From: Flectonema sp. DT1601
Taxonomy: Eukaryota; Euglenozoa; Diplonemea; Diplonemida; Diplonemidae
Length of the DNA stretch: 64,000 nucleotides
Assembly: GCA_964019425.1 (NCBI GenBank)
Contig: OZ025786.1
Location: 558,001 to 622,000 of the forward strand
Reading direction: 5' to 3'
The translations under genes were made by a program, and so were the position numbers. Position 1 is the first letter of the stretch. The number at the start of each line of letters is the position of its first letter. Of this stretch, positions 1-64,000 are shown one piece after another. Below the pieces are notes generated by a model. It saw only the letters and a program-made list of their open reading frames with translations. It was not told the DNA's origin and did no database searches.

Positions 1-216
1 CAGCTTTGCAAGACACGTTCCGATTTTTGTTATTTTATATATATTTTTTTTTTTTTGTGAAAACACAAGACTACGGTCACGGTCTTGTTACAATTGACTG
101 AAGAGTTGTCAAAAACAACACCTCCCTCAATTGTCGAAAGTGGTTTGTTAAATACGAGACTTTTTTGAAGTCCTCTTGTTTTTTAATTAATCATTATATT
201 TAATGCATAGCACAAA
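1..216. other. 5' flank of the first gene, no gene seen
   Basis: This is AT-rich leader sequence with a T tract at 44-56. No coding feature is visible. It probably holds the 5' UTR of the membrane-protein gene that starts at 217. Confidence 0.5.
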
Positions 217-1695
217 ATGCCGTACCTTGAGTGGACAAATGATTACCTCGGGGAATGCTTGTGTTGGGATAATTCAACAGCTGATTGGTGTTCTGAGGAT
301 GTAGAATACCAGTGTGCTGACCTTATGAATGAAATATCATCACCAGCGTGGGTAGGATTGATGTGGGGTGTTACGATCATAGTCGTAACGTTAATGCAAT
401 TTGCGGTTCTGGGAATGTCAAAATATTTACGAAATAAAACAAAAGAATATCAACCTTCAATATACCATACGTTAGGGAAGACAGGATTTTATTGTACGAG
501 AGCTTTGGGATTGTTTGCTGTGTTGGCAGGGTTTGCAGTGAGTGTGGCAAACAACGTGTTTGCGAATGATTTATTTTTTGAACTAAACCGAGTGAATAAC
601 ACCATAACAGTTACCACCAGTATCATCAGAGGATCTGGGACAGTATTTCAACAAGCAGCGACGACTCTATCGAATGAGTTGAATGTATTGGTTCCTTCAA
701 CAGTCGAATCAAAAACAACACGTTGGATGAATGAAGTAAACGACCAACAGGTAGAATTTTACGAAACATACAAACAATTCTTGATTCCAGCTATAATCTG
801 GCCGCTTTGTGCTTGGTCTTTTCTTTCTTGGTTGGGGACTCTTCATAGAAAACCCACCATGACAAGAATTATGTTTGCGATCTCATCAGTGGTTTCGATA
901 GCACTAACAATCCTGCATGTCCTAGCATTGTTAATCACTTACGTTAATGTAATCATCTGTACTGATTATGATAATGTCCAGAGTGTCGGCCTCACTATCA
1001 TTGAAGCAAGATTTAAAAATGAATCAAGCGCAATTTATGATTTCTATGACTTGTCTCAAAATGCGACAACGCGGCATTACTGTACTAGCATTGATTCACC
1101 TCTTATTAAGGCAAAGGACTATTTTGTGATAACGTTGCCGGATTGTCATGGAGATGAAAGCATAAAAAGAATTATTGAAAGCGAAAGTTACTTGAGACTT
1201 ACTACTTCAGGTCGTGGTGAGTGTACTGGTTCTTGTAGCATCCAATCTTGCTCTGAGCTATGTCTTCAAGGTTCAGCAGTAAAAAACATATCCATTGCAG
1301 TTGTTGACTCGTGGGATAAAATTCACACTTCCCTTGCCATAATTGAAACTATTGGATTTCAGTTAGCGGAACTGACGGCTTTTTCTAATTTATTTACATC
1401 TTTAAAAGCTCCAATCTGTACTCCAATATTTTTTAGTAATGTTTATATCGTAATTTGGACATCACTATTGGTATTCTTTTATACTTGTATTATCGTGTAT
1501 CTGTGGTATTCTAGTACTCACTTAGCTCCGAGGTTACACTCACGTAGAGACAGTCACCAACGAGTTGACTCGGATCAAGGTTACATATCTGATCAAGATA
1601 TCTTATTGGAATCTCTTGAGACTAGAGCTGCTGCTTCATATGGTGCTACCAAAGGGCTGCTTGGTAGTAGTCGTAGACATACTCCTGTCTCATAA
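217..1695 (+). CDS. five-TM membrane protein, tweety/prominin-like topology, unidentified
   Basis: Single-exon gene of 492 aa from an ATG preceded by AAA, ending in TAA. I do not recognise the family by sequence. Hydrophobic segments lie at about residues 46-68, 92-114, 186-208, 217-248 and 406-430. The predicted order is a short Cys-rich N-terminus, TM1-TM2, a loop of about 70 aa, TM3-TM4, a loop of about 155 aa with several Cys and N-glycosylation sequons, TM5, and a polar cytoplasmic tail rich in Ser and Asp. This layout resembles tweety-homologue and prominin membrane proteins, with extracellular domains in the loops after TM2 and TM4. That is a topological similarity only and homology is not shown. 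It probably sits in the plasma membrane or endomembranes. No partner or regulation can be read from its neighbours. Confidence 0.8.
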   Translation: MPYLEWTNDYLGECLCWDNSTADWCSEDVEYQCADLMNEISSPAWVGLMWGVTIIVVTLMQFAVLGMSKYLRNKTKEYQPSIYHTLGKTGFYCTRALGLFAVLAGFAVSVANNVFANDLFFELNRVNNTITVTTSIIRGSGTVFQQAATTLSNELNVLVPSTVESKTTRWMNEVNDQQVEFYETYKQFLIPAIIWPLCAWSFLSWLGTLHRKPTMTRIMFAISSVVSIALTILHVLALLITYVNVIICTDYDNVQSVGLTIIEARFKNESSAIYDFYDLSQNATTRHYCTSIDSPLIKAKDYFVITLPDCHGDESIKRIIESESYLRLTTSGRGECTGSCSIQSCSELCLQGSAVKNISIAVVDSWDKIHTSLAIIETIGFQLAELTAFSNLFTSLKAPICTPIFFSNVYIVIWTSLLVFFYTCIIVYLWYSSTHLAPRLHSRRDSHQRVDSDQGYISDQDILLESLETRAAASYGATKGLLGSSRRHTPVS

Positions 1696-3050
1696 ATTAC
1701 TACTTGGGCTTGATTTAGTTTTGTTTTGGCAAACTTGTTTTTTAAGAAAGAATTTTTTGTGATTGTTTTTTTTTTTTTTTTTTTTTGTGTTGTTTGTTGT
1801 TTCTTATCAATTCGTATGCTCTGCTGAGAATTATTTAATTTGCTGCTTCGTTCATAAAAAAAAAAAAAAAAAAAAAACAGCGACACCTGGTTTTTTGTGT
1901 TTTGGTATTATTGTTAGTTTTTTTTATATTTTTTTTTATTAATTTACATTTAGGCGACGTATACAAATTACGTCCCTTTTATTGAAGCTTGTTCAACGAT
2001 CTACGCTGTGTCTTCAGAAACGGCTAAAAATGAAGGTTTTATGTTGTTGTTGCATTGATGAAGTCGGGGAAAACTATTTGGATTAGGAACTGTTTGTTTA
2101 TTATATGAAATGTTAATTATTTTCTCCGTGCGATCAACAAAAATATTTATCGGCTCTCTCTGAGTAAGCTTTTACTTATCAACTGACGAGTACTATATTG
2201 TCTGGGGTGTTTTTTTTCTTCTTTTCTTTCTTTTTTTGATGTTGGCAACACACTCAAACCTCCTTTAGCTTTTTTATCAGTTTAAGTCGGTTCACGGTTA
2301 CTAAAAACAAAACTATTACGGTGTTATATTACTATTTTCTGTATAGTTTTAAGATAAATTTAGAATTCAGTAATGATGTGATTGGTTGTTTTTATTATCT
2401 CACTTTTCTGATTTTTTTTTTTTGTGTAGTTATCCAAACGTTCCTCTGTTTTTTTACTTCAGTTTCTTTGCTGTTCATCTTCTTCTTTTTTTTTTTATAA
2501 TAATAGCATATCAAATGTTGTTTGAACTTTGTTGGAGTGGGGAAAAAAAAAAAAAAAAAAAAAACCATTCAGAAAAGCCTTATATTTTGTTGATCGCAGC
2601 TAGTTTTACTGGCGCACAGGGAAATAGATAATAAATAACGGCTCTTAATCTGAATAGTTTCCTCTCCGACTTCGTCGGTGCAAAAAATTATTATTCGCAA
2701 ACATTTGATTGGATCTATACCAATTTTTCATACTTTTTATTATTGTGTTGCAGTTGATTTCCTTTTTTTTTTTTTTTTTTTTTTTTCCGTCTCAGACGAG
2801 CTTTATGAGCGAAAAGATAATTGCAGCGAATTTATTTAGTGAAGTGCCAATTTTTTTTCGTTTTTTCCCCCTTTTCCTCTCTCCTTTGATAACTGAGTAC
2901 TTTGATATTAATTTTGTTTTTAGTACCTAAATGTTGTTACTGTTTTAAATTGGCGTTATCAGCCGTCTAACACTGTCTGCTCGCGTGGACAGTGGGTTTA
3001 GGTAGTCATTTGTTCCAGGTTATTCTACGTCTCTTATCGTCTGTGAGAGT

Positions 3051-3151
3051 CTCACGGTTGCTGGTAGCGATATAACTGTTACTCTGTGAGCTTTTCCTGG
3101 CTTTTGGCTTCCTAGGCTTCGTAAATAAATAAATAAATAAATAAATAAATA
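3051..3151 (+). repeat. dispersed SINE-like repeat with (TAAA)n tail, copy 1
   Basis: The sequence runs from CTCACGGTTG through a GTGAGCTTTT block to a TAAA tandem tail at 3121-3151. It matches 41045-41132 in the same order, including the tail. CTCAC (3051-3055) can pair with GTGAG (3086-3090) in both copies. A short non-coding repeat ending in a variable TAAA tail is typical of SINE-type retroposons, but two copies are too few to prove it. Confidence 0.5.
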
Positions 3152-3260
3152 CATTGTCAAAGTTTCACCTTCTGTTCTGCTATACTGTTGAACTCACAAA
3201 CATTATATAAGTTCATTTGAAATCGACAATTAATAAACCCGATTTATCAAAAACCAGAAT

Positions 3261-3296
3261 GTCCCTAGAACTTACTGATAAAGACTTAAGAGGGAC
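3261..3296 (+). repeat. 36-nt dispersed hairpin, copy 1
   Basis: GTCCCT at 3261-3266 pairs with AGGGAC at 3291-3296. The first 19 nt are identical to the copy at 39421-39456, and both copies are exactly 36 nt long. An inner CTT/AAG pairing surrounds the ACTGAT loop. Function is unknown. Confidence 0.5.
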
Positions 3297-3464
3297 GGGT
3301 AGTTTAAAACTAAGTGCTCTTCTGAAACCTGTGTTTTTTATGGAACAGTAAAGCAATGTGTTTTTATAACATTTCTTTTTTTTTTTTATATTTAGATTTG
3401 GTGGCACTTTTTATAACTAGCTTTTGATTCTGAGATTTATGACACAACCGTTGCGTTTATCTCA

Positions 3465-3498
<34 letters not shown>

Positions 3499-4201
3499 TA
3501 AGTCTTTCCCTGTTTTTCTTTCGTTTCTTTGTTTTTATTTATTTATTAATATGATGATTTCATAACTTTTTTTTTTTTACTTTTTTATATTTTTCGATTC
3601 CACTATCGCAGCTGAAAAAAGGTATTTGTTATTCTTTCTGTTCTCTATTTGCTACCTTTCAACAGCATAGAGACACCGTACAATGTGATTATCTCAACGA
3701 AGGCAAGTAGTTCTTTTTATGTTTTGTTCTTTTTGTGTCTGTAAAATTACCAACGTGTTTATGGATCAACCTCTTGTGATCAAGTATGTCACTATTTCCT
3801 TCTTTCATGTAAGGAAATCGGGTGTTTTGTTAACTTCGTCAATATTAGGAAAGCGGGTACAGTTTCCCTAGTAAGGTGATATCTGCTTTTTTTTCGGTTA
3901 AGAATTTTGGTTTTGTTCAGACTTTTTCCGGAAATAATTGGAAAACTGAAATAGTTTTCACTTGAAAAAGTCGGAAGAAACGTGAAGCATCACGGCACTG
4001 TCTGATCGGACAACCGTGTAGTTACCGGGGACTATAAACAGCCCCTTGTGAGTGCTTCCACAAATTCACTTTTTTTTGTTGTCTTTTATAACGTCACAAG
4101 TGTGCAAGTAGTCGGGCAAGAAACAGTTTGAGAAATTATCTAATTTTTTTTTTCCTTTCGTCAGTATAACAAGTAAGTGTCCTGCAGGGGGGTTAATAAA
4201 A

Positions 4202-6092
4202 ATGAATGAAATCGCTCTGCTGTTGACATCACTCGGATTGGGACATCGCATTCGAAGGTTTGATGACTTGGAAGTATTCGAGAAGGAAACCCTTTCTTGT
4301 TTAACTGAAGAAGACTTTACAGAACTATTACCTGATGATGATGAGAGAACTAAACTAAAACAATCATTGCACTTTAAACATTTACCTCAAGAAGAAGAAG
4401 TAAAGAAGCCTTCAAATAACCATCAGATTCCAGTTGGAAATGCGCATTCAATCCGACCTCAAACAGCACAACCAGGGGTGTCCCGATACACACAACTTCT
4501 TAAAAAGAAAGGAGAGTTGCTAAAAGACGAAGTAGCAAACGCTAAAGCTATTCGAATTTTGGATGATGAGATATCACATGTTATGAAGAATCTCGGTTTT
4601 GATGTAACTCTTTTACGAGGTGATCGTATTCGTGTAGTCGGTCACACAGATTATCGATTAAATGGAAAAGTAGGAACAGTAATTGATGACGTCGTCGACG
4701 TTGACAGAAATGTTAGGATTTCACTTCGTAATAACAGAGTGGTGTCAGTTCCTCCGTATTGCGTTCAGCATGTTTCAGAGACGTGGTTACGACCTAGGCG
4801 TACATCTCGACCACAATGGAATAAGAACCAACCACCAATATCATACTCTTCAAGACCTGATGCAGTTCGACAAGCAGTTGAAAGAGAGAGGTCAAGAAGA
4901 GAAGATCCTTACACTGTTTATGGTACTGGGACTTCAGCAAATGGATCTCCGCGAAACTCTTCCAAGAGAGTTAGAGTTGAGCTAACACTTTGTCCTGAAG
5001 TAACTCAACAGCAAATTAGAAAAACTTTATCAACTCTCGAATGGTCAAAACGAGGGCTCATCTCATCTTCAGTAACATATTCAGTTAACATCCATCAAAT
5101 AACATTTGAGTGTTCAGCAAGTCCGATGCTCGAACATTTCTTAGCGATCGAATTGGACAGATTTTGTATCAGTCGGGCTGTTGTTCGAATGAATTTAAAT
5201 GTGAATAACGTAAACTTGTCATCTCCATTTAGTCGTTCCTATGATGGGAATAATTTTGACATGAGTTCAATTAGTGGAAGTAGTAGAATGGATTTACCAA
5301 ATCCGAACTCACCAAGTGTATCAAATTCTGTACCTGCGAGTACAGCACCAAGTGTTCATTCAGCAACTGGTGGATGTAATAACAGCGCTTCTGGTACTCT
5401 TCCTGGTTCAGTTCCTTCACAAGCTTGGGGTCCAAATGAAAATTCAACTAATAACGTCAATGGAGACGCACCTCACGCTGATCCAATTCCAAGAAAAGTT
5501 CGTCCAAAACGAAGCACTTCCACTTCACGTAAGAAATCATCGCCTGCCCTCAGCAGTACAAAAACAAAATCTCAACACATCAGCGTTGAAGAAGATCTTA
5601 GAGTAAAGCTCGCAGCATCCCAAGTCAGAGTACAGCAGCTTCAGGTTTGTTTTATTTTACTTTCATACACTCTGTTGTTGTTATTATTAGATAACAGGGA
5701 TGCTTTCTGTAGCTCGACAAGGTTTCAATAATTCAAAATAACAGGGGGACCTCATTACAAGCAAGTCACGTGAAAAGTCGGTGAAGAACTCGTTATCGAA
5801 CGAAAAGGAAAAGAATAATCACTTAGCGAGAGAGAGGAATGAGATGAAGTCACGTTGTGGGCTTCTTCACGGAGAGATGTCAAAGTTAAGTGAAGCACTA
5901 GAAGCAGTAATGGGAACTCTGTCTGCATGTGGTGCTCAGTGGGCTGAACAACTCTCTCACAGCGAAGATGTTGTAGGAAGCCGAATGAGTCGAGGAGTTA
6001 TAAGTGAACTCTTGGCTACAAATCATGAAATCAGTGAAAAACTACGACAGCTAAACATACTTAGCAGACTCGCTCAACAAGACGCTGAGTAG
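4202..6092 (+). CDS. SAM-like domain / coiled-coil protein, two exons
   Basis: Exon 1 is 4202-5644 (481 codons) and exon 2 is 5745-6092. The phase-0 intron of 100 nt starts GTTTGT and ends AACAG. The spliced product is 596 aa. Residues 3-58 resemble a SAM domain: helical, with an SLGLGHRI-type first helix and a LTEEDFTEL core. Residues about 140-200 form a small beta-rich segment (GDRIRVVGHTDYRLNGKVGT) like SH3/KOW or CAP-Gly folds. The middle is Ser/Asn-rich and Lys-rich and probably disordered. The C-terminus from about 460 to 560 is charged and heptad-like, so probably a coiled coil, and the intron falls inside it. SAM plus coiled coil suggests a scaffold or cytoskeletal protein, but I do not recognise the protein itself. 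A T/C tract and CAG lie about 40 nt before the ATG. Confidence 0.82.
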
Positions 6093-6590
6093 GTACTGTT
6101 CAGTATACGAGTTCAGCTCCTACTCCAAATTAACAACACAAACCTGATCCTCTCTGAAGTTAAGGAATGGGATAAGTAATTGTTGTTTTTGTTATTTATA
6201 TTTGTCTTCTGTTTTTGTTCTAAGCTAACCCACTTCTACATCTCTATGATTGTTACCACTCCCTACCTTAACAAGATGTCTTTTTTTTTTCTTTTCGTTA
6301 TGTTTTTTTTGGTACAATATAACGGTTGTGTTCGAAGTTGGACAAGAATTTAAGTTAAATTTTTTTTCATGCGATTGTGTTGTCATTTTTTTTTTTTTTT
6401 TTTTTTTTTTCCCTTTCTAAGTTTCTCGATTATTGAAAAATAATCCATTCACGATCCACAAAGTAACTTGTGTTTGATTCGCATGTATGTATTGAAAGTA
6501 GTCTTATTGGTCACTTCTATGGGTTCAAGATGAAAAAAAAAAACAATTTTATTTTTTTGTCTCACAGTTAATAAATTTACTCACAAAACT
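6093..6590. other. intergenic region between SAM protein and zinc-finger genes
   Basis: AT-rich, with a T run at 6388-6409. A pyrimidine-rich acceptor-like site ends at CAG about 6567, just before a TTAATAAATTTAC motif at 6568-6580 that recurs before the gene at 12706. No gene is seen. Confidence 0.5.
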
Positions 6591-7154
6591 ATGCAAACCA
6601 CCTTTGATACAACGTACCTCGTTGGAATGGACATGAGTCCGAATCAAATGCAAGTGACCCCTTCACGTCCACAAACCATGCAGTCAAAGGTAAAGGAAAG
6701 TACTACTACTGAAGAAGTCGTTTGTAAGAGTGATATGCCCGGACTAGACACTACTAGCACCCCTCCATGTTGCCATAACAGATGGGCGCTTCACATCAGA
6801 AAGAAGAGATACTACGTGTTTGAGTGTATGACTTGCCTCACACTTTGGAAGACAAAGCTAACTGGATCCCAAAAGTGTCTTGATTTCTTTGCTGGTCACT
6901 GTCCGAATGGAGATGCTTGTGAGTACCCACATATATATTCAAAGCGTGTTTGTAACAGAGAAGAGTCGAGTTTGGAGGTTTTTCGCAGCTCTGGAGTTGG
7001 AATTGGAGGCTTTTCAAATGCGTCGCATCCGACTGATCTTCAATACCTTCTGAACAAAGTTCAGCAATTGGCTGAAGAAGAAGAACTAAGTGAGTCTTCT
7101 TACTCTAATGGAGATTCGATATCTCTCTCTTCAAGTTGTAACTCCAGTGAATAG
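6591..7154 (+). CDS. small zinc-finger protein with CHN-W plus CCCH module
   Basis: Single exon, 187 aa, ATG 24 nt after a pyrimidine-rich CAG acceptor-like site. The conserved core is residues 60-119. It contains a CHNRW start (C61, H62, W65), a CMTC knuckle (C79, C82), an LWKTKL segment, then C96, C104, C110 and H114 in a CX7CX5CX3H pattern like CCCH zinc fingers. The same module, about 40% identical, occurs in the larger protein at 16233. CCCH fingers usually bind RNA, so a role in mRNA fate is plausible but inferred. Similar modules (Cys-His-Asn then Trp, CxxC, then CCCH) are, as I recall, found in several protist lineages. The tails are Ser/Thr- and Glu-rich and look disordered. Confidence 0.85.
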   Translation: MQTTFDTTYLVGMDMSPNQMQVTPSRPQTMQSKVKESTTTEEVVCKSDMPGLDTTSTPPCCHNRWALHIRKKRYYVFECMTCLTLWKTKLTGSQKCLDFFAGHCPNGDACEYPHIYSKRVCNREESSLEVFRSSGVGIGGFSNASHPTDLQYLLNKVQQLAEEEELSESSYSNGDSISLSSSCNSSE

Positions 7155-7879
7155 AAAGTCTTTAGATTCCTGAGGTCTATTTGAGAGGCTGTAACATTTT
7201 ACTTGTCAAGTATCTAAAGATATATTGAGTGTTGCAATTCTCATTGCTTTTCATATTCAAAAATTGTATGTCATGAATGTTTTTAAAAAAGTACAGACCC
7301 ATTGAACCTTATTATTAGTTAGTATCCTTTTTGCTGAGAAAAGGCAAATAGTTTTTTTTTTTTTTTTTTTTGTTTCCTTATTCTTTTGTCGATGATCTGT
7401 ATTACATTCCCCTCCTTTGGTCCCTTCTTATTTTTTTTTGTTTTTGTTTTGGTTTTTTCTTTTTTTTTTTTTGAATTTAAGAAAACAGAGACTTGAGAAG
7501 GTGTATCACGTATAAGAGTAACAGTGTGCAATTATATCGCATGTTGAGAGAGAGAGTGTGTGTGGAATCTTTTTGGGAATCATGGGAGGGATGCCTTTGT
7601 TGGTCATCTTTTGCCTTTTTTTATCAGTAGCATTTTTATTTTTTAAAAAGGAGGTTTTTGGAAGGGGTAGGGTAACTGAAGCAAATGTTTAGCCATGTGA
7701 AAATTTTCTGTGAAACAATTTGCTTAAGTTCCGTCAATCACCCTTCGTTCGAATACTTATTTTTTTGTCTGCAAATTTTTTATTCTCTTTTCCCTTTAGT
7801 AGAGTTCAAGTAAAAAGTAAAAAAAAAAAGAAGAAAAAAGAAAAAAAAGAAAAAAAAAGATAAAAAAAAAGATTTTTTC

Positions 7880-7913
<34 letters not shown>

Positions 7914-10900
7914 AAAGTCACAGAACAGGGCTCCATCTCAGCTGAACTCTCAGGGAAGTAGATTCTGTGAAATAATTCTTTGAGGATCGCCTTAGTAGTG
8001 CTATCTTTGTTTATTCCCTTTTTATTCCTATCTCTCTTTTTGTTTGCTTGCCATCTGAAGGAAAATTCAAAATTAATTGCAATACTGTTGCTCTGATCTC
8101 CTTTTCTTTTTCTCTGAAATTAATTGTTTTGCTTCTTGTTTCTAAAGCGTGTCTTTATTTATAACATAATTAAATCGTGTGGTATTGGTCTAAGTTATCT
8201 GACATTCTGACAGTGTATTAGTCAGTTTTTTGGAAACCGTGCCTTCCGATAATCGTTTATTGCTGTAGGTTTCTTACTTTGGGATATATTTTTTTAATTT
8301 TTTTTTTTTTTTTTTTTTCTATTCTCGTCTATTGTTTTGTGCGTGTTTATTGCTTCTGTTCGTCTTGGGTGAGGTACATGAGCGAAACGAGAATCTTTCA
8401 TCTATGTGTATTGCCTGGTTTTTACAGCTTCTCGGTAGCACGAGCTGGAAAAAAAAAAAAATAAATATCCCGCAGATCCTTCTTTTTAAGATACCTTGGT
8501 GGGTACTGAAAAAAAAAAAAAAACGGGGTTTTTATTTCAGTTTAGAAAAAAAAAAAGAACTTATTTTGTCCCTTCCATCTATCTGGTCTAAAAACGATAT
8601 TTACTGAATCGAACATGGACCCCTGCATTTATGTGTATATAATTTTTTTTTTTTTTTTTTTGAATTCTGAAAAAAAAAAAAAAGAACCGATTTTACAACT
8701 TTTGTTGAAAGAAAAGGGGAATAAATTCTATTGGATTATAGATCTCTTTAGATCCTCGTTTTTCTCTTATTGTTTAATGCAAAAATTTAATTAAAAAAAA
8801 AATATATAATTTCCCCGTTTCGATATTGAGGTACTGTAGAACCTCTTGCGTACTTTCCTTACGAAGAAGCTTGTAAGTCTTATCATACTACTATGAATAT
8901 TTCAAATGGCAGAATGATAAGCCAAGTAAACGCTAATCACAATAAAGGAAAGAGGATTATCTTTCTTTTTTTGACGTTTCAAATTTATTTTCTTTTCCGG
9001 CGAGTCATTCCCGGGTGCAATGCCTTATTTTTTATTGCATAACAGGTTACCCCTCTGCAGCTGAACAGTGGTATTTTCCCCTCCTTCAACTCTTCATTTT
9101 TTTTAAGCTCTCTTTTCTTGACAAAAAAAAATATTTTCAGGCAATTAAACACGAAAAAAAAAAAAAAAAAAAAAAATTAATAATGATTTCTTTTTTTTCT
9201 CTTTTTTTTTTTCTGATGTTTTTTTTTACTAACTTTTTTCTTTTGGCTGTTAATAAATGTTGAAAAAGGAAGACCGCCCCCTCCTTTCGTTTATTTTTTT
9301 TAGTATTTTTTATTAATTTTCGTTTCAAAATGCAAAGAAGGGAGCGCGTTTCCTACGTGTTCTGAAATAGGGCACCGCTCTCTCTTATAAGGATGATACT
9401 TAGTCTTTTTTTTTTTCGTTTGAATGCTTCTCATTCCTTGCCTTCTTTGGTTATTATGTTCTGCGAGGTGGAGCCTTTTGATCAATTGATGTAGCAGAAA
9501 CACTGTGAGTTTTCTAGTCACATCGTTGTGTTATCATATCCCAGAATTTTTTTTTTTTTTCTTACGTTCAGTGAATACCACGATAACATCTGGTCTAGCC
9601 CAGTTAAGTCATAAAAACTGACTGTTCTTACCTGATCCTTTTGTTTTCATTTCTGTACTTTAATGAAGCTTTGGATAACTGGGGGGTGAACGATCCTCGG
9701 TACTGTTCCGTGGGTTTTCTATTTTCTTTTCGTGGTATGTGAGCATATCGCACATATGGTCGTATTATAAAAATGATGCTGTATCATGGAACAAAAAAGA
9801 TTTTTATTTTATTTTTTGTTTTCACTTTCTCCCCTACTCCCAAATCATTTCTCTTTTTTATTTTCTTTAGTTGTTTTCAACCTGTTAGCCACTGGGCGAG
9901 GTGGGAGCTGGGATCACTTCCAGCCGAAGCTATAAAACTACAACATTCGCGATTGGGTCCTTAGTGATGCGGGCTACCCAGACCCCTCGTAGTTATGAGT
10001 TCTGTATGTAGCTAACCAACCAAATAACAATTAGATTTTACTTTTTTCCCCCCGTTTTTTTTTTTATTTTAACTATCTTTCCTCTGCAAAGTAATCTGAT
10101 CCATTATAAGAAAAATATGAATGATTTGATTTTTATTATTTTTTTCCACATGCATTTTACTATTATTTTTATTTTTTAATTTATTTTTTGAGTTTCAAAA
10201 GCATCTTGCATTTCGTGACACCTCTGAAGGGGAAAAACGTGAATCGCGGAAGTCGTTCATTTTTTTCTCTTCTCCAGTGTGTTAACAAATACTTTGGTGT
10301 GATGGCCCCATTAACCTTTGCTTCCTGGGAGTGCCAATACAAATGGTGCATCACATAAAAAATTAGTGGAATTTATCAAGTTACGTAAACGAATCGTGTC
10401 AAAATGTATTCTATTTCATCACATGTACAATTGTGCGTGTGAATATCAAAATCAAAACAAATAAGAATAGCCACTGATAGTGGATCGCGATTATAGTGAA
10501 AAGTCAATTGAACTGAGCATGTGTGAAAATGAGGAAAGGTAAATCTTCCATGTTTTCGCACGCGGAAATGCATGTCTCTTCCCCTTACATCCCACAAGAT
10601 GGGACCACATGTGTTTATAACAGGGGCTGACATACATACATGGGATTAACCAGAAATCTCTTTCTCTTTTTCGACCAAGGCGAGTTTTCCCCATTCTGTC
10701 TTAACTAACCAACGGCGGTAATCACGAGAATTGTAAGAAAATGATATTTCTCTGGCCCCATAGTGTGCTATTCTCTCTGTTTTCTCTTATTTTCATGGCT
10801 AAATTAACACTTGATCGTTTCCCGTCAACTTTCCTCTCATTTTCTTTAAGGATTCTGTAAGTCAGTTGAACTTCTTACGGTCTGCAGGAGATGAATACAA

Positions 10901-11000
10901 TTGTCAGCCGCTGCCTGCGATCAACAGAACGAATACAAAAAAAAAAAAATAAAATAAAATAAAATTAATATAACGACAGAAACTGTTCGAACGAGGTAAC

Positions 11001-11033
<33 letters not shown>

Positions 11034-12705
11034 CGACACTAGATTGGTTTTTGAAATTATTTAAGAATCAATTACAATTTCAATGAACTTACTTTTTATG
11101 TTCTGGCGATGATACCTGTCGTGTACGCTCAAGTAGTTCGTTTCGAGACGGATATCACACGTGACATTGACGGTATCATAATCGCTAGGCTACGAAAGTT
11201 CGATAAACCAATACTGTAGGTTAGCAATTCATTTCTTCCACACAAACAACTTCCGTGATCCTCTCTTTCGTTTTATATTTCGTTTATTTCCGTCCCCAAC
11301 TTTTTTTTTTTCAAAAATAATATTTTCACACGCAGAAATAAGAAGTCCTTCTTGCATGCTTCTTTGTTCAGTAGCGCAAAGAGAAAAATTATTATTATTT
11401 TTTTTTTTTTCTTTTTTAAAGTTATCTTTTCCTGCGTATTTTTTTTTTTTTTTTCCCTCCCTCCCTTTACATAATATTCTTCCTCTCTCTAACGTGCTTC
11501 CTCTCCTCACTCGAAATAGATAAAGATATTGCTAGATAGGAAGGAACAGTGTTATCGTCCCGTCGTTGACCTTCAGTTGATACCACAAAAAAATTATAAT
11601 TAAACAATTGTTGTAATAAACTTTCCTAGTTGTGGGGCTATACTTTCAATTCTGTCTTTGCTTTGCTTCTTTCCAAGATTTCTTTTTTTGTGTTTTTTAC
11701 TGTCTGTCTGGCCATTATATCAATTTCTATTTTTTTTTTTTTTAAAAATTACGAAAACTAAGTCTTGTTATTATAAAGGGAACCACAACTTCTCTTAAAT
11801 GTGACAAAGTATTCGTGTGAATTAAAAATGTATTTCCAAGGAGCCCTCGTGATAATAGCGTCGGTATTTCATAGTTATCCGCAATAAGGTAACATCATTG
11901 ATCTTTGAGCCATTCTAACTATCTTAGGATTGTCTGTGCCTAAGGTTGGTCCTCTTTTGTTCTATCATCTTCGTTGTTTATTTTATTCTTTCCCAATAAT
12001 TCTTTTTCTTTTTTTTTTTTATTCCCGTAACTGGGGGTTTTGTGTGCATCGAACTACCTCAGTCGACTATTTATTGCTTGTTCGCAGCAACAATACATTC
12101 TTTTTCTTTTTTTTTTTCAAAGGAAAACCTCTAATTCCTCCAAAATAGTTTGTGAAAATCGCAATCCCAACAAAAAAAAAAAAAGTTTTCTAACAGGGTT
12201 TGAACTTGACCCAAAAAATCGTCTAGCGGAGGATTTTTTGTATGTGAGCTTAAACTATTTTGTGGAATTAGGAGTTTTCCCTTTATTCAATTCAAAAGAG
12301 TCACAAAAAAAAAAAAAAAAAAGAAGAAGAAAAAAAAGGCACGTTGGCAACTCGTGTAGCATAATAATACCTGCATACTACCTTACAAAGGGTAGACAAA
12401 GAAAAAGGGAGAAGTATTTTGTTGCAAAACAAGACTGGGTAGCGGCGTGTTACCTGCCACGTACGAATTACATCATCGTAAAAGTTGTGTTTGTCTTGAC
12501 TTCTTGATATATTTATCGTATGAGTTCGCCAGATCGCCATCTTATCACCTTACTGTTAGTCACATCATCTGGCATGTGTTAGATGAAAAAAAAAAAAAAA
12601 AGGAAAAAAAAAAAAAAAAAAAAAAAACCCGTTATTTTGGCCTCCCTTTTTGCTCATTTGGTTATGAAACGTCGAAGTATTAATTAATAAATTTACACTA
12701 CAAGG
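7155..12705. other. 5.5 kb intergenic region, no convincing gene
   Basis: The stretch is dominated by A and T homopolymers, for example 7801-7910, 9154-9176 and 11002-11030. Open frames here are short and mostly homopolymer-encoded. The segment 10200-10720 is less repetitive and has a possible 7-bp stem (TGTGATG near 10298 with CATCACA near 10350), but I cannot assign it. A TTAATAAATTTAC motif at 12684-12696 precedes the next ATG. Confidence 0.55.
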
Positions 12706-13875
12706 ATGGTGAGTAAAAATATGAACGGATTCACAGATGAGGAATTCTCTATAATGGATATCCCTATTCGAATGGAAAGAAATCGACTGACACGAGAGTG
12801 GCAGGTGGAACGCTACTGTGAAAAACCAACAGCACCGCTACTCGCACCAAAACAGAGGAATCCAAGAACCTACATACCGCCACAACCACCTCAGAGAGAA
12901 ACAAGGAAAACAAAGAGAGTTCGGAAACAACAAAAAATGGTTAACGATCCAGGTGATAAACTAATAGCTGTTAGATCACCTTGTTATGGAACTTTTAAAG
13001 CACGATCTCGATTCGTTGAGGATGGTAAGAAGAAAAAGAGAGTAAGACTACTAGAACCACTACCACCAGTATTTAGTAGGGAATTACACACAAAACAGTC
13101 TTTGTATGACACTGAGGATATGAAAACAGGTTTTGAGCAGTTCGAACGTTCATTAGCTGAACTTACAAATAAAAGAGTTCACGAATCCACTAACGTAACA
13201 AACAGATCATCTCTACTATCTAGATTAAAGGATACTTACGCAGGTAATCTATTAAGATCTACTGACATGGTTGCAATATCAAAGATGTATACATCTCTCA
13301 TGGGGTCACATGACAAGTCAATGACTGAATTTGACATGCGTGCATTATTTCATCGCTTAGTACCTCACTACCCTCTTGGTGATGAACAAATGTATACCAT
13401 ATTCTCAATCTTTGATGAGAATGGAAATGGTAATGTCACATTCACTGAACTTTTTGGAGCACTTGGAGGTATCTTGTATGGTGAAGATACACAGCATGGT
13501 ATAAAATATTTCTATGAAAAAATTGAGGGTCTTGGGCCGTTGAGCGGTCGTCGTGTCCCCTTAAACCGATTTACCCACAAACACATTGATATTATTATTA
13601 AAAATTATATTCCTGGTAATGTTGCTCATCGGTGGTTTAAGCTCTCAGATGTGTTGATGGAAACGCTTCAAAAGTATCCAATCGCCGAGAGCTACATCGA
13701 CTGCGATCACTTTACTTGTTATATTTTTCACTATCCTGCTCTTGCTAGTTGTTTTCACAAAATAGTACCTCCGAAGAGAGTAGTTCATGGAGGAAAGAAA
13801 GCATCCTTAGCGAGTGTGGCTGACGATATGATTGCTAATGAAGGAGGGAAGTCACAGATTAAATGGGATGTCTAA
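12706..13875 (+). CDS. EF-hand calcium-binding protein
   Basis: Single exon, 389 aa, starting at an ATG in context AAGGATG and ending in TAA. The N-terminal 120 residues are basic and Pro-rich and probably disordered. A helical region follows from about 140. One canonical EF-hand loop is at residues 237-248 (DENGNGNVTFTE), with Asp, Asn and Asn at coordinating positions 1, 3 and 5, Gly at 6 and Glu at 12. It is flanked by helices (QMYTIFSIF and LFGALGGILYG). A second degenerate hand may precede it at about 205-215. The C-terminal 100 residues are not recognised. A calcium-sensing or structural role is likely; the specific role is unknown. Its 3' UTR is the left edge of the eIF3j tandem duplication. 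Confidence 0.85.
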   Translation: MVSKNMNGFTDEEFSIMDIPIRMERNRLTREWQVERYCEKPTAPLLAPKQRNPRTYIPPQPPQRETRKTKRVRKQQKMVNDPGDKLIAVRSPCYGTFKARSRFVEDGKKKKRVRLLEPLPPVFSRELHTKQSLYDTEDMKTGFEQFERSLAELTNKRVHESTNVTNRSSLLSRLKDTYAGNLLRSTDMVAISKMYTSLMGSHDKSMTEFDMRALFHRLVPHYPLGDEQMYTIFSIFDENGNGNVTFTELFGALGGILYGEDTQHGIKYFYEKIEGLGPLSGRRVPLNRFTHKHIDIIIKNYIPGNVAHRWFKLSDVLMETLQKYPIAESYIDCDHFTCYIFHYPALASCFHKIVPPKRVVHGGKKASLASVADDMIANEGGKSQIKWDV

Positions 13876-13876
13876 G

Positions 13877-14820
13877 TCTCACACATCAGATAGTTTTGTT
13901 GACTTTTAGTCAGTTTTCCAGCTGTCTCGTCTCTTTACACGAAATTTCATACGAGTGGTGTTTTGTTTTGTTGTTTTGCATTATTTGTATTTCTTATTAT
14001 AAACACCTCAAGTAGTTAATTATTTATTACCAGATTTCTTACTAAATGAAATGACTGATGTTTTCTTCTTTATTGTGATGTAATCTACTATATTTGCTTC
14101 TCTAGGTCCCTACCTTTTTATAAAATGAGTGACGACGGCTGGGAAGATGAGGACATAGATGACGATTGGGAGGAGGCGAAACAAGTTGCCGCTGAGAAGG
14201 CGGCAGTAGAAAAGGAAAGGAAAGTAGAAGATGCGAGAAAAAAGAAAGAAAAATGGGACAGAATCTTAGCAGCGAGAGGAGAGATGAACGAGACTGAGGA
14301 AATAGATGACGTTGACGCTATCGGTCTTAGAGAGTACGAAGAACGTCTAAAGCAACACGATGTTGAGGTTGAATACCAAGAGAATAACTCAACATTTGAA
14401 TCTCAACCAATTGAAATAATGGCTCCAAAAGACCAGGAGGAGTTTTCTAAAATGGGAGCAAAGATTGGAACTTGCATGAGAACATTCAGAAGCAGTAAAT
14501 TCTACTTCGTGGCCCTCAGCCGTCTCGTCAGTAAAATCTGCGACAAAACATCGCTCGATGATATTTCTGAAATCCAAAAGAAGCTCAACGTCCTCGTGTC
14601 AGAGAGAGAAGCCAAGACAAAGACGAGCAAATACGCAGAAAAGGAAGCCAACGGAGACGACGTTATTAGAGGAAACGGCCTTGGTATGCTTCTGGGATTC
14701 ACCTTTTTGGTTTAAGTTTTTCTCTTGTTATAAAATTAACTCAAACAATAACAACAGCCGTCGGAGAAGAAGGCCGTAACGACTTGGTAGGTGACGGTGA
14801 AAAGAATTTGGACGATTTCA
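13877..14820 (+). repeat. tandem duplication unit 1 (eIF3j and flank)
   Basis: The unit runs from TCTCACACATCAG in the EF-hand gene's 3' UTR to GACGATTTCA at the end of eIF3j. It is repeated directly as 14821 to about 15806. Unit 1 carries extra deletions in its eIF3j copy. The join falls just before the stop codon of the duplicated gene. Confidence 0.9.
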
Positions 14821-14846
14821 TCTCACACATCAGATGGTTTGATTGA
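14125..14846 (+). CDS. eIF3 subunit J, duplicated copy 1 with altered C-terminus
   Basis: Two exons: 14125-14683 and 14758-14846, with a 74-nt phase-1 intron (GTATGC...AACAG). The spliced product is 215 aa. eIF3j (yeast Hcr1) is a loosely bound eIF3 subunit that acts near the ribosomal decoding centre in initiation and recycling. The acidic WEDED N-terminus and the basic helical middle are present. Compared with copy 2 it lacks 3 and 7 residues of the acidic N-terminus and 10 residues near position 155, all in frame. The duplication join replaces the family's usual DDFM ending by reading into the former 3' UTR of the upstream gene, giving a tail DDFISHIRWFD. It is otherwise nearly identical to copy 2, which suggests a recent origin or ongoing gene conversion. 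It may be expressed or may be starting to decay. Confidence 0.85.
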
Positions 14847-15806
14847 CTTTTAGTCAGATTTCCAGCTGTCTCATCTCTTTACACGAAATTTCATACGAGT
14901 GATGTTTTTTTGTTTTGTTTTGTTGTTTCGCATTATTTGTAGTTAATTATTTATTACCATTCTATTTCTTACTAAATGAAATGACTGATGTTTTCTTCTT
15001 TATTGTAATCTACTATATTTGCTTCTCTAGATCCCTACCTTTTTATAAAATGAGTGACTACGACTGGGAAGATGAGGACGTCAGTGACGTAGATGACGAT
15101 TGGGAGGATGCTGAGGATAAAGAAGAGGAGGCGAAACAAGTTGCCGCTGAGAAGGCGGCAGTAGAAAAGGAAAGGAAAGTAGAAGATGCGAGAAAAAAGA
15201 AAGAAAAATGGGACAGAATCTTAGCAGCGAGAGGAGAGATGAACGAGACTGAGGAAATAGATGACGTTGACGCTATCGGTCTTAGAGAGTACGAAGAACG
15301 TCTAAAGCAACACGATGTTGAGGTTGAATACCAAGAGAATAACTCAACATTTGAATCTCAACCAATTGAAATAATGGCTCCAAAAGACCAGGAGGAGTTT
15401 TCTAAAATGGGAGCAAAGATTGGAACTTGCATGAGAACATTCAGAAGCAGTAAATTCTACTTCGTGGCCCTCAACCGTCTCGTCAGTAAAATCTGCGACA
15501 AAACATCGCTCGATGATATTTCTGAAATCCAAAAGAAGCTCAACGTCCTCGTATCAGAGAGATCAAGAATCCTGAAGGAAGGTGAAAAGAGAGAAGCCAA
15601 GACAAAGACGAGCAAATACGCAGAAAAGGAAGCCAACGGAGACGACGTTATTAGAGGAAACGGCCTTGGTATGCTTCTGGGATTCACCTTTTTGGTTTAA
15701 GTTATTCTCTTGCTACAAAATTAACTCAAACAATAACAACAGCCGTCGGAGAAGAAGGCCGTAACGACTTGGTGGGTGACGGTGACAAGAATTTTGACGA
15801 TTTCAT
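14821..15806 (+). repeat. tandem duplication unit 2 (eIF3j and flank)
   Basis: Second copy of the unit that starts at 13877. The 5' flank (14821-15049) matches 13877-14124 except for a deletion of about 24 nt between TTGTA repeats and small T-run differences. Both units keep the CTTCTCTAG acceptor-like site about 25 nt before the ATG. Confidence 0.9.
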
Positions 15807-15810
15807 GTAA
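15050..15810 (+). CDS. eIF3 subunit J, full-length copy 2
   Basis: Two exons: 15050-15668 and 15743-15810, separated by a 74-nt phase-1 intron. The product is 228 aa, near the usual family size of about 220-260. It begins MSDYDWEDED with a long acidic stretch, continues with a KEKWDRILAARGE basic helix, then a helical domain (about 105-165), and ends NFDDFM. The DDFM end is the usual eIF3j C-terminus and confirms the second exon. An open frame extends upstream to 14915, but that part is homopolymer-like UTR, and the ATG at 15050 matches copy 1. An acceptor-like CTTCTCTAG lies just upstream. This is most likely the functional copy. Confidence 0.93.
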
Positions 15811-16232
15811 ATGTGGATACCAGGAGAAGAGGAATAAAAATGCTGCCACACTAGTGAAACAGAAAATGAATACTCCCCAGTCCCCACATCCCTCACAGCT
15901 ATTTATCATCCTAGCCAATAGTTTCTAGTGTAAAAAATCCTTTTACTCGCTGCATAGTTCTCAGTGTGGAGCGGTAATAAGAAGACAATTGTCAACACCG
16001 CTATAAGAAGAGCAGTCAAGCTCTCGTTGCTAAAAATCTTTTTTTATCTCAAAAAAAAAAAAAAAAAAAAATAGTTTATAACCATAATGCAACATCAGGT
16101 CTGGAGAGTTGAATTATCATTCTTTATTGCTACCGCTATTACATCTTCACTTTTTTCGAGGTATTAGTCAGACGATTTCGAAAGGCTATTGGCGGCTGTA
16201 TTTATTCACACTCAGACATACCTCAACAGAAA
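15811..16232. other. intergenic region after eIF3j copy 2
   Basis: AT-rich with an A run at 16051-16070. A T/C-rich tract ending TTTTTTCGAG near 16160 is a possible splice acceptor for the next gene. Nothing else is recognised. Confidence 0.45.
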
Positions 16233-17704
16233 ATGTATGATTCTAGAGGGGGGGGAAAGAAGGGTGGAAAAAGAAGGGATCAACAAAGCAGAAGAGGAGG
16301 ATACAAGAATAATAATAATAACAATATAAATAATAATAACGGTGAAGGTTTTTCAGAATGGAATGCACCACCAGCAGGACAGATGGGACTGTGGCAGCAG
16401 TTTGACTTCCGGTCGCAGATGCCACAACCTGGTTACGACAATCAGTATCAAAGGGGATATAATAATTCCAATTACGGTACCAACAATCCTCATAATGATT
16501 ACAGTAGACAGAATAATGGAAATTATGACAATGGGCAGCCCAATGGAGGGTCTCGCCAGAACCATCGCAACCAACAACGAAAACCTGCAGCAACTAAAGA
16601 AAGCCGTCAAGTGACAAAGCAACAGCCACCAACTGAAGAAGAACCAAACTTACCTGACACAGTAACACAAACTCCTCCTTGTAAACACAACGAGTGGATG
16701 TGCTCTGATAGACGAAAGTTCTTCGTCACCCTAAAGTGCATCGCCTGCAACCAAAAATGGAAGACGCAGCTTAAGAAGTTCAACAAGTGCCCTGACTTCC
16801 ACGCGGACGAACGCTTCTGCCCAAAAGGAAACGATTGTCCACATCCTCATGTGTACGCGAGAAGTAGATTGAAGGAAGCCCCTTCACGAAAGAAGTTAGC
16901 AGAAGAAGAAGAAAATAGGAAAACGGATGAAAGTAAACTTCGAGTAATTCAAACGATGCCACAAATGGCAACAGAAATGAGTGACTCTGAACAGGTTAGA
17001 GAACCCCCTAAGGCGAAGACACTCCCACCACAGCAATGGCAGGCAACTGCTGATTCTGGACTCTACATCCCCGAGGACATCCCAGCTATGGACGCTGAAT
17101 CGTCTCTTTCCTATGATATCCCCACAGATACAAAGGCCTCTACTCTGCCAACAGCTAATGGGAAAGACAAAAGCAGTAGAAGACAGATTCGTCACATCCC
17201 GACTGCCCCGAATGCTCAAACTGGTACTGAGTTAGGAAAAAGTCTCGAGCTCAACTCGAGATCGTCTACTACCCCACAAGCCTGTTTTGTTGAAAGCAGT
17301 CGACTCTCTGCCAGCGCTGACAGTAATTCATTGAACCGCTGCGGAACAGCACCTGCCAGCAAGCTTAGGGAAGAAGAACAGAGCGGCATTGCAAAGTCAG
17401 CAACTCTTCCGCATTGTACGATGTTTCCGCCTCCTGAAGAGGATGAAATAATACCTGGTATTCAACTCAATTCAGTGAAGAAGATAAATGTATGTACATT
17501 TTTATTTGACAATGTGATTAGCAACGCATTCGTTCTTTTTATTAATCATAGTCACAGCAACAACACAAACAGACCCAGGGAACTGGTCGTTCTAACGAGG
17601 CCAGAAAGAACTTGGCTTCTTTTGGAGATGCTTTGCTATCCGTCGATGAGATGCAAGCTTCCGTTAGCGTGAAATCTGCAAGTGGCATAGACCAGGAAGA
17701 CTGA
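16233..17704 (+). CDS. large zinc-finger protein with CHN-W plus CCCH module
   Basis: Two exons: 16233-17489 and about 17552-17704. The 62-nt intron begins GTATGT and ends ATCATAG; a second possible AG six nt later would remove two residues. The spliced product is about 469 aa. The N-terminus is Gly/Arg-rich then Asn-rich (residues 1-110), typical of RNA-binding low-complexity tails. The zinc module spans 150-210: C150, H152, W155, the C169-C172 knuckle, KWKTQL, then C186, C196, C202 and H206 (CX9CX5CX3H). The rest is Ser/Thr/Pro-rich and disordered. It is a paralogue of the 187-aa protein at 6591, sharing only this module. An RNA-binding or mRNA-regulatory role is inferred. Without the intron the frame would end in 60 unrelated residues. 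Confidence 0.85.
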
Positions 17705-19469
17705 AATGTGCCATCTTAGGTCCGGAGTCGTATAATATTAAGTTAGTTTTCGTAATTAGGAACACATGTCTGATACCAAAGTTATCTAATTGGTATTTTT
17801 AGTGAGGAAATAAATAGAAAATATGGGAAAAAAAAAAAAAAAAAAAAAAAAAAACAACAAATCCAACAAATTATGTCTTCAAGAATAAATCAGAAAAAAA
17901 AAAAAAGAATAAAAAAAAAAGTATTGTTCCATTCTCTCAATGTCTTTCGACTAACGCATATTCCGTACTCCATTTTTTTTAATTTTTATATTTGTTGCTT
18001 TTTCTCCATTCTCCTCTCTCTTGCATTTTATATACAAAGGCAGGTGCAAAGCCCTCCTGTTCATCAGCCGCAAGATTCTTTTTAGGGATTTCGACATGAG
18101 GAGCCATCTCGCATTGGCCTTTAAAAAAAAAAAAAAAAAAAAAGGAATGAGTCTACAAGATAACAATGAAAAAATAGTGATTTTCTTTGTACGAAATCGG
18201 AGAAGAAACTCATTCAGATTAAGAGGCCTGTTTTATTTTTGCTATTGTCAAGTTTTTATCTATTTTCCCTGTGTGTTAAGGCATTATCTAAATGGTTTTT
18301 TTTTTTTTTTTTTTTTTTTTTTCCCTTTAAGTAGGTTGTCTAGGAACGCTAAACATCTCCTGTAGTCTTGCATTCTAATTGCTTACGAGGTGTAGTTATA
18401 GGTGGGAGGTTTACCAACAATGAAATACCACTACTCTTATCGTCGCTTTACTTATCCAATGATGGGGGAACGTCTAATGAGGTTTAGGGTCCTCTCTGAG
18501 TGATGGTTAAAAGGGTCGTTTGCTTGCATTTTATTTTCCAGTCAATTTATTTATTTTTTTTCTTTTTTCTTTTTTTTTTTTTGTCTTGATTTTCAGAAAA
18601 AAAAAAAAAAAAAAAAAACCACCCCGTAAAAAAAAATAAATAAAAATAATAAATAAATAAATAAGGATTGGACACAGATCAATGTTTCAATTCGTATCAG
18701 AAGTTTTTGTTTTTGTTTTTGTTTTTATTCTATCTGAGGGAACTAAACAACTAAAAGTATCGATTGTATTCAATAAAATGCACCGCTGTCCCTAGCAGTT
18801 AGTAGTTTTCATATTCCCAAAGAAAATTGACTCTGTGTGATTGGCTGCAGGGGAGATAGCATGCCAATCTCGACGTAGCTGCATTTCTTTTTTGATTTTT
18901 TTGCTGCTAGTCGAATTTTTGATGAGCCAATTGACCCTTATCCCTCTCTGCCTGATATCTATTATTTTTTGCTTCGTGGGATTCTTTTGTTTTCCCTATC
19001 TAATTTATGATTTCTTTTTATGATTTTTCTCCCAGATTAAAAAAAAAAAAAAAAATCAAAAACCCTCGAAGGAAGGGTTTTTGTTTTTGTATAAAAAATA
19101 TATTTTTTTTTAAATTCATTTTTTATGTTCTCCTGCTGAGTGTGACTTCTTCTTTTTGTAAGTTCCTTGTTAAACAAAAGCTACTCGCCTGTGGTAACTC
19201 ATCAACGAGTTTTGGAGAATGGCAGGATGGTTCTATTAGTTTGCATTCTAATAAAGGTCACTTTACTATCTTATAGGTACATAGTTGAGAAAATACTAAA
19301 ATAATTCAACATACAGAATTAGATTATGGTATCCTCCATGTCTAAGAATTTTTATTTATTTATTTATTTTTTTTTTTTTAAAAAAAAAAATTCTTCTTTT
19401 TTTCTCCCCCCGTTTATTTTTTAATTTGTGTTGTTATCTTTTATTACATTTTTTTTTTTTTTTTTTTGG

Positions 19470-19640
19470 AAGTGTTTTAAAACACTCTTGACTGAGCTGT
19501 CTGTGGTGGATATTTCACGTTCCCCGCAAAGTGCATTTGAGCCCCCGCACTTCGGTCCAGTGTGGTATGTGTTCGCCTTGGTTCTTTACCAATGCACTGA
19601 AGTATAAAGATTTGTAATGCAGCTACGTTCTGACTATTTC
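19470..19640. other. possible structured non-coding segment
   Basis: A balanced-composition segment between T tracts. AAGTGC near 19531 can pair with GCACTT near 19549 to make a tight hairpin, and AGTGTTTTAAAACACT at 19472-19487 is a perfect palindrome. No known RNA family was recognised. Confidence 0.25.
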
Positions 19641-19789
19641 TCTGCGGTCACGGCGGGTTTTTTTTTCGTTTTTTTTTTTTTTTTTTTAAATTTATTTTAT
19701 TATTTTTTTTATCTTCTCCTGATCATGTACGTGTATTTTTTTTTTTAAAGAGAAACGTTTAACAACGAGAGACGCAATGATTATAACTT

Positions 19790-20165
19790 TAATTCGTCAG
19801 GGACATTAAGACCAGCCAACTTTATTGTCCCGGCGACCTCGCAGAATGGCTGGGAAAGTGAGAATAAGAATTCTTGGGTGGGACACTACTACTTGGGGTT
19901 CCCATAGGCAAAGGATCCGGGGAAGGTGGGAGAATATTGGCCAAATAATTCGCCGAATTTCCTGTAACGAGTTTTCCTTGTGAAATTATTTTATAATTTC
20001 TATGGCAGATCTCACTCGGGCGACCCTCGACAACCAAATTGGCTGGTGGTGCGTGAAGAATTAAATTAGAAATCGAGGGATAATTGAGCCTTTCGATTAA
20101 CCCTCGGGCGGGGGTACTATGCTCACTCCGAACATTATTGCATAATTTCCTGCCCCCTTTGGGAT
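19790..20165. other. GC-richer island bounded by inverted repeats, possible ncRNA
   Basis: About 375 nt without any long homopolymer in an otherwise T-rich region. CCAGCCAA near 19812 is complementary to TTGGCTGG near 20039. CGAGGG near 20073 is complementary to CCCTCG near 20101. A 71-codon minus-strand open frame here does not look like protein. A structured RNA gene is possible, but no family motif was recognised. Confidence 0.3.
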
Positions 20166-20841
20166 AATTAAGACACTCAATTAACTACGTTTGCTTTTGT
20201 GTTTTTTTAAATTTGCAGTTTTTGCACCCAATGTTGTTCATGGTAGGTGTGATTCCTATGTTTGTTGTTTTCACAATTTTATTGTTTTTTTTTTTTTTCT
20301 TGATCAGTTTTTTTAGTTATCACATTGATTTTTGCTTTCCTTTGTAAGGGAAAGTTGTCAATGGGTGGATTTATTCCTTTTGGCAGCTTTGATTTTAAAT
20401 CACTCAGTCGAATGGAAATAGCGGAACGCAAAGTCGCACCTTATTTTCTTTTTGTTTTCTTTTTACTTTTTTACATTTTGTTTCCGACTTACGCACAAGA
20501 CAGAATCTTACATTATTTGTGTTCGTCTATGCAAGTTAAAGTTTTATGACTCATGTGGGTTTTCTTGTGAGAGCGGTTTTTTTCAAAGTTTATTTTTTTT
20601 TTTATTGTTTTCAGCTTTAGTTTTTAAGTTATCAAAGAATAAAACATATTGATTGAGGTTATTTATCATACCCTCAAAAATTTAGTTTTTCTGTTCCGTT
20701 CTTGCCGACAGGGCATTGCCTTATTGAAGTGTATCTTCCGTGTTCGTCTAATGTGATAACTGTGTCGTTGAAATATTAATGTTGTTGTTTGGTATATATG
20801 TAGAGGAGTTTTCTTAGCAGGATTGGGAAAATGCGTTCGTT

Positions 20842-20876
<35 letters not shown>

Positions 20877-22440
20877 CCATTCTTTAAGGGAAATCTTGTT
20901 AATGTGCTGTTCGAATTTGCTGCATTTTTTTTTTTTTTTTTTTTGTCCTTCCAACGTGTTCTCCTTGGCTAGCAAATTATTTGTATTTTGTTATATATTA
21001 GTGATGGGAAGTACCTGTCGAAAAAAAATTTATATGTTTTTTTTTTTTTTTTTTTTTAATTCATTCCAAAATGTGATACCTGAACAACTGTTTTATAAGA
21101 AAGCAGCAAGTAGGTTTTCGAAAACAGAATTATGCCACATGAAATCCAAAAAAAAAAAAAAAAAACAACAACAACAAGCAACACAAATAAATCTAGAAAA
21201 AAAGAGTAGACGCAAGAATTGGAAAAAACGAGTGAAAACAAGCAACCGAATACGGAGTACAAGTATTGAGTAAAATAAATAAAACATGAAAACGAATGTT
21301 ATTTTTTTTTTCTTTCCTTTTTTTTTTTTCCCTTCTTCTCTCCCTGCTGTCCCATTTGTTAAAAACCAGACAAACCTCTGCAATTATTGTTTTAGTAGAT
21401 CCCCTAATTCGTTAATAATCCTAAACGACAATTGAGCGTGCTATTGGTTTTAGTCGCTCGAACAAGTCAAGGCGCTTTATTGCTGCCACACTTTGAAAAG
21501 AGCTTATCAATATCCTTGAAGTTACTGAGTTTTCGTTGAACGGTAATTTCACAAAACGCTGATGCGCTATGTGCTAATACCGTGGATTTCCTTATTTTCA
21601 TTCGTTAGTGAGCTTTCTTTCCTATTCTGGTTTGCCTTCGGGAATCCACCTTCTCGAGCCTTGCAGTTACCTGGTCTTGACAAATATCGTTTTGGGGATC
21701 TATGCAATTTAAAGCACTCGTTTTTTCGTTTGAGTATATCTGCTTTCCCATAACTTATCTTTCACACAAATTGATGAGAATGGCTATACTCGGACGTAGC
21801 TTGGTATGGAACTACGTTTTTAGGTATTTCTTTCTTTTTTTTTTCTCTCCCTTTTTTTTGAGTTGTTAAATGTGATCTCACTTTCCCAAACCCGTGTTTG
21901 CACTCCCACCTCCTTCCAGTTGACATTCTGATTGGAGACTGGTTTACTACAACATTCTGACTCGCATCCTTGAAGATGCGTAAATCCTTTAGTATCCTTT
22001 GCAAATTGTGTTGCTACTATATTGCAGTAACAAATTGTTTTTAGTTAAGTGAGTCAGGCCAGGTTATGAATGTTGTGGAGAGAGAAAGAAAAAAATTGAA
22101 TTGGAAAAAAAAAAAAAAAAAAAATGAGAGAAGAAAAAAAGAAAATTATAAAAAAACAAGAAATTGAAAAAAAAAATAGGCAAAAATAAGGAAAAAAAAA
22201 ATGAAAAGAATGAAAAGGAACAAAAAAAAAAAAAAACGATTAGAAGAAAATTTATTTTTGCTGCTTGGCTTCTACACTTCGTTAGCATAGTATAGTCATT
22301 TACTGTTTTGAGTTACTTTTTCATAGGAAACAGACAAGAGAGATAAGTGATGTACGAATATTAGAAGACATCAGTGTCATGCAGCATTAGTCACAGGTAT
22401 AAAATAGCTTACTCTTTCTACAGATTTCAATACCAGAAAT

Positions 22441-22836
22441 ATGACTCGCACCACCACATCTCACGATGATGTTGACGCCGGATCGATCTCTTCATTCCTT
22501 GCTCAGGTATCAGACCTCGATGTTGAGAGACGTACGTTAGAAGTTCAACTGACAACACTTCAAAATGAAAAAGTTAAATTGGCTGAGAATTTAGCAACAA
22601 TGCGATCGATGAACACGGTAGGAGAGTCTGAAGAAGTGGCGCTGGCAAATCGAATTGAAACCGCGACCTCTGCTCGTGACGAGAATACGACGCAACTTCT
22701 ACCTCTTCGTTCATTAATTCAAAGCTCTATAATCGAAGTAGGTCCCCTAACTGAAAAACTCAACGAAGAGATATCTTCTCTTCAGACGAGTATGGAAGCT
22801 GCTTCTAAAATGGGAGCTCTCTTTAATGAGGCATGA
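22441..22836 (+). CDS. small coiled-coil protein, unidentified
   Basis: Single exon, 131 aa, ATG just after an acceptor-like CTACAG and an A-rich leader; ends in TGA. From about residue 25 to 65 the sequence is heptad-like (LDVERRTLEVQLTTLQNEKV), and a second helix covers about 75-125. There is no membrane segment or catalytic motif. Small two-helix proteins of this type are often subunits of larger assemblies such as prefoldin-like, kinetochore or cytoskeletal complexes, but nothing here picks one. Amphipathic composition, lack of homopolymer-encoded residues and a clean start support a real gene. Confidence 0.7.
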   Translation: MTRTTTSHDDVDAGSISSFLAQVSDLDVERRTLEVQLTTLQNEKVKLAENLATMRSMNTVGESEEVALANRIETATSARDENTTQLLPLRSLIQSSIIEVGPLTEKLNEEISSLQTSMEAASKMGALFNEA

Positions 22837-23081
22837 AGTTAAGTCCCAAGTTAGAAAGTAGTTTGTAGTGATATTAATCACAACTGCATCCTTTTTTTTT
22901 CTTTTCGACCTTCTTAATCTCTCTTTTAAACTAACTAAACTAAAGAACCTTATCCACGCTGGTTACGACTTGAGACTCTATTTGTGTTTTCATCGCACCG
23001 GTGTTCCATCTTTCATTATTTAGTGTTTGTCGCTACTGTGATTCACGTCAAGGAATATCTCTCTACCGATAGGTAAACAAA

Positions 23082-23759
23082 ATGTCTGAAGAGTGCACAC
23101 CCCTCGCCCCAGCATTCGGAATGCTTGGGGCAACTTTGGCGTTGGCGTTCGCTAACTTTGGTGCTGCGTACGGTACAGTGAAGTCAGGTGTTGCGGTTGC
23201 GCATTTGGGTATGGCTCAGAAGGTATGTTGACACATTGTTGTTGAATCAACTGAATAATAATTTCTGAAAATTAAAAAAAAAAAAAAAAAACTCAAAAAA
23301 CAGTCTCGTTCAATGAGAGGAATGGTTCCTGTAGTTATGGCTGGTATCTTGGGTATTTATGGTTTAATTATCGCTGTTATTATTGCTGGAAGTATCAAAA
23401 TTAACTCATCCTCATACACCCTAGGAAAGGGTCTTCTCCATCTCGGAGCTGGCATTGCCGGAGGGATGGCGTCACTTGCTGCTGGATACGCTATTGGTAT
23501 TGTTGGTGAGGCTTGTACTACCGCATATCAGAGAACTGAGGTTTGTTATTTTCAATATTTTTTTTGTGAGCTTCTTCTAGGCCTACTTTAACACACAAAA
23601 CAACAAATCAACAAAAAAAAACAGACCATCTTCGTTGCCATGATTCTGATGCTTATCTTCGCAGAGGCTTTGGGTTTATATGGTTTAATTATAGCACTTC
23701 TCGTCAACAGCAAAGCAGCCGGCATGAACACCTCCTGCGATAGCACCAGATGGCATTAG
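23082..23759 (+). CDS. V-type H+-ATPase proteolipid subunit c (16 kDa)
   Basis: Three exons: 23082-23222, 23304-23540 and 23625-23759, with phase-0 introns of 81 and 84 nt (GTATGT...AACAG and GTTTGT...AACAG). The product is 170 aa, close to the usual 155-165. It forms the proton-carrying membrane ring of the V-ATPase that acidifies vacuoles and endosomes. The match to yeast Vma3 is strong along its length: [13 protein letters not shown] near the start, [18 protein letters not shown] in helix 2, [20 protein letters not shown] in helix 3, and [16 protein letters not shown] in helix 4. The essential carboxylate is Glu140. Four TM helices are visible. Only parts of the gene are open in any one frame, so splicing is required. 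It has more introns than its neighbours. Confidence 0.97.
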
Positions 23760-24697
23760 ACTGTTGTTGAGTTGGTGCTGTTTGGTTTCCCCGCAAATTT
23801 CCGCATTCTTTTTTTTTTTTTTTTTGTTTTTTTTTAAGTAATTGATTCGCTCTATTGACCTGATCTCACTCTATCTTAATCCTCCCGTTTCAATCTTCCG
23901 TATGTGAATTACTGTTGATCAGCAATTGGTCTGACCAATTACTGTAGTCAGACATGGCATCTTTATCTGTGTTCGGGTTTGATATTATACCCTGCAGGTT
24001 ACCAGAGTGGCAAAATAGACTTCTGTATAACTCGAGCAGTTTTTAGAAACAATCAAAAAATTGTAGTAAAGTCTTCCGCTGCTTTATTGGAACAGCTCAA
24101 AGCAGTTCATGAAAGCAATCCGTAAAAGAACTGTATGAGGACATCATATCAGTTTGTCTCTTTTAGAGACGATGCTGCGGATGTTTGTGAGGTCGATAGC
24201 GGTCGACTGTTTCCCCTTTTCCCCCCCAAAAAAAAAAAAAAAGAAAAAAGAAAAAAGAAGCAAAAAAAAAGGAAATTTCAAAAAAAAAAAAAAAAAAAGA
24301 ATCCCGCGTATACGTTTTTTTTAGTCAGCTGAGGTTGGTATGTGTCCCACCTCTTCACTACAGTGATCCCATGAACCCCTCCTTCGAGTGTATTCTGTTA
24401 AGACGTTGGCTCACGGAAAGCAACCATAATCTTTTATCACACCTGTTAGTACACTGGTGTATAGCCGCCGTACTGACAGCAGACACGCAAAACTGGTTTG
24501 CCTTTGAGTAGAAATGTCATTTCGGGTTTCTATTTGTGTACAAAAAGGATATTATGAAATATTAATTTATTGGTTGTTGGTCAGCTTCATTTAGGTTGAT
24601 CTCTATTTGTTTTTCAATTTTAGTTGTATTTCAAAACTCACCCCCCTCAGTTACTTACCAACAATAAAATAGTAGCAGGCCAGTACAATTGAGTAGA
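23760..24697. other. intergenic region after V-ATPase c
   Basis: Contains T and A runs at 23808-23836 and 24228-24300. A balanced segment at 24330-24520 contains a hairpin in which GAGGT near 24329 pairs with ACCTC near 24348. A TTTTTCAATTTTAG acceptor-like site lies near 24624. No gene recognised. Confidence 0.45.
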
Positions 24698-26059
24698 ATG
24701 ACCAGCAACGTGCACAAACTCGAAGCAGTTCAAGATCTGTACAGAAATGAGCAGAATATGATGGGAATGTTAGGGCAAGCAGAACAAGCGGTTAATGACC
24801 TCAGAGAAAAGCTACTATCAGGCGTACAGGCCGGAGACGCTATCGTAGGAAAAGTTGAAGAGGAGATTCAAACTGCAGTGGCGAGTGGAAAGCAAAAAAA
24901 GTGGCCGAGTTTCTTGCCCATGCCAAACCCAGACCTGTGCAAAGGAGAGCCTCCCATTGACATCGTCAGCTCACTAAGAGGACTACAACAACAAATAGTA
25001 TCTATGAAATCAAAACTAGGACCTGTATGGCCACCAGCATTCATGGCTGTACTTGAGAACTCACTCACTCATTTGGAAGAAGCTGAACGTCAGGTTTCAC
25101 ATGTTGAGACAGCTGCTAATGCAACAGGTCACTTAGCTAAGATACCACAACCTATCTTTGTAAAGTTACAAGAACTTAGTCTACTTGGATCTGAATTAGA
25201 TATTACAACGCCAAACAGAAATATTGAACATCTCCGTTCTCAATTGGCGACTGTCACAAGTGGACCAGCTGATGATGTCGAAGCAATCGGTAAGATGGGA
25301 TGGACTAAAGTTCAAATTCAAACAAAAATAATCGACAACCTAAAAGACATAATCCGAAGCATAGAAACAGCTGAACTCCAAAATCAGAAAATTGATAACC
25401 TAACTGACCTTCGCCGTGCTGCAGACATGGAAGTGGCGTCACTTAAGGAACCGAACTGGAGCGTTAAAATCCAATGCACGTCTTCATTGTCATCCGTGCA
25501 GCAGGCTCTGGAAACGATTAAGGTAGCAGATCGGGAAGCCGCAGCAGACTTTTCACAACGGATGAGCAGCAGCAAAAATAAAATCTCAGCGAACACCCAG
25601 CGGCAACAGGAAGTTTGGAGACAGATGAATGTTCTCTTCGAGGAATTAGGAGGATTAGCAATTGAGAGGTCGGGTGAAATAAATTGGCAAGTTGACGCCC
25701 TTGAAAAGGAAACAACAAGGATTGCAGAGCATGCTTGGGGGAATCATGTTGCTCATGAAAACATTCGTAGACTTGGTGAAACTTTAAACTACGCTGTTGG
25801 ATCAATCGCGTGTACGGAAGCGACTGATAAAATAATTACAGAAGCGGTTGACACGGCACTTCATTACAAAGATACTATTACTCAAGACCTTACTCAACAG
25901 AAATACGCTCTACTTGCTGAAGTCGATAGTGAGATCGCTACCTTACAATCTTGGTCTACTCATCACAGAGGTTTTGTAAATGACGTTCTTCGTCACAACC
26001 CGCAACAGACTCCAATGTGGGCTTCGGCATCACCAGCTCCAAACTTGCTTAGCGGGTAG
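24698..26059 (+). CDS. helical coiled-coil protein, unidentified
   Basis: Single exon, 453 aa from the ATG at 24698 (an upstream in-frame TTG at 24689 is less likely), ending in TAG. The protein is almost wholly alpha-helical and polar, with long heptad-like stretches (for example residues 5-60 and 200-260) and no membrane segment. A Pro-rich break (WPSFLPMPNPDL) is at about 70-81. Late repeats such as ALLAEVDSEIATLQSW suggest a helical-bundle or spectrin-like fold. I do not recognise a family. A structural, cytoskeletal or tethering role would fit the composition, but this is a guess from form only. Confidence 0.8.
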   Translation: MTSNVHKLEAVQDLYRNEQNMMGMLGQAEQAVNDLREKLLSGVQAGDAIVGKVEEEIQTAVASGKQKKWPSFLPMPNPDLCKGEPPIDIVSSLRGLQQQIVSMKSKLGPVWPPAFMAVLENSLTHLEEAERQVSHVETAANATGHLAKIPQPIFVKLQELSLLGSELDITTPNRNIEHLRSQLATVTSGPADDVEAIGKMGWTKVQIQTKIIDNLKDIIRSIETAELQNQKIDNLTDLRRAADMEVASLKEPNWSVKIQCTSSLSSVQQALETIKVADREAAADFSQRMSSSKNKISANTQRQQEVWRQMNVLFEELGGLAIERSGEINWQVDALEKETTRIAEHAWGNHVAHENIRRLGETLNYAVGSIACTEATDKIITEAVDTALHYKDTITQDLTQQKYALLAEVDSEIATLQSWSTHHRGFVNDVLRHNPQQTPMWASASPAPNLLSG

Positions 26060-26638
26060 AGAGTTTTCTTGTTTTTTTTTTTTTTTTTTTTTTAGATATT
26101 TAATTTTAACAACATCTGTTCCTGTTGTAACTTTATCGTTTCTTTTCTGCATAAACGCTTTGTAGACAATGTCGTGAAGCCAATTACTGAAATTACTTTT
26201 TTTTTTTTTCTTTCTCCACTTTTTTTTATTTTTTTTTTTTTGTTGTAAATCCTTAAAACATATTTTTAAAATCTTCTGCCATAAGACAGAGAGAGTACGT
26301 GTCTCGCATTCCAGACCCTAGATCCCTGGGAACTGGAAAAGTTGTTTACCTACTAAGACTAAAAGAGTGCCCATTAAGTGTGTAGTGTTTGTTGTTGTTA
26401 TTGATAACACACTCTTTTAGTATTTATTAGTCTCTTATAGTATAAATTATAGCAGTCAGGCTGCCTGATTACCTTTTGTATTGTTTTGGTTTCCATGCAT
26501 CATTGATGTAATATTTTTATTATTCCCTGTATCCCTTTCCAGTTTCCAGAAGTACTTCACTGTGTTCCGCAAGCTACGTTATTGTCTGGTTGTATTTCGT
26601 ACTGTAAGATTCAACTCACAGACTATAACATCAACAAC
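26060..26638. other. intergenic region before the ankyrin gene
   Basis: T-rich in the first 200 nt. Later it contains an inverted pair: ACTAAAAGAGTG near 26358 and CACTCTTTTAGT near 26409, a 12-bp perfect stem with a loop of about 40 nt. A TATCCCTTTCCAG acceptor-like site ends near 26543. Confidence 0.45.
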
Positions 26639-28579
26639 ATGACAGAAATGCTAACAGCTCTTCAGGGGCAGATTAATGAAACCCCTGAACACGGTGATGA
26701 ACAAACCCAATGGGGAAATCAAAAACACACATACAATGGAATGGATATATACCAAGCAGCTCAAGCAGGAGAGGTAGGAGTTGTAATGTTACTTTGGTAC
26801 AATGGAGTAAGCGTTAATTTAAAGCAATCTGAACCACCATACGCAACAGCACTACACCACGCAGCGTTTAATGGAAATACAAAGATATGTGAATTCTTAT
26901 TAGATCATGCGGCTGAGATTGATATTCGAATTCCAGACACTGACGTGACTCCATTAATGTGGGCATGTACCGCTGGTCATTTCTCTGTTGTAAAACTTCT
27001 CATTGAAAGAGGAGCTGACCCTTGTCAGGTAGAAGCTCAGGATTACAACTCTGCGTTCCATGCAGTTCACACTGGTAACACTCCATTAGTTCATTATTTA
27101 CTATCTGGTAATTATGGTATTGACCCTCATGCTGTTGATAAAGCAGGTCATAACATGGCACAGTGGGCTGCATTTAAAGGGGCACTCGGCTGCTTAAGAT
27201 ACCTTCACGAAACTGTTGGTGTTTCCGTAGAAGGTTTAGACAAAGAAAGACGAACAGCTTTACATTGGGCAGCTCACGCTGGTCAATATGTTACTGCAGA
27301 GTATCTCCTTAGTCTTAAACTAAACAAACTAGACATCCGTGATAGCGATGGACAGACTGCTGCTGAATTAGCTGCTGCCAGTAATCACAAGGCTGTTGAG
27401 AATCTCATCAACGACTACGTGAAATCTGGTCCTTTAAATTACGCCGCCCCTCGATCGGAATCGACTCTCAAATTCCTGTTCTCCAGCTTTCGTAACATTC
27501 GATTTGCTCTTTACGGTTTAATCTGTATGCCGTTAGCATATTACGTAATAGTAAAGTTCGTACCCTTAATAGTTAGTGTGTTGTTAGTTCCTTGTGTTTT
27601 TATTGTTCCAGGAACGTTGGACTATTTGGTCTTCAGAAACGGACGTCCTCCAGTGAGAACGATCGCACCCAGAAGTAACTCTCCGCTAGCAACTAGAATT
27701 CAAATGTTATCCGGCAGTGGAGAGAGAGATATGAGTGTGTTGTTCGCAAGTATGCTACTTCAAGGGTTCTTATTACACAGCTTCTTTGGAAGTTCTGTTG
27801 GTGACACAACAAAAAATTGGTCGCCAATGCTATACTCCTCCATGCAGTTTCTTACTGCTGTAGGACTGTTCTCTTACGTGATTTGCCTAATCAAGCGTCC
27901 TGCATCCCCTGACATCTCAGAGCTGAGTCCTGCAAAACAAGAAGAGATTAAGCGAACACCAGGTACCTACAGCTACGAAGCGATGGAAATGAAATCTCTC
28001 CGATCGAGCCACTGCCCGCTAATTGGAAGAGTAGTTTCTGGTTATGATCAATTCAATACTATGACTGATACAGCTATTGGTAAAGGAAATAGACTTTGGT
28101 ACATTATGTGGATTGGGTGTATTGGAATTGTTTTAACTTTAATAACCATCTCAACAGTGAGATGGAGTATTTATGTTGTTGCTCCGAGTAATGCTAACTA
28201 TTCGATCTGTCGTACAATTGGAAGATTTCTTAGAACTTCACTGCCAGGAAGTTCCAAAAACCCTGGAACATTTTTAGTACCAAGTCATGAAGAAATACTT
28301 GGCATGCAACTTATTGTAGTCTCAGCTGTATTCGCTTTGTTCTGTCTTGCGAGGTTCGCAGCTCAAGTTTACTTGGTCGGTTTAAACTTCACCAAAGCAG
28401 AGGTCGATAATCCAATTTGCCTTCCAATAGTTGACAAGGGACCCTCCATGATGGTATTACAAAATGGTAATTCATGCTACACAGCTGGATCATTTTTTTC
28501 TAATTGGAAGAATTTCGTCATTGGATCCGAAAGCTACAACTCACACTTCGTACATGACCCTGTGAAAGGGTGCGTCTAA
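26639..28579 (+). CDS. ankyrin-repeat DHHC-family membrane protein lacking the DHHC motif
   Basis: Single exon, 646 aa from the first ATG, ending in TAA. Residues about 30-260 carry about six ankyrin repeats (for example TALHHAAFNGNTKICEFLL, TPLMWACTAGHFSVVKLLI and TALHWAAHAGQYVTAEYLL). Membrane segments follow at about 285-325, 365-420, 495-520 and 565-590. This is the layout of Akr1/HIP14 (ZDHHC17) palmitoyltransferases. The region that should be the Cys-rich catalytic domain (about 455-490) aligns without gaps: RSSHC, a Tyr-Asp pair and IGKGN are kept, but DHHC is replaced by DQFN at 470-473 and three nearby zinc-binding Cys are gone. The C-terminal NSCYTAGSFFSNWKNF resembles the family's tail motif. 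It is therefore probably not an acyltransferase and may bind clients through its ankyrin domain at Golgi or endosomal membranes. Confidence 0.85.
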   Translation: MTEMLTALQGQINETPEHGDEQTQWGNQKHTYNGMDIYQAAQAGEVGVVMLLWYNGVSVNLKQSEPPYATALHHAAFNGNTKICEFLLDHAAEIDIRIPDTDVTPLMWACTAGHFSVVKLLIERGADPCQVEAQDYNSAFHAVHTGNTPLVHYLLSGNYGIDPHAVDKAGHNMAQWAAFKGALGCLRYLHETVGVSVEGLDKERRTALHWAAHAGQYVTAEYLLSLKLNKLDIRDSDGQTAAELAAASNHKAVENLINDYVKSGPLNYAAPRSESTLKFLFSSFRNIRFALYGLICMPLAYYVIVKFVPLIVSVLLVPCVFIVPGTLDYLVFRNGRPPVRTIAPRSNSPLATRIQMLSGSGERDMSVLFASMLLQGFLLHSFFGSSVGDTTKNWSPMLYSSMQFLTAVGLFSYVICLIKRPASPDISELSPAKQEEIKRTPGTYSYEAMEMKSLRSSHCPLIGRVVSGYDQFNTMTDTAIGKGNRLWYIMWIGCIGIVLTLITISTVRWSIYVVAPSNANYSICRTIGRFLRTSLPGSSKNPGTFLVPSHEEILGMQLIVVSAVFALFCLARFAAQVYLVGLNFTKAEVDNPICLPIVDKGPSMMVLQNGNSCYTAGSFFSNWKNFVIGSESYNSHFVHDPVKGCV

Positions 28580-29031
28580 ATGAATTTATCTCAACTAATT
28601 TCTTGTTCTTGATTAGACCAAATATGTAGTCAGTTCTTAAGGAGAGTCGTGTTATTGGTGAGTCTATCCTTGAATGATCTGAGGTCCCAAAAAAAGTAAC
28701 TCAATCGCACCTACTAAGTAAGGTAAAAAAAAAAAAAAAAAAAATTATTATTAAAAACCAAAGAAGAAACGTCGAATATGAGAGGATTATTCTCGTTAGT
28801 GAAGGAGGAGGAATGTTTACTTAATTACCGTTCTACAAATGGGAACCATCACCCCGGAAGATTGTTGCTCGTTAGTTGTGTGTGAAGTCTTCAGGAGCTC
28901 CTTTTAAAAGTCACACGCCCTGTTCATCAGTTTTAATAATTCTTTTTCAGTGTCACGAGTAGCTTGACTATTGGAGATTAATAACATTTTTTTGTTTTAT
29001 TCTCTTACAGAGTTACGGTGTTTTTGGAGAG
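28580..29031. other. intergenic region before the cyclin gene
   Basis: AT-rich with an A run at 28724-28744. It ends in a textbook pyrimidine tract plus acceptor (TTTTATTCTCTTACAG, ending 29010), 22 nt before the cyclin ATG. No gene seen. Confidence 0.5.
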
Positions 29032-29736
29032 ATGATTCCTATAGAATGTTTATGTCGCTTAATAAATCATAATTCCCATTTAGGTTTATTTACCTTACTA
29101 CTTAACTTCACTATGCTCACTAAGCTCTCAACTGTTGAAGTAATGAGATCTGTTTGTTTGATGGACAGTTACGATCCTATTGTATCAGTGATAGCTGAGA
29201 TTATGAAGATGTTAAGCGAAGGAGAAGTTGAAAACGCTCTTGAACCAAAAATCTACTGCGGTGATACAAAAATGGACATCACAAACTTACTTCGAAGGTT
29301 TGTGAGATACGCAAAGTGTTCACACAAATGTTTTGTTTACGCGTCAGCATTAGTAGATCGGGTCAGCACCAGGGGAAACATTGACGTTACAGGTAAGACA
29401 GTACACAGACTACTTCATGGATGTATTGTTCTCGCTATTAAATGGATTGAGGATGAAGTGTTCCCAAACTCTCACTACGCTGAAATCGGAGGACTCACTC
29501 TTCAGGAATTCAACGTTGTCGAACGTCAAGTTCTACACGACCTCGATTGGGACATTTCTATTGACGGCCGCACCATCCGAAAGTACGAAGACCAACTACA
29601 ACAGCACTGGATTTGGAACGCCTCTCGCCAGGACATCAAGAAAGAGAAGTTTCGCTCTTCAAGAATTCACACTTTAAAAGCTTCTTTCAGAGCGCTTCCA
29701 TTATTCGGAGGGAAAAAGTCTAAAAAGAGTCAATGA
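29032..29736 (+). CDS. PHO80-like (P/U-type) cyclin
   Basis: Single exon, up to 234 aa, ending in TGA. Cyclins of this class bind a Pho85/CRK-type kinase and act in nutrient response or cell-cycle control. The cyclin box lies at about 75-190: ITNLLRRFVRYAKCS, a VYASALVDRV helix, HRLLHGCIVLAIKWIEDE, and the class signature NSHYAEIGGLTLQEFNVVER followed by FL-D-W-like LDWDISI. The C-terminus is basic. The first 27 residues are hydrophobic and not typical, so Met28 (29113) may be the real start. The ATG at 29032 is 22 nt after a strong pyrimidine-AG site, which supports a mature 5' end near 29011. Confidence 0.88.
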   Translation: MIPIECLCRLINHNSHLGLFTLLLNFTMLTKLSTVEVMRSVCLMDSYDPIVSVIAEIMKMLSEGEVENALEPKIYCGDTKMDITNLLRRFVRYAKCSHKCFVYASALVDRVSTRGNIDVTGKTVHRLLHGCIVLAIKWIEDEVFPNSHYAEIGGLTLQEFNVVERQVLHDLDWDISIDGRTIRKYEDQLQQHWIWNASRQDIKKEKFRSSRIHTLKASFRALPLFGGKKSKKSQ

Positions 29737-30387
29737 AGTAAAACTTGGAGTGTGTTTTAAAAAAAAAAAAAAAAAAAAAAAAGAAAAAATATTTTCACCC
29801 CCTCATTTTATTAAACTAAGCAGAGACCCTCATCTCCAGACACTTCTTATTTGAAGTGCCTCCGAAACGAATACAATTTGTGTGGTCGAATCTGTTTCCT
29901 TTTTGAGAAAGAGGCGATTTCACGTCGCTATACTATACGGTACCTTTTTTGTTATGTTCCATGAGACCTGATGCCCTGCAAGCTACTTTCTTTTTTTTTT
30001 TAAGAGATGAAAACTGACTGACGACTGACTGATTGTAGAAAAATATAAATAATACATTATTTTGTGTGTTATAAAACTAGAAATAATCAATGCAAGTCTT
30101 TTTTATTAAAAAAAAAAATAAATAAATAAATAAAAATATTATTATTATTATCGTAGACCTATCGAAGCGGATCAACATTATAATGGACAGCACGTGTTGG
30201 CAAAGTCCGTGCCAACTAAGCTAATCGTGTAATCGTTCCAGTTGTTTAAATTTAAAAAGAAATATAAAAAAAAAAAAAAAAAAAAAAAAAGGAAAGGAGA
30301 GGAAAGGAAATCAGATGTTTTATAACAAAAAATAGGTTCATTAATGCGGGCATTCCTCGCAAGTTTTGTAATGGCAAGAAGGGGAAG

Positions 30388-30421
<34 letters not shown>

Positions 30422-31737
30422 CCGCACTTTTTTGTGTTGGCGACGTAATGCGACAGTCCCACTCGTGGTTCAACTACTATGTCAAACAAAAACAATTATG
30501 AATGTCCACCAGAAACATGTGATGACAACCTTAACTAGGGTAATGCCACTCACACACCATGCGATAAATAGTAGGCTCCACTGAGGTTGGTTAGGTGTCA
30601 TTTTTTTCGTCTGATTCCAGATTGGAATATAGAAGATATTTTTGATACTGACATAGCATGTACATCATTAATTTTTTTTTTTTTTTTTTTTTTTGTTGTT
30701 TAAAACTTTTTATTTGTAGCAACGCAAACACAGAATACTGAGTGAAAAACATCAAAAGCCAATCCTAACTGGATCCAGGTTTGGTTTTTTTTTGATGTAG
30801 AGCAGGCGTCGAGTACTGTGAAGGTGTATTATTATTTTATTAAATTTCGAAAAGAACGAAATCAATTTGTAGTTTGAATGAAACAGATTCATTAAAAAAT
30901 CGTCGGCTAGCGTTGCACGTCTATTCTTTCTTTAATTTCTCCCTATTTTTCTTCTTTAAGAGCTCAATGTATCTTTTTATCTTATCTACCGACGATTCAG
31001 AAAAAAAAATAAATAAATTTATTTCGTTTTTTTTTTTTTTTTTTTTTTTTTTCGGGGACTAAAAATATCTAAAATCCAGACTTTGCTAGGTAGGCTTACT
31101 TCTATATACTACTACTATACTGCTTTCCGTGTTGTTGATATGATGCAACACTTTTTAAGTAAGCCAAATTCTAAAAAGAGATTTTTTATTTTTTTTTATT
31201 TTAAATATTTCGTTTTTTGTGATCTCCCCATCTTGCCTTATTTATTTATTTTTTTTTTATTTTTTGAGAAAAAAAAAAAAAGAGTTGTTTATTATTACAT
31301 GTATATTTTATCTGCACATTTTCCTCAATTCAAAAAAAAAAACTCATTTGCTAAAGTATCTGGCGTGGAGTTTGTTAGTGTAGAGGGTTGGTGTGTGTTT
31401 TATTTTTTTTTCTTCTTTTGTTTGATACAAAAAAAAATATTTCTTATCGTACAAAGGTTTGTGTACGTCACCGCCTCGCTTAACGCGTTGGTGCTTTAAG
31501 TTTTATTTTCATTCGTTTTCGATATTATTCATCTTCTTTTTGGATTAGTAGACTTAGCATTCGTTGCTGACTTTTTTTTTTTTTTTTTAATATTATTATT
31601 ATTATATTTTTCTTCCTTATTTGGATAAAACATGTGATTGTTGGCTCAATACAAGATTATGTCCATCTTCTTGAGTCTTCCAAACACCGACGGTGGATGT
31701 CGCAGTTAAAAAAATAGTTTTCTTTTTTTTTTTTTTT
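29737..31737. other. gene-free stretch before the tandem array
   Basis: Dominated by homopolymers (A runs at 29759, 30267 and 30388; T runs at 30671 and 31029). Open frames here are Phe- or Lys-homopolymer artefacts. Segment 30480-30610 has balanced composition but no recognised gene. Confidence 0.5.
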
Positions 31738-32048
31738 ATCGTAACGTTTAACACCCTTTACTTTTAATAGGATTGTTTAATTGTTGCGAACAAACAAAAC
31801 CCAACGTGTGAGAATAATTTTTTGAAGGTATCGATTATTATTTTTTTTTTTACATTCTTTCAACAGTCAAGTTGACGCTATTATTTTTAACGTACTATTT
31901 GCTGTGTGTAGTTGACTCTCTTATTGGATACTGAATACTTTTCTTTATGTTTCTCGGTACGCACCGTAAATAGTAAAAAGGTTTGTACAAAAAAAAAGAA
32001 AAAAAGGCGATTATTTTTTTCCCCTTTTTTTCCATTCCCCGTATTCTT

Positions 32049-32083
<35 letters not shown>

Positions 32084-34256
32084 TTGAAACCAACACGTAG
32101 CTATATTACTGTACCCCCCCCCTGGTTTCTCAAGAACTCCACGATGTATTTATACTATTGAAAAGGTCGATTCTGTACTACACGGAATAAGAGACAAGTG
32201 TAAGCATTGGTTATAATGTGGAGTCTGTTATGATATATGGGGTGTGTTTATCTATATTAACATTAACTGGTATCATAATCTAATCCGTAATATTATTTTA
32301 TAAATATGTTCAGAACTGTTATCTCAATCTCCTCCACGTATTTCTTTTAATTATTCGGCACAACACTTCCCTATTAAGTAGAGCTGCAGTGTTATCGAAG
32401 AGATACGTTTATCGTAACGTTGACACCCTTTACTTTTAATAGGATTGTTTTATTGTTGCGCACAAACAAAACACAAAGTGTGAGAATTATTTTGTGAAGG
32501 TGTCGATTATTTTTTTTTACATTTTTTTTTACCAGTCAGTTGACAGCACACACAGCTGTTAAGGATATTTATTCCTCTTCCCCCCCCCCCCCCGTAGTTT
32601 TTTAATGTTTTTTTTGACGAGTTAATTTAAAAAAAGTTGAAACCAACATGTAGCTATTACTGTACCCCCTGGTTTTGGTTTCCCAAGGGGCTCACGATTA
32701 TTATTTGAACAATTGAAAAACTCTATTTCGTATTACACGGAATAAGAGACATGTAAGTATTAGTTATAATGTGGAGTTAGTTATGATATGTGGGGTGTGT
32801 TTATCTATATTAACATTAACTCCAATTCCGTAATATTATTTTTATAAATACGTTCAGATTTGTTAAGGGACACCTCCCTCACGTATTTTCGGTATTCTCC
32901 AAAAGACCATATCTTTATCCTAATTTCCTGTTGCGCACAAACAAAACACAAAGTGTGAGAATTACCTAGTGAAGGTGTCGATTATTATTTTTTTCTTTTT
33001 TTTACATTCTTTCATCAATCAGTTGACGCTATTATTTTTAAACTATTTGCTGTGTGTGGTGGTCAACATTTGCTCTCTTATTGGACACTAAATACTTTTC
33101 TTTATGTTTCTCGGTACACATCGTAATAGTAAAAGGTTTGTACAACAAAAAGGGGAAAAAAAAGGCGATCATTTTATTTTCCCCCTTTTTCCCCCGTTAA
33201 CCTTGATTTGTTTATCCAAGTCCCCCCTGTATTGTATCTCAGAACTAATGTTAAATTATCGTTATGTTGTTTATGATACAATACATTTGTATTTTACGTA
33301 CAAAATCAAACAGTTAACCCCCCCCCGTATTCTTTTAATTAAAAAAAAAAAAGTTGGAACCAACACGTAGCTATATTACTGTACCCCCTGGTTTTGGTTT
33401 CCCAAGGGGGCTCACGATTTATTTTTTAACAATTAAAAAAAACTCTATTCCACACTACACGGAATAAGAGACATGTAAGTATTAGTTATAATGTGGAGTT
33501 AGTTATGATATGTGAGGTGTGTTTATCTATATTAACATTAACTCCAATTCCGTAATATTATTTTATAAATACGTTCAGATTTGTTAAGGGACACTTCCCT
33601 CACGTATTTTTGGTGTCCAAGACGTATTTTTTATCGTAACGTTTAACACCCTTTACTTTTAATAGGATTGTTTAATTGTTGCGAACAAACAAAACCCAAC
33701 GTGTGAGAATTATTTTTTGAAGGTATCGATTATTGTTTTTTTTTACATTCTTTCAACAGTCAAGTTGACTATTATTTTTAACGTACTATTTGCTGTGTGT
33801 GGTGGACTCTCTTATTGGATACTGAATACTTTTCTTTATGTTTCTCGGTACGCACCGTAAATAGTAAAAAGGTGTGTACAAAAAAAAAAGACGGTAGTTT
33901 ATTTTCCCCTTCCCGTATTCTTTTAATGTCCTTTGAAGAGTTAATTAAAAAGTGAAAACCAACACGTAGTACCCCTGGTTTTGGTTTCTCAAGAACTCCA
34001 CGATGTATTTAAACTATTGAAAAGGTCGATTCTGTATTACACGGAATAAGAGACAAGTGTAAGCATTGGTTATAATGTGGAGTCTGTTATGATATATGGG
34101 GTGTGTTTATCTATATTAACATTAACTAGTATCATAATCTAATCCGTAATATTATTTTATAAATATGTTCAGAACTGTTATCTCATTCTCCTCCACGTAT
34201 TTCTTTTAATTCTTCGGCACAACAATTTCTTTAGTAAGTAGAGCTGCAGTTTTGTG
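31738..34256. repeat. four-unit tandem array, units of about 0.5-0.7 kb
   Basis: Four diverged direct units start near 31738, 32411, 32911 and 33633. Shared blocks in order: an ATCGTAACGTTTAACACC start (lost from unit 3), a TGTTGCG.ACAAACAAAAC block, TTGACGCTATTATT, TTTATGTTTCTCGGTAC, CAACACGTAGCTATATTACT, a GGAATAAGAGACA block, and a GTGTGTTTATCTATATTAAC block. Units 1 and 4 are closest to each other, and 2 and 3 share other variants, giving an A-B-B-A pattern. Unit 2 lacks a block of about 150 nt. Unit 3 carries an extra segment near 33227-33310. No protein is encoded. The array may be satellite-like or a tandem non-coding RNA locus. Confidence 0.85.
33227..33310. repeat. dispersed 73-nt core element inside tandem unit 3
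   Basis: The sequence from TGTATCTCAGAACTAATG to TATTTTACGTACAAA matches 48170-48243 and 48327-48400 almost exactly. It interrupts tandem unit 3 next to C runs and is absent from units 1, 2 and 4, so it appears to be an insertion. AATACA/TGTATT near its 3' end can form a hairpin. Confidence 0.75.
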
Positions 34257-34504
34257 GTACAATAACGGCTTGTATCGCGGCATTATTATTTCTTATTGCT
34301 ATTATATAACTATGCTATTTATTTTCACAGATATTTTCCCTCCCTTCGTTCTCCTTTATTTCTTTATTTACTATTGTTGGGTAGAACTACACCCGAAAAA
34401 TAGGAAAATAATGTCATCATCACCACACCTAGTTGTGTGCATTGATTACAATTATAGAGACAGAGCCACTGCTCGGTTTCTGATTGTCTGCATTATTTTC
34501 ATAT

Positions 34505-34535
34505 CTCTCGCTCTCGCTCTCGTTCTCTCTCTCTT
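34505..34535. repeat. CT/CTCG microsatellite
   Basis: Imperfect (CTCTCG)n then (CT)n tract inside a short open frame with hydrophobic coding (34411-34632). Confidence 0.7.
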
Positions 34536-37500
34536 CATTCTTATCTTTCTGTGGTTACTCGTGGGAGGAAACAATTGTCGTTGCTCACGAAGAGTAGCAG
34601 TTGTTTGTTTGTTTTCGGATACGTTAACATAAAAATTATTTCTTTTTCGTAGTTCTAGTCTTCGATTAACTGCGTGAGCTGTTTTGTCCTCGATGGTTCT
34701 AATGCACTAGCACAAGGCCGGGTGTAATGAAACCATGCACGATGAGTAGTCTTCAGACCACTACCTTGACAGTCTTCCTTCATAGTTCTGATGACTGCAT
34801 GTATTTGTAGTGCGAATTTTTCAAGCTTATTATTCTCATGTTTCTCATATATAATCTTTTCTCTTTCATTCATTGATTTCATAATTTCATTTTTTTCTTC
34901 TTTTTTTTTTTTCCCCTTAACTTTTAATTAGCAGCTTTGAGTCAGTTCTTTGACATATTTACGGAGGATTTTTTTTTTTTTTTTGTATTTTTGTAGCTTG
35001 CGAGCAAATCATAACAGCTCTTTTATTATTTCCTTATAAATACCTCTTGCGCACAAATTAATGTAGTAATAAAATTAATTTTGTCTGTCGAAAAAAGGCC
35101 ACCACAAGTTTTAAAAAAAAAAAAAAAAAAAAATGTTGTATTTTCTTGTTTTTGGATGGTGCCTTTTCGTTTTCTTAATTTTTGCGTTCGCAAAGTAAGC
35201 CTTCGGGTACTTCAAGCATTGTGTTATTTATGTTTGAGCTGAATTCTTTACTTGTGTTTCGCCTCGGCAAAATAAGTGTATCTCTTTGAGTTATTGTTCC
35301 TTTTTGTTTTATTTTTGTTCTTATTAGTGGAAAAAAAAAAAAGGCTTTTCCGTTGGAAGTTTTTTTTTTTAATTTTATTTTTTATTTGTAGTTTCCGCCG
35401 TTGGTTAGGTTTTGGTGTTAAGTGTCGTAATCGGAATAAGCAGCGTTGAGGCCACCCCCGTAGTGCGACAGACAACGACTGAAACCTGCAAATGTGCTGG
35501 AATTGAAAGGAATTGATGCTATTCTTTTCTTTTTTTTTATTTTTTTTTTTTGATTTCCTAAGTTGTCAGAGCCACAGACACAGATCACCTTGCTTGTAGC
35601 GCGGACGGCTTGTGTGGTTCGAGCTTGATGTTGGTAATAATACGATCGCTCCTTCAGTTCTTAAGAGATTACCCAGCTATTCTTAAACTGATGGTTAAAA
35701 TAAGAAAATATAAATAATATTATTTTAAAAAAAAAAAAAAAAAAAAAATCCCAACTCGAGCGGCGACGTAGTGTGGCGTTTTTCTTTTTCCTTCAATTTT
35801 TTATTAATTTTGGTTTAATCCCTTTTTTTTTTTTTCTTCTTCTTTTTTCCCATTCGCGTGTTGTTTCTATTTTTGTTATTTCGTGTGCAATCAATTCATC
35901 CAATGAGGTGGTCCAGTTGTGGGGGCAACCCAAACTGACATCACACTTGAACTGCTTAGTATCTTATTACTGGTTTTCCTGGAGCAGTGCGCACAGTCTC
36001 AGGGTTTTCACCGATCTAACCGTCGGTCAATTGACACACAAAAATGTGTATATTTGGGTTCATCTCTTCCGTTTTTTATACCGTTTGAGTGTTAATTGTC
36101 AATGCTAACCCACGTTTCGAAATTCTGTTCTGAATGAACTGTGTGCACGCATGCCCTGGACATAAACCGGAAGATACCAACCTGGGCTGATCAGTGTCAG
36201 CCGAGATTAAACTTTTTTTTTTTTTTTTTTTTTTTTTATATTGACAAATTTTGTGTCATCTTTAAGGAGAATGTAAAGTTGGGGAAGAAAGAAGAATAAA
36301 ATTTTCGGCCATCGTAATTTTTTTTTTTTTTTTTTTTTTTTAATGAAAAGTACAAATTGAGAGTACTCTATTTGTCACTATGACTCGACGGTTCCCTATT
36401 TATGAAACAGTTGACTCAAACGTCTATAGCACCTGTTCCTCTACTAGCATTTATAATTTGTTTTGTTGGTTTCTGGTGACACAAACGTCTACTCACGTTC
36501 TTTTCAATGTGTGTTATTACTCGATATATTCGACTTGTCCCGTACCCCTTTCTATTGAGATTTTACTCAGAGATTCCGTCCCTGAAAGTCGTTGTTTAGG
36601 TGGTTCACTTGGTATATTGTTCTAGCCTGTTAGTAACTGACGTGTACAGTTTTTTGTTGTTTTCGACTGTGGTAGTCATGGATATGTTTTTTTTAGTGGT
36701 TTTAGTTTTCACTTCACAGCTACCAAACAATTACATTTTTCGAACAAAATGTAAGCAAATAGTGGCTATTCGATTCTCTCCTCTTTTTTCCTGTATTATT
36801 TTATTATTATAATTTTTTTTTTTTTTGAGAAGAAATATTTTTAAAAAAAAAAAAAAAAAAGAAATAAAGAAATAAAGAAAAGAAGTCCACCTTCTTCCTT
36901 CACACCATACAAACAAATTTTAATACACGTTTCATTTTATCTATTGATAAGCGATTGGTCATCTTTTATACTGCAGATCTGTTAATTACTTCGCCTTGAC
37001 ACTCATTTTCTCCTTCGAATGGAGGGATCTGTTTCAACTCACTTTTTCTGTCAGCAACAATCTTGATATGGGTTGTGTACGAAGTGAGTATAAATAAATA
37101 ATAAAATAATACATGAAATGGACTCCTCTGTCTGTAGGCTTTTGTTCTCCCTGTTCCTATTTTGCGATTCACCTTTAATTTTTCGCTAATTATCTTTCCG
37201 TTTGCTCTCTTTTTCTTTTTGTTGTAAACGAACCTTGTTTCTTGTTTATTTGTTTACCAGTAGTGATTATTCTCTGGCAACCTCGAATTTAGGGGTTTGT
37301 GTGTTTGTAATTTTTTTTCATTTATTTTCTTTTTAAAAAAAGTGTAGTTTGATTACTTGCGATTCGAATCGCCAAAAAAATGTTCTTCTTGTATGTTTGT
37401 AACATTTATCACGAGGTATGGACTTGGTTAAGTATCCCCCCTCCTGTAAGTACTTTTTTTAAATTAAAATGGCAAATCGCTCTTCATAAAGTAAACGTGT

Positions 37501-38380
37501 GCAAAGAATATTTTTGTTTGTTATTTACTGCATTTTTTTATCCTCTCATGTGATGGGATCTATCAAGTGAGATAATAACGAGTAAAGGTTTGTAGTCAGT
37601 ATTTTAATTTGTGTTGTCGTGCGGACAGAGCGAGTGTGTTCCTCTCGTTTTGTCTTTTTGCACTATTTTAGCACTGATACTAACGCGTACGAACATCAGG
37701 CAAGTCAGAATCCTTTGACAGGATTTACTACTTGCAGAGCTTGGCTTGCTGACTTTAATTAATACGTTGATCCATTGCTACGATATCATTTGTGATAACC
37801 ATTTTAGTAACGGTGCGTTTGTTGTCTATTTCATATTCCCTAAGAACCGGTCCAGTTGGTGTCGTTTACTTTACTTCTTTTTGCGCGAATCACATCCTCT
37901 CTGAGCTGCTTGTTATTCATTCACGATCTGTTGTTTTGTGACACCCTTTTTTTTTTTTTTTAATTTTTACTTTTTTTTTGTTATTTTAAAATGAGGTATC
38001 TTTTTTTTTCCAGAATTATCAGTATACGTACTGCCGGGAGGCTTTACGATGATTGCGGGATGTCAACCAACTGCTGCAAATACACTCTAGCGATGATTAT
38101 TTATTTCTTGTTGCTCCTGTATCAGCTACGCCGACTGCTTTTGGTACATTTAGTTGAATTTTTTATGTAGCGATCTAGACTTGCAAAAGTATTGATGGCT
38201 GTAACGTCCAATATTATTATTTTCTATTCTTTTTTTGAATTTTTCGTTCATTTTTTTGTTTTATAGTTAAATAGGTATGTTAAGCTGGGCAAGGTTGGAA
38301 AACTTAAGTTTTTGTTTGTCCTTTTTTTTAATTTTTCTATTAAATTAATTACATCCTTCCAGACGGACTCTTCGGAAACA

Positions 38381-38470
38381 GTTACGGATTGGATCCTCTG
38401 TTGCTGTGAGTTACCCTCATAGGATGCAGCAACATTGTTGGATTATGTAACTTATACTAATAAACTCATT
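38381..38470 (+). repeat. dispersed hairpin repeat, copy 1
   Basis: Stem GTTGCTG (38400-38406) with CAGCAAC (38427-38433); a GAG/CTC inner pairing and the loop motif GTTACCCTC follow. A GTTGGATTA block follows the stem. This copy lacks an 11-nt loop segment flanked by CCCTC repeats. Confidence 0.75.
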
Positions 38471-39310
38471 CTAACTATTTTCTTTAACATCTCTTACCTT
38501 CTTATTAAGTCTCACGACTTCTTTTAACCGCCTAAACCTCTGCAATTATGGAACAGCATTTAATTACTCTTTCCTTGTTTTTTTTTCTTTTTTTAGTGAC
38601 CTTGAACATACAGAGCCGCGTCCCTGACAACTGCTTGTGTTGTACATTAGAAGTCAGCATTTCCTCTCTCATCTCTCCGGTGAGAGTCTTCGCGGTTGCG
38701 CATTATCGATCCGAATTGAATTTATCGGGGGTTGCTCCCCTTCTAAACTAACAGCAATGAAAACTAATTCACTAACTTTATTGAATCCCATCTCGGTCTT
38801 GTCTTTCCTGTTTACATTTTCTTTTGTTTTGCGACTATTCCGAATATTTCCCGGCCAAAAAAAAAAAAAAATTCAATAATTTACCTTTATTTACTTTCTA
38901 GTTTCCTTTCAACTTGCTCTCCTCGATATGGTCGCAAGGCCATAAGAGAGAGTGCCATGTAATATGAGTTGTTATGGCTGTTTAAAATATTTATTAAATT
39001 AGGGTACTCACCAGAAACTGAAATTCAGTTTTCTTGGTAGGCAGCCTCACTGCGTTTAGATGCAGTTGACAGTAGGAGTCAACATGCGAGTCTGTTGAGG
39101 CGATTTTTATTTTCTGTTTTCATTTTCTTGCTGTTAATCTCTACAATCGTGTAGAGGTGTTGAGTGAGTTATCTTTTACAACATTCTAAAAGGAGGTTTT
39201 CGATCTGCATCTTTTCTTTATCCAGTTTCGTTTCTTCTTTTCCTCTTTGTTTTTTTCTTTTTCAACTAATCTTCGCTCTTTAATGAAGTAGTTTATTTTA
39301 TAAACAGAAA

Positions 39311-39403
39311 AACCCTCTTCTTGCTGTGAGTTACCCTCCTAGAGCCCTCATAATGTTACAGCAAACGTTGGATTACAAAACTAACTTTTCTTATATACTA
39401 ACT
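39311..39403 (+). repeat. dispersed hairpin repeat, copy 2
   Basis: Stem TTGCTGT (39321-39327) with ACAGCAA (39358-39364). The loop has GAGTTACCCTCCTAGAGC, then CTCATAAT, and the stem is followed by CGTTGGATTA and TACTAACTAAC. Confidence 0.75.
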
Positions 39404-39420
39404 AACTAAGCTAGAATAAA

Positions 39421-39456
39421 GTCCCTAGAACTTACTGATGAAGGCCTCAAAGGGAC
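39421..39456 (+). repeat. 36-nt dispersed hairpin, copy 2
   Basis: GTCCCT (39421-39426) pairs with AGGGAC (39451-39456). It follows dispersed hairpin-repeat copy 2 directly and matches 3261-3296 in length and sequence. A weaker relative may lie at 48521-48545. Confidence 0.5.
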
Positions 39457-40248
39457 GCGTTGAAAACTACATATTCTATTACCATTTGATGTTAGGAAAC
39501 TGCAGAAATGAATAATTTTTGTTTACTTTTTATATTTCTTTATTTAGAGTTATCCTTATTTTCTAATCTTACTTTTCTATAATTAAATACATAACACTAA
39601 CTACCTAAAAACTCTAAAATGTCACTGCACGAAAATTAGGTTGCTGAGATCGCGGAGCTTGTTGAAATCGATGGCCTGCGATGGCTGTCAATTATTTTAT
39701 TTAAATTTTTTTTATATTTCGATGGCAGCAAATCTCACAACTTGAGAAGTGTCGGCATACTATCTTAACTCTGTCATTGAAGACATCTCTAGTTTTAGAG
39801 TTCCTAACTCGTATTTTGTTTTATACAATCCTTTTTAAAAGAATATTCATAACCTTTGTTGTGAAGTGCATGCCATGTGAATCTCAAGGCATTGTTGCAC
39901 ACGCGATAAATGATCAGTGTGTCGTCCCTTTTTTTTTTTTTTTTTTTTCGTATTCTTCAGCGGTGTGTGGGGGGGGTGTTATTTTATTTGCTTTCCCAAA
40001 ACTAGGTCTTCTTTGTGAAGACACACCATCAACCTTTTCCCTGAAGTTCGCTATATAGCGAGGGGGCAAGTAAAGAAACGTCGGTACTTCTGTCAAAGCT
40101 GAGCAGATTATTATCACTTTTGTTTTGATTGAAATGATCCTTTTATTGCGGTGTACCTACGCCGCAGGTCTTTGTGTTGGAAAGCTGGAGATTGCTATTC
40201 ATTAATCTTTCAGTCGATGCTACTTACAACAATCCATGCGAAATCTAT

Positions 40249-40343
40249 GGCTACGGATTGAGTCCTCTGTTACTGTGAGTTACCCTCCTAGAGCACTCAT
40301 AATATACAGTAACGTTGGATTATATAACTAACTAATCATTAAT
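40249..40343 (+). repeat. dispersed hairpin repeat, copy 3
   Basis: Stem GTTACTGT (40269-40276) with ACAGTAAC (40306-40313), eight perfect pairs. One inner G-C pair of copies 1 and 2 is A-T here, so both sides changed. Loop and downstream GTTGGATTAT block are conserved. Confidence 0.75.
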
Positions 40344-40888
40344 ACTAACTATCTAAAATTAATGATACTAACTAACTAAACTTGTGTTGGTTTAGTATTA
40401 TTAATACTAACTTGTGTTGGTTTGTATTTTGTTGCTAATTTCCCAGTGGTGCGCGAAAACAATTTACTAAACCAGCTCTTTCACATCTCAAGGACATTAA
40501 TTTCATCAAAGTCGGTACTTCTCAAGCGAGGCGTTGTCTGATGTATTTCCCGTGCTGTTCTCACATTCGTGCTGATAGCTGTTAACTTCTTTTAAAACAA
40601 AACACCAGAAGCATTATTATATTTTATGTTGGTGTGATGTGACAAATAAATTTGTGCGCTTTCTATCTTGACCTGTTATTTTATATTTTTTTTATTCACG
40701 ACTGTGGTGGGATTCTAAAACTATCTATTACTAACGTCTTTTTGATTACCATTATTTTTATTTTTTGTCTTCTTTTTTTTTTATTTTTTATCACTTCTAC
40801 TCTCTGTCACTGTCTTGTCTTTTACAAGCAGTTGGTAGGTTCAGATTACTGTGAGTGCTTGGACTTTCCTTGAAATTCAGTAAAATGG

Positions 40889-40921
<33 letters not shown>

Positions 40922-41044
40922 GTGTTACTGATATGTTGCTATTGCAGAACTTTCTAACACAAAGATGGCTAACTCTAGCACCTGCCGAATAACTAATAAA
41001 ATATTACTTTAAAAAGAAGAAGCTTGGTATTCTTCAGTGATTGC

Positions 41045-41132
41045 CTCACGGTTGTGTGTGGCACCGAATAACTGATGCCCACTTTGTGAGCTTTTTCTGG
41101 AGATTAGTTTCTTGTACTTGATAAATAAATAC
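41045..41132 (+). repeat. dispersed SINE-like repeat with TAAA tail, copy 2
   Basis: Matches 3051-3151: CTCACGGTTG, a central ATAACTG, TTGTGAGCTTTTTCTGG, and a short TAAA tail. CTCAC (41045-41049) can pair with GTGAG (41086-41090). Confidence 0.5.
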
Positions 41133-41965
41133 ATAACTGTGCGTCGTCTTCTCAACGAACAGTTTTGAAGATCCTTTGTTCCTTTCGGGGAACAGTTGAC
41201 TTTTTCTTTTTTAATTTTTTTCGTGTTTGTATTTGCCCCAAAGAAATTGGCTCTCCCTCTTTTTTTTTTTTTTTTTCTGTTTTAAAACAATGCTTTTATT
41301 GCTGGAGGAGGGGGGGGGAGTCACATTTCCTTTGATTTTTTTTGATTTTTTCAAACGAACGAAAAAAATTCCATTTTTTTTTTTTTTTTTTTTCCCGTTG
41401 TCTTTTTTTGTAATCACAAAATAAAATATCATGTGACTGGAAATAGAACTGATGTGACATACATGTCACGTATTCAGTAGGTGACTGATACTAGTTAAGT
41501 GAATTGAAAAAAATACTTCGAATTCACCTCCCAGAGTATGGGTTAGTCAACAAAAAAAAAAAAAAAGAAAAAAAAAAAGAAAAGAAAAAAAAAAAAGAGC
41601 AGTAAATCTTGCTCTTTTATTTTTTTAGTTGATGTTATTCCCATTTTTTTGAGAAAAAGAAAAAACTCTAAAATTTTCATTCATCCTCTCCCACGTTTCC
41701 TCCCACTGGTGATCACGGATCCCTACAGAAATATACTCTCTATTTATTTACTTACAGTCCTCACTTACTTATTATTGTTGCAAGGTGTACGAATTGACTT
41801 ACGATTATTTTATTAACAGGAAAACTGTAGAAATGATGATCTAGAATCTAACGATTGTTTTTCCCTCACCGCTACCCATTAGTATCCGTATCTTTTATTG
41901 TGTACAAAAATTTTAAGTTATTTTTTTTTTCCAGAACACGAGGTACTTTTACAGAGTTGTATGTA

Positions 41966-43174
41966 ATGAACTCGCCTGCAGTGCCGAAAGCACCAATTAA
42001 AAAATCAGGTAAGGAACCAGCTAAGCCGGGATCAAAGGCGAAGTCGTGGCTTTCGACGCTGGAAGATGATGAACTCGATGCAGAATTTGCAAATAGCAAT
42101 CTGTCGCAGAGGGAGAGTACTCATAAAGAGAGCAGCCCGAGTCAATTAGTATCAGGCGGAGCATTATTTTCAGATGCTGAGCGTTCGAATGACGACGATT
42201 TTGTTGATAATCTCAACTTCAACACCAATTCAATGGGATTCTCAGACTTTGAAATAGACATGCCAGTACCTGGACATTCAGTTGAAGAGATTAATTTCGG
42301 TACCCCAAGTATGGATTCAAATGCTACTCCAAAGATGGCTCCTGAATTACCTCCGCTTGGTGATGATGGAACTATCGATGCGTTTGTTGAATCGAAGATT
42401 GCAAGACCTCCTGTAATAAGTCTCTCAAAGAAGTCAGCTAGTCCACTAAAATCAGGAATGAGAACACTTAGTGCTGTCACTCCAACACCTTTACCACCAC
42501 CCAGAATCAAACCTGCTCCTAAAGTAGTTAAGCAATCACCACCAAAACAAAAACCAACATCAACACCATCTCCCAAACAGAGTACTGAAGTAACACTTAA
42601 ACTTGATGAGGATGATTCAATATCTCTGAACAAAAAGGATAGCCAGCCACTGACACCTGAGAAAGACAACAAAGATAAAGAACTAAAAACTACACGCAAG
42701 CCGCCTCAAAAGGAGAAAGAGAAGGAGATTACTAAGAAGGATAAGGAGATTACTAAGAAGGATAAGAATGCTAAGGAAGATGCTAAAAAGGAAAAAGAAG
42801 ATAAAGAGAAAGGGAAGGTAAACGACGCTACAAAAGCGAAGAAGAAGTGGAGTATGAGTGACTCTGAAAACCAGCAAAAGAAAATAACAGACTTCACAAA
42901 GAGCTCAGACCAACAAATAAAACGAAGAAAGGGAGAATCGAACTTGAAGGATATATTTGAGAATGTTGCTGACAACAAGAAGAACACTGACGGCTTTCCA
43001 ACTGAAATCCGACGCGGTTTAGCAACCCCAGAAATTAGAAAGTCGCAGGCGCTTCGATGGGTTTTCGACTCTTCGCTGAAGCTCAGTGGAGCGGATCTTT
43101 ATTCTCTTCTTTCTCTCGATTCGTATTCCTCAATAATTTCTGAGGCAAAAACGAAAGCACAAAACAAGAAATGA
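41966..43174 (+). CDS. lysine-rich low-complexity protein, unidentified
   Basis: Single exon, 402 aa from the ATG at 41966, ending in TGA. An in-frame extension to 41855 exists, but it crosses a T tract and two acceptor-like AGs, so it is probably not translated. The N-terminus is basic with a KSWLSTLEDDELDAEF segment. Residues 60-215 are acidic and Ser/Pro-rich, and 215-320 are almost only Lys, Glu and Asp, with the repeat EITKKDK. The last 60 residues are more ordered and helical. No family recognised. The composition suggests a nuclear or cytoskeleton-associated, largely disordered protein. The gene lies 0.5 kb before the flippase on the same strand. Confidence 0.75.
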   Translation: MNSPAVPKAPIKKSGKEPAKPGSKAKSWLSTLEDDELDAEFANSNLSQRESTHKESSPSQLVSGGALFSDAERSNDDDFVDNLNFNTNSMGFSDFEIDMPVPGHSVEEINFGTPSMDSNATPKMAPELPPLGDDGTIDAFVESKIARPPVISLSKKSASPLKSGMRTLSAVTPTPLPPPRIKPAPKVVKQSPPKQKPTSTPSPKQSTEVTLKLDEDDSISLNKKDSQPLTPEKDNKDKELKTTRKPPQKEKEKEITKKDKEITKKDKNAKEDAKKEKEDKEKGKVNDATKAKKKWSMSDSENQQKKITDFTKSSDQQIKRRKGESNLKDIFENVADNKKNTDGFPTEIRRGLATPEIRKSQALRWVFDSSLKLSGADLYSLLSLDSYSSIISEAKTKAQNKK

Positions 43175-43677
43175 TGCCTCGCTCACAGTCCGTAGATATC
43201 CTCTAAGAGCACTTCACTGAGCAGGAAGTTAATTTTATACACAACATCTCAATGCTGGACATGACCCTGCCTTTGTAATTTCATTTTAAAATATGCGGGT
43301 ACGCAACCAATTGAATTGTATTTTTTTTTTTTTTTTGATCAATTTATTTTAATTTGAAACAAAAAAAAAAAAAAAATGAAAAAAAAAAAAACAAAGAAAA
43401 ACCTTTAATCGAATAATCTTAACCATAATAGCCTCGCCTTATATAATAATATCAGAAAGAAAGTTTTTTCCAAAAAAAAAAAAAAAAAAAAAAATAGCGA
43501 GCGAACCATTTCAATGATATTGTCTGCTATTTGTTATTATCATTTTCATAACAGGAATCAGGGGCCGGGCTGCAAATAGCTATTGGAACTTAAGAAATAA
43601 AACATCAAGAGCCTATTGAGGTGGCTACAGGTTTGAAATATCAACCTGATAGTGAAAATCATTATCAGGTGGAAGAT
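43175..43677. other. intergenic region before the flippase gene
   Basis: T and A runs at 43321-43337, 43360-43391 and 43473-43493. A TCATTTTCATAACAG acceptor-like site ends near 43554, about 120 nt before the ATG. No gene seen. Confidence 0.5.
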
Positions 43678-46600
43678 ATGGAAGATGAATTTAGCAGTAG
43701 TCTAGTCCCGGACGAGGAGTATATTCCAAACGCAGAAGTAGACTTAGAGACTGAAGAGATATCAAAAACTGAGAACAGCGAAGGAGCATTTGGTGAAGGT
43801 AAACTACAAACCTTATCTGTTGGGAATGTTTCAAAGCTCCCTGTTAATAATAAGCAACAGAATTCAAGTAGGAAATCGAGTGCTTGGTCTCGACTGTCCT
43901 TCGCAGAAGGAGCGCGTGACATCGATAGCGTCGTTAGCGATCAACTCAGAACATTTGAAGTTTACCCAACAGGAAAGCGACCTGGTTTTACGAATTTTAC
44001 AAAGACATCGCACTACACGATATTAACATTCTTACCCCTAGGATTGTTTGAACAGTTTCATCAGGTTTCTAATTTATATTTTCTATTAAATTGTATAATC
44101 GCATTCATACCTGACGTATCTCCAATTACACCTGTCAGTGCTTTGATTCCACTTCTGTTTGTGTTGACAGTCGCGTTATTTAAAATTGGATACGAAGATT
44201 GGAAACGTCACCAAGCTGACGCCAGAGACAATGCAGCACCAGTAACGATATTGGAAGGTGGGGAATGGGTAACTATTAAAAGTCAAGATGTTCAGGTCGG
44301 TGATATTATGAAAGTTCAAAGAGGTGATGCATTGAAAGCAGATGTTATAGTCATGAGCAGTGATGATCCTGATGGTGTGGCCTTCATAGAAACAGCTCAG
44401 CTCGATGGGGAAACAAATGTCAAACCAAAGAAAAGCTGCACAGAAACATCTCACATTACAGAAAAGAGTCAATTCCTACTTCCAGAAGAAGAAATGCGTC
44501 TGTCAATAGATCCCCCGAATGATAAACTCTATCGTTGGGAAGGTGTTCTTTATTATCACGGAGAGGCCTGTCCTCTAAATTTAAAAAACGCTATTTGGAG
44601 AGGTTCTTCAATAAGAAAAACTGAATGGGCCTTCGTCTGCGCAGTCTACGTTGGTCACGAAACAAAGCAAGGAATGAACCTCAAGAAGAGAACAACTAGA
44701 AAGATGTCATTAATGTTAGTAAAATTAAATATTGTATTGGCTTTAATATTCTTGTTTAAGAATGTATTGATTGTTTTCTTAGCAGGGTTGTCAGTTGACT
44801 GGGCAGATCGCAACGAATCACATTGGTACGTACGCCACTTTATTGATTTATACTCAAAAGCCTATCTAATGGGAATGAATTACATGACGTATTTCATTTT
44901 ATTTTCATTCATGATTCCGATATCATTATTTGTGACTGTTGAGATGTGTAAAGCTTGTCAAATTATATTAATGTCTTTCGATCAAGAAATGATGCATTGG
45001 GTACCTGAAAAGAGTGAATGGGTCCCTTGCAGACCAAAGACTTCAGATCTAAATGATCAGTTAGCTCTTGTGAAATATATCTTCACTGACAAGACTGGAA
45101 CTCTAACAGAAAATATTATGAAATACGTCGAGGGAGTCACTGCTTCCACTACCCTCCTTCCAAGTGGTGATCGCAAATGGATGCCACATCAGAGTGATAA
45201 TATAAATTTAGTTGGAGAAAGTTGTGACATCACTGCATCTCGAGCGTTTGATGGAGGATTTCAAAGTAATCGTTTTGGAGAGGCGTCAGACACTGCGAGA
45301 TTCTTGGCTGCGATATCACTTTGTCATACTGTTGTTCCTTTTGAAAATAAAAAGACCGGAGAGTTCACCTTTGAGGGATCCTCACCTGATGAAGTGGCTT
45401 TGGTTAAGTGTGCTCGAGATAATAGTTTTGTTTTAACAAAAAGAACAGCGAAAGTTGCAACCATTCGAGTTAATGACACAGATTACACTTATGATGTTGT
45501 TGAAGAGTTGGAGTTCACAGCAACTCGAAAAATGATGTCAATCGTACTAAAAGATCGCTACGATGAATTATTCATTATCTCAAAGGGTGCTGATAGCTCT
45601 ATAACAGTTCGTCTCCAACCTGGAAACTTATCACAAACAGACAAAGAAACAATTGATTCTCATTTAATAAAGTCAGCCCAAGCAGGACTGCGAACCCTCT
45701 GCCTAGCATGGAAACAGATACCAATGTCAACCTATGACAGTTGGAGGAGGGAGTATTTATTATACATTCAGAGTGTTGAAAAAAGTGATGAGAAATATGA
45801 TGCGCTATGCGACAAGCTGGAAAATGACTTAAACATTATCGGACTCGCTGCTTACGAAGACAAGTTGCAAGATGGAGTGCCTGACACGATTCGTTTTTTT
45901 ATGAAATCAAACATTGTTGTTTGGATGCTTACTGGAGACAAGTTAGAAACTGGCATTGAAATTGGAAACAACTGCGGGTTAGCAGACGGTTGTAAGGTTT
46001 TTAGTATTAATTTAGTTAAAGAGCAAACAAGAGAATATCATGCGGACACTTCTTTTGAAGAACGTCGGAAGAATTGCATCCAATTTGTTAAAAGAAAAAT
46101 GGAAGAAGCGATCAAAGAAGCAAAACAAGAACCAATTGTCTTAGCGATTGATGGTCTTGCACTCGACCACTCGATGACTGTTGAGGAACTGACTCCAATC
46201 TTCGTTGAGTTGTCTTCGTTAATAAAGTCAGCAATGTGTTGTCGTTTAACACCTGCTCAGAAAGGTCAAATTGTTGATCTTTTTAAGAGGAAAAGTAACG
46301 AAACAACCTTAGCCATTGGTGATGGAGCAAATGACGCCACAATGATAACAGCATCTGATGTTGGGATTGGTATTATTGGTCTCGAAGGTTCCCAAGCAGA
46401 GCTCGCTTCTGATTATGCCATCAGCCGCTTCCGCCACCTCAAGCGACTCGTTGCTGTTCATGGTCGCTATTCACTTTATCGGAACTCAATGTGTATTGGC
46501 TTCTCTTTTTATAAAAATATGTTTCTTGTCGTTCCACAAATTCCATTTGCGTTTTCATGCGCGTTTTCTGGGATGTCACTTTATGATGGATGGCTGTTGA

Positions 46601-47440
46601 CGATTAAGAATACAGCTTTCACATTCCTACCTCCATTCTTTATGGGATGTTTTGATAAGGATATTCCTGAAGAAGTACTCGAAGATCCAATTTCAGGTCC
46701 GCAGTTACTATCTGAGTTAGGGAAGAAAGGATCATACCGAGTTGGTGTAAAGATGATGTTTCCTTGGTACTTAGCAGCATTTGTTCATGGAGTAATGGTG
46801 TATGTTATAGCTCTCGGATACTTAGAATATGAGGATACAGATGTCTCTGGTGGTAAAGTATCTGGTTTATACACAACTGGTACATCTATCTTCTCTTGTG
46901 TGGTTGTCACAGTTTGCGCTAAGGCTCTTATTCATATTAAGCAGCTTTCAATTATTCAATTCTCAGGAGTTTTAATATCGATTCTACTCGTTCCTATAAC
47001 TTTGTTGTCGTTGTCGGCCTTCGAAATGTTCTTCGGCTACTCCCACATGTATTTGGTTGCTTTTTATTTAATGGAAGATCCGAAATTTTATTTATTTTTA
47101 ATAATAACATCTGTTGGTGTCTTATCGGTGTGTGACCTTAATGTGTTGTACATTCAGAAACATAAGGTATGTGTTGATTTTTTTCTTAAAAAAACTGAAA
47201 TGTTAATTTTTTATTAATCAAAAATAAAACTCTACAACTCTACAGTTTCCAAGCCTCCGCGACCTTTGGCAAGAATTGTATCCTTATAAAGTGAATTACG
47301 CTGCTAGACCATTATTCGGATGCCCAATGACAAAGAGCAACAGGGTAGTTCCAAAGGCAGAGTGCACACTTGAAATGACCGAAAAAAAGGAGCAACATCC
47401 TTCAAATTCTCCCTGGTGTAAAGATCCGAATGATCTATAA
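43678..47440 (+). CDS. P4-ATPase phospholipid flippase
   Basis: Two exons: 43678-47166 and 47246-47440, with a 79-nt phase-0 intron (GTATGT...TACAG). The product is 1,227 aa, usual for the family. P4-ATPases move aminophospholipids to the cytosolic leaflet of Golgi, endosomal or plasma membranes, usually with a CDC50 partner (not in this window). Visible motifs: the P4 N-terminal motif after about residue 95, the A-domain DGET at 243-246, PISL in TM4, the phosphorylation loop DKTGTLTEN with Asp471, the hinge TGDKLETG, and GDGAND at 881-886. About ten TM segments are present, four before and six after the catalytic loops. An in-frame GTG at 43621 is not a likely start; the first ATG is 43678. 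Exon 2 encodes only the 64-residue C-terminal tail, which may be regulatory. Confidence 0.96.
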
Positions 47441-49058
47441 AAACGACTCTCTGATTGGTAATTCAAACAATAAAAAAGTAAGAGAGTGACACTACTGATT
47501 CCCGTTCCCTCTTTCCATTTTTCTTTTTTGTCTCTTGTTGTTGTAAATACATAGGATTGGTTGGCACAGCGTCAACCCAATTTTACCATTTTCTTTTTAA
47601 AGAAGAATAATATTAACCCATAAGAACTCTACCTATCCTTAAGGACTCTAAAAGAATTGAACAGATGTCTCGATCTGTTTCCTTTTGTTAAATCGAATAA
47701 AAAAACGTCATCTCGTCTCCTTGAAAAGAACTGTTCGCAACCTCCTCCCTTTTGAGTTTTTGTTCACTTTTTCACATTTGTTTCAATTTTTGGTTATTTA
47801 ATTTTCGTTTCGTAGAAAAACACTTTTTCTTTTCTTCTTTTCTTACTTTGGTCCGGAACAGTTAAAGCTTAAAACTGACTGTCTCATCCGATTTTGTGTT
47901 TCTTACGGATTGGTATCGTTCGTGTTCCCAAGTTTCGTGATACTCTTTTAAAGTCTTTGGTCTCTTTCCAATTAAGTGATGAGATCAATTAGGTTTTTTT
48001 ATTGTCTTTCATGGTATGGAATGTACGTGTGATTATTTCATTGAAAGAAAGGTTTTTATAAATTGAATACCTCTATAGAAAAGACATTTTTATTTATTAC
48101 TCCCCATCTCCATTATAACCTGTTGGGAATCCTTCCGGCACAATCGCTGGTTCATTACCTTTTAGTCACTGTATCTCAGAACTAAAGTTAAATTATCGTT
48201 AATTTGTTTTTATGATACAATACATTTGTATTTTACGTACAAACTCGAAAGGTTAAATCCCCGTCTCCAATACAACTTCTTGGGAATCCTTCCGGCACAA
48301 TCTCTGGTTCATTACCTTTTAGTCACTGTATCTCAGAACTAATGTTAAATTATCGTTAATTTGTTTTTATGATACAATACATTTGTATTTTACGTACAAA
48401 CTCGAAAGGTTAAATCCCCGTCTCCAATACAACTTCTTGGGAATCCTTTCGGCACAATCTCTGGTTCGAGTTACCCAGATTCCCGACGGTCATCTACTAA
48501 CTTCCGCTGAGAAGGAAAATACTTGCTGATGAAGGATAAGGGGACAAGACATTGATGCCTAACTATATTCTAAAGTGTTATATAATACGTTTCCCTCCTA
48601 ACCACGCGGGGTATTTGTGCTTCTAGTGCTTATAGCATCTGCTCAACGAAGCCAGAAAAAACGATGCGATGAGACGTTCCCTTCTTTTATCTTTAGGTAG
48701 AGTACGCTCCCCTTTTATTATTGGTTGGCATGCAGTTAATAGGAAAACGTTAAGCTTCGTAAAAGAAAACTATTCCTAGTTTTTCATTGTTTTTCTTTTT
48801 TATATTCCTTTTTTTTCTTTTTTTTTTTTTTTGTTATCCCAAAAAGAATACAACAGGTTCGTCCTTCAGCCACCTGCGTTAAGATGTCTCTGAAAGAGAG
48901 CCGTCGTCTGTTCTTGTACAAAAGTAATCTCTAAAATAATAATTATTTTCATAAGCTTCACACACTAACGGAAGCTGTCGGAACGTGTGATTGTAACAGG
49001 ATGCTGTTTTCGTATTATTTAATTCAGTTCTACTTTGCAACAGACACCTAAGCGAACG
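47441..49058. other. intergenic region with a 157-bp tandem repeat
   Basis: T/C-rich, with the tandem repeat at 48101-48466. A 12-nt-scale similarity to the 36-nt hairpin family is at 48521-48545. No gene recognised. ATTTAATTCAG and CTTTGCAACAG lie within 40 nt of the next ATG. Confidence 0.55.
48101..48466. repeat. 157-bp tandem repeat, 2.3 units
   Basis: Units start at 48101, 48258 and 48415 (last one partial). Each full unit has a TCTCCA start, GGGAATCCTTCCGGCACAAT, then the 73-nt core that also occurs inside the array at 33.2 kb, and CGAAAGGTTAAATCCCC at its end. Confidence 0.9.
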
Positions 49059-52000
49059 ATGGCAGACCTCGTCTGTCTTGCCGGAATGGCAGCAGTAGTG
49101 GGAGTGCTTTACCAATCTGAATACCATCCTTTGATTTGCGCAATCCCAATTGTTGCTTACCTCTTAGGACCTTTTGTGGTAACGGTGTTTCAGAAGTTGA
49201 TGTTTGGCGATAGTCCTAAGTTAGTTAAGAAACCAGGAAGAGGGGCATCCGTAAAGCAAAAGAAGGAGGATAGGGATCGACCAAAGATTCAGATTTTGTA
49301 TGGATCACAAACCGGAACCGCTGAGCTTTACGCAAAGAACTTAGGAAGAGAAGCAAAGAAACTCGGATTCAACGCTGAGGTTCTTGATATGGCTGATGCA
49401 GAAATGGAAACTCTTTGGGAGCAGAAATTCGTTCTTTTCATCGTTGCGACATACGGTGAGGGTGAGCCAACAGACACCATGAAAGACTTCCACAGTTGGT
49501 TGTTGTCAGAAGAAAGAGCATATGACCAACAAGACTTGGGTGAAATGACCTTTTCTGTATTCGGACTCGGAGACTCGCAGTACAAACACTTTTGTCACAT
49601 GGGAATTGAATTCGATCAGCGTCTTTCGGAGTTGAACGCCAAGCGTGTTCATGAACTTGGATTAGGAGACTCTGACACAAACATGGAAGAAGACTTCGAT
49701 AACTGGAAAGCAGAATTATGGGCCAAAGCTTCCCCGATGTTCGGTTTAAAAGCAAAAGATGAATTCGCTGATGGACCAGATCAGCAACAGAAGTTGAAGA
49801 CTCATCCGGCACCAAAAGACAACCCACCGCCATTTCCAAAAACTGCTTCATCCCTTCCACCGAGCAACAAGTTACCATGCTGGGGAACAATCGCAAAGAG
49901 TCAGGAAATGCTCGCTTCTAACCCTGATGGAAGATCGACCATTCACATTGAAATTGACTGCGGAAGCGCTTCTCTACAAAACTATGAAGCAGGTGACCAT
50001 CTCGGAATCCTTCCAGCAAACAGCGATGAAACAGTTGCTGAGTACATGAAGTTGTTGGGAATCAAAGAAAAGAATGAAGTCGTAAGTTTGGTATCTCGTG
50101 ATGGAATGTCACAGAGAAATCATCTTCCTAACAAGGTTCCTGTTCACGTTGGTTTGAAATGGTACTTTGACTTACAGGGTGTTCCAAAGAAGAGTGTTCT
50201 TCGTGCGTTCACTCACTTTACGAAAAACGACGAGGAGCGTGAGAAATTCAGATCCCTTCTCCGCATCCATGAAGAGTCCCGTGATATGTACCACGAGGCT
50301 GTTGCCAAAGCCCGGTATGACTTGCTTTACTTTTATTAACATTTGAGATGGGGTCGTATTTCACACGATACCACACCTTTCTCACCTTCCGCACGGGATT
50401 ACCACAGTGCCCAGAGAAGGTAACGAGGGTGTGGGAGATAAGAAGATAATGAATTCGGTGAGAACCGCACCTTTCTCACCTTCCGCACGGGATTGCCACA
50501 GTGCCCAGAGAAGGTAACGAGGGTGTGGGAGATAAGAAGATAATGAATTCGGTGAGAACCGCACCTTTCTCACCTTCCGCACGGGATTACCACAGTGCCC
50601 AGAGAAGGTAACGAGGGTGTGGGAGATAGGAAGATAATGAATTCGGTGAGAACCGCACCTTTCTCACCTTCCGCACGGGATTACCACAGTGCCCAGAGAA
50701 GGTAACGAGGGTGTGGGAGATAAGAAGATAATGAATTCGGTGAGAACCGCACCTTTCTCACCTTCCGCACGGGATTACCACAGTGCCCAGAGAAGGTAAC
50801 GAGGGTGTGGGAGATAGGAAGATAATGAATTCGGTGAGAACCGCACCTTTCTCACCTTCCGCACGGGATTACCACAGTGCCCAGAGAAGGTAACGAGGGT
50901 GTGGGAGATAAGAAGATAATGAATTCGGTGAGAACCGCACCTTTCTCACCTTCCGCACGGGATTACCACAGTGCCCAGAGAAGGTAACGAGGGTGTGGGA
51001 GATAAGAAGATAATGAATTCGGTGAGAACCGCACCTTTCTCACCTTCCGCACGGGATTACCACAGTGCCCAGAGAAGGTAACGAGGGTGTGGGAGATAGG
51101 AAGATAATGAATTCGGTGAGAACCGCACCTTTCTCACCTTCCGCACGGGATTACCACAGTGCCCAGAGAAGGTAACGAGGGTGTGGGAGATAAGAAGATA
51201 ATGAATTCGGTGAGAACCGCACCTTTCTCACCTTCCGCACGGGATTGCCACAGTGCCCAGAGAAGGTAACGAGGGTGTGGGAGATAAGAAGATAATGAAT
51301 TCGGTGAGAACCGCACCTTTCTCACCTTCCGCACGGGATTACCACAGTGCCCAGAGAGGGTAACGAGGGTGTGGGAGATAAGAAGATAATGAATTCGGTG
51401 AGAACCGCACCTTTCTCACCTTCCGCACGGGATTACCACAGTGCCCAGAGAAGGTAACGAGGGTGTGGGAGATAAGAAGATAATGAATTCGGTGAGAACC
51501 GCACCTTTCTCACCTTCCGCACGGGATTACCACAGTGCCCAGAGAAGGTAACGAGGGTGTGGGAGATAAGAAGATAATGAATTCGGTGAGAACCGCACCT
51601 TTCTCACCTTCCGCACGGGATTGCCACAGTGCCCAGAGAAGGTAACGAGGGTGTGGGAGATAAGAAGATAATGAATTCGGTGAGAACCGCACCTTTCACA
51701 CCTTCCGCACGGGATTACCACAGTGCCCAGAGAAGGTAACGAGGGTGTGGGAGATAAGAAGATAATGAATTCGGTGAGAACCGCACCTTTCTCACCTTCC
51801 GCACGGGATTACCACAGTGCCCAGAGAAGGTAACGAGGGTGTGGGAGATAAGAAGATAATGAATTCGGTGAGAACCGCACCTTTCTCACCTTCCGCACGG
51901 GATTACCACAGTGCCCAGAGAAGGTAACGAGGGTGTGGGAGATAGGAAGATAATGAATTCGGTGAGAACCGCACCTTTCTCACCTTCCGCACGGGATTAC

Positions 52001-55000
52001 CACAGTGCCCAGAGAAGGTAACGAGGGTGTGGGAGATAAGAAGATAATGAATTCGGTGAGAACCGCACCTTTCTCACCTTCCGCACGGGATTACCACAGT
52101 GCCCAGAGAAGGTAACGAGGGTGTGGGAGATAGGAAGATAATGAATTCGGTGAGAACCGCACCTTTCTCACCTTCCGCACGGGATTACCACAGTGCCCAG
52201 AGAAGGTAACGAGGGTGTGGGAGATAAGAAGATAATGAATTCGGTGAGAACCGCACCTTTCTCACCTTCCGCACGGGATTACCACAGTGCCCAGAGAAGG
52301 TAACGAGGGTGTGGGAGATAAGAAGATAATGAATTCGGTGAGAACCGCACCTTTCTCACCTTCCGCACGGGATTACCACAGTGCCCAGAGAAGGTAACGA
52401 GGGTGTGGGAGATAGGAAGATAATGAATTCGGTGAGAACCGCACCTTTCTCACCTTCCGCACGGGATTACCACAGTGCCCAGAGAAGGTAACGAGGGTGT
52501 GGGAGATAAGAAGATAATGAATTCGGTGAGAACCGCACCTTTCTCACCTTCCGCACGGGATTGCCACAGTGCCCAGAGAAGGTAACGAGGGTGTGGGAGA
52601 TAAGAAGATAATGAATTCGGTGAGAACCGCACCTTTCTCACCTTCCGCACGGGATTACCACAGTGCCCAGAGAAGGTAACGAGGGTGTGGGAGATAAGAA
52701 GATAATGAATTCGGTGAGAACCGCACCTTTCTCACCTTCCGCACGGGATTACCACAGTGCCCAGAGAAGGTAACGAGGGTGTGGGAGATAAGAAGATAAT
52801 GAATTCGGTGAGAACCGCACCTTTCTCACCTTCCGCACGGGATTACCACAGTGCCCAGAGAAGGTAACGAGGGTGTGGGAGATAGGAAGATAATGAATTC
52901 GGTGAGAACCGCACCTTTCTCACCTTCCGCACGGGATTACCACAGTGCCCAGAGAAGGTAACGAGGGTGTGGGAGATAAGAAGATAATGAATTCGGTGAG
53001 AACCGCACCTTTCTCACCTTCCGCACGGGATTACCACAGTGCCCAGAGAAGGTAACGAGGGTGTGGGAGATAGGAAGATAATGAATTCGGTGAGAACCGC
53101 ACCTTTCTCACCTTCCGCACGGGATTACCACAGTGCCCAGAGAAGGTAACGAGGGTGTGGGAGATAAGAAGATAATGAATTCGGTGAGAACCGCACCTTT
53201 CTCACCTTCCGCACGGGATTACCACAGTGCCCAGAGAAGGTAACGAGGGTGTGGGAGATAAGAAGATAATGAATTCGGTGAGAACCGCACCTTTCTCACC
53301 TTCCGCACGGGATTACCACAGTGCCCAGAGAAGGTAACGAGGGTGTGGGAGATAGGAAGATAATGAATTCGGTGAGAACCGCACCTTTCTCACCTTCCGC
53401 ACGGGATTACCACAGTGCCCAGAGAAGGTAACGAGGGTGTGGGAGATAAGAAGATAATGAATTCGGTGAGAACCGCACCTTTCTCACCTTCCGCACGGGA
53501 TTGCCACAGTGCCCAGAGAAGGTAACGAGGGTGTGGGAGATAAGAAGATAATGAATTCGGTGAGAACCGCACCTTTCTCACCTTCCGCACGGGATTACCA
53601 CAGTGCCCAGAGAAGGTAACGAGGGTGTGGGAGATAAGAAGATAATGAATTCGGTGAGAACCGCACCTTTCTCACCTTCCGCACGGGATTACCACAGTGC
53701 CCAGAGAAGGTAACGAGGGTGTGGGAGATAAGAAGATAATGAATTCGGTGAGAACCGCACCTTTCTCACCTTCCGCACGGGATTACCACAGTGCCCAGAG
53801 AAGGTAACGAGGGTGTGGGAGATAAGAAGATAATGAATTCGGTGAGAACCGCACCTTTCTCACCTTCCGCACGGGATTACCACAGTGCCCAGAGAAGGTA
53901 ACGAGGGTGTGGGAGATAAGAAGATAATGAATTCGGTGAGAACCGCACCTTTCTCACCTTCCGCACGGGATTACCACAGTGCCCAGAGAAGGTAACGAGG
54001 GTGTGGGAGATAGGAAGATAATGAATTCGGTGAGAACCGCACCTTTCTCACCTTCCGCACGGGATTACCACAGTGCCCAGAGAAGGTAACGAGGGTGTGG
54101 GAGATAAGAAGATAATGAATTCGGTGAGAACCGCACCTTTCTCACCTTCCGCACGGGATTGCCACAGTGCCCAGAGAAGGTAACGAGGGTGTGGGAGATA
54201 AGAAGATAATGAATTCGGTGAGAACCGCACCTTTCTCACCTTCCGCACGGGATTACCACAGTGCCCAGAGAAGGTAACGAGGGTGTGGGAGATAAGAAGA
54301 TAATGAATTCGGTGAGAACCGCACCTTTCTCACCTTCCGCACGGGATTACCACAGTGCCCAGAGAAGGTAACGAGGGTGTGGGAGATAAGAAGATAATGA
54401 ATTCGGTGAGAACCGCACCTTTCTCACCTTCCGCACGGGATTACCACAGTGCCCAGAGAAGGTAACGAGGGTGTGGGAGATAAGAAGATAATGAATTCGG
54501 TGAGAACCGCACCTTTCTCACCTTCCGCACGGGATTACCACAGTGCCCAGAGAAGGTAACGAGGGTGTGGGAGATAGGAAGATAATGAATTCGGTGAGAA
54601 CCGCACCTTTCTCACCTTCCGCACGGGATTACCACAGTGCCCAGAGAAGGTAACGAGGGTGTGGGAGATAAGAAGATAATGAATTCGGTGAGAACCGCAC
54701 CTTTCTCACCTTCCGCACGGGATTGCCACAGTGCCCAGAGAAGGTAACGAGGGTGTGGGAGATAAGAAGATAATGAATTCGGTGAGAACCGCACCTTTCT
54801 CACCTTCCGCACGGGATTACCACAGTGCCCAGAGAAGGTAACGAGGGTGTGGGAGATAAGAAGATAATGAATTCGGTGAGAACCGCACCTTTCTCACCTT
54901 CCGCACGGGATTACCACAGTGCCCAGAGAAGGTAACGAGGGTGTGGGAGATAAGAAGATAATGAATTCGGTGAGAACCGCACCTTTCTCACCTTCCGCAC

Positions 55001-56014
55001 GGGATTGCCACAGTGCCCAGAGAAGGTAACGAGGGTGTGGGAGATAAGAACAAGTCGAACTGGTGCAAGATAGTCAGTGTGGACGGCGTCAGTCTTATTT
55101 TAACAAATCCTTGTACATCTTGCCTTCCGTATTCTCCAGTGGCTTAAGCCTCTAATGAGAGAATGACTTGGATACGATAACAATTCCTCGAGAGGGTAAC
55201 ACATACAAGGGAGAAGTGTTTACGCGATACGTTATTTTTAAAACCTTAGGAATTTGAGTTACGTCGAACAAAAAAATAATTTAAAAAAAACAGCACAATT
55301 GCCGGATTCCTCAGAATGTTCCCTTCTACAGAAGTACCAGTTGATCTCTTCTTTGAGATGATGCCACGTACCCAACCACGTTTCTACTCTATTGCATCAG
55401 ACTCCCTAGTTCAGGGTAAATGTGTTAACATGTGCCTCGCAGTATCGGAGGGAGGTCTTTGCAGTAGCTACATGAAGGATATGACTATAGGATCAAAGGT
55501 ACCTTGCTTTATTAGAAAGAGTACTTTCCACTTGCCAATGCGTAACAAGGAAAGACACACCATTATGATTGGACCTGGAACTGGTGTTGCTCCACTCATT
55601 GGTTTCGTCCACAGAAGAAATGCTTGGGCGAAGAATAACACTCTTGGTGAATGCCACTTTTACTTTGGATGTCGTAGAAAGAACGAAGACTACATCTACA
55701 GAGATCTCTTAGAAGGAGCAGAGAAGGATGGCATCATTACTAAATTAAGAGTTGCATTCTCTAGAGACTCCGACAAGAAGGTTTACGTTCAGGACTTAGT
55801 CAAAGAAGATGGTAGCGAGCTAATGAAATTAATTGACGGAGGAGCCAACATCTACATCTGTGGTGACGCTAAGAGAATGGCAAGAGACGTTGAGAGAGCT
55901 CTCGTTAATATCTTAGTTCAACATGGAAAAATGGAAGAGGAGAAAGCAATGGAACGTTTGAATAAAATGGAAAAGAGTCAGCGTTACTTGAAGGATGTCT
56001 GGACCAGCCACTAG
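49059..56014 (+). CDS. NADPH-cytochrome P450 reductase, split by a repeat-filled intron
   Basis: Exon 1 is 49059-50314 and exon 2 is 55294-56014; the phase-2 intron rebuilds an Arg codon and joins AKAR to TIAGFLRMFPS. The product is 658 aa, close to the usual 670-700. It passes electrons from NADPH through FAD and FMN to microsomal P450s and other ER acceptors. An N-terminal membrane anchor is at about 3-45. FMN domain: ILYGSQTGTAELYAKNL (about 80), ATYGEGEPTDTMKDF, FGLGDSQYKHFCHMG. FAD domain: RFYSIASDS. NADPH domain: IGPGTGVAPLIGF, HFYFGCRRKNEDYIY and YICGDAKRMARDV. It ends in DVWTSH, where the family usually has DVWS. All cofactor motifs are intact, so a working enzyme is likely if the 4,979-nt intron is removed. 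Confidence 0.96.
50315..55293 (+). other. 4,979-nt intron of the P450 reductase gene
   Basis: Donor GTATGA and acceptor AAAAAAAACAG match the other cis-introns of the window, which are 62-100 nt. Only 56 nt before and 243 nt after the array are non-repetitive, so about 94% of the intron is the 94-bp repeat. Confidence 0.95.
50371..55050. repeat. intronic minisatellite: 94-bp unit, about 49.8 copies
   Basis: Forty-nine full units and a 74-nt partial one, nearly identical. Units start at 50371 + 94n. Two common variant sites are ATTACC/ATTGCC and GATAAGAAG/GATAGGAAG; rare ones occur in units 11 and 15. The variants form repeating patterns over many units. At each unit border GGTGAGAA and TTCTCACC form an 8-bp hairpin with an 8-nt loop. 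The repeat has much higher GC than nearby intergenic DNA and no homopolymers. Short minus-strand open frames spanning two units are artefacts of repetition. Confidence 0.98.
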
Positions 56015-58362
56015 ACTACTACATCCGTCTTAATTGGTGTTGCGAGTCTTTCATAGCAATACTCGTTTTGAAGGCTTCAGCAACTCTCTAAAAAACGTAG
56101 AGGGAATCAACAAAAGAACGTTTTTTCCGGTGCATCCCTTCCCCACTCTAACCCTCCGAAAAGATTTCCAACTCAAAAAAGTTTCCAAAAGGGAGTCGCA
56201 TGGCTGGAGGCGACATCTCTGCTATCAATTTACTGTTTTTGAATTCCAACTCTTAGTTTGGAATTCGTAATCAGCAGTTTAACGTTTGTCACCTGAAATT
56301 AAATCAGAACGAGATGAAAAGAATAAAATGTACAACAAATTTATCCGTAGAACGAACCCACCCTTCGACCCGATTGGCCGATGGTGTTCTGCTTTCTTTT
56401 CTTTTACTGGGATGTCGGAGTGTCCCGTTGTAAGCGTAGCATCGTAAAATGCTTTGCAACAATAACTACTCCTAGTGTTCCCGCATTCCTTTTGTCCTTT
56501 TTTTTTTATTATAGTTTTTTTGATGCAATCGAAGAAGTCCTTCAGCGACTAAATAGTAAACAGTTTTTATTATTATCCACCAGCAACGGTTGAAAAGCAC
56601 TCTAAAAGGTAATATTGATAAGTGGTACTAATTAAGTACTTTGGTAGTATTCCTTTTTCAAGGGGATTCTTTAGCATTCTCGTTGTAGTTCTCAAATGTT
56701 GTTTCCATTTAATAGCAGAAAGCATCTCTTTCTTTCAGGCTAACCGCCAGTTGTAGACTGCGATAAAGTCAATAAGTGTAGGCGCACTGGTTGTTTCTTC
56801 CAGTTGAGAACATTTTATAGCACACGCTAGACGATATCGATAATGTCTCAGTTCGTTCTATTTCTACCCCTCTTTTCTTCGTTTCTTGCCCCGAGACTGT
56901 TACTTCACACCAAAGAAGTAACTGACTTGAATTGCGTGGATAGTTTTTTATCTTGTTTTTTGGGGTCTTTAACTTTTTATATTCTGGTACCTGTAAGATC
57001 AGTTCCGTCGTTTGACCAGCCTGTGAGATAGCATTGCGCAAATGTGAAAAGCGCGCAATACAATAAATAATATTAAACCAAACGAAGGAAGTCATAAAGG
57101 CAGTTCTTCTCAAGAAAGGCGGATGTCATCTTATTAATGTTCTCGTTTCACGGAGAGTAATCAAAAAAAATCTAAGCCAATCGCATAATCCTGCAGGAAT
57201 GGTACAGGTTTTGGCCTATGTGTAAACGTCGCACATATTCTTACTTCTGCACACTTTTTTATGAAAGAAATTTAGTTCCTCATTAGGGGGAAGAATAAGG
57301 AAAAGTGCGATCGGCAACGGCTTTGTAAACCTCACGTCACGTCGGGGGAGTAGTGGGCTACGGCTGTTGGGTTGGAAACCTGTTGCAAATCTCAAAAACC
57401 CTTTTAGAAGTAAATAACGGTTGATCCGATAAAATAACTGAAGCAGCTCTCTCTAAACTCACTTCAGTAATCTAAAAGTCAGGAATCCATCACCGGCAGG
57501 CTTAGATTTCAGAAACCACTAACACCATCGGTTAGTTGTCCTTCAGACTGCTGTAGTGTGGTGTAGACGCGATTCTATTTTCAATTATAACACTTGTTGG
57601 CCATTTGGTTTCTAGCTGCTGTGTTTGTCTGAGAGACCGCTGATGTGGACTTTCTAATCGCAGCACAAGTATTACTATTCTATCTTTATATCTTTTTGTA
57701 TAGTATTAACATCTGCAGCTGTGCGTATCTCGTAACTACACAGTCGTGTCTGGTTGCTTCTTGTGCACATGGAGCTGCGATCTTCTTAACGCGGTTTGGA
57801 CCCATAAGGAACCGGAATTAGTTTCCATCCGTACTTAACAGGAAGAATTAAAAAAAAAAAAGCAAAAAAAAAGCAAAAGCAAAAGCAAAAGTTTGAGAGA
57901 GAAAAAAAAACGTCTCTTTTTCTAAAAAAGACACGGATTGCTGTGCTTTTATACTTACGAGAATTCGTTGATGGCTTGGGTGCGCATTTTCTTTTGTCGC
58001 GAAATAATCAGCTGTTATTTACTTTTTTTCCCCCTTTTATTTCCACCTTTTCCCCTTTTTATTTTAATAAATATTCTTTCAAATCGATAGCAGAAAAGCT
58101 GGAAAAAAAAAAAAAAAAAAAAAAAAACGACGAATGAAAAAATTGCGACGAAGGCGCTTTTAAATCATGATGGTTATAACCCTAAGGAAGGTATTGACGT
58201 AGGAATTATACTCAGTTTTATTTCCCTTAACAGTTTCAATTTAAAATTACAACGTGTGAGGTGTTGTACCTGAATAAGCATCAAATTAAAACCATTTCTC
58301 TCTTGGATTGCTCATATATCTGGTTATTTCTCCCCCTCAGTTTCGAAGGTTGTGTTTGAAAA
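56015..58362. other. 2.3 kb intergenic region
   Basis: Less homopolymeric than other gaps. Contains a (GCAAAA)n tract at 57862-57890 and an A run at 58101-58127. Short open frames lack protein-like composition. A TTTCTCCCCCTCAG acceptor-like site ends at 58340, 22 nt before the next ATG. Confidence 0.5.
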
Positions 58363-61300
58363 ATGTTGTATTCCATTGCTGTGGCTTTGCTTGCTGTGTT
58401 GTTGACACCAGCAGCTGGTACATGGAATCGACTCCCAACTGAAATGGGAACACCTCCCCGACCTAGAGTAGAGATGGCCTTCACTAGTTATGATGACTTA
58501 CTTATTGTACACGGAGGTAGAACTTTAGGAGTGAACCCAACACTTATGAATGACATTTACGAATACAATTTAACAACAGAAACTTGGAAACATCTTCCCC
58601 AGCCGGCAACCAGACCGTCACCAAGATCTCGACATACGATGGTCTCTTTCGATGATTTTGAACACCAGAAGCCAGTTGCTATTCTGTTTGGAGGTGATAC
58701 GTTGCAGGGATTCAGTGATGAGATGTGGATATTTGATATCGTTCACGGGACTTGGCAAAAGCCTGCTTTTGCTGCAACACCCTGGCCGAGAGTAGGTCAC
58801 GCGATGTCTGCTGTTGGTTCACATGTTTACATAGCTGGGGGGTCAGGATTAGGTGGCGTATTGACTGATGTTTGGCAACTTGATATGAAGGACATCTCAG
58901 CGGGTTGGAAATCCCTTCCGATGTTACCCAGCGCTCGTGTTGATGCAGCGATGGTAGCTACTTCGGAATCTCTGTTTTTTCTCGGAGGTCGTGTGCATCC
59001 AGCTGCCGCTCCTGGAAATAATCTCTGGATATTAAACCTGACTACGGCATCCTCCTGGACGGAGTTTCCAAACCGGTACGGACCGAGGAGAGCACTTCAT
59101 AATCTTCACATGGTCGATGAACAATTGATTTTATTTGGAGGTGCTGATGGAACAACAACAGGAAGTGGCGACTTGCTGACGTTAAATTTGACGCAGGGCG
59201 TGTGGGTCACTCGAACTGCACCAAAAGTTGACAGTCGCGGTAATCTCATCGACCAAGTAGCAAGAGAAGGTGCTCGATCTGGACTATTCCATAACCAGTT
59301 AGTAATATACGGAGGGTGGTCATCAACAGAGGGAGCTCTTAATGACTTATGGACAATATCAGTACCTCAATTAAACACCTGGAAAAGGGTTCACGACAGT
59401 ATGGACACACCAATGCCTGTAGCAGGTCATTGCACAGTTGGGTTTGGAGATACACTTATTATTGTTGGTGGTAGGACTAGTCCTACATCATTATCGTGGT
59501 TTGTTCATCAATATAATTTTACGACTACTACTTGGAAAGAAATAACACCGAGTAAAGGCTTATCAATTCCAGCTTTAGAACACCACGTCTGTGTTGTATT
59601 TGGAACTACTTTAATTGTACACGGGGGGACTGACGCAATTGCTCCGAATGCTGAGATCTATTCGGTCTCTTTAATTCCTCATCTCGGAGAGAACAGAGAA
59701 TGGCATCGCGAAAAGCAAATTGGCATCACACCCGGTCCGAGATATGCTCACACAGGAGTTCTTCATGAGAATTACCTTTATATATTTGGTGGAAGAGGTG
59801 CTTCAGGAATAATTCGAAATGACATTTGGGTGTTTGATATTCAAACTGGGAAATGGGATCAGATTAACGTCAACGTTGTTGGTTCTGTATTCTCAGCATC
59901 CTGTTTGGTTCATAAAGGGAATACAACCGCCTGGTTTATTGAAAGTGGACAAGACAGTTCTGAAAGTCCACTTGGATCAAACTACTTAATTGACATGAGA
60001 ACTCATCAACTTCAGACGATATCATTAGTAGGAGATGACGGACTCCCTCCTGCAAGTGATTGGCATGTGAGTCAGGCGTCAGCAGTTGGCTTAGGATCTA
60101 CAGTTTTGTTATTTTTCGGACAATCACATCACAGAATAACTTCAGCAGTAGTATCTCTTGATGCCTTCACAGGTAAATATCGAGAGATTACCAGATCTGG
60201 TAATGATACCTGGCCAGTACCTCACTCTAAGGTTGGTGTTGTTGCTGTTGGCAACACAATAATTATTTTTGGTGGTGTTGCAGGGATTGGTACATCACCG
60301 TTGCCGTATCATTTCTCAAATGACATGTGGGAGTTTAGCTACACACAAGATTCTCTGTGTCCTGGTGCTGGAAACTGTTTGAGCTGCCCAGCTGGAACAG
60401 AGAAACGTTCAACTAGTTGTGTGATGTGTTCGATGGGAATGTATTCAAATAATGGAGACGAGTGTAGTTTCTGTCCATCTGGAACTTACTCGAGTTACAC
60501 TGGTGCTCGTGGTGTTCATGGATGCTCATCATGTAGCTTTGGTACTTATAATAATCAAAATGGTGCATCAATCTGCAATTCATGTCCTGAAGGGATGTAC
60601 TGCCCTGTCAGGTCTGAGTCACCCCAAAAGATCAACAGCTACACCAACACTACGATGTCATCTAAGCAACCTGGTCCTTTTAGAGGGAAATCATTATTCG
60701 ATGCTCCAATTCTTTATTTCCTCGTTCCGTTTGGAGTAGTCGGATTGAGCATTTTAATTGTTGCCGCCCTCCTCATGAGAGCTCATCGACAACGAGTAGG
60801 TAGAAAAGATGAATACATGTCTGAAGAAAGATTAAGAGAGTGTGTTAGTATTTATAATCGACATAATTATGAGTTTGTTGGTCTCTGTGATTCTCAGCTG
60901 ACCCTCGCTTTAAGAGAGTACGGACTACCAAAACCAACTGATGAGTTCGCGAGAGATTGTTTGTTAGAATACGACTCTTCTGGTAACTTCAGACTGGAGA
61001 GAGATGAGTGGATCTGGCTTTGTGTAGATTTAGATCACGAGAGGAAAACAGCTGCAGAGGAAGTTATAATGACTGGAGACGGTGAACCTCCATCAACCTT
61101 CCAACTATCAGATTTAGATCTCTTTCCAACATCTCACAGGTCCTTAGTGATGGGAGAGCCGCCAAAGATGAAGACAACAACAGCTGGAGGAGTAGTTTCT
61201 GTCTTTTGCTGTGCGGGTTTAGTATTTGTAGCCGTCAGTTTGTCGCTTCAACAAAGCTACGCAAACTTCGAAGAGCTTCGATCTGTACTACCGGAGTTAA

Positions 61301-62683
61301 TAGCACCTGGTGGGTTCTCTGATACTCCTTGTAAACAGTTAGAATTTATATTTGGGATTCAAGGTCACATCTCTAAGGAATCTTGTGCTAATGACCAACG
61401 TGAGTGTCTTGGAGCTGTTCATTACGAACTTGCGGGTGTTCGATGCGAAACAGTTGATATTCAATGTCAGTTCGTTCAGCACGACGCTTTAGGAGAATGT
61501 TTTCTGCAAATGACGTGTGACAGCTCTACTTTTTCATCACTAAATGGTGCAGAACATAAAATAAAACTCGGCCTCAATGGTTCTGTTGATGCTGAAGGTG
61601 TGTCTGTACGAGTTAGTGTTGACACCGGCATTCCGAGTGAGTTCAGTAACACCAGTTCATCAATTGCGTCCCCATCTAAAAAACTACTTCGTGGTTCTGC
61701 ACCGAGTATTGCAACAATACAAGCTTACCCGACAGTGTTTGTTGAAGATGGTACTATGAAAGATCAAGGATTACTTGTTAGAACTTCACAGTTTACTCAT
61801 GGAAGTACTGTGTCTGATTTTGATTATCATCAACACACAGGAATATATGGTCAATTAATATTTGAATTAATCAGAGCCTCAACAATAGTTGTTGAGAGGA
61901 GACCAATCATCCCTGTATTGACATTTCTTGGATCACTTGCGGGTACGTTGTCTGCTTGGATGGGATTTTGCTCGCTGTTGGTTTACGGAGGAGATCTGAC
62001 CACGTCGTGGACTCTCAAAAGAAAAGCAGCGAAGATAAAAAATCAACTCAAAGAACAAGAACAGCAGGAATGCGCAAATGGAACACTTCCTTCGGTACAA
62101 AGTCTTCCTTTTGATGATCCAAACATCCCGGAATGGAATGAACTCGTCAGACCTCTCGTCGGGTCTTCGTTTACTCTTCTTCAAGCGAGAGGTATACTTT
62201 CAGCTATTTTATTCTTGTTGGGACGAGGTGCTCAAAAAGTACCACTTGCCTGTAAGCAAATCCAATCCATTAAAGAAACAACAAACGACAACACCAAAGG
62301 GAAAAAGACTAACTGGCCTGATGAACTCGTATGTACATTTGAAAATAATATAATTCGATTTTTAATTTCTACTCTTTGAATTGTCAAAAAGAAAAGTTAC
62401 AAACAAATCGAAACAGTCATCAGAAGGAGACATGGAAGAACTACCCAGTGAGTTCCCTGTGAAAGGTGAAACTGAATACGACAATGATGATGTTTTTATT
62501 CAGACTGAAGGCGCTTCTATTTCTGGAAATGAATTAACAAATATCGAATCTCGTCTTCGTACTCTTGAAGTCTCTGTGTCTCCTCAACATAGTGTACAGC
62601 AGTCGATGAATATTTTAATTTCTCGAATGAGTGCGCTAGAAGCGCTTCTACAACAGCGATTACCAATATCGTCTTTTCGATAG
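58363..62683 (+). CDS. large kelch-repeat, Cys-rich, multi-TM surface protein
   Basis: Two exons: 58363-62328 and 62417-62683, with an 88-nt phase-0 intron (GTATGT...AAACAG). The product is 1,410 aa. A signal peptide (1-19) precedes a long kelch beta-propeller region (about 20-655) with repeated GG followed by W motifs, probably two propellers. A Cys-rich block at 666-747 has GTYSS/GTYNN repeats like ephrin-receptor-type GCC2/GCC3 domains. TM1 is at about 783-806. A cytoplasmic segment follows with one EF-hand-like loop (DSSGNFRLERDE, 871-882; position 6 is not Gly). TM2 is at 941-962, then a second luminal domain with several Cys, and TM3 at about 1182-1210. The C-terminal tail is acidic and ends in a coiled coil. 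It resembles attractin-type receptors only in its kelch plus Cys-rich part. Likely an adhesion or signalling protein; the exact family is not recognised. Confidence 0.87.
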
Positions 62684-63195
62684 CTGGAAAATCTGAATGC
62701 TGTGGTTTTCGTTAAAACGAGCATCATTGATGAGTGAACTGTGAAGTCAAGCTTTGACTAACTGCTTCGGAAACGGTTCTAAATAATTTTAAATCTGTCT
62801 TGCTTGCTTACTCTTTTCAGAGTTGATTTCAAGTACGAGATTCGATTTATTTAAAATAACTTTTCATAAAATAAAAACAACCAAAAAAAAACACTAGAAT
62901 TCAACACCATTTTTATTATTGCTTTTAATGAGCTCAACAAACCAAAAAGGGACAAAATTAAGAGTTGAAAAATACGTATCATCTCTCAAAATTAGAACTC
63001 TACAGAAAGATTTTATTTACACAGCTGACTCAGCTTTCAAGTTGTGAACTGTTTCTGCAGGCTATCTGATAGTTACTTTTACACACAGGCTTCACAATGA
63101 ATACAGATAATTGATAAGGGAAACAGTTATGAGTAATCCTAGCTACTTTTTATTGAATTAATGAACAACTTCAACACACCATCAGATAACATAAA
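62684..63195. other. intergenic region between surface-protein genes
   Basis: AT-rich, with two acceptor-like sites: CTGTTTCTGCAG near 63060 and TTACTTTTACACACAG near 63089. No gene seen. Confidence 0.5.
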
Positions 63196-64000
63196 ATGAT
63201 TCGCACAGCGCTGCTCTCAGTAGCGATGGCTGCCGCAGGTGCGGCAGCAGAGGAGCCGCTCTTCAGCATGTCTTGCAGTGGAAGAGTTGATGTATTCCCT
63301 GGACTCCCTTACGGACTTACTGCTGACGTAAGTAATCAGCGAATGATCGCAAATAAGATGTTCGAGACCGCGAGAGACAGAGTTCGTTGCCACTGCCCAG
63401 AGTTGTCGGATGAGCAGTTTCTCGATCGCTTCTCACCTGCCAGGATTGTGTTCAATCTGCTCGGAGGAAGAGAAGAAACTAAATTAGATGACATCCCATG
63501 TCTTGATGAAGCTGATACTTACACTCGTGATCTTCACAAGTACTTAAAGGGTCTGTTACTAGGATCTGAGATCACTCTGCCAGAAACTTGCACGAGAGCA
63601 GATTTCATTGGAGAGAAGGGATGCAGATTTGAGATTGACACCACACAAGAAGTTGGAGTTAATCTTCGATTTGTCACCACAGAGTGTGCAGATGGTCCAG
63701 TTCCAGCAGGAGCTATTTATTGCGCAGGTGAGGGCTGTTCAACTCTGTTGCAGCCATGTAGTGAAGGATGCGCTAAAGGTCAGGTTTGCTCTGATGGAGA
63801 CCTGATCAACAGACTTCTTGGAATAAGTGGAGAGGAAACCACCGAACTAACTGGTCTCCAAACCATCATCGACAGCGCAGCAAGCTTCTTTGGCATCAAC
63901 GCGACCGCTTCTGTTGAGCACCTCTACCGTCTTATTGACGGAGACTTTGACAGTGAAAGGACTCTCGATGACTGTGAGGATGCTTTCAAAGCTTTTCCGT
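63196..64000 (+). CDS. secreted Cys-rich protein, truncated by window end
   Basis: An open frame of at least 268 codons from the ATG at 63196 runs off the window without a stop. A signal peptide is likely at 1-18 (MIRTALLSVAMAAAGAAA), then a mature region with many Cys, including CHC, a CAGEGC...C...C...C cluster near 178-196, and further single Cys. No membrane segment is seen so far. The mature part looks like a disulfide-bonded extracellular domain, but no family is recognised. It lies 0.5 kb after the kelch surface protein on the same strand. Base composition is less AT-rich than elsewhere, as in other coding regions here. Confidence 0.82.
   Translation, partial: MIRTALLSVAMAAAGAAAEEPLFSMSCSGRVDVFPGLPYGLTADVSNQRMIANKMFETARDRVRCHCPELSDEQFLDRFSPARIVFNLLGGREETKLDDIPCLDEADTYTRDLHKYLKGLLLGSEITLPETCTRADFIGEKGCRFEIDTTQEVGVNLRFVTTECADGPVPAGAIYCAGEGCSTLLQPCSEGCAKGQVCSDGDLINRLLGISGEETTELTGLQTIIDSAASFFGINATASVEHLYRLIDGDFDSERTLDDCEDAFKAFP

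Follow-up and report, generated by a model that had tools for sequence, protein, structure and literature searches.

The window analysed here, a stretch of 64,000 nt, carries a P450 reductase gene in two exons, separated by an intron of nearly 5 kb that is almost filled by a tandem array (Table 1). We found Pfam matches to PF00258 (E 1.8e-38) and PF00667 (E 2.1e-23) in exon 1, and exon 2 completes the FAD-binding domain and adds the NAD-binding domain. When the two exons are joined, a check of the coding sequence gives 658 aa with a single stop at the very end, and the junction (AKAR/TIAGFL) is free of gaps in all 11 aligned homologues, confirming the preliminary description of one reductase gene whose frame is intact on either side and joins cleanly. 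The junction alignment consists of the query and these 11 homologues, eight of which (P0002-P0009) are EukProt proteins with transcript-assembly names and 49-62% identity. The reductase protein search gave 1907 matches, with scoring confined to the 7995 candidates that had the most words in common with the query; 120 of the matches were listed, and the 11 aligned homologues come from these results. The label "essential-looking", which had been attached to the gene, rests on the usual role of the enzyme. Elsewhere in the window, an ORF at 24668-26056 matches the paraflagellar rod family (E 4.7e-19).

Searched against the assembly, exon 1 matches seven places, one over its full length and the other six only partially, at 28-35% identity. 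A predicted protein in the search database, P0001, is 100% identical over exon 1 and ends seven residues into the intron, and it therefore lacks exon 2. It is an example of how a mechanical gene call truncates this reductase at exon 1 and serves as a warning for annotation. Translation of a transcript retaining the intron would likewise end after seven intronic codons.

Table 1. Features of the reductase locus (positions in the window) and arrays of at least 800 bp in the sampled stretches
Feature	Position	Strand	Description
P450 reductase exon 1	49059..50314	+	1256 nt, between the start codon (ATG) of the 658-aa frame and the donor; contains the flavodoxin domain and the start of the FAD-binding domain
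Canonical GT-AG intron	50315..55293	+	4979 nt; GTATGA...ACAG; ungapped junction in 11 homologues
Minisatellite array	50370..55050	+	94-bp unit; 49.8 copies in the assembly; ~99% identical
Recurring-pattern stretch	50558..53753	+	units 3-36; 8-unit pattern three times (units 3-10, 17-24 and 27-34)
3' intron part beyond the array	55051..55293	+	A-rich tract and ACAG acceptor
P450 reductase exon 2	55294..56014	+	721 nt; rest of the FAD-binding domain, NAD-binding domain and stop; Pfam PF00667 and PF00175
Sampled array, L041			257 bp x 7
Sampled array, L047			62/92 bp over 3.3 kb; 64-67% matches
Sampled array, L051			32 bp x 27
Sampled array, L051			256 bp x 13

The intron and its splice sites

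The intron has the marks of a U2-type diplonemid intron, namely GT-AG ends, a GTATG donor, an A-rich tract and a CAG end (GTATGA...AAAAAAAACAG). The array makes up 4681 nt of it (94%), beginning 55 nt past the donor and stopping 243 nt short of the acceptor, and the other 298 nt lie outside it. To place these splice sites among others of the genome, we collected introns from 264 kb of the window and sampled stretches together with 22 kb of search loci, which gave 41 candidate groups; 16 were kept and 25 dropped. The 16 introns are predictions from coding continuity and consensus, and were kept if they had a donor of the form GT[AGT]TG[TAC], an ACAG end, a length of no more than 120 nt and A+C-rich last 20 nt, a rule that biases both the splice matrices and the length range towards that consensus. 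Two other intron scans yielded many implausible pairs (23 pairs in one, 460 pairs in 115 groups in the other) and were discarded.

The 16 predicted introns, six in the window and ten in the sampled loci, range from 63 to 110 nt with a median of 76 nt, so that the reductase intron is ~65 times as long as the median predicted local intron. The earlier observation that this intron is greatly oversized thus stands, but its count of eight others at 62-100 nt was not reproduced, since our strict rule retained six in the window. The intron is bounded by strong sites: its donor scores 9.1 and its acceptor 17.9, compared to leave-one-out minima of 5.9 and 8.8 among the 16 predicted introns. Ranked against the + strand of window positions 100-48000, the donor lies within the best 0.7% of its 2805 GTs and the acceptor within the best 0.5% of its 2647 AGs. 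A noncanonical euglenozoan intron, whose ends would lack GT-AG and pair with each other, was also considered and rejected, because the GT-AG ends are present and 107 of 200 shuffles equal or exceed the pairing of the two 60-nt ends. We infer that the reductase intron is spliced in vivo, and in one step.

The 94-bp array

Tandem Repeats Finder describes the array with a period of 94, 49.8 copies, 99% matches, 0% indels and a score of 9208, the runner-up in the window scoring 678. Across the 4606 bases of the 49 full units there are 21 departures from the majority consensus, with which 28 of the 49 agree exactly, and the final partial unit of 75 bp has one mismatch. The array contains 49 EcoRI sites. 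Such regularity is far beyond chance, and the head-to-tail arrangement of 94 bp x 49.8 at ~99% identity makes the array a minisatellite, a term for arrays in which a unit of seven to several hundred bp is repeated head to tail (PMC8096271). The claim that an array of about 50 copies of a 94-bp unit accounts for nearly all the extra length of the intron is borne out, with 49.8 copies and 4681 of the 4979 nt. Tandem arrays are error-prone in assembly, and the copy number, or even the array itself, might in principle be an artefact. However, the contig is 1.72 Mb long, the array is flanked by non-repeat sequence on both sides, and its variants are ordered and non-uniform, for which a simple copy error is an unlikely source; we consider an artefact extremely improbable. 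The exact figure of 49.8 copies is uncertain.

The ordering is evident in two variants that recur in multi-unit blocks. With the partial unit included, A32G is present in 8 and A72G in 11 of the 50 units. In addition to the 8-unit pattern that occurs three times (Table 1), units 17-26 and 27-36 are adjoining copies of one 10-unit pattern. Threefold occurrence of a block containing four or more variant units was reached in 5 of 5000 shuffles, by a statistic chosen after viewing the variant string, and a test of the longest repeated block is weak or borderline, with 95 of 2000 shuffles reaching it. Such a variant pattern is consistent with slippage or unequal exchange spanning some ten units.

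Strong splice sites are absent from the array. Its best donor scores 3.0 and its best acceptor -7.7, and not one donor or acceptor reaches the weakest of the 16 predicted introns. As a control, 40 sampled chunks of 4681 nt have on average 5.5 donors and 5.05 acceptors; none of the 40 is without both, one has no donor and eight have no acceptor. The array can therefore lengthen without adding strong splice sites. We rejected the absence of sites as a sign of selection, because 82.5% of 4000 random 94-mers, made tandem, are also without sites at those minima. The same scores bear on the idea that each 94-bp unit is a small spliceable exon-intron module, which would allow stepwise removal of the array. 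Although 94 bp lies within the local intron size range and the unit contains CACAG, then 12 nt, then GTAACG, the GTAACG donor scores -5.5 and the CACAG acceptor -8.7, far below the lowest values among the 16 introns (5.9 and 8.8). Moreover, inserted residues at the junction are found in none of the 11 aligned homologues, and stepwise removal by such modules is exceedingly unlikely.

Folding of the RNA was assessed on both strands. For the sense unit the folding energy is -28.8 kcal/mol (z -2.40), a value equalled or bettered by 5 of 200 shuffles, and 150 nt of sense RNA gives z -2.64 (2 of 200 shuffles), with z -1.51 for the antisense unit (16 of 200). The folding of the sense RNA could hint at a structural role. 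Five tandem units compared with shuffled tandems are not convincing (z -1.37; 12 of 150 as good), and we set aside RNA structure as an intron-compacting device, since the five-unit fold lies near those of the shuffled tandems.

Source of the unit and genome context

The unit is found nowhere else in the 89.5-Mb, 92-contig assembly: a DNA search returned 22 matches, all of them in the array, and a 29-nt core, allowed up to three mismatches, occurs assembly-wide in 50 places, every one in the array. The viral contigs have no exact match to the core. For the 54-nt left flank (one base short), the search for dispersed copies covered 286 kb. We rejected a dispersed satellite or transposon, since the unit was found at one locus only and the sequence at 55040-55310, which includes the 3' part of the intron, matches the assembly once. 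Searches of the window against Rfam and for tRNAs gave nothing at threshold, and the sole Rfam match up to E 1 in 50300-50800 scores 21.6 bits, short of the 90 required.

Another reading derives the array from mitochondrial or other known sequence copied in tandem, as in a NUMT array or in repeats taken from the 3' end of exon 1. Both types have been reported in Diplonema papillatum (PMC10161547), and the GC content of the unit (51%) lies above that of the 1-kb bins of the window outside the array region (27-46%). However, the unit is unmatched outside the array even though the assembly includes C91, an apparent mitochondrial contig on which a cytochrome b module appears three times, 4285 bp apart. 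A COX1 search of the assembly was empty, and the mitochondrial chromosomes may be only partly represented or may have diverged too far. Against an exon copy, we compared the unit with the exons, the intron flanks (the left one taken one base short) and positions 1-61000 of the window outside the intron, and none of the 14 comparisons beat all its shuffles, which preserved base composition only. For the 3' end of exon 1, the best local score of 10.5 was reached by 17 of 100 shuffles, and derivation from this exon was rejected. A tandem copy of mitochondrial or other known sequence is thus, in our judgement, quite unlikely.

Tandem arrays are common in this genome. We sampled 20 stretches of 10 kb, chosen manually at round coordinates on nine contigs, so that the rate is a rough one. 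Arrays of period at least 10 found by Tandem Repeats Finder cover 14,079 of the 200,000 sampled bases. Four arrays are at least 800 bp long, in 3 of the 20 stretches (Table 1), and the 256- and 257-bp arrays among them, from L051 and L041, are one family. The reductase array exceeds those four in both length and homogeneity, which leaves room for recent drive or selection acting on it.

Several lines of evidence bear on the identity of the host, a eukaryote, the paraflagellar rod match noted above among them. In a reductase tree of 20 rows, the query belongs to one of two sister groups, both starred and of five rows each, the other of which includes P0055 (Hpha, which we take to be Hemistasia phaeocysticola). 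The next group out holds T. brucei, Leptomonas, PhM4 and PhF6, the last two presumably early-branching kinetoplastids, and GGOE01 and EG_transcript lie beyond it. A 20-nt sequence taken as the spliced-leader core has 753 matches in the assembly at up to two mismatches and none when reversed, many of them in tandem arrays of ~610 and 623 bp, and spliced-leader genes are very likely present. Finally, the local splice signals agree with the consensus given for Diplonemidae (PMC12621601). Judging from the reductase tree, the spliced-leader matches and the splice signals, the host is apparently a diplonemid.

Interpretation and comparison with known systems

We consider it probable that a homogenised minisatellite, found at this locus only, has swollen a canonical diplonemid intron, which is cis-spliced as one unit, and that the array has no specific function. 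An ordinary short U2-type intron of the reductase gene would have acquired a 94-bp duplication, which may have grown to about 50 copies, partly by doubling blocks of about ten units through unequal exchange or replication slippage, a mechanism that we infer from the variant blocks. The same process would hold the units alike. The pre-mRNA would then be cis-spliced from the GTATGA donor to the A-rich ACAG acceptor, and the array would leave as one lariat. It may be tolerated because it lies wholly within the intron and has no strong competing splice site, and it presumably has no specific function of its own.

It is possible that array length affects expression. A burden on splicing would have to arise despite strong true sites and an array whose every site scores below the weakest of the 16 predicted introns. 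In one scheme of control by length, the array would be a length-dependent modulator of splicing: a longer array would slow or impair the joining of exon 1 to exon 2, either through more intron retention or through an exon-2 acceptor that takes the spliced leader in trans, and copy number would tune the amount of full-length reductase, as a counterpart to the VNTRs of human ABCA7 and TERT. The raw materials for such a scheme are at hand, since spliced-leader genes are very likely (753 core matches versus 0 reversed), a retained intron would halt translation seven codons in, and the length of human intronic VNTRs has been linked to splicing (PMC5954066, PMC11830802). However, the exon-2 acceptor, at 17.9, resembles the predicted cis acceptors, the cis set being the only one compared, and the boundary repeats described in amphioxus leave regular splicing undisturbed (PMC3087553). 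We regard splicing control by array length as unlikely. More specifically, the array could be a kinetic spacer that balances cis-splicing against spliced-leader addition at the exon-2 acceptor, with copy number tuning the full-length versus the truncated frame, a proposal that we hold to be highly unlikely. If true, it would be a VNTR controlling the choice between cis- and trans-splicing, of which we found no case among the top literature entries at the level of titles and abstracts.

Under the preferred reading of a swollen but otherwise canonical intron, the locus is a natural test in which a spliceosome used to introns of ~76 nt faces one of ~5 kb. An array that varied in length between strains would make the locus handy as a strain marker and as a reporter of splicing; without such variation, it is a neutral curiosity.

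The splice signals have close parallels among relatives. Diplonemidae introns are described with a GTATG donor, a CAG end and A in the 3' tract, the latter strong in D. japonicum, and a median intron of 74 nt is given for Rhynchopus humris (Thakur et al. 2025, PMC12621601). The reductase intron shares the donor, the CAG end and the A-rich 3' tract with these canonical introns but differs in its length, ~65 times the local median. Short-read assemblies of diplonemids are said to overlook long introns that carry repeats (PMC12621601).

Long introns and tandem arrays that are gene-adjacent or partly intronic are reported in D. papillatum (Valach et al. 2023, PMC10161547), which resembles the present case in being a diplonemid host. 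The arrays described there are degenerate (71-96% in one example) and consist of repeated parts of the gene itself and its surroundings (PMC10161547). In contrast, the reductase unit has no exon derivation by similarity test and is ~99% homogeneous. The same genome has a NUMT tandem array of 164 x 68 bp, nearly 10 kb long (PMC10161547), which is likewise a long, short-unit nuclear array of a diplonemid, but no match to the reductase unit was found on the apparent mitochondrial contig of this assembly.

Outside diplonemids, the "mirages" of amphioxus are minisatellite-like repeats of intron-exon boundaries, with units of 150-160, 157 and 10-72 bp; unequal exchange is suspected, haplotypes differ in length, and regular splicing is reported as undisturbed (PMC3087553). 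Both are minisatellites at an intron of a functioning gene. However, mirages as described cross the exon-intron boundary, and many of their units carry AG/GT, whereas the reductase array is wholly intronic and has no strong site. A mirage of this type was rejected for the reductase array, which lies 55 nt from the donor and 243 nt from the acceptor and has no exon similarity.

In humans, 49% of genes are reported to carry one or more of the tandem repeats in a reference set (PMC8096271), and intronic VNTRs have been linked to splicing in ABCA7 (PMC5954066) and TERT (PMC11830802). The TERT intron 6 VNTR, with a 38-bp unit in 24-66.5 copies (PMC11830802), is similar in copy number to the reductase array, and all three are intronic minisatellites. 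A VNTR varies in copy number from one individual to another. For ABCA7 and TERT, length polymorphism and effects on splicing are reported as measured, whereas the reductase array is known from one assembly. Thus, the intronic minisatellite is a known kind of feature, in diplonemids and beyond, and the reductase array is less surprising than the preliminary description rated it, because arrays are frequent in this genome, D. papillatum offers precedents, and amphioxus genes are spliced across repeats.

Dispersed and tandem repeats

An element of about 100 bp is dispersed through the window and other sampled loci (L numbers, Table). Its core runs from TTTAGTCACTGTATCTCAGAACTAATG to TTTTACGTACAAACTCGAACAGTTAA, often with a C run after it. 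Our initial genome-wide search returned 931 candidates, 40 of which were scored. Upstream of the P450 reductase gene, the element lies within a tandem repeat that has a 157-bp unit and 2.3 copies. It may be a MITE, a SINE, or another type of element; the sole match in an Rfam search was a snoRNA, below threshold. An AT-rich satellite is about 91 to 92% alike between the two sampled loci that carry it.

Locations of the features described
Feature	Location
Dispersed element, about 100 bp	window 48101-48467; window 33233-33317; L025-L031, L041, L045, L046
AT-rich satellite, 256/257 bp	L041 3305-5101; L051 4839-8221
eIF3j-like gene (PF08597), two tandem copies	window 14059-15810
Cytochrome b module, 3 copies, spacing 4285 bp	G000:C91:25191-33919
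Spliced-leader core in tandem, unit about 623 bp	G000:C16:1432460-1446807
Spliced-leader core in tandem, unit about 610 bp	C20:1248665-1287266 (among matches listed)

The reductase locus in a predicted protein

P0001, the predicted protein matching reductase exon 1, continues into the intron (window 50315-50339) and lacks exon 2; its apparent start codon is TTG. Its contig has a listed length of 1,389,822 vs 1,724,803 for contig C7, and therefore a second assembly may exist.

Cytochrome b, spliced-leader and eIF3j-like copies

In the assembly (G000), each of the three cytochrome b modules on contig C91 holds two in-frame TGA codons. This repeat may represent a circular chromosome of the mitochondrion that the assembly joined end to end into a concatemer; COX1, looked for in the assembly, was not found. 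The spliced-leader array on contig C16 extends to less than 300 bp from the contig end, and local spacings in the C16 and C20 arrays are about 1695 bp in places.

Across an alignment of 948 bases the two eIF3j-like copies share 88.8% identity, and their 74-nt introns are almost the same. The terminal sequence of the first copy resembles that preceding the same copy, as if through unequal exchange.
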